Source: a virus. From it: a DNA stretch of 36,906 nt. How positions within the stretch are numbered: position 1 is the stretch's first letter; each line of letters opens with the position of its first letter. The notes below the pieces were generated by a model, which did not search any database, had not been told where the DNA came from, and saw only the letters and a program-made list of their open reading frames with translations. The translations under genes and the position numbers were made by a program. Below, piece after piece: positions 1 to 36,906 of the stretch. The stretch lies in IMG/VR virus record IMGVR_UViG_3300033141_001970, positions 1 to 36,906 of that record; one strand, given 5' to 3'.

Positions 1-45
1 GTTCATAAGTTCAATATTTTCAAGGATTTAGGGGGGTATAGGGGA

Positions 46-420
46 TCATTTTATCCTATTCCCAAACGCCCCGTCTTCTTTTGCTGTCTTTATTTTATGG
101 CAGCGCTCACACAGCGCTTGCCAGTTGTTCTTATCCCAGAACAAATCATAATTGCCTTTGTGTGGCCTTATATGATCTACGACTGTTGCAGGTGTTAGGT
201 TCCCTTCTCTTAGACACATGACACATAATGGATGTTGAGCAAGGTAGATTTTCCTTACTTTCCGCCATCTGTAATTGTATCCTCGTTGTGTTGCTGTGCC
301 ACGTCTCTTATCGATTACCTTGTTGTACTTTTTCTTGTGCTCTTTGCAATACATTTCACCCGCAGGTGCCAACTTAGGGCATCCTGGATAAGCACAAGGG
401 TGTTTAGGCTTATACGGCAT
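46..420 (-). CDS. HNH endonuclease
   Basis: A 124-residue protein with two Cys/His zinc sites. The N-terminus has Cys residues in CAYPGCP and YCKEH. The C-terminal half has the HNH core: a CVMC knuckle, then VVDHIRPHKG, then NNWQALCERCHKIKT. HNH proteins of this size commonly sit beside the small terminase of HK97-like phages and help terminase cut DNA at packaging. Here the small terminase begins at the other end of the window (36860); if the ends are joined, this gene lies about 90 nt upstream of it in the same direction, as expected. The start has a GAGGA site nine bases upstream. Family assignment is secure; the packaging role is inferred from context. Confidence 0.93.
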   Translation of the reverse strand: MPYKPKHPCAYPGCPKLAPAGEMYCKEHKKKYNKVIDKRRGTATQRGYNYRWRKVRKIYLAQHPLCVMCLREGNLTPATVVDHIRPHKGNYDLFWDKNNWQALCERCHKIKTAKEDGAFGNRIK

Positions 421-454
421 AATATATCATCCTCGTTTAATATGCAAGTATTTT

Positions 455-739
455 TTACAATTTCAGGTTAATTACTTTCCAAATATAATTGTAAGTCAGA
501 CTATATTTTCTTGCCAGTGCATGATAGAGCTCTTTAGACTTCTCTCCTGGAGCATGTAATTCGTTATACTCTTTTCTGATTTTTGCGTTACGGACTTGTG
601 CTTTTGACAGCATTGCATCGGCGTTGTAATCTCTCTCTCTATAACCTTGATCTGATAAGGACTTAATTAGCTCGGCTCTCAAGCGTCTGTAATCACAGCT
701 CCAATCACGCATATCTTCTTCTGATATTCTTTTTCTCAT
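455..739 (-). CDS. small HTH-type DNA-binding protein, putative regulator
   Basis: A 94-residue, strongly charged, mostly helical protein. The last 30 residues (KELYHALARKYSLTYNYIWK) read like a helix-turn-helix of the Mor/homeodomain-like sort, where a helix and a turn precede a recognition helix. It lies 19 nt after the CCA end of a tRNA-like element and just before the HNH gene, so on a circular map it precedes the packaging operon. That position would suit a late-gene regulator or a small-terminase-like DNA binder. No family is firmly recognised and the function is inference from fold and position. An AAGG site precedes the start. Confidence 0.7.
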   Translation of the reverse strand: MRKRISEEDMRDWSCDYRRLRAELIKSLSDQGYRERDYNADAMLSKAQVRNAKIRKEYNELHAPGEKSKELYHALARKYSLTYNYIWKVINLKL

Positions 740-757
740 TTTTTAACCTTATTTGTT

Positions 758-834
758 TGGAGCGGGTGAGTTGGAATCGAACCAACCTATCTATACTGGT
801 CTGTATAGTGCATCGCCATCTATGCTTCACCCGC
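758..834 (-). tRNA. divergent tRNA-Gly-like element with encoded CCA
   Basis: Read on the minus strand, 77 nt. The 5' end GCGGGTGA pairs with TCACCCGC (8 bp, one longer than normal). A discriminator T and an encoded CCA follow. The T-arm is canonical (GTTGG, loop TTCGATT, CCAAC). A D-arm of GCAT/ATGC with an eight-base loop is present. The acceptor sequence and U73 resemble bacterial tRNA-Gly. The anticodon arm is abnormal: CTATAC and GTATAG pair over 6 bp and leave a six-base loop, AGACCA, without the universal U33. An ACC triplet (Gly GGU) is present but misplaced. It starts directly after the ParB-like stop codon. It is probably not a normal elongator tRNA; it may be degenerate, a processing signal or a mimic. 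Confidence 0.65.
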
Positions 835-1776
835 TCAGTTTCCTGACAAATAATCAGCTGCCATATATTCTATAGCCTGCCATAGATTTTTATTATTTAT
901 TTCTCCTTTACTCGTCATCATTTTTAAAGCCTTTTTTATTACTTTCCCCGCAGATATAGGTACACAATCAGTGCCTATAATCGAGGACAATGGTATCCAT
1001 CTTTTTCTTTCTCTTAACCAATTTTCCTTGTCCCAACCATCTGATAAATCGGTCAAGTGGCGCTCGAATATTTCCAAAATAATCATTAATGCAGTTGCCA
1101 CACTTCTTATCCCCATACTTTGCGATGCTTTCAAGACTGCATTCATATAATCATCATATTGTTTTTGGCTTACAATCCAACCTCTTTCATCTTTCGCCAT
1201 TTCTAAAACTTTTTCAATTATCTTTTCTATTCTTTCAATTTCACTCGGCAGAAAATAGATTGACACTTTCTGAAATTCTATATTTGCTTCTGTTATAGAC
1301 TCAACGGTTACTTTTTCAAGCAATTCCAACGTTCTATCGTCCAAACCTGTATATTCCTTTAACTCTACATCATCAATCATTTCGTACAATTGTTTTAATA
1401 TTGCAGGGTCATCTTCTCCTACTATGGCATTATGAGCTAATTGTTTCGCTATTCTTTCCTTCTTGGTTAATGGACTGATATATACTTTAACTGTTATTTC
1501 ATCGATTCCTGCGTCTATAGCCGCTTTCACCCTGTGGTTACCAGATATAACTTCCAGTTTAGGATCGCCGTCCTCATCATACTGTATTTTATCTGTTTTT
1601 TCATAGTATTCATAATAAGCACAAAACGGGTCTTGCTCAAGCTCTTTGTCTTTTTTCAAGTTTTTAACAAGCCTCATATATGTCTCATGTTTCATATATC
1701 TTGCGTTCAGTTTGGTTAATATTAATTTTCTTGGATTTATCTTTATAGATTCTATTTTTTTCTTATTTATTTTCAT
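835..1776 (-). CDS. ParB-like nuclease-domain protein
   Basis: A 313-residue protein whose first 110 residues form a ParB/Srx-type domain: the KINPRKL entry strand, then LEVISGNHRVKAAIDAGI with the GNHR signature at 79-82. The remainder is helical and unassigned. In phages this domain often accompanies DNA methylases or modification enzymes, where it acts as a nuclease, nucleotide-binding or regulatory partner rather than in partitioning. The start overlaps the end of the methylase/GNAT gene by 14 nt and has a GGAGAG site inside it, so the two are translationally coupled. The stop codon abuts the tRNA-like element. The domain is clear; its substrate is not. Confidence 0.85.
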   Translation of the reverse strand: MKINKKKIESIKINPRKLILTKLNARYMKHETYMRLVKNLKKDKELEQDPFCAYYEYYEKTDKIQYDEDGDPKLEVISGNHRVKAAIDAGIDEITVKVYISPLTKKERIAKQLAHNAIVGEDDPAILKQLYEMIDDVELKEYTGLDDRTLELLEKVTVESITEANIEFQKVSIYFLPSEIERIEKIIEKVLEMAKDERGWIVSQKQYDDYMNAVLKASQSMGIRSVATALMIILEIFERHLTDLSDGWDKENWLRERKRWIPLSSIIGTDCVPISAGKVIKKALKMMTSKGEINNKNLWQAIEYMAADYLSGN

Positions 1777-3097
1777 ACTTTTCTCTCCATAATTTAAACC
1801 CCTCTTCTAACGTCCATTGCCCCATGTAAGCACCATATGTAACTTTGTACTTGTAATATTCGTTTTTAACAGGTGTCCTTTTAAGCAATTTCAAAATTCC
1901 CCGATATTTCATACTCTCTTTTTTTCTTGTAAACGCTGTTGTAATTACTGCATTCTGTCTTCGTCCCTCTAAATTTTCCGAAATAATCCTCACCTCTTTA
2001 CTCAATACGGCATAAAGTATTAGCTTCGATAAATATTTATATTTTGTAGGATATACACAAAAATCCGTCATCAGATACATATATGGTCTTTTGAGACAAG
2101 CAATATCCCCAAAAATTATATCTGTTCCTAAGGCAAAACAGCCTATTAATTTCTCATCTGCAAAAACCCCTATATCTATTTTAGCGTTTGCTTGCATAAT
2201 GTGAGGATTCAGGTAATAACTTCTCAACGAATTGAAAATATCCTGAGGCAATTTTTTCAGAACTAACCGTGAACCTATATCTTCATTAATTCCCAATCTT
2301 GGCAAAAATACATTTTTTGTTTTTTGTTTAGGTTGTACACAATATGATTTTTCCCCCTTCGTATAAATGTAAAACTCTTTTGATAAATTATTTCTTTTTA
2401 CTCTTCCAACCCAAAATTCCTTTAAACTTTTTATCTCGTGATCTGTTGCAAACAGCCAATGTTTTTTCTCTTTTACTTTTTCTATAAACAGTTCGAGTCT
2501 TTTTTCATCGAACATTTTATATTCCGGTTTATCCCAAACAAATATTTTCTCCATATTTTCGTACAATTTTTCGTAACCACCCTTGTAAAAAGGCGGGAAT
2601 GATATAAATCCTTGATCCTTATTTGCTCTATCTAAATATTCTATCACATCACCCGGATAATAAGAGTCTATTTTTATATTTAATCCCTCCAATTTCTTTA
2701 AGGTCTTTTTATATATACTTTCCCATTGCTCTTTATACGCCTCCCTTAAACGATCATAATATTTATTATTTTTATCCAATCCCACCAGCATATTCGTACT
2801 TATCATAATTGTTGCTAATTTACCAGGCATTGTTTTTATATATTCATTTAACCAGCCAAAATCTGTTTTACAATCATCATTTATTGCAAGAGTCATATCC
2901 TTTCCTAACAAAAAAAAACCAATAGCAGATGAGTATAATGATACATCATTGCTATGCAGCTTATAATTTTTGTTCTGTAACACTCTTTCTATAGTGTAAT
3001 TTCCCGAACAACCTATGTATATATCTTTGCAATCCCAATTCTTTGTTTGGTCTACTATTATTTGCCTCACCTCTAATGGGATTGTCCCTTTAAACAT
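1763..3097 (-). CDS. antirestriction adenine-methylase-like domain fused to a Mom-like GNAT domain
   Basis: A 444-residue two-part protein. The N-terminal half has a Rossmann methylase-like start (IYIGCSGN at 26-33, then SNDVSLYS near 49-56) and an SFPPF motif near 166-170 resembling motif IV of adenine methylases. Phage proteins with this set are commonly annotated as putative antirestriction adenine methylase. The C-terminal half (about 270-444) looks like a GNAT fold: GVFADEKLIGCFALG, then MYLMTDFCVYP, then TAFTRKKESMKYRG and a closing aromatic strand. This resembles Mom-type adenine modification enzymes. The gene lies 1 nt after DUF488 and overlaps ParB-like. Role inferred: DNA base modification that protects phage DNA. 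Confidence in the exact chemistry is low. Confidence 0.68.
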   Translation of the reverse strand: MFKGTIPLEVRQIIVDQTKNWDCKDIYIGCSGNYTIERVLQNKNYKLHSNDVSLYSSAIGFFLLGKDMTLAINDDCKTDFGWLNEYIKTMPGKLATIMISTNMLVGLDKNNKYYDRLREAYKEQWESIYKKTLKKLEGLNIKIDSYYPGDVIEYLDRANKDQGFISFPPFYKGGYEKLYENMEKIFVWDKPEYKMFDEKRLELFIEKVKEKKHWLFATDHEIKSLKEFWVGRVKRNNLSKEFYIYTKGEKSYCVQPKQKTKNVFLPRLGINEDIGSRLVLKKLPQDIFNSLRSYYLNPHIMQANAKIDIGVFADEKLIGCFALGTDIIFGDIACLKRPYMYLMTDFCVYPTKYKYLSKLILYAVLSKEVRIISENLEGRRQNAVITTAFTRKKESMKYRGILKLLKRTPVKNEYYKYKVTYGAYMGQWTLEEGFKLWREKYENK

Positions 3098-3098
3098 A

Positions 3099-3527
3099 TT
3101 ATCCCTCTACAAATATATTTTTCTGTTTTATAATCTCCGTTTCCATGATACTCAAAATTTTATTTTCATCCAATATGTGATATATATTACTATATCCCAT
3201 TTCTACCAATCTTCTTGATATTTCATAGTGTCGATGACATTTTTTGTAATCCTTCTCCATGCACATTATTAGTATGTTTTTTGATTCCGCCAAGATTTTC
3301 AATCCTTCCAGGTCTTTTTCCTCAATTTTACTATATCCACCCAAAATATTACCCATCCATCTATATTTCATCCCTAAAAGGTTTTTTAGATTTTCTCTAT
3401 CAAAATCTTTATTATAACGGCTATAAGGAGTGCTCCTCACATCTAACAAGATGTCTATATCATATTTTTTTACTAACTCCAATATGTATTCTTTCTTTTT
3501 CCCTTGATAACCGCATGTATAAATCAT
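3099..3527 (-). CDS. DUF488 family protein
   Basis: A 142-residue protein matching DUF488 throughout: an opening strand with GYQGKKKEYI, the DVRSTPYSR motif near 28-36, NILGGY, a cysteine strand (LIMCMEKDYKKCHRHYE) and a C-terminal HIL strand. The family is of unknown activity; the conserved Asp-Arg and Cys-His positions suggest an enzyme or nucleic-acid factor. It is the first gene of a three-gene cassette with its own consensus promoter about 30 nt upstream and an AGAGGA site before the start. Its company (methylase/GNAT, ParB-like) suggests a part in DNA modification, which is inference. Confidence 0.85.
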   Translation of the reverse strand: MIYTCGYQGKKKEYILELVKKYDIDILLDVRSTPYSRYNKDFDRENLKNLLGMKYRWMGNILGGYSKIEEKDLEGLKILAESKNILIMCMEKDYKKCHRHYEISRRLVEMGYSNIYHILDENKILSIMETEIIKQKNIFVEG

Positions 3528-3557
3528 CTTATATTTCCTCTTTATTGTTGTGTTGTA

Positions 3558-3586
3558 ATTATACTATATTTTTCTTTATTTGTCAA
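3558..3586 (-). promoter_or_regulatory. perfect sigma-70 promoter for the DUF488 cassette
   Basis: On the minus strand TTGACA (3586-3581) and TATAAT (3563-3558) are separated by exactly 17 bases, a full match to the consensus. The -35 lies inside the last codons of the replication gene, so the promoter adds an independent start for the downstream three-gene cassette. Such private promoters are typical of phage morons. Confidence 0.9.
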
Positions 3587-4643
3587 GTATTTTGTTTATT
3601 TTGCTCGTTATTTTTACTTTATCTCCGAACGCATCATTCAGATTTTTGACATAATTACTCCGTATCCAGTCCGCATCCGATTTCTCGGCAAACAACACAA
3701 TCTCTCCATTTTCTTCCCCGACAACCCTCAAGGGTCTGATGAACGCCGACATTGCAGCATCATCTATATTCTCCTTTAGCCTGTCTATTTCATCTGGATA
3801 CACGTCTCCTATTAAGCTTAAACTTTCTTTGTATTTTTTCACCCTCTCTTTATATTCTTTCTCTCTTACCTTTAATTTCTCTTCTTCAGCTTTTTTCTTT
3901 TCCCCATCTGATACAGCACCCGTTTTCATCGTATCCTGCAAAAACCACTTCCTGAGCGTATAATAATGTGATCGGTAATAAGCATCTGTCGATCCGATAT
4001 GATAATTCATCGCCTCTATTTTTGCCTTAACCCGACTCTCTCCATAATCCTTGATAAGCATATTATATTCTGTTGCCGTTAGTTCCACAAAATCTCCATA
4101 TTTCTTTTTTTCAAATACACTACTTTCATCTTTTTTTATAACGTGTGTGTGTTTTTTTTTATTAAATAATAATACATCTTTATTAGTATTATTATTTATA
4201 ATAGAAGATGAAGAAGAAGAATACGTTGTTAGGTTTTCGTTAGGTATACCGTTAGGTTTGGCGTTAGGTTTGTGTTTGGTATAATATCTTCTTTGTCTTA
4301 AGGCGTTGTTTTTTCTTTCCTTTTCTTCTCTTTCCATACGCCGTGATATAACCGTTATATTAGGCGTTATATTTTTGTATTTTTCCGTTATACCTAACGG
4401 CAATTTCGGAATTTTTGCAATTTTATTTTGCTTCAGGAAACTCAAAATCGATTTAGTTTCCTCTTCTGAGACGCCAAGAATGGCAGCCCACTGGGAGAGT
4501 GTTTTTGTTAGTTTTCCCCTTGTATCTGAGTACCACAATTTACACAATATTGTGATCCACGCCCCCCTTATATCAAGAGGATATTCCAGCATGTCTCTCA
4601 GCCAGTCGTTCGGATAAAACTGAAATGATGGTTGCTTGCCCAT
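3576..4643 (-). CDS. replication protein with DUF1376-like N-terminus and DnaA_N-like C-terminus
   Basis: A 355-residue protein. The N-terminus (SFQFYPNDWLRD, then DIRGAWITILCKLWY) matches the winged-helix region of phage replication proteins of the DUF1376/DnaD-like kind. The middle is low-complexity, with a run of Ser and Asn and then charged coiled coil. The last 80 residues (FIRPLRVVGEENGEIVLFAE, then SDADWIRSNYVKNLNDAFG) look like DnaA domain I, which binds replicative helicases. It probably recruits the host replisome to the phage origin. I chose the start at 4643, where TAATG couples it to the RuvC stop and an AGAAGGG site is well spaced; an upstream Met at 4670 would overlap more. Function inferred from domains. 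Confidence 0.82.
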   Translation of the reverse strand: MGKQPSFQFYPNDWLRDMLEYPLDIRGAWITILCKLWYSDTRGKLTKTLSQWAAILGVSEEETKSILSFLKQNKIAKIPKLPLGITEKYKNITPNITVISRRMEREEKERKNNALRQRRYYTKHKPNAKPNGIPNENLTTYSSSSSSIINNNTNKDVLLFNKKKHTHVIKKDESSVFEKKKYGDFVELTATEYNMLIKDYGESRVKAKIEAMNYHIGSTDAYYRSHYYTLRKWFLQDTMKTGAVSDGEKKKAEEEKLKVREKEYKERVKKYKESLSLIGDVYPDEIDRLKENIDDAAMSAFIRPLRVVGEENGEIVLFAEKSDADWIRSNYVKNLNDAFGDKVKITSKINKILDK

Positions 4644-5107
4644 TATTGGTACCCTTCTTGCAAGATACATTCGATTAATGCACAGGCGTCGGCTTCGTTG
4701 TCATCTATTGCGTCTCTTCCGAACTTGCTTTTAAACCATTTTACCGCATCTTTTTTATTCGCCCTTCCAGAGCCGTATATAGCTTTTTTGAGTGTGCCCG
4801 TATGTATCGGATGACATTGAGCGCCGATTCGTGCTGCGAATTCTTCGACTCTTGTTGTCAGTCCCACACATAATTCGGTTGCATAACCGCCCCTGTGATG
4901 TGCCTGCTCATAGACAACTAAATCAAAACCGTCAGTTAATGAGCGCATATCATCCAGCCAGCGGTTGAATTTAATAAACAGCATGCCGTTTGACTCGCCA
5001 CGTTTCTTCGTGAAATCCTGAACGCCTGATTCGATTTGACCGTTAATAAGTGTTGCCCAGCCCGTTTTTGTTGCACAGTCTAAAGCCAAGATGTTTAGAT
5101 TTTCCAT
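4643..5107 (-). CDS. RuvC-like Holliday junction resolvase
   Basis: A 154-residue RNase H-fold resolvase. The first strand is NILALDCATKTGWA with catalytic Asp10, Glu67 lies in VVYEQAHHRGG, and the acidic cluster DDNEADACALIE (135-145) closes the site. Length fits phage RuvC-like enzymes. It would cut branched DNA left by recombination before packaging, and works with the ERF annealing protein and the PD-(D/E)XK nuclease upstream. The start at 5107 has GGAGA eight bases before it. The same frame stays open upstream to 5281 and encodes a portal-like fragment, described separately. Its TAA overlaps the replication gene ATG. Confidence 0.85.
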   Translation of the reverse strand: MENLNILALDCATKTGWATLINGQIESGVQDFTKKRGESNGMLFIKFNRWLDDMRSLTDGFDLVVYEQAHHRGGYATELCVGLTTRVEEFAARIGAQCHPIHTGTLKKAIYGSGRANKKDAVKWFKSKFGRDAIDDNEADACALIECILQEGYQ

Positions 5108-5281
5108 TTTGTTGTTCTCCTTTGGCGCTTGAATTTTATAAACCAATATCCCGTTCTTTTTTTCGATTGACACATAATCGGGTCTTAATATCCATGAGTG
5201 TTTTACCCTGCCCGTTTTATCTATTTCCCTGTAAATATAAAAGTTATCATTATAAACATAAAAGTTATCATCACCAAGCAT
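5108..5281 (-). pseudogene. portal-gene fragment in frame with RuvC
   Basis: From the ATG at 5281, 58 codons run in frame into RuvC. Residues 14-50 (for example IDKTGRVKHSW, ILRPDYVSIEKKNGILVYKI) closely parallel residues 115-150 of this phage's own portal (MNKAGRVKYLW, PLRPDHMTVERKNGVLVYRY). It begins with a short direct repeat of a DDNFY/NDNFY segment. The fragment covers only one stretch of the portal clip/wing region, and is not identical to the resident gene, so it probably came from a related phage. It may be translated as an N-terminal extension of RuvC or as nothing. The homology is visible directly; function is unknown. Confidence 0.65.
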
Positions 5282-5642
5282 TATTATCCCCCGACATTTT
5301 CATTTTAAATTCTCTTGCCAAATCATCGGCATATACCCTACCATAATAAGCTGATAGGCTATCAAGTGTTCTGTCTGTGTTACTCTCTATCAATTCTGCC
5401 AATTTTTTTAATTCTTCTGAAGACCAATCTTTACCGAAAATAATTTCGGGATACCATTTTTTAAACTCTTCTATTGTTTCTATTATTTCGTTCAGCAACT
5501 GCATCTGTTCTTGTTCTATGCGTTTATTGGCTATTTCTATATAATAAGGTGGAGACGTTATTAAAGCATCCACATATTCATCTGGTAGTTGCTTTAATAG
5601 GTCCAGGGCATGTCCCCGATGGATTCTATTTATCCATTCCAC
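5271..5642 (-). CDS. truncated or chimeric DNA methyltransferase-like protein
   Basis: A 123-residue ORF with a GTG start preceded by a GGGGGGTGA site. Residues 1-34 (INRIHRGHALDLLKQLPDE, then VDALITSPPYY) are the opening of a beta-class N4/N6 DNA methyltransferase up to catalytic motif IV (SPPY). No further methylase motifs follow; instead there is an unrelated charged helical segment ending YADDLAREFKMKMSGD. A full enzyme would need about 200 more residues, so this is a remnant or a chimera. It overlaps the portal-like fragment by 11 nt. The region 5108-5736 looks like a pile-up of gene fragments. Confidence 0.6.
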   Translation of the reverse strand: MEWINRIHRGHALDLLKQLPDEYVDALITSPPYYIEIANKRIEQEQMQLLNEIIETIEEFKKWYPEIIFGKDWSSEELKKLAELIESNTDRTLDSLSAYYGRVYADDLAREFKMKMSGDNNAW

Positions 5643-5672
5643 TATTTATATCACCCCCCTTATCCAATTGTT

Positions 5673-5695
5673 CTAAACCGCTTTGAGTAGTTTAG
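5673..5695. promoter_or_regulatory. inverted repeat, possible operator
   Basis: CTAAAC and GTTTAG form a perfect 6-bp inverted repeat with an 11-base spacer, 31 nt upstream of the methylase-fragment start. A TATAAT-like box lies close by on the minus strand (about 5700) but without a good -35. It could be an operator half-site pair; nothing else supports this. Confidence 0.3.
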
Positions 5696-5703
5696 ATATT
5701 ATA

Positions 5704-5736
5704 CTATTCATTATTTTCCCATTCTTCTTTAGTCAT
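5704..5736 (-). pseudogene. stub of the paralogue of the 115-residue Cys-rich gene
   Basis: A ten-codon ORF (MTKEEWENNE) that begins by TAATG overlap after the out-of-frame tail of repeat protein copy 1. The full-length gene after repeat protein copy 2 begins MTQKEWETVHKE in exactly the same relative place. This stub therefore marks the end of a segmental duplication whose downstream gene was cut off. Confidence 0.6.
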
Positions 5737-5794
5737 TATTTTTCAACCTCGACAAATTCGTGCTTATCGTTTAATTTGTAGGGTGTATTCGGTT

Positions 5795-6676
5795 TTAGAC
5801 CATTTTCCCCGATATAACCTGTTTTTCTGTTTTTATGCGTCTTCTGTCGGCGTCGTTGTCCCAATATGTTATTTGGATTATACCCCTATAACCGGCAGTT
5901 GCTGTACCCCTATAACCGGCGGTTGCTGTACCCCTATCACCGGCAGTTGCTGTACCATTTTCGCCGGTAGTTGCTGTACCATTTTCGCCGGTAGTTGCTG
6001 TACCATTTTCGCCGGTAGTTGCTGTACCCTCATAACCGGCGATTGCTGTACCCTCATAACCGGCGATTGCTGTACCTCCATAACCGGCGGTTGCTGTACC
6101 CCAGTTACCGGCAGTTGCTGTACCCCTATAACCGGCAGTTGCTGTACCCCTATAACCGGCGGTTGCTGTACCCCTATAACCGGCGGTTGCTGTACCATAA
6201 TCGCCGGTAGTTGCTGTACCATAATTACCAGCGATTGCTGTACCACGATTACCGGCGATTGCTGTACCACGATCACCTACAACTACAATACTACCCTTTG
6301 TATAATCGGTTTTTTCGGCGTACACAACGGGCTTATCTGCTGCACCGTGCGTCAGCAGGTAATCAACAGCTCCCTCTCTTGTTCCGCAATAGACCACATA
6401 ACCCCGTCGGAACTTGCATTTTTGGGTAAGCTCGTCTCTTCCAGCCCTGTAGCCGTCTGCGGGATTGACCTTGAGCACGAGCCAATTAGCATTGGGATCA
6501 TCGTAGAGATATGACGTTTCCCCGCAACCCCACGGCAATCCGTGCAGTCCATGGCCGCACTTATAGGTATCTTCCCAGTCTGGAGCTTCTATCCAACCCC
6601 GTTTCGGATATTTAAAACCATTATGGCTTGTCATATCTGGCTTGACATTCCGCAACACAAGTATATGCTCTTTCAT
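5795..6676 (-). CDS. octapeptide-repeat beta-solenoid protein, copy 1
   Basis: A 293-residue protein. Residues 1-120 form a globular N-domain (KEHILVLRNVKPDMTSHNGF, WLVLKVNPADGYRAG, FRRGYVVYCGTREGAVDYLL), a type found before repeats in many phage proteins of unknown function. About seventeen octapeptides follow, consensus GYRGTATA or AGYxGTAT, close in form to the octapeptide of bacterial ice-nucleation proteins, so a beta-solenoid is likely. I chose the start at 6676: GGAGGG seven bases upstream and ATGA overlap with the previous gene. The C-terminus is frameshifted relative to copy 2: 25 codons homologous to its tail continue in the -1 frame to 5736. Role unknown. Confidence 0.8.
   Translation of the reverse strand: MKEHILVLRNVKPDMTSHNGFKYPKRGWIEAPDWEDTYKCGHGLHGLPWGCGETSYLYDDPNANWLVLKVNPADGYRAGRDELTQKCKFRRGYVVYCGTREGAVDYLLTHGAADKPVVYAEKTDYTKGSIVVVGDRGTAIAGNRGTAIAGNYGTATTGDYGTATAGYRGTATAGYRGTATAGYRGTATAGNWGTATAGYGGTAIAGYEGTAIAGYEGTATTGENGTATTGENGTATTGENGTATAGDRGTATAGYRGTATAGYRGIIQITYWDNDADRRRIKTEKQVISGKMV
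5882..6276 (-). repeat. 24-bp tandem repeat array, about 17 units
   Basis: Degenerate tandem 24-bp units coding GxxGTA(T/I)(A/T). The neighbouring units around 5940-6020 and 6120-6190 are almost identical, which points to recent expansion by slippage or unequal exchange. The array is in frame and lacks stops on several frames, which creates long spurious ORFs on the plus strand. Confidence 0.9.
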
Positions 6677-7089
6677 TTTATCCCTCCGCAGCTCAAAAAC
6701 AACATTATCAATCCAATCGTTACCCTTACAAGAGATACCAGTGTTGAATTTAGCCTTTTCCCCGTGCCGAGAAAATTCTCTGTTTCGGGAAACATAATAT
6801 AAAATCTTGTATAAGAATATGCACCCTCGAACATCTGCCACGAAAGTATAAATGAGCCGCTCATAAATAGCACATAATATACGGTCGGCTCAAATGTACG
6901 GTTAATCAATGCACCTATAAGAGCTGCGGCAAACATCGTCATTATGTCAATGCGGTGATAATATTTGTAATACCGATGGTGTCTTGCACCCTCAACAACA
7001 CGTGTTTTGTACATATCGATGCCTTCGCCGACGCCCCGCAAAATGTTGAATATAATTATAGCCACGAACAATGCAATGTAATCATACAT
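6673..7089 (-). CDS. polytopic membrane protein
   Basis: A 138-residue protein with about four hydrophobic segments: residues 4-20 (IALFVAIIIFNIL), 50-63 (MTMFAAALIGALI), 70-86 (VYYVLFMSGSFILSW) and 120-132 (VTIGLIMLFLSC). A perfect AAAGGAGG site precedes the start. It overlaps repeat protein copy 1 by ATGA, so the two are coupled. The last residues (MLFLSCGGIK) are mirrored by a ten-codon out-of-frame relic (MLFLSCGGTK) just before repeat protein copy 2, which shows the duplication took in the 3' end of this gene. No family recognised; an inner-membrane role is inferred. Confidence 0.78.
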   Translation of the reverse strand: MYDYIALFVAIIIFNILRGVGEGIDMYKTRVVEGARHHRYYKYYHRIDIMTMFAAALIGALINRTFEPTVYYVLFMSGSFILSWQMFEGAYSYTRFYIMFPETENFLGTGKRLNSTLVSLVRVTIGLIMLFLSCGGIK

Positions 7090-7111
7090 GATTGGCCTCC
7101 TTTATTCCTTC

Positions 7112-7381
7112 TTAGCGGTGAAGTGAAAATATGGTTATACCATCAATGGTGATTTTTGCCTCTATTGGATATGTGCTATCCCCTCTTTTTTCAATCGTTA
7201 TATCTTTTTCGTCAGCTATCTTGAAAACTGAATCAACATGAATTTCGTTATCAGGAAAATTCATCAAGGATACACCCGTCTTTTTCATAAAATTGTGCCA
7301 AACCTCCATATCCTCTTTGAATTTATCAAGAAATTCAGAAAACAGTTTTACAGTTTCTTCATGTGTTTTTGTGGTTTCCAT
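7112..7381 (-). CDS. small hypothetical protein
   Basis: An 89-residue soluble protein, acidic and helical at the N-terminus (HEETVKLFSEFLDKFKEDME) and beta-rich at the C-terminus (ITIEKRGDSTYPIEAKITID). No family recognised. I start it at 7381, where GGGAGA is nine bases upstream and the ATG falls 22 nt after the stop of the preceding small ORF; in-frame ATGs at 7417 and 7441 would overlap that ORF. The leader GGGAGAATTAAAAATG recurs nearly unchanged before the 49-residue gene at 10785. Confidence 0.65.
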   Translation of the reverse strand: METTKTHEETVKLFSEFLDKFKEDMEVWHNFMKKTGVSLMNFPDNEIHVDSVFKIADEKDITIEKRGDSTYPIEAKITIDGITIFSLHR

Positions 7382-7403
7382 TTTTAATTCTCCCTGTTTG
7401 ACT

Positions 7404-7529
7404 TTATACATGTTCATATCCTCTTTTGCTCCATTTTTCACACACTAATTTAATATTTTTCTGCTCAGCAATAATTTCTCTCACCGACTCATCGGGAAAA
7501 TATTCGCCTACCGTAGATCTGATATAAAT
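7404..7529 (-). CDS. small ORF with ATT start, or readthrough extension
   Basis: A 41-codon ORF that fills an otherwise empty gap. It has no ATG, but an ATT codon at 7529 sits five bases after a perfect GGAGGAG site. The predicted peptide looks protein-like (EYFPDESVREIIAEQKN), with an amphipathic helix and a basic end. It is in the same frame as the upstream gene, separated only by its TAG stop and three codons, so amber readthrough that lengthens that protein by about 45 residues is an alternative. A GTG at codon 19 is a third option. Speculative but consistent. Confidence 0.4.
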   Translation of the reverse strand: MYIRSTVGEYFPDESVREIIAEQKNIKLVCEKWSKRGYEHV

Positions 7530-7538
7530 GCTCTCCTC

Positions 7539-7952
7539 CTACCTTTCGACAAATTTCCCGCCAGGATATTCTGCTACTATTCCTGTTTTCTTGTGCCTTG
7601 CCAGATAACCATTTCCACCACATCTCTCGCATTCTCTGGGATATTCACCTCCCCACTTTATACCAGCACAACATCCACAATCTATCAACTCCCATCCGGG
7701 ATAACCGGGATATGGTTTTGGTGGTATATCGTGTATAATACCCTTTTCTGAGTCCCAGTAAGCCATCTTAATTCTTCTCCCTCTTGGTTTGATTTCAACA
7801 GAAGATTTATTGTACTTATTGACAAACAGGCTATCCCGAATTAACGGAATGTATATTTCCATCTCTTCCTCTTCATTGTCTGGATAACCCGAATAAATAA
7901 TTATCCCGTCCAGTGTAACCCTTACTAAATCACCCTCTTTGTACTTTTTCAT
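7539..7952 (-). CDS. hypothetical protein with DnaJ-type CxxC zinc site
   Basis: A 137-residue protein. The first 70 residues are beta-rich with an acidic patch (DNEEEEMEIY). The C-terminus has two CxxC-like knuckles, CGCC near 93 and CERCGGNGYL near 110, like one zinc-binding unit of the DnaJ Cys-rich domain. It is preceded by an AGGGGGG site. It lies in a run of small early genes that are often Cys-rich. No named family; zinc binding is inferred from the motif. Its frame continues past the TAG stop into the small ORF at 7404-7529. Confidence 0.75.
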   Translation of the reverse strand: MKKYKEGDLVRVTLDGIIIYSGYPDNEEEEMEIYIPLIRDSLFVNKYNKSSVEIKPRGRRIKMAYWDSEKGIIHDIPPKPYPGYPGWELIDCGCCAGIKWGGEYPRECERCGGNGYLARHKKTGIVAEYPGGKFVER

Positions 7953-7964
7953 TTTTATACCCCC

Positions 7965-8621
7965 CTAAAATAACTTTTGTAGTTTGTAGAGCTCAAGACA
8001 ATGCTGGAATGCCTCCCAGCCCGCCTCTACCTGCTCATCACTTATTATGTGATGTTCAAAACTGCCGTCGTCCTTTGATAATTTGATTATATGACACTGA
8101 TTTATTTCTTTACCCTCTTGTTCCTCGTAAGCTTTTTTGTAAGCGGCAACCTGGATTTTGTGATTTGGATATATTCCTTTCGACGTTTTAATGTCTATTA
8201 ACCACATAGATTTGTCCTTTTTTGCAATTATGTCGATTGTCCCGCCATATCTGTATTTTTCGCTTATCACCTGCATTTCGCTTGCCAGGTATTCTACGTT
8301 GTTTTTGTCTACCCACTCAAGATATGCAAGATAGCCTGTTTCTGCCCGGTCTATATCGTTTTTTGAGTAGTCATCGAGATATGGTTTTTCACCTTTTATG
8401 TTGCACTCGACAAGATAATGGGTTAAGGTGCCCGTGTCTGCCGCATTATCCCTTATTTTATCTGGATCATTACCCGCAAGTGCCTCTCTGCGTGCCCATG
8501 CTATCAACGCCCTTGTACTCCAGCCAAGCTGGGAGCTTATTATCGTTGTAACTCCAGGTACGATCGTCCCATCTTTTAGTACGTATTTCTGATGAGCTTT
8601 CAGTTTTTTTGATTTTTCCAT
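7965..8621 (-). CDS. PD-(D/E)XK (RecB/Cas4-like) nuclease
   Basis: A 218-residue nuclease. The signature is GGTIDIIAKK (Asp130), then MWLIDIKTSK (Asp143, Lys145), then QVAAYKKAYE (Gln157, Tyr161), which together form the PD-(D/E)XK site with the QxxxY motif of RecB/Cas4-like exonucleases. An N-terminal helix region carries DTGTLTHYLVE, with the first metal-binding His. It lies 15 nt downstream of the ERF gene, so the pair is probably an exonuclease plus annealing protein set for recombination-dependent replication. Start supported by GAGGAGA. Confidence 0.9.
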   Translation of the reverse strand: MEKSKKLKAHQKYVLKDGTIVPGVTTIISSQLGWSTRALIAWARREALAGNDPDKIRDNAADTGTLTHYLVECNIKGEKPYLDDYSKNDIDRAETGYLAYLEWVDKNNVEYLASEMQVISEKYRYGGTIDIIAKKDKSMWLIDIKTSKGIYPNHKIQVAAYKKAYEEQEGKEINQCHIIKLSKDDGSFEHHIISDEQVEAGWEAFQHCLELYKLQKLF

Positions 8622-8636
8622 TTCTCTCCTCGATTT

Positions 8637-9395
8637 TTAAAATGGCAAGTCATCTTGATAGGCTTTAGATTCAGCATTCTGATTGTTAATTTCGGGTTCT
8701 GGGGGTACTGGTGATTTCATAGTTTCCATTAATTTATATGTTTCCTCTTCGTCATTTAACAAGTCGATACATTTTGAGGCTTCTGACATTGTTAATATTT
8801 TGAGTGTATCTATATTTTTGCCAAGATATTTACCCACTAATTCCTTTGTTTCTCTGTCGCATAATCCATACATAGATGATGCAATCGTATAGATAGCGGT
8901 CACTTGTTTTTCTGTTGCGGAGTTTCCCCCTTTCTCTTTTGTTTTCCCTCCCGATGTTGTTTTTTGCCCCTGATATACGATGCCATCTGGGTCGTCCCGG
9001 TCCGTCGGGATGTTAAAAAATTTCAGAAGGAAATATTTCTCGCCATATGTCAATGCTTTCCCGACCCCCTTTTCTCCTGCATCCAATCCCTGAGCGTAAA
9101 ATTTGCATTTAAGCGCCTGGTCCGGGTTACTTGCATTTATCCACTCATATTCGATCTCCAGTTCCGTGAGTATTTGTTTTTTGCCCTGAGTTATCTGATG
9201 ATTTATAATTCTCGGCACAAGCAGTAATCCAAACTCATCCATTTTTTCTCTCAAAGCATGGACGGTTTTCGAGCCGCTTACATAGTCAAAATTAAAATGT
9301 GGGTTATTCTTGTCTTTTTTCAGGTAAGTTACCTGTTTTCTGACTTCGATAAGTTTTTGGTAGAGGTTCATTTCGTTTGATTTTGTTGTAGCCAT
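8637..9395 (-). CDS. erf: ERF-family single-strand annealing protein
   Basis: A 252-residue recombinase. The ERF core covers about residues 10-140: YQKLIEVRKQVTYLKKDK, HFNFDYVSGSKTVHALRE, FGLLLVPRI, then the family hallmark GVGKALTYGEKYFLLKFFNI followed by DRDDPDG. The C-terminal part is linker and acidic tail ending in DDLPF, similar to the tip of SSB proteins that binds partners. It anneals complementary single strands during phage recombination, probably with the adjacent nuclease. The start has an AAAGGGGG site. Confidence 0.93.
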   Translation of the reverse strand: MATTKSNEMNLYQKLIEVRKQVTYLKKDKNNPHFNFDYVSGSKTVHALREKMDEFGLLLVPRIINHQITQGKKQILTELEIEYEWINASNPDQALKCKFYAQGLDAGEKGVGKALTYGEKYFLLKFFNIPTDRDDPDGIVYQGQKTTSGGKTKEKGGNSATEKQVTAIYTIASSMYGLCDRETKELVGKYLGKNIDTLKILTMSEASKCIDLLNDEEETYKLMETMKSPVPPEPEINNQNAESKAYQDDLPF

Positions 9396-9396
9396 T

Positions 9397-9744
9397 TTAA
9401 ACCCCCTTTACGGTTTTATATTCTTCTCTCCACTTATGTCGTTTTATGCGGTTTAACAATTTCTCAGACAATTCGATGAATTTATGGTATTTCTCCTCAT
9501 TATTAATTCTTCCATCTTTGCATAATTTTTTGATTTCCAACCATTCTTTTGCACAAAATCCTTTAATTTTCAGCGGGCACAAACCACAAGAGAGCATCAA
9601 GGGATTAAATGTATAACAATAGGAGCATCTCTTAGTACCTTTACAATGCCACCAATCCCACCAAGTATTTTCTTTTTGTTCTAATGCGTTTTCCCACTTT
9701 ATTATTGCTTCTTTATGCACGGTTTCCCATTCTTTTTGGGTCAT
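9397..9744 (-). CDS. Cys-rich small protein, putative zinc binding
   Basis: A 115-residue protein with Trp-rich N-terminus (WWDWWHCKG) and a cluster of Cys (CSYCYTFNPLMLSCGLC, then FCAKEW), enough for one zinc site; the rest is basic helix. It starts inside the stop of repeat protein copy 2 by ATGA overlap. A ten-codon stub of a paralogue follows repeat protein copy 1. Together with the repeat protein it forms the duplicated unit of this region. No family recognised. Confidence 0.75.
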   Translation of the reverse strand: MTQKEWETVHKEAIIKWENALEQKENTWWDWWHCKGTKRCSYCYTFNPLMLSCGLCPLKIKGFCAKEWLEIKKLCKDGRINNEEKYHKFIELSEKLLNRIKRHKWREEYKTVKGV

Positions 9745-10607
9745 TTTTCAGCCTCGACGAATTCGTGTTTATCATTTAATTTATAGGGGGTATTCGGTCT
9801 TAACCCGTTTTCCCCGATATAACCTGTTTTAATATGTTTTTTTAAGGATTTATCGTTTTGGAATATTATCTTGAGCATACCTCTTATGGGTTTTTTCAGT
9901 AACTCATCGTCCCAGTATGTTATCTTGATTATACCTTTCTCGCCAGCTGTTACCATACCCCCGATATCAGCTATTGCCGTACCCCTCTCGCCAGCGGTTG
10001 CTGTACCCCTCTCGCCAGCGGTTGCTGTACCTCCAAAACCAGCTGTTGCTATACCTCCAAAACCAGTTATTGCTGTACCGTAATTACCAGTTATTGCTGT
10101 ACCTCCAAAACCAGCTATTGCCGCACCCCCCTCACCAGCGGTTGCTGTACCGTAATCACCAGTGGTTGCTGTACCGTAATCACCAGCTGTTGCTATACCG
10201 TAATCACCTACAATTACATTACTGCCCGTTGCATAATCTGTTTTGTAGGCATATACAACAGGCTTATCCGCCGCACCGTGTGTCAAGAGGTAATTAACAG
10301 CCCCATCTCTTGTCCCCCAATAGACTACATAGCCTCGCCGAAATTTGCATTTTTGGACAAGCTCGTTACCCCCCGCCCTGTAACCATCTGCGGGATTGAC
10401 CTTGAGCACGAGCCAATTAGCATTGGGATCATCGTAGAGATATATCGTTGCCCCACAGCCCCACGGTAATCCGTGTAGTCCGTGCCCGCATTTATAAGTA
10501 TCTTCCCAGTCTGGAGCTTCTATCCAACCCCGTTTCGGATATTTAAAACCATTATGGCTTGTCATATCTGGCTTGACATTCCGCAACACAAGTATATGCT
10601 CTTTCAT
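9741..10607 (-). CDS. octapeptide-repeat beta-solenoid protein, copy 2
   Basis: A 288-residue paralogue of the protein at 5795-6676. The N-domain is almost identical for 120 residues, and the DNA there is also nearly identical, so the duplication or conversion is recent. About twelve octapeptides follow (GDYGTATA, GFGGTATA, GERGTATA), fewer and more varied than in copy 1. The intact tail reads HIKTGYIGENGL, PYKLNDKHEFVEAEK. The start at 10607 has GGGGG upstream; the longer in-frame reading to 10709 covers another small gene and is not used. Function unknown; the solenoid could bind envelope, sugar or ice-like ordered surfaces. Confidence 0.82.
   Translation of the reverse strand: MKEHILVLRNVKPDMTSHNGFKYPKRGWIEAPDWEDTYKCGHGLHGLPWGCGATIYLYDDPNANWLVLKVNPADGYRAGGNELVQKCKFRRGYVVYWGTRDGAVNYLLTHGAADKPVVYAYKTDYATGSNVIVGDYGIATAGDYGTATTGDYGTATAGEGGAAIAGFGGTAITGNYGTAITGFGGIATAGFGGTATAGERGTATAGERGTAIADIGGMVTAGEKGIIKITYWDDELLKKPIRGMLKIIFQNDKSLKKHIKTGYIGENGLRPNTPYKLNDKHEFVEAEK
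9931..10209 (-). repeat. 24-bp tandem repeat array, about 12 units
   Basis: In-frame degenerate 24-bp units coding the octapeptides of repeat protein copy 2. Fewer units than the sister array (about 17), so unit number has changed since duplication while the flanking N-domain DNA stayed nearly constant. Confidence 0.88.
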
Positions 10608-10635
10608 TTTGTTCCCCCACAACTTAAAAATAACA

Positions 10636-10785
10636 TTACCAATCCAACCATTTATTAATTTCTTCTTCATCCACCTCGTGTATATAACGCAATGCTGCCA
10701 GTACAACACACACTACTATTATTGCAACTAATAATTTTATTGCTATTATGATTGTTTGTATTTTTAACTCTCCCTGATTTTTCAC
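10636..10785 (-). CDS. small single-pass membrane protein
   Basis: A 49-residue protein with one membrane helix (IIIAIKLLVAIIVVCVVLAA, residues 12-31) and an acidic C-terminal tail (HEVDEEEINKW). The GTG start overlaps the previous stop as GTGA, and a TAATG follows its stop, but the ORF opened there is only the ten-codon relic MLFLSCGGTK. The gene has no ATG and would be missed by default length limits. A GGGAGAGTTAAAAATA leader inside it matches that before the 7381 gene, so an internal ATA start is conceivable. Function unknown. Confidence 0.55.
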   Translation of the reverse strand: MKNQGELKIQTIIIAIKLLVAIIVVCVVLAALRYIHEVDEEEINKWLDW

Positions 10786-11036
10786 ATTTCTGGAACAATT
10801 TTGTCATCTGGGATATAACCATTTTTTCTGTCATGTTCCCACACAACTCTCTTTAGCACTGATTCGGCGTTATTTTCTACCATGTCTATCGCTTCGGTTG
10901 CCGTGTATCCCTTAGCTTTATACTGAGTCGCATCTACAAGCTTTCTCAAGACACACATTTCGCATTGTGTCTGCGGTATTTTACACACCGCCTTGCAGTA
11001 TATTTCGAGTATTTCCCCGTCGATGTAAATTTTCAT
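10782..11036 (-). CDS. small Cys-containing protein
   Basis: An 84-residue protein with four Cys in CKAVCKIPQTQCEMC (residues 14-28), enough for a zinc site, followed by a helical segment (TATEAIDMVENNAESVLKR). Its ATG overlaps the previous stop (ATGA). No family recognised. It sits in a chain of four tiny overlapping early genes, a layout typical for phage host-takeover proteins; that role is inference only. Confidence 0.7.
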   Translation of the reverse strand: MKIYIDGEILEIYCKAVCKIPQTQCEMCVLRKLVDATQYKAKGYTATEAIDMVENNAESVLKRVVWEHDRKNGYIPDDKIVPEM

Positions 11037-11251
11037 TTTTCTTTTTCCTTTTCATACTCATATAGTCTAAAATATTTACAATACCGACAAGTTCCGCCTG
11101 TCTGCACTCTCTTTGAGAAATGACTACAATAATCTATACAATTAACTTCTGGGCGGACACAAGTTATCCAACGGTTATAAACTCTACCTCCTTCTATTTG
11201 TACTCTCTCAATAACCGTCGGTGGATTATACATACATTCTCCTATTTTCAT
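11033..11251 (-). CDS. small Cys-rich protein
   Basis: A 72-residue protein with a zinc-finger-like set: CVRPEVNCIDYCSHF and GGTCRYCKYFRLY. The basic, acidic-patched tail (YEYEKEKEK) ends in an ATGA overlap with the next gene. I start it at the ATG at 11251, where GGAGGAG is well spaced; a GTG at 11260 is too close to that site. No family recognised. Confidence 0.7.
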   Translation of the reverse strand: MKIGECMYNPPTVIERVQIEGGRVYNRWITCVRPEVNCIDYCSHFSKRVQTGGTCRYCKYFRLYEYEKEKEK

Positions 11252-11256
11252 AATAC

Positions 11257-11436
11257 TCACTCCTCCTCTAAAATTATTTCCAGATTTTCTTTGATAATAT
11301 CAGCACATCTTTTTATTTCTTTTTTGGCTTCAGGGTGTATAAATTTATTTGTTGTTGCGTCCACGTTGCAAAGCCATTTTATTTTATCTTTGATTATTCC
11401 AACTGCATCGTCTTTATTTCTTAATTGTTCCGTCAT
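11257..11436 (-). CDS. small helical hypothetical protein
   Basis: A 59-residue protein that fills the gap between two other small genes and overlaps the preceding one by 23 nt. It starts MTEQLRNKDDAVGIIKDKIK, then WLCNVDATTNKFIHPE, and ends in an acidic helix (LEIILEEE). Overall charge balance and helix pattern look like real protein. Its end carries the GGAGGAG ribosome binding site for the next gene, so the two are coupled. No family recognised. Confidence 0.65.
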   Translation of the reverse strand: MTEQLRNKDDAVGIIKDKIKWLCNVDATTNKFIHPEAKKEIKRCADIIKENLEIILEEE

Positions 11437-11584
11437 TTTTTTCTCTTTTCAATTCTATATTTTCATCTATCAGCAAATCCCTTTCTCTTTTCAGTCTCGC
11501 ATTTTCCATTTGCAGGTTTGTTATGCTCCTCTTTAGCTGTACCAATATATCTGTTATCATGGTTATTAATTCGTAACTGTCCAT
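11414..11584 (-). CDS. small coiled-coil protein
   Basis: A 56-residue protein, nearly all heptad pattern: ITDILVQLKRSITNLQMENA then RLKRERDLLIDENIELKREK. This predicts a dimeric or trimeric coiled coil. The start at 11584 has GGGAGG six bases upstream. It may act as a small oligomerisation partner; nothing specific is known. Confidence 0.68.
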   Translation of the reverse strand: MDSYELITMITDILVQLKRSITNLQMENARLKRERDLLIDENIELKREKNDGTIKK

Positions 11585-11595
11585 TTTAGCCTCCC

Positions 11596-11793
11596 TCAAA
11601 TTGGTGTCGAAAATATCGATCTTAATTGTGTATTATTCCGCTGACAGATAACTTTCGCCTCGTGACAGGCCTGCGTAAACGGCGAATTAAATTCGTATCC
11701 ATTATAGACCAGATCAAATATTGTCCCGATACCTTTCTTGTCAAAAAACAATACCCTGTATTTATTACCATGTAATGGATTCGGATTTATCAT
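11596..11793 (-). CDS. small hypothetical protein
   Basis: A 65-residue protein (INPNPLHGNKYRVLFFDKKG, then FTQACHEAKVICQRNN) resembling small alpha-beta phage proteins with no assigned family. I prefer the ATG at 11793, which has AAGGAG at ideal spacing; an upstream in-frame ATG at 11832 lies just after a GC-rich hairpin and would have its ribosome site buried in that stem. With the later start, 169 nt of structured leader separate it from the gene upstream. Confidence 0.62.
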   Translation of the reverse strand: MINPNPLHGNKYRVLFFDKKGIGTIFDLVYNGYEFNSPFTQACHEAKVICQRNNTQLRSIFSTPI

Positions 11794-11837
11794 TTTGGGT
11801 CTCCTTGATTTTAACGGTGTTACAGTTTTCATCGCCA

Positions 11838-11876
11838 GCAGCCCCCCGAAAGAGAGGTAGGGGAAAAGGGGGCTGC
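11838..11876 (-). promoter_or_regulatory. GC-rich hairpin in leader
   Basis: A perfect 9-bp inverted repeat (GCAGCCCCC/GGGGGCTGC) with a 21-base pyrimidine-rich loop on the minus strand. Its 3' arm holds the only purine-rich stretch before the ATG at 11832, so it could hide that start. No T-run follows on the minus strand, so it is not an intrinsic terminator. Confidence 0.6.
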
Positions 11877-11884
11877 CAGCTTAG

Positions 11885-11959
11885 CCAAAGGCTATCTCAT
11901 CAGGAGGTTAATGAGGATTTGCAGCGTCCATATGTATCTGAGTGGAGGATAGCCTTTGG
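11885..11959. ncRNA. structured intergenic element with 12-bp stem
   Basis: CCAAAGGCTATC (11885-11896) and GATAGCCTTTGG (11948-11959) form a perfect 12-bp stem closing a 51-base region. Within it, on the minus strand, CUCAU/AUGAG makes an inner hairpin and CCTCC-type anti-Shine-Dalgarno motifs recur. One arm can instead pair locally (TAGCC/GGCTA, 11882-11894), so two exclusive folds exist. On the plus strand the stem runs into TTTTT (11960-11964) and encloses an AGGAGG site with a 13-codon ORF. Orientation and function are unresolved; it could be a small RNA or an attenuator-like switch. Confidence 0.45.
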
Positions 11960-11962
11960 TTT

Positions 11963-12328
11963 TTAGATTACAATTACTCTTTCTATTAATTCTTCAAGAT
12001 TTTCGGGCATGCAGGTTATTTTTTTAATATCTCCGTTTACCTTTTGCATATACATATTATATACTTTGCCATTTTCAATGTCGATTGCCAGTGTGGTATA
12101 TTTCTTATTATCTACAAACAACCACACATTCCCCTCTTTCGCCTCCCCCACAAATATTATTTCGTATTTCCCCTTTCTCTTTTCAAGTTCCAGAACATCC
12201 CCCTCTTGCAAATCATAGGGGTCAACTCTTAACAACCATTCTGGTTGTCCGTAGCTTGAGAGAGCGCTTTCCGTCGTACGTTCTCCGATGATTTCATTTC
12301 CCCTTTTAATGCAGTTCAGTTCGAACAT
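11963..12328 (-). CDS. hypothetical protein
   Basis: A 121-residue, beta-rich protein: YDLQEGDVLELEKRKGKYEI, IFVGEAKEGNVWLFVDNKKY, IENGKVYNMYMQKVNGDIKK. The spacing of strands suggests a small barrel. No family recognised. Its leader (12329-12408) holds two hairpins and an AAAGGAGAGG site. It belongs to the early operon driven from 13123-13151. Confidence 0.7.
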   Translation of the reverse strand: MFELNCIKRGNEIIGERTTESALSSYGQPEWLLRVDPYDLQEGDVLELEKRKGKYEIIFVGEAKEGNVWLFVDNKKYTTLAIDIENGKVYNMYMQKVNGDIKKITCMPENLEELIERVIVI

Positions 12329-12358
12329 CTTACCTCTCCTTTGTTGGCGTTAATTCCA

Positions 12359-12404
12359 GGCGGACTTGAGACCGCCCTTGTCCTTTAACCGGGCAAGCGC
12401 CCGG
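12359..12404 (-). promoter_or_regulatory. pair of GC-rich hairpins in leader
   Basis: Two hairpins lie between the 69-residue gene and the 121-residue gene: CCGGGC with a GCTT tetraloop and GCCCGG (12404-12389), then GGCGG/CCGCC with an eight-base loop (12376-12359). Neither is followed by a T-run, so they are not intrinsic terminators. Roles could be mRNA protection, processing or translational control. Confidence 0.55.
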
Positions 12405-12408
12405 CCTC

Positions 12409-12618
12409 TCAGGTATATAATCTTGCGTCAAGCCCATATAGCGCCGCAAGTGCAATCCTTGTAGCTGGACATGTGCAATCTTTTTTCCCGCACAGCTTCT
12501 CCCAGACCTTGTGAGCTTGTGTGGGCGTAATGTACAGGTACCCGTTATGGATTTTAGCGCGGACCGTGTACTCCGTGTTGTGGAAATCGTTTTTGAGTGT
12601 GATTTCTTGAGTCTTCAT
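12409..12618 (-). CDS. small hypothetical protein
   Basis: A 69-residue protein with a beta N-terminus (EITLKNDFHNTEYTVRAKIH, NGYLYITPTQAHKVWEKLCG) and a short KKDCTCP loop followed by a helix. It could hold a metal through its three Cys. The family looks familiar from Clostridia-type phages but I cannot name it. An AGAGGGGG site precedes the start. Confidence 0.7.
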   Translation of the reverse strand: MKTQEITLKNDFHNTEYTVRAKIHNGYLYITPTQAHKVWEKLCGKKDCTCPATRIALAALYGLDARLYT

Positions 12619-12637
12619 TTTAACCCCCTCTTTCTTT

Positions 12638-13075
12638 TTATAATTCTTCTCTCAATAACTCAATTGCCGATGAGTTTCTTCTGTCAATCCATTTATGGGC
12701 TGATGTTTCGTTTTTCAGGGTCTCGATAATTTCAAGGCTCTTGTTTTTTGTTTCTTCTTCTTTCGGGGTCTTTTTGTCATATGCTTCCCACTTGGTTACG
12801 ATTTTCTGGGAGAGTTCATCGAGCTCTTTAACGAGTTTTGCTCTTATTGTCTCTGCCCATGCGATCTGCTTAGGCGAGCCGTTGAGATTCGGGAGTCCGT
12901 TGGATGCATTCGCTTCGGCTGCTCTTCTGTTTTCTTCTTCTCTTTCTTTGGCCTTGCACTCTTCACAAATCCAAGTCCAATTTTCGAGCCTGTACCGACG
13001 GTATTCCATTTTTCCGAACAGTTCAACCGTCATTTCTCTTCCACATCTTTCGCATTTTGTTGAATACTTTGCCAT
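12638..13075 (-). CDS. zinc-ribbon protein, first gene of the early operon
   Basis: A 145-residue protein. Residues 8-11 (CERC) and about 37-40 (CEEC) make a zinc ribbon. A charged helix follows, then the conserved-looking segment LPNLNGSPKQIAWAETIR and a helical C-terminus. Proteins with this SPKQIAWAE segment are common early-region unknowns in Firmicute and Gram-negative phages. It lies directly behind the strongest promoter in the window, so it is probably among the first and most abundant products. Function unknown. Confidence 0.8.
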   Translation of the reverse strand: MAKYSTKCERCGREMTVELFGKMEYRRYRLENWTWICEECKAKEREEENRRAAEANASNGLPNLNGSPKQIAWAETIRAKLVKELDELSQKIVTKWEAYDKKTPKEEETKNKSLEIIETLKNETSAHKWIDRRNSSAIELLREEL

Positions 13076-13122
13076 TTTGTTTTCCTCTCTTTCTTTGGGG
13101 GTTCCTCTCTCTGTCTGGTTAT

Positions 13123-13151
13123 ATTATAATATATTGCCTATATCTTGTCAA
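13123..13151 (-). promoter_or_regulatory. perfect sigma-70 promoter of the early operon
   Basis: TTGACA (13151-13146) and TATAAT (13128-13123) with exactly 17 bases between, on the minus strand, about 50 nt ahead of the zinc-ribbon start. The spacing and both boxes match the consensus fully. Phased A-tracts lie directly upstream. Confidence 0.93.
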
Positions 13152-13154
13152 GTG

Positions 13155-13210
13155 TTTTTTTCATTTTTTTTCAATTTTTTTGCATTTTTTTACGTTTTTT
13201 TGCATTTTTT
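13155..13210 (-). promoter_or_regulatory. six phased A-tracts (curved UP-like element)
   Basis: Six runs of 6-8 A (minus strand) begin at 13155, 13164, 13175, 13185, 13195 and 13205, a period of about 10 bp, separated by GC-containing triplets. Such phasing produces intrinsic curvature. Placed immediately before the -35, the array should also act as an UP element for RNA polymerase alpha subunits. Confidence 0.88.
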
Positions 13211-13222
13211 ATGTGTATGTAT

Positions 13223-20039: not shown

Positions 20040-22949
20040 TTATACCTCTATTGCCTCGATAACGATGTTATAGTTTTCAAGGTCAAAATCTATTTTTATT
20101 ATTTCCCACTTTTTTACATTTGTAGTCGGCGTACCGAAAATACCACGTATCCTGTGATGTCTTACATTTATAAGGTCTCCGACATCATGTGCAATACCAT
20201 TTAACCCCGTCGTAAACCTTACTTTCCAGCGATTTTTTGTTAGCCGCTCAACGTAATGCTGTAATAATTTGTTAGCCGTTGCATCATCTCTTATATAATC
20301 AGCCTTGTATTCCCATGTATTGGTTGTGCTTAACTCGTTGTAACAGTCGGCACACAACTGCTTCAGATTTCCAGTGCTTGACAAATCCTGACCATTTTCG
20401 AGATAAGCTTCTGTTATATTTGTCTCGACATCCGCCTCTACTCCAGCTCCGTTTGTAATATACAGATTTTTTTCATACTCGCCAGTAGCATAATTCTTTT
20501 TGTAGTATAAAACAAAATCATTTTTTGTTTCATCGGCGCCCATCTTAAAAAGTTCGAAGGGTACAACACCTTCCCCCGACTCCAATATAGGGTGTTGCGA
20601 AAATATATTGTCCGATATATCAGCATCCTCGTCAAATATATCGAGGTCATCTGGCACGTTTCCAGTGAGCGAATTTGCATTTGGAAAACTCTCATCCTCA
20701 TCAAAAACTTTTATCGCCAGTTTATCCTGCTCATCCCAGTATAATCTGCTCTTGCTCTGTTTAGCCAATTCATCCAATATTTTACTTGTATCTTTTCTAT
20801 CTAAAATCTGAAACGCCATTTTCCAACCGCTTAAATCCGTTACCGCCGCATCAAATAATGTTTCGTTTAGACTGTCTGAATCCAATCCCATTTCGTCACG
20901 TCCGATTGACTCGATGATATGAGATGGATTTTCATATAGTGTGTCTATCGGAGCTATCGTTGCATCTTCTGCATAGCGCCCCTGTCCAGACGTGGAAACA
21001 AAAGTATATTCACTCGACCCATAACTCGAAACAATACATACATTATAGAGTCTACAGGTACCACCGCCACTAACAGAATTACGCCATATGTAAAATCTAA
21101 TTTGCGAGAAAGAAGTTATCATAAAAGTGCTACTCGCATTAAATCCCTTTCTCCAATAATTTTGACCAGAAGATAAATTTGCATAATCAATACCATAATC
21201 CCAGTTATTCCAAGTACTTCCGCCATCTTTTGAATATTGTAATTCCACTTGTAAACTTGGGTCTGCCGCTCCCCCTTCATAACTTACATAACACACAATT
21301 GAAAACCAACGTCCTATAGGAACATTAAGAACATCATCAAAATAGAAATATATAGTATCATTCAAAGCACTATACTCCGCATAATTATTAGGATCAGAGT
21401 CGTATGCTCTCTCTGGATTTGTGGGTGATCCATAAGTGTCAATTTTTGACGGTAAAACTGTTTGGACTGGGTTATAATTATTAATAATAAGATCACCTGG
21501 AAAGTAAAGTTCTGGCACATTAAGTGTTTCAATAACCTCTTCATCGGATGGAGTATCTGTTGAGGGTTCGACGGCAAGTATTTCATATTTTCCTCTTGAT
21601 TTATTCATAAGATAATAAGGATTTGCTTTATCCTTCATGCAAGTTTCGCTTAACAAAACCTTTTTGGGATGAGTTTTCTGCACAACCAAACCCTTCAGAA
21701 AATTTGTTGTATAGCCAAATTGATATGATGGGAACGAGTACGATGCATTTGCTTCGAAATAACCAATTCCATTGTCATGTTTCAAGTCGGCAGAAGAAGT
21801 CGTAAAATCACCATAAACTATTGGATATGGTTTTCCTATGTTTTCTTCTGGACAATCAGAGAAATCATCCACATTAATAATGCTTCTGGGTATTACGATA
21901 TTTTTCTTAAAATTATTTTGTCTTAAACTCAAGTTGAGAGTATATTCATTTATACTATAATCATCGACAACCCCAGTCCATATCCTTTGCATATCCGAAA
22001 CATCTGATAAACCAGAAAGGGAGTTGCCAGAATCCGCAAAAGCAAGGTATACAATTGCCTCTTTGTTGTACAGAATATCAGTATTATATCTTAATTTCAG
22101 CTTAATATCATCCACTTTAAACTTTACAAACTCATCACCCGTTGGAGTAGTAGCTTCGAAATCACGTTTGCTTAACAACAATAATTTCAGGGTACTTCCC
22201 TTTTTGGACTCTATTAACTCCCTGCCTATCAGGTTAAGACGTATATAATTAGGGGTAGAGGCTGATACGGAAAAAGAATGTGTATGCCATGTTTCGTTCA
22301 GTTTTGGCGACCCATCTGTTTCGCTGTCATCGTAAGCTGTATCTCCCGACTTCCAGCCATCAAAACTTTTGTATATTTCACCCGTTTTCCACGTATCCCA
22401 CGTTCCCTCGATAACGTATATCTCAAAATCAGTATCCGACATATCCGCACTGCCATATATCGCAATTGCTGCGTCTTCGCATGTATTTAATTCTGACGGG
22501 ATTTCGAATTGCATACAGCCCCGATATGTATAATATTGGTCTTCTCCGGGATAATATTTTTGCCCGACTGCTACCGACGGAGTTCCAAAATCTCCAGTGG
22601 ATGCCCCCCTTACAGTCGCATAACTGTCTCCAGTATCTCCTCGTTTTATTATTCTTCCTGCGCCTTTCGGTTCTGTTCCCTCTCCCAGTGGCGAAACATC
22701 TTCTGTTGAGCAAAACGTAACATTGTCTCCAAGCTCAAGATTGGCTATTTCAACCCCCGAAACCTTTGCCATCCCGCCAAAAGGCTCAATCGAATGAGTA
22801 ATTGTCCCGCAAGATTTCAGCGAGTCCTCGTAAGACCCGAAAATTTGCGTGCCAAGAAGCAAATTAGCCTCTGGGATACTGACAAATATACGTGGTATTA
22901 CACCGCTCTTGAGATAATTATTAGCTGCATTTGTAACCAGTGTTTTCAT
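20040..22949 (-). CDS. tail tip / hub protein with inserted binding modules
   Basis: A 969-residue protein. The N-terminus (ANNYLKSGVIPRIFVSI) and C-terminus (RLTKNRWKVRFTTGL, VGDLINVRH, WEIIKIDFDLENYNIVIEAI) are typical of siphophage tail-tip hub proteins. Inside are a DNRLRE-like jelly roll (about 130-300, related to the modules in the 841-residue protein), a discoidin-like lectin insert (about 510-670) and a hub domain with WKMAFQILDRKDTSKILDEL. It joins the tail tube to the receptor-binding structures. Starts by TGATG overlap. Confidence 0.78.
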   Translation of the reverse strand: MKTLVTNAANNYLKSGVIPRIFVSIPEANLLLGTQIFGSYEDSLKSCGTITHSIEPFGGMAKVSGVEIANLELGDNVTFCSTEDVSPLGEGTEPKGAGRIIKRGDTGDSYATVRGASTGDFGTPSVAVGQKYYPGEDQYYTYRGCMQFEIPSELNTCEDAAIAIYGSADMSDTDFEIYVIEGTWDTWKTGEIYKSFDGWKSGDTAYDDSETDGSPKLNETWHTHSFSVSASTPNYIRLNLIGRELIESKKGSTLKLLLLSKRDFEATTPTGDEFVKFKVDDIKLKLRYNTDILYNKEAIVYLAFADSGNSLSGLSDVSDMQRIWTGVVDDYSINEYTLNLSLRQNNFKKNIVIPRSIINVDDFSDCPEENIGKPYPIVYGDFTTSSADLKHDNGIGYFEANASYSFPSYQFGYTTNFLKGLVVQKTHPKKVLLSETCMKDKANPYYLMNKSRGKYEILAVEPSTDTPSDEEVIETLNVPELYFPGDLIINNYNPVQTVLPSKIDTYGSPTNPERAYDSDPNNYAEYSALNDTIYFYFDDVLNVPIGRWFSIVCYVSYEGGAADPSLQVELQYSKDGGSTWNNWDYGIDYANLSSGQNYWRKGFNASSTFMITSFSQIRFYIWRNSVSGGGTCRLYNVCIVSSYGSSEYTFVSTSGQGRYAEDATIAPIDTLYENPSHIIESIGRDEMGLDSDSLNETLFDAAVTDLSGWKMAFQILDRKDTSKILDELAKQSKSRLYWDEQDKLAIKVFDEDESFPNANSLTGNVPDDLDIFDEDADISDNIFSQHPILESGEGVVPFELFKMGADETKNDFVLYYKKNYATGEYEKNLYITNGAGVEADVETNITEAYLENGQDLSSTGNLKQLCADCYNELSTTNTWEYKADYIRDDATANKLLQHYVERLTKNRWKVRFTTGLNGIAHDVGDLINVRHHRIRGIFGTPTTNVKKWEIIKIDFDLENYNIVIEAIEV

Positions 22950-23359
22950 CAGGTATTGACTTCTTCCAAAACAAAAGTAAATCTCTTGTAATTCCCGACC
23001 GTTTTTATCTCTATTATATCGTTTATCATTCTTACAGTTCTCTGCGTACTATTATAATCCGTCCAAACGAAAGTATTAACCGCCCCGTTTACATATGACG
23101 AACCAATAAAATCCATTACATCATCATAATCGGTATACGTGTCGCTCGATGCCAAAACATAAACAGTATATTCCCACTGATGCAAATCATCACCAATATT
23201 TTTCACCATTCGGACACCGCCAATTGTTACATCCTGCAATTGGTTTTTCTTCAACATCTCGCTGTCTGTCATAAGATGACCGTCTGTCCCTGTTGCCGAC
23301 TCGAAAGTCAGTGTTTTTGTGGGACTTGTTGCATTAGGATATTTAAACGTTTCTGACAT
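22949..23359 (-). CDS. minor tail protein, distal-tail position
   Basis: A 136-residue beta-rich protein between the tape measure and hub genes, the place of distal tail or tail-tip adaptor proteins. Segments: HLMTDSEMLKKNQLQDVTIG, HQWEYTVYVLAS, VNTFVWTDYNSTQRTVRMIN, YKRFTFVLEEV. It overlaps the tape measure stop by TAATG. Identity is given by position and strand pattern, not by a firm family match. Confidence 0.72.
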   Translation of the reverse strand: MSETFKYPNATSPTKTLTFESATGTDGHLMTDSEMLKKNQLQDVTIGGVRMVKNIGDDLHQWEYTVYVLASSDTYTDYDDVMDFIGSSYVNGAVNTFVWTDYNSTQRTVRMINDIIEIKTVGNYKRFTFVLEEVNT

Positions 23360-25104
23360 TATATTTCATATCCTTCTCGTTTCAGTTTTTTAATTCTTTC
23401 GGCGAGCTGCATATCGGTTAACATTGCTGCCCCCCGAGAGCCGCTGTCGAAATGTATATGCCAAACCGATCTGTCCGAATAGTCGTTTTGATTATACTCT
23501 CTTGTCTCCTGTGGATTTAATATTCGTTCTGGACCGGACTCACCCACCATTGCGAGAGTGGGTTTGTAAACCATCCCGCCAGACTGAAATCCAGGAAACA
23601 TAAATTTTTTGAAATTTGGCGCCACAAAACCCGGCACCCCAAACGCTGATAATACTGCAAACACCGCCGCTTTAGCTGCAAGTTGTGCAGCCATGATTTC
23701 GAGCATACGCCTAAAAGCGTTGGCAATATTTCTAAAAGCATTCCCCGACTCCATGACCGAATTTGCCAGTACGTCAGATATATTACTACTCAGGTTATAC
23801 CATCCCGCTGATATAGACTGTATTTTATCCCGTGCAAAATCTGCTATTGTGGAGTATGTTTCTAACATCTCAACTTTCGTTTTTGCTGCCAGTACACCCA
23901 TTTGTGTTTTTGCTTTCATGTATGGGTCAAACTCGGTTTTTGTTATGAGAGGCGAGGGTTTAAAACCACCAGCAGTAAGACCTATTAATCTATATTTATT
24001 TCTCTCTTTATTTAGTTTTTTGTATTCTTCAGTTTGTTTTTTTACCGCCTCTTCTTCTTTACCAAATTCAAAAGGCACAAAGGGTGGTGGTTCCATGCCA
24101 TATTCTGGTGGCTCTAACGGGAAAGGTTGTAGTGGCACCATACCATAATGTGTTTGTCTGTGCATTGCAGCGCCAGCTTTCATCAATTTCCATGCAACAC
24201 CAAGCCATTCTGTTATCGTTATTAGATTTACTGCTAATTGTGTCGTGTGATCCAAAATATCTTTAAACGCATTTCTATTTTCATATATATGTTCCAGACC
24301 TTTCGCTACCTCTCCCATATATTTATCAACTTTTTGTTGTATTAATTCCTGATTTTGCCTTATCCATTCTACCCAGCCTTTTACTATTTCTTTTAATCTG
24401 CCTAATAACTTATCCCCCATTGCCTCTTTTATATCTCCAAGATAATTCCAAAGCTGTTTTAGTCTGCCTATGGCTGTTTCTAATTCGTTCTCTGCTGTTC
24501 CCTCAAATTTTCTTCCCAGCACTTCCATCGCATACGCTGCCTTTTGTGCAGCATCCATGTTTTTAAGCTGTTCATTGTTGGCAGCTTTAAACTCCGCTAT
24601 ATATCTGCCGAGTATTTCGATATTCCCTGTCATCGCCATACCCACATATCTTGCGGCTGTATTAACGTCAAAAAGCCCTGAGGATGCCATATTCATCGCT
24701 ATCTTTGCACCTCTCATGGCTTTTTGGAGATTATTGGTATATATAAACAATTTTTGTAGTATTGCTGCTGTATCTGTATCTCCATAGACCGTTGTTGCCT
24801 GTAACGTTTTTGCAAATTTGTCTATTTCAACTTTCGCTTCTTTCCACGATATTCCCTGTAATTCCACCGCCGTCCTCAACGAACGGAATATTCTTTCCTG
24901 TTCTGCTGAAGCATCAACAAACTTTTTAAGCGTATAGGTCGCAGCAACAAAAGCAGCACTAATGCCCAGTGCTGCTCGCTTAAAATGTTTTTTTATGTCT
25001 TCAGAGGCTTTTTTAGATGCATTCACATTTTTCTTTAGATTTCGAACATACTGCGCATCTTTAAGCCCCAGACTTACAAATAGATTTCCAACATTTCCCG
25101 CCAT
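23359..25104 (-). CDS. tail tape measure protein
   Basis: A 581-residue tape measure. The N-terminal heptad-like region (LGLKDAQYVRNLKKNVNASK, then ISAAFVAATYTLKKFVD) is followed by the conserved core with ILQKLFIYTNNL, AMTGNIEILGRYIAEFK and ELETAIGRLKQLWNYLGDIK. The C-terminus has a hydrophobic stretch (LAAKAAVFAVLSAFG) and the family's typical GFQSGGMVYKPTLAMVGESG, ERILNPQET. By the usual rule of about 1.5 angstrom per residue the tail would be some 85-90 nm. It lies after gpGT, as usual. Confidence 0.92.
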   Translation of the reverse strand: MAGNVGNLFVSLGLKDAQYVRNLKKNVNASKKASEDIKKHFKRAALGISAAFVAATYTLKKFVDASAEQERIFRSLRTAVELQGISWKEAKVEIDKFAKTLQATTVYGDTDTAAILQKLFIYTNNLQKAMRGAKIAMNMASSGLFDVNTAARYVGMAMTGNIEILGRYIAEFKAANNEQLKNMDAAQKAAYAMEVLGRKFEGTAENELETAIGRLKQLWNYLGDIKEAMGDKLLGRLKEIVKGWVEWIRQNQELIQQKVDKYMGEVAKGLEHIYENRNAFKDILDHTTQLAVNLITITEWLGVAWKLMKAGAAMHRQTHYGMVPLQPFPLEPPEYGMEPPPFVPFEFGKEEEAVKKQTEEYKKLNKERNKYRLIGLTAGGFKPSPLITKTEFDPYMKAKTQMGVLAAKTKVEMLETYSTIADFARDKIQSISAGWYNLSSNISDVLANSVMESGNAFRNIANAFRRMLEIMAAQLAAKAAVFAVLSAFGVPGFVAPNFKKFMFPGFQSGGMVYKPTLAMVGESGPERILNPQETREYNQNDYSDRSVWHIHFDSGSRGAAMLTDMQLAERIKKLKREGYEI

Positions 25105-25106
25105 TA

Positions 25107-25615
25107 TTATTTCCTGTGCATTTTTTCTTCAACCGCTTTTATACGATAATATGCCATCCATTCCGTTAATTCCTGGCTTGACATACGTTTCAATAATTCA
25201 CAAACCGGCATCTTGAGTTTTTCCGCCAACGCAAAGTAGAACCGCCTCTCAGGATGCCGGAATTTCAGTTTTTTTCTGATTCTTTTATCTGTATTTCGCC
25301 TAAACCGTTAATTTTATTTGCCGCATTAACGATTTTGTCTATTGCGCCTGCATTTTTATTTTTCAATTTCCCGTAATCAGCGTAATCAAAAATCTGTTTC
25401 CCTGTTTCCGGGTCGCACGCACACGCAATAACAGTATATACATTCAGCTTTGTGAGATCAACATTTCCTTTGTCATCTATACATTTATCGAGTAACTTGT
25501 ATCTTTGTTCTGCTGTTATCGACTGTATCATTATTTTCTTGTTTCCCCACTTCTCGACAGTGATAATTTTGCTGTCCAAATCATCGATCGCCAAAATATC
25601 ATCTTTCAACGACAT
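25107..25615 (-). CDS. gpGT tail assembly chaperone, by -1 frameshift
   Basis: The 116-residue gpG frame ends in TCA GAA AAA AAC TGA. A slip of -1 on A AAA AAC opens a 53-codon reading to 25107 (LKFRHPERRFYFALAEKLKM, then PVCELLKRMSSQELTEWMAY). That part has no start codon of its own and is a clear T-type tail chaperone domain, so the fusion of 169 residues is the natural product. Its TAA lies 2 nt before the tape measure ATG, as in lambda-like phages, where gpG and gpGT coat the tape measure. The frameshift itself is predicted, not measured. Confidence 0.88.
25265..25615 (-). CDS. gpG tail assembly chaperone
   Basis: A 116-residue protein between tail tube and tape measure. Segments: LDSKIITVEKWGNKKIMIQS, ITAEQRYKLLDKCID, YTVIACACDPETGKQIFDYA. 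Length and the beta-then-helix layout fit the unshifted product of the G/GT pair. It is made in excess over the frameshift product in known systems. GGGAGG precedes the start. Confidence 0.88.
   Translation of the reverse strand: MSLKDDILAIDDLDSKIITVEKWGNKKIMIQSITAEQRYKLLDKCIDDKGNVDLTKLNVYTVIACACDPETGKQIFDYADYGKLKNKNAGAIDKIVNAANKINGLGEIQIKESEKN
25268..25274 (-). promoter_or_regulatory. slippery heptamer A AAA AAC for -1 frameshift
   Basis: The heptamer has the canonical X XXY YYZ form and lies directly before the zero-frame TGA, which itself can promote slipping. The downstream strand contains short GC-rich stretches, but I see no strong pseudoknot. Confidence 0.88.
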
Positions 25616-25631
25616 ATTAATACCTCCCGAA

Positions 25632-26045
25632 TTATGATGTTGATCTTGTTACGTCTCCATCGCAGACAAATGTAGATGATGCTTTTGATAACTCTCCTAC
25701 AGTTGCATCGATAGGCGTGTAATTTGTCAAAATAGCGCTAAAAGAATACTCGGGATTTGTTGCTGCTGTAGCCCCTGTATCCTTTTTTACGTTGATAGTT
25801 ACCGCCGCATCTCCATTATATACAGCCCAGAGAGTCGCATCAACTTTGTCTGATGCAAAATCCTGTGCCCACGTTATATCGAGCGAGGCATCCTTGAGTC
25901 CTGGAAGTCTTGCTTTGGAGTCATCACCCATACATGTTTTATCAATTTCCTCACATGTGATAGGTAGTGTAATACTTTGCACGTGGTCGCTCAAATCGAC
26001 CGAGTTAATCTCAACAAATGCGTTTTTTAATACTTCTTTTGCCAT
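25632..26045 (-). CDS. tail tube protein, short paralogue
   Basis: A 137-residue protein with the compact tail-tube fold pattern: VEINSVDLSDHVQSITLPIT, CEEIDKTCMGDDSKARLPGL, VDATLWAVYNGDAAVTINVK. It begins MAKEVLKN like the longer gene upstream, and shares the DLS, DKT, R-x-GLK and VD-x-x-L positions with it. It is probably the major tail tube subunit. Site GAAGGGAG precedes the start. Confidence 0.82.
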   Translation of the reverse strand: MAKEVLKNAFVEINSVDLSDHVQSITLPITCEEIDKTCMGDDSKARLPGLKDASLDITWAQDFASDKVDATLWAVYNGDAAVTINVKKDTGATAATNPEYSFSAILTNYTPIDATVGELSKASSTFVCDGDVTRSTS

Positions 26046-26075
26046 TTTTTTCTCCCTTCTTTTTCTCGATTACGA

Positions 26076-26804
26076 TTAAATTATACCCATGCTGACACAG
26101 ATGTCATAACTTGTTGGCGAGCCCGTTACATCCCATGTCGCACGCCACCATGTATCAGTTATAGGATTACTTGAGCCGTCTATTCTTGTCGCCCATTCTG
26201 CTGTCGCCCCTGTTACGGTCGTAAATGTTACCCTGTCTGTTGGCGATGCAAAACCTTCCGCACTATCTGATTGTATCTTGACAACAAGGCTATCTCCCGA
26301 TGCAGAGGTAACGTGCAAAGCTGCATACAAATATTGTCCTGATGATAGTGCTCCGAGCTCATAAGCCGAACCGTTGCCATCTGTTGTTTTTGTTCCTATC
26401 CCCAAAACGGTGCATCTTACAATACCCGTTCCTTCGCTGTGAGCTTCGCCCGTAATACCAAACATATCGCCAATATTACCCGCAGGTTCGTATTTAAGCG
26501 ATACCAGTTTTGACATATACCCTTTCCCGCCTTCCGAGTCCGTTGGTAAAATTGTTAGTATGCGCCCCGCTGTTCCGAGATTGTCATAGAGCACGTCATC
26601 GACAGCATCGCTTCCAGCCTCAAAAAATCCCGAATGAACAACATCAAAATTCTTTAATCCAACAGCACGACCTCTTGAGCTCTCCCCAAATACAGTCTTA
26701 TCAGCTGCCTCTATTTCCATTTTTAATGATAATTTTTCGTGGTCAGCCGATAAATCGTATTTGTCATAAAACAATTTACAGTTTTTCAATACTTCCTTTG
26801 ACAT
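26076..26804 (-). CDS. tail tube paralogue with extra C-terminal domain
   Basis: A 242-residue protein. Its N-terminal 120 residues align with the short tail tube protein (MSKEVLKN, DLSADHEKL, AADKTVFGESS, RGRAVGLKNFD). A second beta domain of about 110 residues follows (GQYLYAALHVTSASGDSLVV, VKIQSDSAEGFASP). This could be a decorated tube subunit, a tube terminator or an initiator ring. Only one of the pair need be the main tube. GTGAGGTGA precedes the start. Confidence 0.78.
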   Translation of the reverse strand: MSKEVLKNCKLFYDKYDLSADHEKLSLKMEIEAADKTVFGESSRGRAVGLKNFDVVHSGFFEAGSDAVDDVLYDNLGTAGRILTILPTDSEGGKGYMSKLVSLKYEPAGNIGDMFGITGEAHSEGTGIVRCTVLGIGTKTTDGNGSAYELGALSSGQYLYAALHVTSASGDSLVVKIQSDSAEGFASPTDRVTFTTVTGATAEWATRIDGSSNPITDTWWRATWDVTGSPTSYDICVSMGII

Positions 26805-26818
26805 ATTTTCTCATCACC

Positions 26819-27205
26819 TCACTCATGCCAGATAACAAAATCAAGTATAATGTGGTATATGTTAGTTTGTGCCTCGTATATTTCAGTTTCGCTTTCGAGA
26901 AATATCCGCTGAACCGTTGTGCTACCCATACTCCCTGAAAAATCTTTTAGCGCATTTATTACCTGCGTCCTCACATCATAGACATCTTTGTAATTTTCAG
27001 CCCAGCAGTTCACCGAGAAATAAGGTCTATAGGGTTCTGTATCTGACCCCATAAAATGTATAGGTGTCTCGTTTACCTTATTTATGGTCACAGCCGGGAG
27101 TTTGCATTTCTGCGGCAATATCAGAGTATATATTCGCCTGTTAACCAGATTTGTCAATGCTTCTGTGCCGACAAGTTTGTTTTTTAAATCTCCAATAACA
27201 GACAT
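26819..27205 (-). CDS. DUF3168 tail completion/terminator protein
   Basis: A 128-residue protein matching DUF3168: LVGTEALTNLVNRRIYTLIL, PQKCKLPAVTINKVNETP, FSVNCWAENYKDVYDVRTQV, IYHIILDFVIWHE. In HK97-like phages this caps the tail tube and meets the connector. It starts by TAATG overlap with the gp10 gene. Confidence 0.85.
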   Translation of the reverse strand: MSVIGDLKNKLVGTEALTNLVNRRIYTLILPQKCKLPAVTINKVNETPIHFMGSDTEPYRPYFSVNCWAENYKDVYDVRTQVINALKDFSGSMGSTTVQRIFLESETEIYEAQTNIYHIILDFVIWHE

Positions 27206-27603
27206 TACCTTACCGTCTTTTTTATTTTTTGTTTCAACACCGACATAACTTTGTTTTTATATTTGTCTCCCTTATATCGGTTTACGACAGGCCGGAAAAA
27301 CGGATGCGGAGGAGCAGGATGCGGACCGCCGTGCCCAAACTCAATTAGATGTGCATGCGGCGCTATCCTAAAATCGATAGCCGCAAAAGATATTGATTCG
27401 CCAGCTCGTCTAAATTTATGAGCCACTATTCCTCGCCTTAGATTGCCAGTTTTACCAACAGGAGCCCTTGCCTTCATTTCATCTCTCATCTCTTTTGCTA
27501 TTTCATATATCCCATCTTTTACATCTTTATCTCCCGCTATTTCTGCGAGTTTCATCAAATTCTTTTCCAGCTCCTTGATACCCTTTACGCTTACCTCTGC
27601 CAT
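27205..27603 (-). CDS. HK97 gp10-family tail component
   Basis: A 132-residue protein of the HK97-gp10 type: VSVKGIKELEKNLMKLAEIA, then ARAPVGKTGNLRRGIVAHKF, APHAHLIEFGHGGPHP, PHPFFRPVVNRY. The GKTGNLRRG and LIEFG motifs are the hallmark. It acts at the head-tail junction or tail terminus. I choose the start at 27603 because of the TAATG overlap; an upstream Met at 27624 is unlikely. Confidence 0.9.
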   Translation of the reverse strand: MAEVSVKGIKELEKNLMKLAEIAGDKDVKDGIYEIAKEMRDEMKARAPVGKTGNLRRGIVAHKFRRAGESISFAAIDFRIAPHAHLIEFGHGGPHPAPPHPFFRPVVNRYKGDKYKNKVMSVLKQKIKKTVR

Positions 27604-27923
27604 TATACAACTTTCTCCTTGCACATCAGCACGAGCTCTCTATTTTCTTCACGGGTGTTAATAATCTGCGTTATATCGTAATATCTATTACCGTATTTTA
27701 TCCGTTTGTCTGTTGTCATATTACGTCTATAGCGCATTATTATTTTGTGCGTTATTTCACTTTGTATTTGCCCGGAAGCAAAATATTCTTTCGCAGACAC
27801 AGGTTCAATCGACGCCCACACCGTATCTTCGTCATTCCATGTCACATCAACATTTCCATGAGTTCCTTCGGCTATGGTTTGATATTGTATAATAACTCTT
27901 TTTCTTAGGCGTCCAGCACGCAT
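27603..27923 (-). CDS. head closure / head-tail adaptor protein
   Basis: A 106-residue protein of the SPP1 gp16/head-tail joining type: AGRLRKRVIIQYQTIAEG, VDVTWNDEDTVWASIEPVSA, KEYFASGQIQSEITHKIIMR, then YRRNMTTDKRIKYGNRYYDI. The start at 27923 has GGAG nine bases upstream; a Met at 27938 overlaps more. It seals the connector before tail joining. Confidence 0.9.
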   Translation of the reverse strand: MRAGRLRKRVIIQYQTIAEGTHGNVDVTWNDEDTVWASIEPVSAKEYFASGQIQSEITHKIIMRYRRNMTTDKRIKYGNRYYDITQIINTREENRELVLMCKEKVV

Positions 27924-27925
27924 TA

Positions 27926-28867
27926 TTATATACTCCATATCCGGTAAGAGTTTAGCAATGCTTCCGCAACTCCTATATTTTGCGCCGATATGCCGATAAT
28001 CGTATCTTCCCGATGTTCGTAGAGGTCGCCGATTATAATTAATATTGCCTGTATTATCGGCTCTGGTATATCGCTTCTTTCATCCCCGTATCCAGACACA
28101 TATTCCAAACATATAGGGTTCATCGGTCGTAACGTTACCGACGGCCAGGATTTGCCATATTTTAATTTAACCCGCCCGGGTTCCGAAACCGTATCAACAT
28201 CATAATCATCAGTTGACAGAGTTGTCTCGTTATCATCTGAGTCTGTGTATTTTATGCTTGACACAGACTGCAGGGGCGGATATGGTAATTCGATATAGTC
28301 AACATCCGGCCACTCATCCAGATAATAACCCCATGTTTGAGTTATCAGTGAGCGTTTCAGTATTACCTGTTCCACTACGTTTCGTGCTGCCGAAATAAGG
28401 CGTGTTAATAATGTATCTTCAGCCGTTGTCGGTGCATATTTTAAGACCGACACGCCAAAATCACAGGTTGCTGTTGCGACTGTTGCAACTGCCCTTATAT
28501 ATTGTTTCGTGCCAGTGTATTCTTTTTCATATGTTGCGTTGTCGTTAGCTTCCGTGACCTGATCAAATGCACCGCCTGTCCAGTCTGTATATGTAGAGTC
28601 ATCATCTGATTCTTGTATCTTAACATCTACAGTGCCCCCACTGCCGTTTGTCCCCGATACAAGATTTACAACAGCATCGTGATTGGATACATCCACGCCC
28701 GTACCGACAAGACTATAATTCGATGCCACCGCATGATCTCCCGGTGATATTGACTGCACCGTTGTAACCGCATCGGCAAATGTCGTGCTATCAATTCGCA
28801 GATGATTTTTGACCGTCAGTAATGTTACTGGTTCTATAGATGGAGCTGTTACCAGTGATGTTTTCAC
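27926..28867 (-). CDS. gp6/gp8-like head-tail connector with inserted decoration-like domain
   Basis: A 313-residue connector. The flanks are the usual fold: PVTLLTVKNHLRID (15-26) and DTLLTRLISAARNVVEQVIL, YYLDEWPDVDYIELPYPPLQ, then RPMNPICLEYVSGYGD, as in phiE125 gp8/HK97 gp6 proteins. Normally the two flanks are joined by a few residues. Here about 110 residues are inserted (about 30-140), with DVKIQESDDDSTYTDWTGGA and KQYIRAVATV. This insert resembles the 148-residue protein at 29798-30244. ATGA overlap with the next gene upstream. Confidence 0.85.
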   Translation of the reverse strand: MKTSLVTAPSIEPVTLLTVKNHLRIDSTTFADAVTTVQSISPGDHAVASNYSLVGTGVDVSNHDAVVNLVSGTNGSGGTVDVKIQESDDDSTYTDWTGGAFDQVTEANDNATYEKEYTGTKQYIRAVATVATATCDFGVSVLKYAPTTAEDTLLTRLISAARNVVEQVILKRSLITQTWGYYLDEWPDVDYIELPYPPLQSVSSIKYTDSDDNETTLSTDDYDVDTVSEPGRVKLKYGKSWPSVTLRPMNPICLEYVSGYGDERSDIPEPIIQAILIIIGDLYEHREDTIIGISAQNIGVAEALLNSYRIWSI

Positions 28868-29076
28868 TTCTTACCTCTGCCCCTTGCTGTTTTTCTCGTT
28901 GCATTTTCTTTTGGTTCAACCATAGCCGATTCTACTTTTTCTTCTTGTTTTAGATATTCGGCATAGCCGCCATTAATAAGTAGCCTTGCTGTTTTTATGT
29001 CCACGTTTATTACATTCCCGGCATGGCAATTGTATTTAGGACCTGCAATCGTGGTTTTCATCCTGATTTGAGGCAT
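28864..29076 (-). CDS. small basic-tailed connector-region protein
   Basis: A 70-residue protein: a small beta domain with IAGPKYNCHAGNVINVDIKT, ARLLINGGYAEYL, then a basic tail (TRKKTARGRGKK-like). Small proteins of this kind, with a VIxVDxxxAxxLIxxGYAE pattern, often precede connector genes. I use the start at 29076, with AAAGGTGG at good spacing, rather than the one at 29136, which overlaps the fibre gene. Confidence 0.75.
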   Translation of the reverse strand: MPQIRMKTTIAGPKYNCHAGNVINVDIKTARLLINGGYAEYLKQEEKVESAMVEPKENATRKTARGRGKK

Positions 29077-29093
29077 CTTTTCCACCTTTCTTT

Positions 29094-29741
29094 TTAGTAT
29101 TTCGTCCAAGTGCCGACCGAACTTACAGGATACCAATATGTAGTATCCACCGCAACCAATATCATAGATGCCGCAACACCTGCAAAAGTCCCTCTATTTG
29201 TTGTCCCATCAACTATATAGTCCCCCGTATTTGCTGTTACTAACAGGCTGTCCGTATCATCTACGACAAATCTATAAGTGAGACCAGCAGCTGCAGTCGG
29301 CAATGTATATGTCCGCTTCGCATCCAGCGAGATCGCCGAAAACAAATCACCAGACTGCGCAGACAAAAGCGTGCTATCTGCATCTATTGTATGTACTTTT
29401 ACCTTCAATCCACTAACAGTTTTGGATGTACTCGCAACAATGGCTTTGCTCGATACAACACTCCCGACAGTCGCTCCATCTAAATAATTTAATTCTGTCG
29501 CATTCGATGTTATTGCACTTCCCGCCATTTTCAGGTAACCGCCGCTTTCAACATCTATTGTCCCGCCGCTTTCAATCTCAATCTCTCCCCCCGATTCAAC
29601 GGTTATCTGTCCAGAGCTTCCGACAACCATTTCGTCTCCGCCCTGTTTCGTGTATACTTTTGTCTGATACAGCGCACTATACACATATGTTGCCGATAAT
29701 ATGGCTGCCAATATTGCCATTATAATAAGGATTTTTTTCAT
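29094..29741 (-). CDS. fibre-like protein with signal peptide
   Basis: A 215-residue protein. An N-terminal signal peptide (ILIIMAILAAILSATYVYSA) precedes a triple repeat of ESGG-centred strands (VESGGEIEIESGGTIDVESG), then SNATELNYLDGATVGSVVSS, a motif widespread in phage fibre and collar proteins, and a beta-rich C-domain (RTYTLPTAAAGLTYRFVVDD). It may be a head fibre or collar whisker. The signal peptide is unusual for a structural gene. GGAGG precedes the start. Confidence 0.72.
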   Translation of the reverse strand: MKKILIIMAILAAILSATYVYSALYQTKVYTKQGGDEMVVGSSGQITVESGGEIEIESGGTIDVESGGYLKMAGSAITSNATELNYLDGATVGSVVSSKAIVASTSKTVSGLKVKVHTIDADSTLLSAQSGDLFSAISLDAKRTYTLPTAAAGLTYRFVVDDTDSLLVTANTGDYIVDGTTNRGTFAGVAASMILVAVDTTYWYPVSSVGTWTKY

Positions 29742-29765
29742 TTTATTTTTGCCTCCATAGTTTTA

Positions 29766-29799
29766 GACGGGGCTTTTAGCCCCGTCATTTTTCTTTTTT
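29766..29799 (+). terminator. intrinsic terminator-like hairpin, plus-strand orientation
   Basis: GACGGGGC (29766-29773) and GCCCCGTC (29779-29786) form a perfect 8-bp stem with a five-base loop, followed on the plus strand by a T-rich run to 29799. It would stop plus-strand transcripts, yet all genes lie on the minus strand. For the minus strand only the hairpin remains, without a T-run. Confidence 0.6.
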
Positions 29800-30244
29800 A
29801 CGACTCATCGGGACTTGCTACCGTAACAATATCCTGTACAGTATCGTCATCCGTTATAGGTTTCTTTTTCGGTCCGTATAGGATCGCAATCGTCGTCCCA
29901 AAAGCTATATTTGCTTCTGAGCTGGTTATCGCTGCCTGGACATATCTTTCCTGCGGGCGATAAACATCAGCAACCAACAGTGTATTATTAAGATCGTCAT
30001 CTGCTGCGCTTGTTGCAGTTGCTGCCCCGCCGCTTAAGGCAGCCATCCCAGTATCAGAGTCGGATGAATTCTGTTCCACCGTTATGGTTGCTACTCCAGT
30101 GTCAGCGCAATCTGTTATAGGAGTGATAAACACAACTCCCTCCCAGCAGCTCATATCAATACGGTCGGTATTCTCGTCCGTATTAGATGCAGCGGATATT
30201 GGAGCGTGCACCTCTTTAATCTGTACATTTTTCGTTAAATTCAT
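29798..30244 (-). CDS. decoration-like capsid-associated protein
   Basis: A 148-residue beta protein directly after the capsid gene: VQIKEVHAPISAASNTD, IDMSCWEGVVFITPI, ATITVEQNSSDSDTGMAAL, ERYVQAAITSSEANIAFG. Position and strand pattern suit a head decoration or cement protein. A domain of the same pattern is inserted in the connector gene. GAGGTGAG precedes the start. Function inferred. Confidence 0.7.
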   Translation of the reverse strand: MNLTKNVQIKEVHAPISAASNTDENTDRIDMSCWEGVVFITPITDCADTGVATITVEQNSSDSDTGMAALSGGAATATSAADDDLNNTLLVADVYRPQERYVQAAITSSEANIAFGTTIAILYGPKKKPITDDDTVQDIVTVASPDES

Positions 30245-30278
30245 TTTCTCACCTCATTTTTAGATTTTTAATTTTCGG

Positions 30279-31505
30279 TTAAGCCAGAGTAACTCTCGAA
30301 AAAGCCGATTCGAGTACAGGCATACCATCACCCTCGTATCTTATGATGTAACCATTCTGGTTTGTGTCTGCGTATTTTTCGAGCAACACCTGTATTTCGG
30401 TGTTGAGTGCATCCGCAATCCAGTAGTAATTAAAATCACCTATAATCCCAACATACAAACCTGTCGTAAATGTATTAGGTGCATATTCGCTCATGATATA
30501 GGGCTTGTCAAGTATGGTGTTCGGTTTGTCGCCAGCTATTCCCGCCTGCCACAGATATTGACCGTTACCATCTTTGAGTTTTCGTATCATTTTAACGGCG
30601 TCCCGATGGAAAATCCATCTGGCATTAATTTGATAACCCTCTTTGAGGTTATACAAATTATTAATGAGATTATCCGCTGTGATTTCGGTCGTTGTGTTGC
30701 CCGTACTCACATCTCTACTGGTACTTATACCGCTGTCCGATGCCGTAAAAACACCGAGCGGTTGATTAGAGCCCGAGCCGTTAAGATATGCATTTTCTGT
30801 AACTACCGCTATCTTGTAACTTAACCTCTCTCTTACCAGTGTTTCCGGGTCCATTATCGCCGACCTCAAAAGCTTTTTCGAGACCTTGATATATTGCGCA
30901 AGTGGATGCGGGTACAATTGGCGTTTCCCGAAACTCATAGTGCTGTCTTCTGAGCCGACTTTGATTTCCGCTGTCCATGTAGGATCAGCCGGGTCGGCAT
31001 CAAGCGACGGCACACCCAAACTTTCCGCATTTTCCACCTGGAATACTCTCGATACCTGGCGCATAAATACGGAGTTGTCTATTTCTTTTATTAATTCATT
31101 AACAAATTGTTCTGGCGCCACAATATATCCGCCACTTGCATCGAGGTCTGCCTGCAATGCTCTTATTTCTTGAGCTGACATATCGCCCCGCAAGTAGTTG
31201 TTAAATTGTTCCCTGTACTCTTCTGTTGCTCTATAGGATACAACTCTTTGTCCACTTGGATTGTCGGGATCTGGCTTAATCGGCTCATTAGCCGATGTTT
31301 CAAGCCCCTTTTCCCTTTTTGCAAGCTTCTCTTCCTGTTCTATTCTCTCTTCGATTTTTACGAGATCGCCATCCATTTTGTCATATTTTTCTCGTTCTTC
31401 AGATGTCAAATCCCGCTTTTCTTCATCTGCCTTATCAAACATCGCACGCATTTCATGTACGATCTTCGACTGTTCCTCGTATAATTCCTTCAATTTTTCA
31501 CTCAT
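30279..31505 (-). CDS. HK97-type major capsid protein
   Basis: A 408-residue protein. The first 100 residues are a coiled-coil delta domain that serves as internal scaffold (LYEEQSKIVHEMRAMFDKAD, EKYDKMDGDLVKIEERIEQE) and is removed by the protease. The body carries HK97-fold signatures: GGYIVAPEQFVNELIKEI, ADPTWTAEIKVGSEDSTMSF, GKRQLYPHPLAQYIKVSKKL, and ENAYLNGSGSNQPLGVFTAS. It overlaps the protease stop (ATGA). AAGGAG precedes the start. Confidence 0.95.
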   Translation of the reverse strand: MSEKLKELYEEQSKIVHEMRAMFDKADEEKRDLTSEEREKYDKMDGDLVKIEERIEQEEKLAKREKGLETSANEPIKPDPDNPSGQRVVSYRATEEYREQFNNYLRGDMSAQEIRALQADLDASGGYIVAPEQFVNELIKEIDNSVFMRQVSRVFQVENAESLGVPSLDADPADPTWTAEIKVGSEDSTMSFGKRQLYPHPLAQYIKVSKKLLRSAIMDPETLVRERLSYKIAVVTENAYLNGSGSNQPLGVFTASDSGISTSRDVSTGNTTTEITADNLINNLYNLKEGYQINARWIFHRDAVKMIRKLKDGNGQYLWQAGIAGDKPNTILDKPYIMSEYAPNTFTTGLYVGIIGDFNYYWIADALNTEIQVLLEKYADTNQNGYIIRYEGDGMPVLESAFSRVTLA

Positions 31506-32536
31506 TTTTTTATACTCCTTAATATTTTTTCGTGTAATTTTAGCTTTTTTCTTCTTACTTCATCACTGCGCCCCTGCGCATTTTGATTATTTGTATTATC
31601 TACATCCCCTGATGCAGATAATTTTTCTTTATATTTCTCCAACGACCGCAACGCAACGCTTGTGTCCGTATAAAATGGAAATGTAACTGGAGATACATCA
31701 AATAACTTAACTTCCTTTAATGTTCTTTCTGGTATCTCTTTACCGTCAATATGCCATTCTTCATCTTCTGTTTCAAATGCAAAACTCATTTGTGTTATAA
31801 CATTTGTTCTAATTGCTTCTTTCAGGTCTCTCGAATACGTAGTATCTATCGGTTTTAGCTCCATATATAATCCCTTTTTATCTTCTCTGAGTCTCAGATT
31901 ACCTGCCGATTCTCTACCCAGCGGCATGTCCGGGTTATGATTAAACAGAGCTCGCACATCCGAGCTTTCAAGTGATTTCTCAAAAGCACCAGGAGATATT
32001 TTTTCTTTTATGCCGTATCCTTCGCCCCACTTGTTAAATACAGCTGCATATCCTACAATCTTCTCTTCCTCGCCTTCATCTTCTCCCTCAATTCTCAACT
32101 CCACATCTTTGACATCAAAATATCTGCGTTCGATTTTATCTTCTTCGACGGCTGTATCATCGTGACTTTTGATTGACTTTAATTCAGGCGGCTCCAAGTC
32201 GGCATCTTTTATGTGTACTGCGAGATGATTGTACACACCCTTTTTGTCTGCTGCTGGTATTTTTGCTCCACCTCGTGCTCCATTTAATACACCTATACCA
32301 GCCTGACAGGCTCTTATATTTGCAGCTCCGATATTCCCTTCGCTATCGACTTCATGGTGTATAAATTTATAAGCCGATTTAGTTTCCGGGTCTCCATCTG
32401 GATCAACCCAGGCATAAGCCTTTTTGTAATAAGATGCATCAGCATCTGATTTCAGGTTCTTTTCAGCTTTAGGTCCGTCCCATGCCTTATCCGATGTCGG
32501 TGTATGATGCACCGCTAATGCTTTTCTTTTTTCCAT
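31502..32536 (-). CDS. HK97-type prohead protease with N-terminal domain
   Basis: A 344-residue serine protease. The protease domain runs from about 138 to 310: RRYFDVKDVELRIEGEDEGE, KIVGYAAVFNKWGEGY, ISPGAFEKSL, with catalytic His200 in LFNHNPDMPLG and Ser251 in TQMSFAF. About 120 N-terminal residues form a separate domain (HHTPTSDKAWDGPKAEKNLK, AYKFIHHEVDSEGNIGAANI) found in a number of phage proteases. It matures the capsid. Coupled to the capsid gene. Confidence 0.93.
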   Translation of the reverse strand: MEKRKALAVHHTPTSDKAWDGPKAEKNLKSDADASYYKKAYAWVDPDGDPETKSAYKFIHHEVDSEGNIGAANIRACQAGIGVLNGARGGAKIPAADKKGVYNHLAVHIKDADLEPPELKSIKSHDDTAVEEDKIERRYFDVKDVELRIEGEDEGEEEKIVGYAAVFNKWGEGYGIKEKISPGAFEKSLESSDVRALFNHNPDMPLGRESAGNLRLREDKKGLYMELKPIDTTYSRDLKEAIRTNVITQMSFAFETEDEEWHIDGKEIPERTLKEVKLFDVSPVTFPFYTDTSVALRSLEKYKEKLSASGDVDNTNNQNAQGRSDEVRRKKLKLHEKILRSIKK

Positions 32537-32548
32537 ATTTTTCCTCCT

Positions 32549-34528
32549 TTAACCCGCCACTACAAAACAAGAACATCCCTGATGCAATTGCGGGTGTTTT
32601 TTAGGTCCGTAAATTTTCATGCTTCCGTCTGCTCCTTCTGGCTCAAACTGCTCCCCTTTATTTACAAAATATTCACCTCTTCCCACAACCTTCCCATCTA
32701 ATGCCTCGCAATATGGACAACTTTTTTCGCCCGATGTCCGCCATACCAGCTTGTAGCCGGCGGCAAATATTACATATTTCGCAAATGCTCCGTCTCCATT
32801 TACAGTTTCCCTGTCTGCTATTTTATCGGGGTTCTTTTCTTCCCATTCATCCAATCTTTTTTCTATTACCTCTCTTAATTCTTCTGGGTTTGTTTCTTTT
32901 ATCAGCTTATTCAACTGCCCTTTCGATGATTGTATATGCTGCTCTGTATATATATCGACATATCCCTTTACATACCTTTCAAATTCAGGAGTTTTCTCAG
33001 GTTCCACATTTATCTCTTCTGATACAGCGTCCTGTATTGCATCTGCATAACTCGCTACGACAGGTGATATATTTTTTTCTATATATCCCCCCAGGTTATC
33101 GTAAAAATCTTCTATTTTTTCTTTCAATAACACAACATTCCTTTGTTTCAGGTATTTCCCAGTCATTGCTTTAATATCATTTACTTCTCGCCTTGTTATT
33201 CTTCCTGCGGCGTCTCTAAACAAATCATAATATCTTCTTCTTAATCGTTTTCTTGTCAATATTGATTTGTTTTGCCTTAACTCTATATTACCATATGCTT
33301 TGCTTTTTTCTTCCTTCGACGGTTTTTCTTCTGTAATCGAACTGCCCATCTCTATCCAGTTAAGCGGTACAAAGTATTTCTCTCCTTGATCACCGGGAAT
33401 AGGGTTCATGTTTTCTTTTCTCGCCCAGTCATTAGCGTTTATTATCCCGTTTCTCCGCTGTATTTCCAGCGCTTCATTTCTACTTTTAATATCAGCCCTT
33501 AACAATCCATCCACCGAATGCTCCGCAAAATATATATCCTTTTCGGTTTTGTAAATCAAATCTTTTTTGATATTTTGTTCCCACCTTATCAGCCAGGGCA
33601 TTAATGTATAAGTTACAAACTCCAGAGACAATTGCTCGATGTTCGAGAATGTTGCTCTCTCCAGATCAGCAAGCATATGCGGTTTGATGTCAAACAAACT
33701 TGCAATTTCCTCCTTCTGAAATCTTCTCGTCTCCAAAAATTGAGCATCTTCTGGCGGTATACCGGTTTGTACATACTTTAATCCCTGTTCCAAGAACATA
33801 ATCTTATGACTTTTACCGAGTCCCTCATAGTTTTTGCTCGCTGAACTTCTGAATTGCTCCAATGCTTTATCACTCAATTTGCCAGGATATTCTATTATTC
33901 CGCCCGGATGCGCACCCTGTCCGAAAAATCTTGCACCGAATTCTTCGGTTGCCATCGCTAAACCTATAGCATTTGCCGCCATCCTTATCGGCGAGTAACC
34001 TTTTATACCATCAAATCCCAGACCAGCAATATGAAAAACCTCGTCTTTTGATAATATTTTCTCACCCTTCTGCGTCTGGTATCTATATACTAACACTCCA
34101 TTTTTACGCTCGACTGTCATATGGTCAGGCCTTAACGGCCACAAATATTTAACCCTGCCAGCTTTATTCATTTCTTTATGAGCATAACAATTGCCCCAGC
34201 TTACCAAGTGCGCCGACAGGGTTTCCCGAAATATAAATGATGTCATTTCAGGGTTTGGCTGATCATGTAATATTTTATATAGCGGATGCCCATAAGCCCT
34301 CTCCTTTCCGCCATCTTCTTTCCGCCTGTACAAATGCAAGGGCAGGCAGGCTATGGATTTTGATAATATTCTCACACAGGCAAAAACTGTTACAAAATTT
34401 AATGCATTTCTTTCAGTAACATTTACGCCAGATACTGTTTTTGTTCCCCCATGAAACCACCTGTTCAGGAAATCATCTGGATTCGCCAGCGATGATCTTA
34501 CATCCTTGAGTGTTGGAAATAGCGCCAT
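32549..34528 (-). CDS. portal protein fused to a MuF-like head morphogenesis domain
   Basis: A 659-residue protein, while HK97-type portals usually have about 400. Residues 1-400 are portal: NFVTVFACVRILSKSIACLP, PNPEMTSFIFRETLSAHLV, YSPIRMAANAIGLAMATEEF and FDIKPHMLADLERATFSNIE. The C-terminal part (about 430-659) ends CPYCEALDGKVVGRGEYFVN, KKHPQLHQGCSCFVV, the Cys-containing signature of Mu gpF/SPP1 gp7 minor head proteins. A single polypeptide thus supplies both roles. Region 113-157 reappears as a fragment before RuvC. Confidence 0.92.
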   Translation of the reverse strand: MALFPTLKDVRSSLANPDDFLNRWFHGGTKTVSGVNVTERNALNFVTVFACVRILSKSIACLPLHLYRRKEDGGKERAYGHPLYKILHDQPNPEMTSFIFRETLSAHLVSWGNCYAHKEMNKAGRVKYLWPLRPDHMTVERKNGVLVYRYQTQKGEKILSKDEVFHIAGLGFDGIKGYSPIRMAANAIGLAMATEEFGARFFGQGAHPGGIIEYPGKLSDKALEQFRSSASKNYEGLGKSHKIMFLEQGLKYVQTGIPPEDAQFLETRRFQKEEIASLFDIKPHMLADLERATFSNIEQLSLEFVTYTLMPWLIRWEQNIKKDLIYKTEKDIYFAEHSVDGLLRADIKSRNEALEIQRRNGIINANDWARKENMNPIPGDQGEKYFVPLNWIEMGSSITEEKPSKEEKSKAYGNIELRQNKSILTRKRLRRRYYDLFRDAAGRITRREVNDIKAMTGKYLKQRNVVLLKEKIEDFYDNLGGYIEKNISPVVASYADAIQDAVSEEINVEPEKTPEFERYVKGYVDIYTEQHIQSSKGQLNKLIKETNPEELREVIEKRLDEWEEKNPDKIADRETVNGDGAFAKYVIFAAGYKLVWRTSGEKSCPYCEALDGKVVGRGEYFVNKGEQFEPEGADGSMKIYGPKKHPQLHQGCSCFVVAG

Positions 34529-34693
34529 TTATTCTATCCTTGTTTTAACAAATCCCATTAATAATATTATTATCCCGATAACAACAAGCGACATCCAGGT
34601 TTTTATCATCCATAAACCCACTCCAAGCAGCACCAAACCGAGTGTAATTAATATATCGCTTTTTTCTATATTTCGGAAACAATTTATTTTCAA
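34529..34693 (-). CDS. 54-residue membrane protein between TerL and portal
   Basis: A short gene with TTG start that overlaps the terminase stop (TTGA); its own TAA ends directly before the portal ATG. It has two close hydrophobic segments (DILITLGLVLLGVGLWMI and SLVVIGIIILLMGFV). The tight packing on both sides and the clear hydrophobic pattern argue for a real gene. Tiny membrane proteins in this place occur in other HK97-like phages; role unknown. Confidence 0.6.
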   Translation of the reverse strand: MKINCFRNIEKSDILITLGLVLLGVGLWMIKTWMSLVVIGIIILLMGFVKTRIE

Positions 34694-36360
34694 AGGGTAA
34701 TCACGCCCCTTTCTTCATATATTGATTTTGGTTCTTTGTGCATTAACGCACGCTCCAGCGCCATGATAAGCGCAACTATTCCATCTATCTTTTCAGTGCT
34801 TTTTGCTTTATCTGGTTTTATTTTGCCAGACGGGTCTTGTATCATCATAACATTTGACATCATCCAAGATAATACCGGATTTCCCCCGTGCGCAATCTTT
34901 TTTTTCAAAACTAACGTCTCTAATTCTTTGGATGGTTGAGACATACTGTTATAACCCTGCCAAAAAGCTACAAGAAAATTTTCATCTACAACCATTTCCT
35001 GAATATCTTGTATTATTTTTGTTGCTCCCCATTTGTCAAATGCTATCTCCTGTACATCATATTTCTGCATGGACTCGCTTATCTCGTTCAGTATCCAACT
35101 ATAATCTATTACATTTCCGGGAGTCGCCGTTATTAATCCCTGTCTTACCCACACATCATAATTAACCCTATCTCTTTTTACCCTTTCTCTTATGTTATCC
35201 TGCGGTATCCAAAACTTCGGTATAATTTTATATTTGTCATCTTCGTGCTCTGGCGGGAATACAAGAACATATGCCGTAATATCGATATTCGACGACAGGT
35301 CAAGTCCCGCATAACACGTTCTCCCCCTCAAACCGTCCGCATCAACCGGGAATGCACAGGCATCCCACTTTTCAGATGACATCCATCTTGTTTCCACTTC
35401 TGTCCACTTATCCAGATGCAGCCTCAAAAAAGCATTGAGTGATGCCGGCGTTTCTTTTGCCTTTTGAGCTTTCCTTCTCAAATCGGTTAATTTAACTGAC
35501 ACGTTTAGATTTGGATTTGCCTTTATCCAGTTACTCTCATCCTGCCAGTCGTCTTCTTCATCGAGCGTATATATTATACCCCAAAATGTATCATCTTGTA
35601 ATATATTTTCGAGTATTTTTTCGGTATATTCGTGCTGCTCCCAGCATATTGACTGTTTATTATATCCCGCTGTTGTTATTGCTATCATCAGTGGTTGCCG
35701 TCTTGCAGCCGTTGCCGTGTCCAGAACATCCCAGAGCTCTCTTGTTTTGTGTGCATGTAATTCATCTACTAATGCCATGTGCACGTTTAGACCATCAAGG
35801 GTTTTGCTGTCGGATGCAAGTGGCATATATTTACTTGCTGTTTCTGTAATATTCAGATTATAATTATATATATTTATTTTTTTTCTCAGACTGGGAGATG
35901 ACATAACCATACGTTTTGCTTCTGTATGTGATATTTGCGCCTGCTCCCTTTTTGTTGCCACCGAGTATATTTCGGCTCCCGGTTCGTTATCCGCTATTAA
36001 TCCATACAATCCATCTGTTGCTATTGTTGTAGTTTTACCGTTTTTTCTCGCAACTTCTATATATGCGGTTCGAAATCTTCTGTATCCTTTCTCGTTTTTC
36101 CAGCCGTATAATACCCACGAGATAAATTGCTGCCAGGGTTCTGGTCTAAAAATCTGTCCTGCCCATTCCCCTTTTGAGTGTTTGCAAAAACTGAAAAAAT
36201 CAATCCTGTGTTTTGCAGCCTCTTCGTCAAACCACAATCCCCTCTTATGGCCATTCTCCAGATCATCAAGGTGTCTCTTGACTGCCAGCCTCACCCACTT
36301 ACATACTTTAATTCTGTTATTTATCACATCATCTATATATTTATTTGCCGTATATTCCAT
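34690..36360 (-). CDS. terL: terminase large subunit
   Basis: A 556-residue packaging motor. ATPase: a Walker A-like ARKNGKTT (104-111) and Walker B MALVDE (195-200). Nuclease: Asp354 in YAGLDLSSNID, then QEIAFDKWGATKI and a C-terminal STEKIDGIVALIMALERA. The N-terminus has WQQFISWVLYGW. It matches the HK97-type large terminase family. The protein pumps DNA into proheads and cuts it. It is 5 nt downstream of TerS. Confidence 0.96.
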   Translation of the reverse strand: MEYTANKYIDDVINNRIKVCKWVRLAVKRHLDDLENGHKRGLWFDEEAAKHRIDFFSFCKHSKGEWAGQIFRPEPWQQFISWVLYGWKNEKGYRRFRTAYIEVARKNGKTTTIATDGLYGLIADNEPGAEIYSVATKREQAQISHTEAKRMVMSSPSLRKKINIYNYNLNITETASKYMPLASDSKTLDGLNVHMALVDELHAHKTRELWDVLDTATAARRQPLMIAITTAGYNKQSICWEQHEYTEKILENILQDDTFWGIIYTLDEEDDWQDESNWIKANPNLNVSVKLTDLRRKAQKAKETPASLNAFLRLHLDKWTEVETRWMSSEKWDACAFPVDADGLRGRTCYAGLDLSSNIDITAYVLVFPPEHEDDKYKIIPKFWIPQDNIRERVKRDRVNYDVWVRQGLITATPGNVIDYSWILNEISESMQKYDVQEIAFDKWGATKIIQDIQEMVVDENFLVAFWQGYNSMSQPSKELETLVLKKKIAHGGNPVLSWMMSNVMMIQDPSGKIKPDKAKSTEKIDGIVALIMALERALMHKEPKSIYEERGVITL

Positions 36361-36365
36361 CTATT

Positions 36366-36860
36366 TTATGCAACCTTTATCACATTCTTAGGTGGCTTGG
36401 TTTTTTCTTTCCGCTTTATGAAATCATCAAGTTCATCTTTCCCTTTTGTAGATATACTTATCCTTGATCTGCTACTTGGCGTCATCCCAAATTCTACAAG
36501 CATTTTATTCATCTGGTCAAATGCTTTATTCGATACCCACAAAAGAGGGCTTGTGGTTATATTATCGTTTTTTGTCTTGTACAAAAAACCTTTCTGGGCA
36601 ATCATTTTTTCGGCTTCAACCCAACGACCGTAAGCCTGACAATAGGCGGCCAATCCCGCCCTGTCTATTTCGGATATTAATCCAAGCCTTTCTAATTCAG
36701 GGGTTATCCGCTTCCACTCCTTCTTTGCTTCATCTGTCAGATATTCCGGGATTTCAGGCACGACTATCTCAGGTGTCGGCTCTTTATCATTGAGCTTCCT
36801 TCTTCCTGGGTTACCATTCAGCTTGTGTATTGCCGTCGGCTTAGGTTTTCTGCCAGCCAT
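36366..36860 (-). CDS. terS: terminase small subunit, P27 family
   Basis: A 164-residue P27-type small terminase: the start GRKPKPTAIHKLNGNPGRRK is the family's hallmark, followed by PEYLTDEAKKEWKRITPELE, AGLAAYCQAYGRWVEAEKMI and a basic C-terminus. It recognises the packaging start on concatemers and loads the large subunit. AGGGGGAT lies upstream of the ATG. Confidence 0.95.
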   Translation of the reverse strand: MAGRKPKPTAIHKLNGNPGRRKLNDKEPTPEIVVPEIPEYLTDEAKKEWKRITPELERLGLISEIDRAGLAAYCQAYGRWVEAEKMIAQKGFLYKTKNDNITTSPLLWVSNKAFDQMNKMLVEFGMTPSSRSRISISTKGKDELDDFIKRKEKTKPPKNVIKVA

Positions 36861-36906
36861 TTATATATATCCCCCTACTTTCATTTTGCGATTTTTTCTC
36901 CGTTCC
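36861..36906. other. short non-coding end, possible packaging junction
   Basis: 46 bases ahead of TerS that hold its ribosome binding site. With bases 1-45 at the other end they would form a gap of 91 bases between HNH and TerS on a circle, a usual place for a cos or pac site. No terminal repeat is visible. Confidence 0.5.

Follow-up and report, generated by a model that had tools for sequence, protein, structure and literature searches.

The Mom protein of phage Mu has a GNAT fold (phrog_1384; PDB 8BV8), and its product is N6-carbamoylmethyl (glycinamide) adenine. To our knowledge, the donor for this modification has been an open question ever since the modified base was identified. GNAT-fold enzymes which use aminoacyl-tRNA are known from peptidoglycan and protein N-end chemistry, and staphylococci have a non-proteogenic tRNA-Gly which is used by GNAT-fold transferases of the FemX type.

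We analysed a viral DNA of 36,906 bp (IMG/VR virus record IMGVR_UViG_3300033141_001970, positions 1 to 36,906), which in its full length is referred to as "the window". It carries a cassette whose GNAT domain has Mu Mom as its top structural match. Unlike Mu Mom, this domain forms one protein with a Dam fold, is accompanied by a DUF488 protein, and is missed by the Mom PHROG; also, the cassette has an RNA of its own while Mu has none. An earlier note had interpreted the region as a unit that alters phage DNA to resist restriction, a reading which is partly supported by our analysis. The most informative part of the cassette, which was overlooked in that note, is the tRNA-like RNA, and it points to a mechanism. 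Together, the three proteins and the RNA probably represent a phage DNA-modification cassette which decorates the phage's own DNA.

Organization of the cassette

All cassette genes are encoded on the minus strand. The order from the promoter is a DUF488 protein (142 aa, 3099-3527), a 444-aa protein designated MT-GNAT (1763-3097), a ParB-like protein (313 aa, 835-1776), and the tRNA-Gly-like RNA (761-834) with an encoded CCA at 758-760. Gene junctions consist of a 1-nt gap or a 14-nt overlap. The sigma-70 promoter TTGACA-17-TATAAT (3586..3558) agrees with the consensus at 12/12 positions and is located 30 bp 5' of the DUF488 start codon. Two exact copies of this promoter occur in the window (the other at 13151, minus strand), compared to 0.03 expected per simulated window. 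The GC content of the cassette is 31.7% versus 40.7% for the remainder of the window, and is equalled or undercut by just 13 of the 685 same-size sliding windows. A search for a terminator adjoining the cassette returned none.

The features on which the earlier note had been built (exact promoter, DUF488, two-domain protein, ParB-like protein, tight packing, AT-richness) are all present. Its range of 835-3586 is correct with respect to the contents but ends one base short of the RNA gene belonging to the unit. The note had also called the unit moron-like. The promoter and the AT-richness are in accordance with this term, but related cassettes are found at recurrent positions, often directly ahead of terminase genes, which leaves the unit no more than a candidate moron.

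Several features elsewhere in the window were recorded. A type-P5 twister ribozyme is found at 12360-12413 (minus strand, 52.5 bits), and an ORF at 5795-6841 (minus strand) contains a long run of short GTATAGYR-type repeats. At 5271-5642 (minus strand), a short ORF resembles DNA methyltransferase families over no more than a short stretch of their N-terminal part (TSPPYY) and is apparently a truncated or fused gene.

The MT-GNAT protein

MT-GNAT (phrog_7858) is covered by two Pfam domains. Residues 1-249 (2351..3097, minus strand) match PF22555 (DAM-like-phage1, 7e-83) and the region from residue 275 to the C-terminus (1763..2275, minus strand) matches PF22559 (GNAT-phage-like, 4e-41). The AF2 model, based on an alignment of 56 sequences, has a mean pLDDT of 93, and its best PDB match by Foldseek is 8BV8, Mom from phage Mu (E 6e-5). 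When compared by VIA-align, residues 275-427 superimpose on 8BV8 with Z 11.5 (rmsd 3.1, 144 aligned) and residues 1-249 on E. coli Dam (2G1P) with Z 14.9 (rmsd 4.8, 198 aligned), the highest value among Dam-type adenine methyltransferases (E. coli, T4, DpnM). A profile-profile comparison with eight Mom proteins aligned just 54 columns (probability 62, E 8e-5), the Mom PHROG phrog_1384 did not match the GNAT domain from the window, and PDB sequence searches retrieved no relative. The earlier note had let its reading depend on methylase and GNAT folds being found by structure prediction. Both are found, and Mu Mom is the solved structure closest to the GNAT domain.

The methylase-like domain proposed in that note stands as a Dam fold but probably not as a simple methylase. 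Residues of the SAM pocket are conserved (G32 and D51 invariant across 65 relatives, D150 in 63/65). Unlike the Dam-type enzymes, the protein has FPPF in place of DPPY as motif IV, and hhalign detected no profile similarity between the MT-GNAT family and T4 Dam. In motif IV, 54 of the 65 relatives have lost the catalytic D/N and have Phe, Tyr, Ala, or Ser in its place or another change; Asn is confined to a clade with NPP[T/A] (11 members, support 100/100). The change to FPPF makes it probable that the 444-aa protein is not a plain methylase. The acetyl-CoA motif A, [QR]xxGx[GA], was found in the GNAT domain of 0/65 relatives. Because the catalytic D/N is mostly lost and motif A is absent, the enzyme, which according to its model is both Dam-folded and Mom-folded, is unlikely to be just a methylase or just an acetyltransferase.

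The MT-GNAT fold, or the GNAT domain within it, is also matched by phage proteins named amidoligase (PHROG phrog_2443; BFVD A0A8S5SJK3), a hint of GNAT-ligase fusions that could extend the modification.

Protein partners in related loci

Related loci (166 in total, the window and loci from phage records being counted in) were gathered mostly by either the MT-GNAT or the ParB gene, and these are present in 164/166 and 166/166 loci, respectively. The pair was encountered in phages of Gordonia, Mycobacterium, Faecalibacterium, and Microbacterium. Many bacterial phyla also have it, either in their genomes or in prophages. When loci are grouped at 70% identity, ParB adjoins MT-GNAT in 64 of the 66 groups, and DUF488-type genes are frequent partners, which supports the earlier note in this respect. 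Terminase genes often follow the cassette in relatives.

The ParB-like protein matches phrog_7405 (2e-57) and, more weakly, ParB PHROGs, but is not matched by Pfam PF02195 (ParB). It has a box-II-like SGNHR, and Arg82 is invariant (52/52). Both phrog_7405 and phrog_7858 carry the label "unknown function" in PHROGs. ParB-like folds have been described to bind various NTPs (PMC12704722). A fusion of ParB to MT-GNAT was considered for some loci and was dropped, the gene order being reversed there. In Streptomyces-type loci, canonical-looking ParB genes were noticed on the upstream side of the cassette (L023, 4041-5180; L025, 3296-4459).

The DUF488 protein from the window matches PF04343 well above the cut-off (56.9 bits versus 22.2; E 4e-15). 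Both DUF488-type subclades that occur with the cassette have its residues C89, C97, H98, and R99 without exception. The model (pLDDT 84) has a predicted Rossmann-like fold, for which Foldseek reports weak matches to RNA 5'-triphosphatase and DSP phosphatases; there is also a weak match to diphthine synthase (Z about 10). In the literature, DUF488 is placed in the rhodanese-phosphatase superfamily, and the weak fold matches agree with this without proving it.

A protein of the DUF488 superfamily accompanies the cassette in most of the 66 groups. By neighbour clustering, a DUF488-type protein is near MT-GNAT in 41 of 65 representatives, usually directly upstream and in 39/41 cases on the same strand; DUF488 proper occurs in seven of the 65, including the window. 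With one DUF488-like protein as query, 14 of 50,697 phage records were retrieved, and all 14 have the cassette. In Microbacterium phage ValentiniPuff, the order is DUF488-like, DUF488, MT-GNAT, and ParB, running across the record ends. In four loci (L005, L051, L111, L125), an S-adenosylmethionine synthetase-like gene was seen up to about 3.5 kb upstream of the cassette; in FP_Brigit, that upstream gene is annotated as S-adenosylmethionine synthetase.

In the earlier note, DUF488 was put forward as a new component. This is probably not the case: the domains of the cassette proteins are those of the Pfam families DAM-like-phage1, GNAT-phage-like, and DUF488-N3a, and as these names match one another, the protein trio seems to be catalogued already. 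The names probably originate from a published study on the rhodanese-phosphatase superfamily. As to a tRNA partner for the cassette, no report was found in the literature searched, preprints and most subscription papers being outside the reach of that search.

A tRNA-Gly-like RNA directly follows the ParB gene

The 74 nt located directly 3' of the ParB stop codon (761-834, minus strand) form a cloverleaf, and the stretch has a folding energy of -32.6 kcal/mol (z -4.8). G1 directly follows the stop codon. The acceptor stem comprises 8 bp (GCGGGTGA/TCACCCGC) and is continued by U73 and the encoded CCA. The complete identity set for bacterial GlyRS is present (G1-C72, C2-G71, G3-C70, U73, C35, C36, and the CCA end). 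The anticodon loop has 8 nt (CAGACCAG), with ACC and without U33, and in this deviates from elongators, for which a 7-nt loop with U33 is taken as diagnostic.

A covariance model built from 32 cassette tRNAs, with the window excluded, has 761-834 as its sole match in the window (47.1 bits, E 9e-10). ARAGORN and Rfam at its gathering score made no call at this RNA; at permissive E, Rfam reports it as tRNA-Sec with 26.5 bits, which is below the cut-off for that family. A second tRNA-like RNA in the window, at 14830-14903 (minus strand), is a tmRNA match in Rfam (67 bits), but spans just 74 nt, with the tRNA-like domain and CCA and without the mRNA part; it overlaps the end of the ORF 14877-15248.

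Cassette RNAs among the relatives

In related loci, the DUF488-type gene and MT-GNAT are commonly separated by a tRNA-Gly gene in the same orientation, as detected by ARAGORN. An RNA in strict position is found in 38 of the 66 groups; among the about 28 others, several are cut by a contig end or have the RNA further off. Over all loci, 128 RNA elements are at the cassette, of which 127 are on the same strand, and 26 elements, mostly tRNA-Leu and tRNA-Met, are away from it. The helices show a covariation of 0.792 compared to 0.208 in shuffled alignments (0/500), which drops to about 0.1 when slid by 1-3 columns.

Among 52 Gly-type RNAs, the set G1C2G3/C70G71C72/U73 is found in 49, and C35C36 in 52/52, a count which is partly by construction because the training set was first chosen by ARAGORN, which labels Gly by anticodon. 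Features needed for decoding are far less conserved: U33 occurs in 28/52, the GG of the D-loop in 25/52, and T54T55C56 in 27/52, compared to 22/23, 22/23, and 21/23 in the tRNAs of phage T5 (Fisher P 4e-4, 6e-5, and 1e-3), with the reservation that the relatives in these counts are not independent samples. A34 is present in 17/52; we know of no use of A34 by bacterial tRNA-Gly. Some cassette tRNAs retain normal decoding features. As the identity elements are kept while the decoding features are degenerate, the features read by GlyRS have been retained and those read by the ribosome and the elongation factor have been relaxed.

The RNA type correlates with the type of enzyme. In the main enzyme clade, the cassette tRNAs are with few exceptions of the Gly type with C35C36, and among the 54 representatives outside the NPP[T/A] clade, every RNA detected is a Gly type with G1-C72. 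RNAs from the NPP[T/A] clade have C1-G72 with anticodon CTT or TGG (Brigit-like) or with CCC or TCC, and a Gln-type tRNA (U1-A72/G73/CTG) also occurs. Locus L149 has one weak element which is ambiguous in type.

The same RNA is found beside classical mom genes

We also inspected 78 loci with standalone Mom, the members of which match phrog_1384. The covariance model detected 56 elements, all on the same strand and 44-91 nt past the aligned mom region, with an encoded CCA in 49/56. A model-free rule (a 7-bp acceptor starting with GC, a T arm, and GC-U-CCA) detected an element directly 3' of mom in 66/78 loci and one elsewhere in 810 kb. The two methods combined account for 76 of the 78 loci, and one of the remaining two is cut by a contig end. 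A normal D arm seems to be missing from several of these RNAs, and in some loci the element overlaps an open frame running on from mom. The RNA thus recurs with two distinct Mom-type enzyme lineages, Dam-Mom fusions and classical Mom.

Some Mom phages (Y8A, MenE) resemble the window in that ParB is adjacent, and many mom genes outside Mu adjoin a tRNA-Gly-like RNA. In Microbacterium phage MenE, a Mom-like protein is accompanied by ParB and by tRNA-Gly, the tRNA being encoded on the other strand. In Psychrobacter phage Y8A, ParB and a Mom-like protein are followed by terminase genes. Further laboratory phages with such a set are Mycobacterium phage Jeon, which infects M. smegmatis and likewise has a tRNA-Gly gene, and Gordonia phage Jollymon. 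No tRNA genes were reported for Y8A (PMC10434257); a degenerate element starts 8 nt 3' of its mom-like gene. In close relatives of Mu the element is absent from mom, and among 28 Mu-like loci the rule detects it in just two, which are more distant ones.

Proposed mechanism and alternative explanations

The association of the RNA with the cassette and with mom is shown by the loci above, and suggests that an amino acid delivered by a tRNA may be attached to phage DNA. The phage would make a dedicated tRNA-Gly-like RNA which would be charged by the host glycyl-tRNA synthetase and hardly be used by the ribosome. The Mom-fold GNAT would take glycyl from this RNA instead of acetyl-CoA and pass it on to a base of the phage DNA, N6 of adenine being the most likely site. 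The Dam-fold domain fused to it, which retains the SAM-pocket residues but has lost DPPY, may position or flip the base, ParB may target or tether the DNA or serve as an NTP switch, and the DUF488 protein, as a rhodanese-phosphatase-type protein, may handle an RNA or DNA end. Phage DNA modified in this way would escape host restriction. The clade with NPP[T/A] may use amino acids other than glycine. That the cassette consists of three proteins and one RNA for DNA hypermodification, with glycyl passing from the dedicated RNA via the Mom-fold GNAT to DNA, is a reading towards which we lean slightly.

As N6-glycinamide adenine is an isomer of N6-glycyl adenine (+57.02 Da), the known Mom product could be accounted for by a glycyl donor followed by a rearrangement, which we infer. 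The proposed use resembles that of the staphylococcal tRNA-Gly for FemX, where the GlyRS identity is likewise kept, features for decoding and elongation are degenerate, and the user is a GNAT-fold enzyme (as proposed here for the cassette). Unlike in that system, the acceptor would be DNA rather than peptidoglycan, and the RNA is encoded by the phage beside the enzyme. Under the tRNA-donor reading, Mu and its closest relatives, which have no such RNA, would need a host Gly-tRNA. Mu Mom has reportedly been found, in a 2020 study, to bind acetyl-CoA and iron, which counts against a tRNA as donor. For the class as a whole, our judgement is evenly balanced as to whether aminoacyl-tRNA is the donor, with Mom and Mom-like GNATs attaching Gly (or, in one clade, Lys or Gln, for example) to DNA bases from a dedicated, largely non-decoding tRNA which the phage encodes.

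An alternative is Mom-type modification with an acyl-CoA donor and a separate role for the RNA, such as translation control of mom or glycine tRNA buffering. The Mom fold as the closest match is in line with this, and an overview has Mom using acylated CoA such as glycyl-CoA (PMC7824862). However, motif A for acetyl-CoA is missing throughout the family, a regulatory RNA would need neither the identity at the acceptor end and C35C36 nor the often encoded CCA, and the RNA recurs with both enzyme lineages; we regard this explanation as unlikely.

GNAT toxins that acetylate Gly-tRNA are known. The GNAT could thus be a TacT/AtaT-type toxin which acylates Gly-tRNA and stops host translation, the phage RNA being a decoy or a resistant substitute, which would be consistent with the RNA being a poor decoding tRNA. 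This is decidedly improbable given that the GNAT is closest in fold to Mom and is joined to a Dam fold, that ParB is a constant and terminase a frequent neighbour, and that, here too, motif A is lacking. We attribute a similarly low probability to a plain adenine methyltransferase with an accessory acetyltransferase, where methylation alone would protect from restriction: the Dam fold and the retained G32, D51, and D150 speak for it, and the altered motif IV, with Asn just in the NPP clade, speaks against it. Last, the tRNA genes could adjoin the cassette by chance, as normal aids to translation or as scars of integration (phages often have tRNAs, and U33 is kept in about half of the Gly-type RNAs). 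This is very improbable in view of their position and strand bias at the cassette, their concentration at Mom loci, the loss of decoding features, the full length and strong covariation of the RNAs, and a tRNA type which tracks the enzyme clade.

Implications

A tRNA-dependent DNA modification is a categorically new reading, which the evidence favours, short of proof. The occurrence of a tRNA-Gly-like gene beside both mom and the Dam-Mom fusions makes the donor question testable in a concrete and cheap manner. If the reading is true, the origin of the glycinamide group of Mom would be explained, and this would be the first tRNA-dependent DNA modification, tying aminoacylation of the kind used in translation to the chemistry of DNA. 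The type of tRNA would then predict which other amino acids are attached to DNA, and a CCA-ended RNA beside a GNAT would be a marker for further such systems. It would also explain a class of phage "tRNAs" which are ill-suited to codon use.
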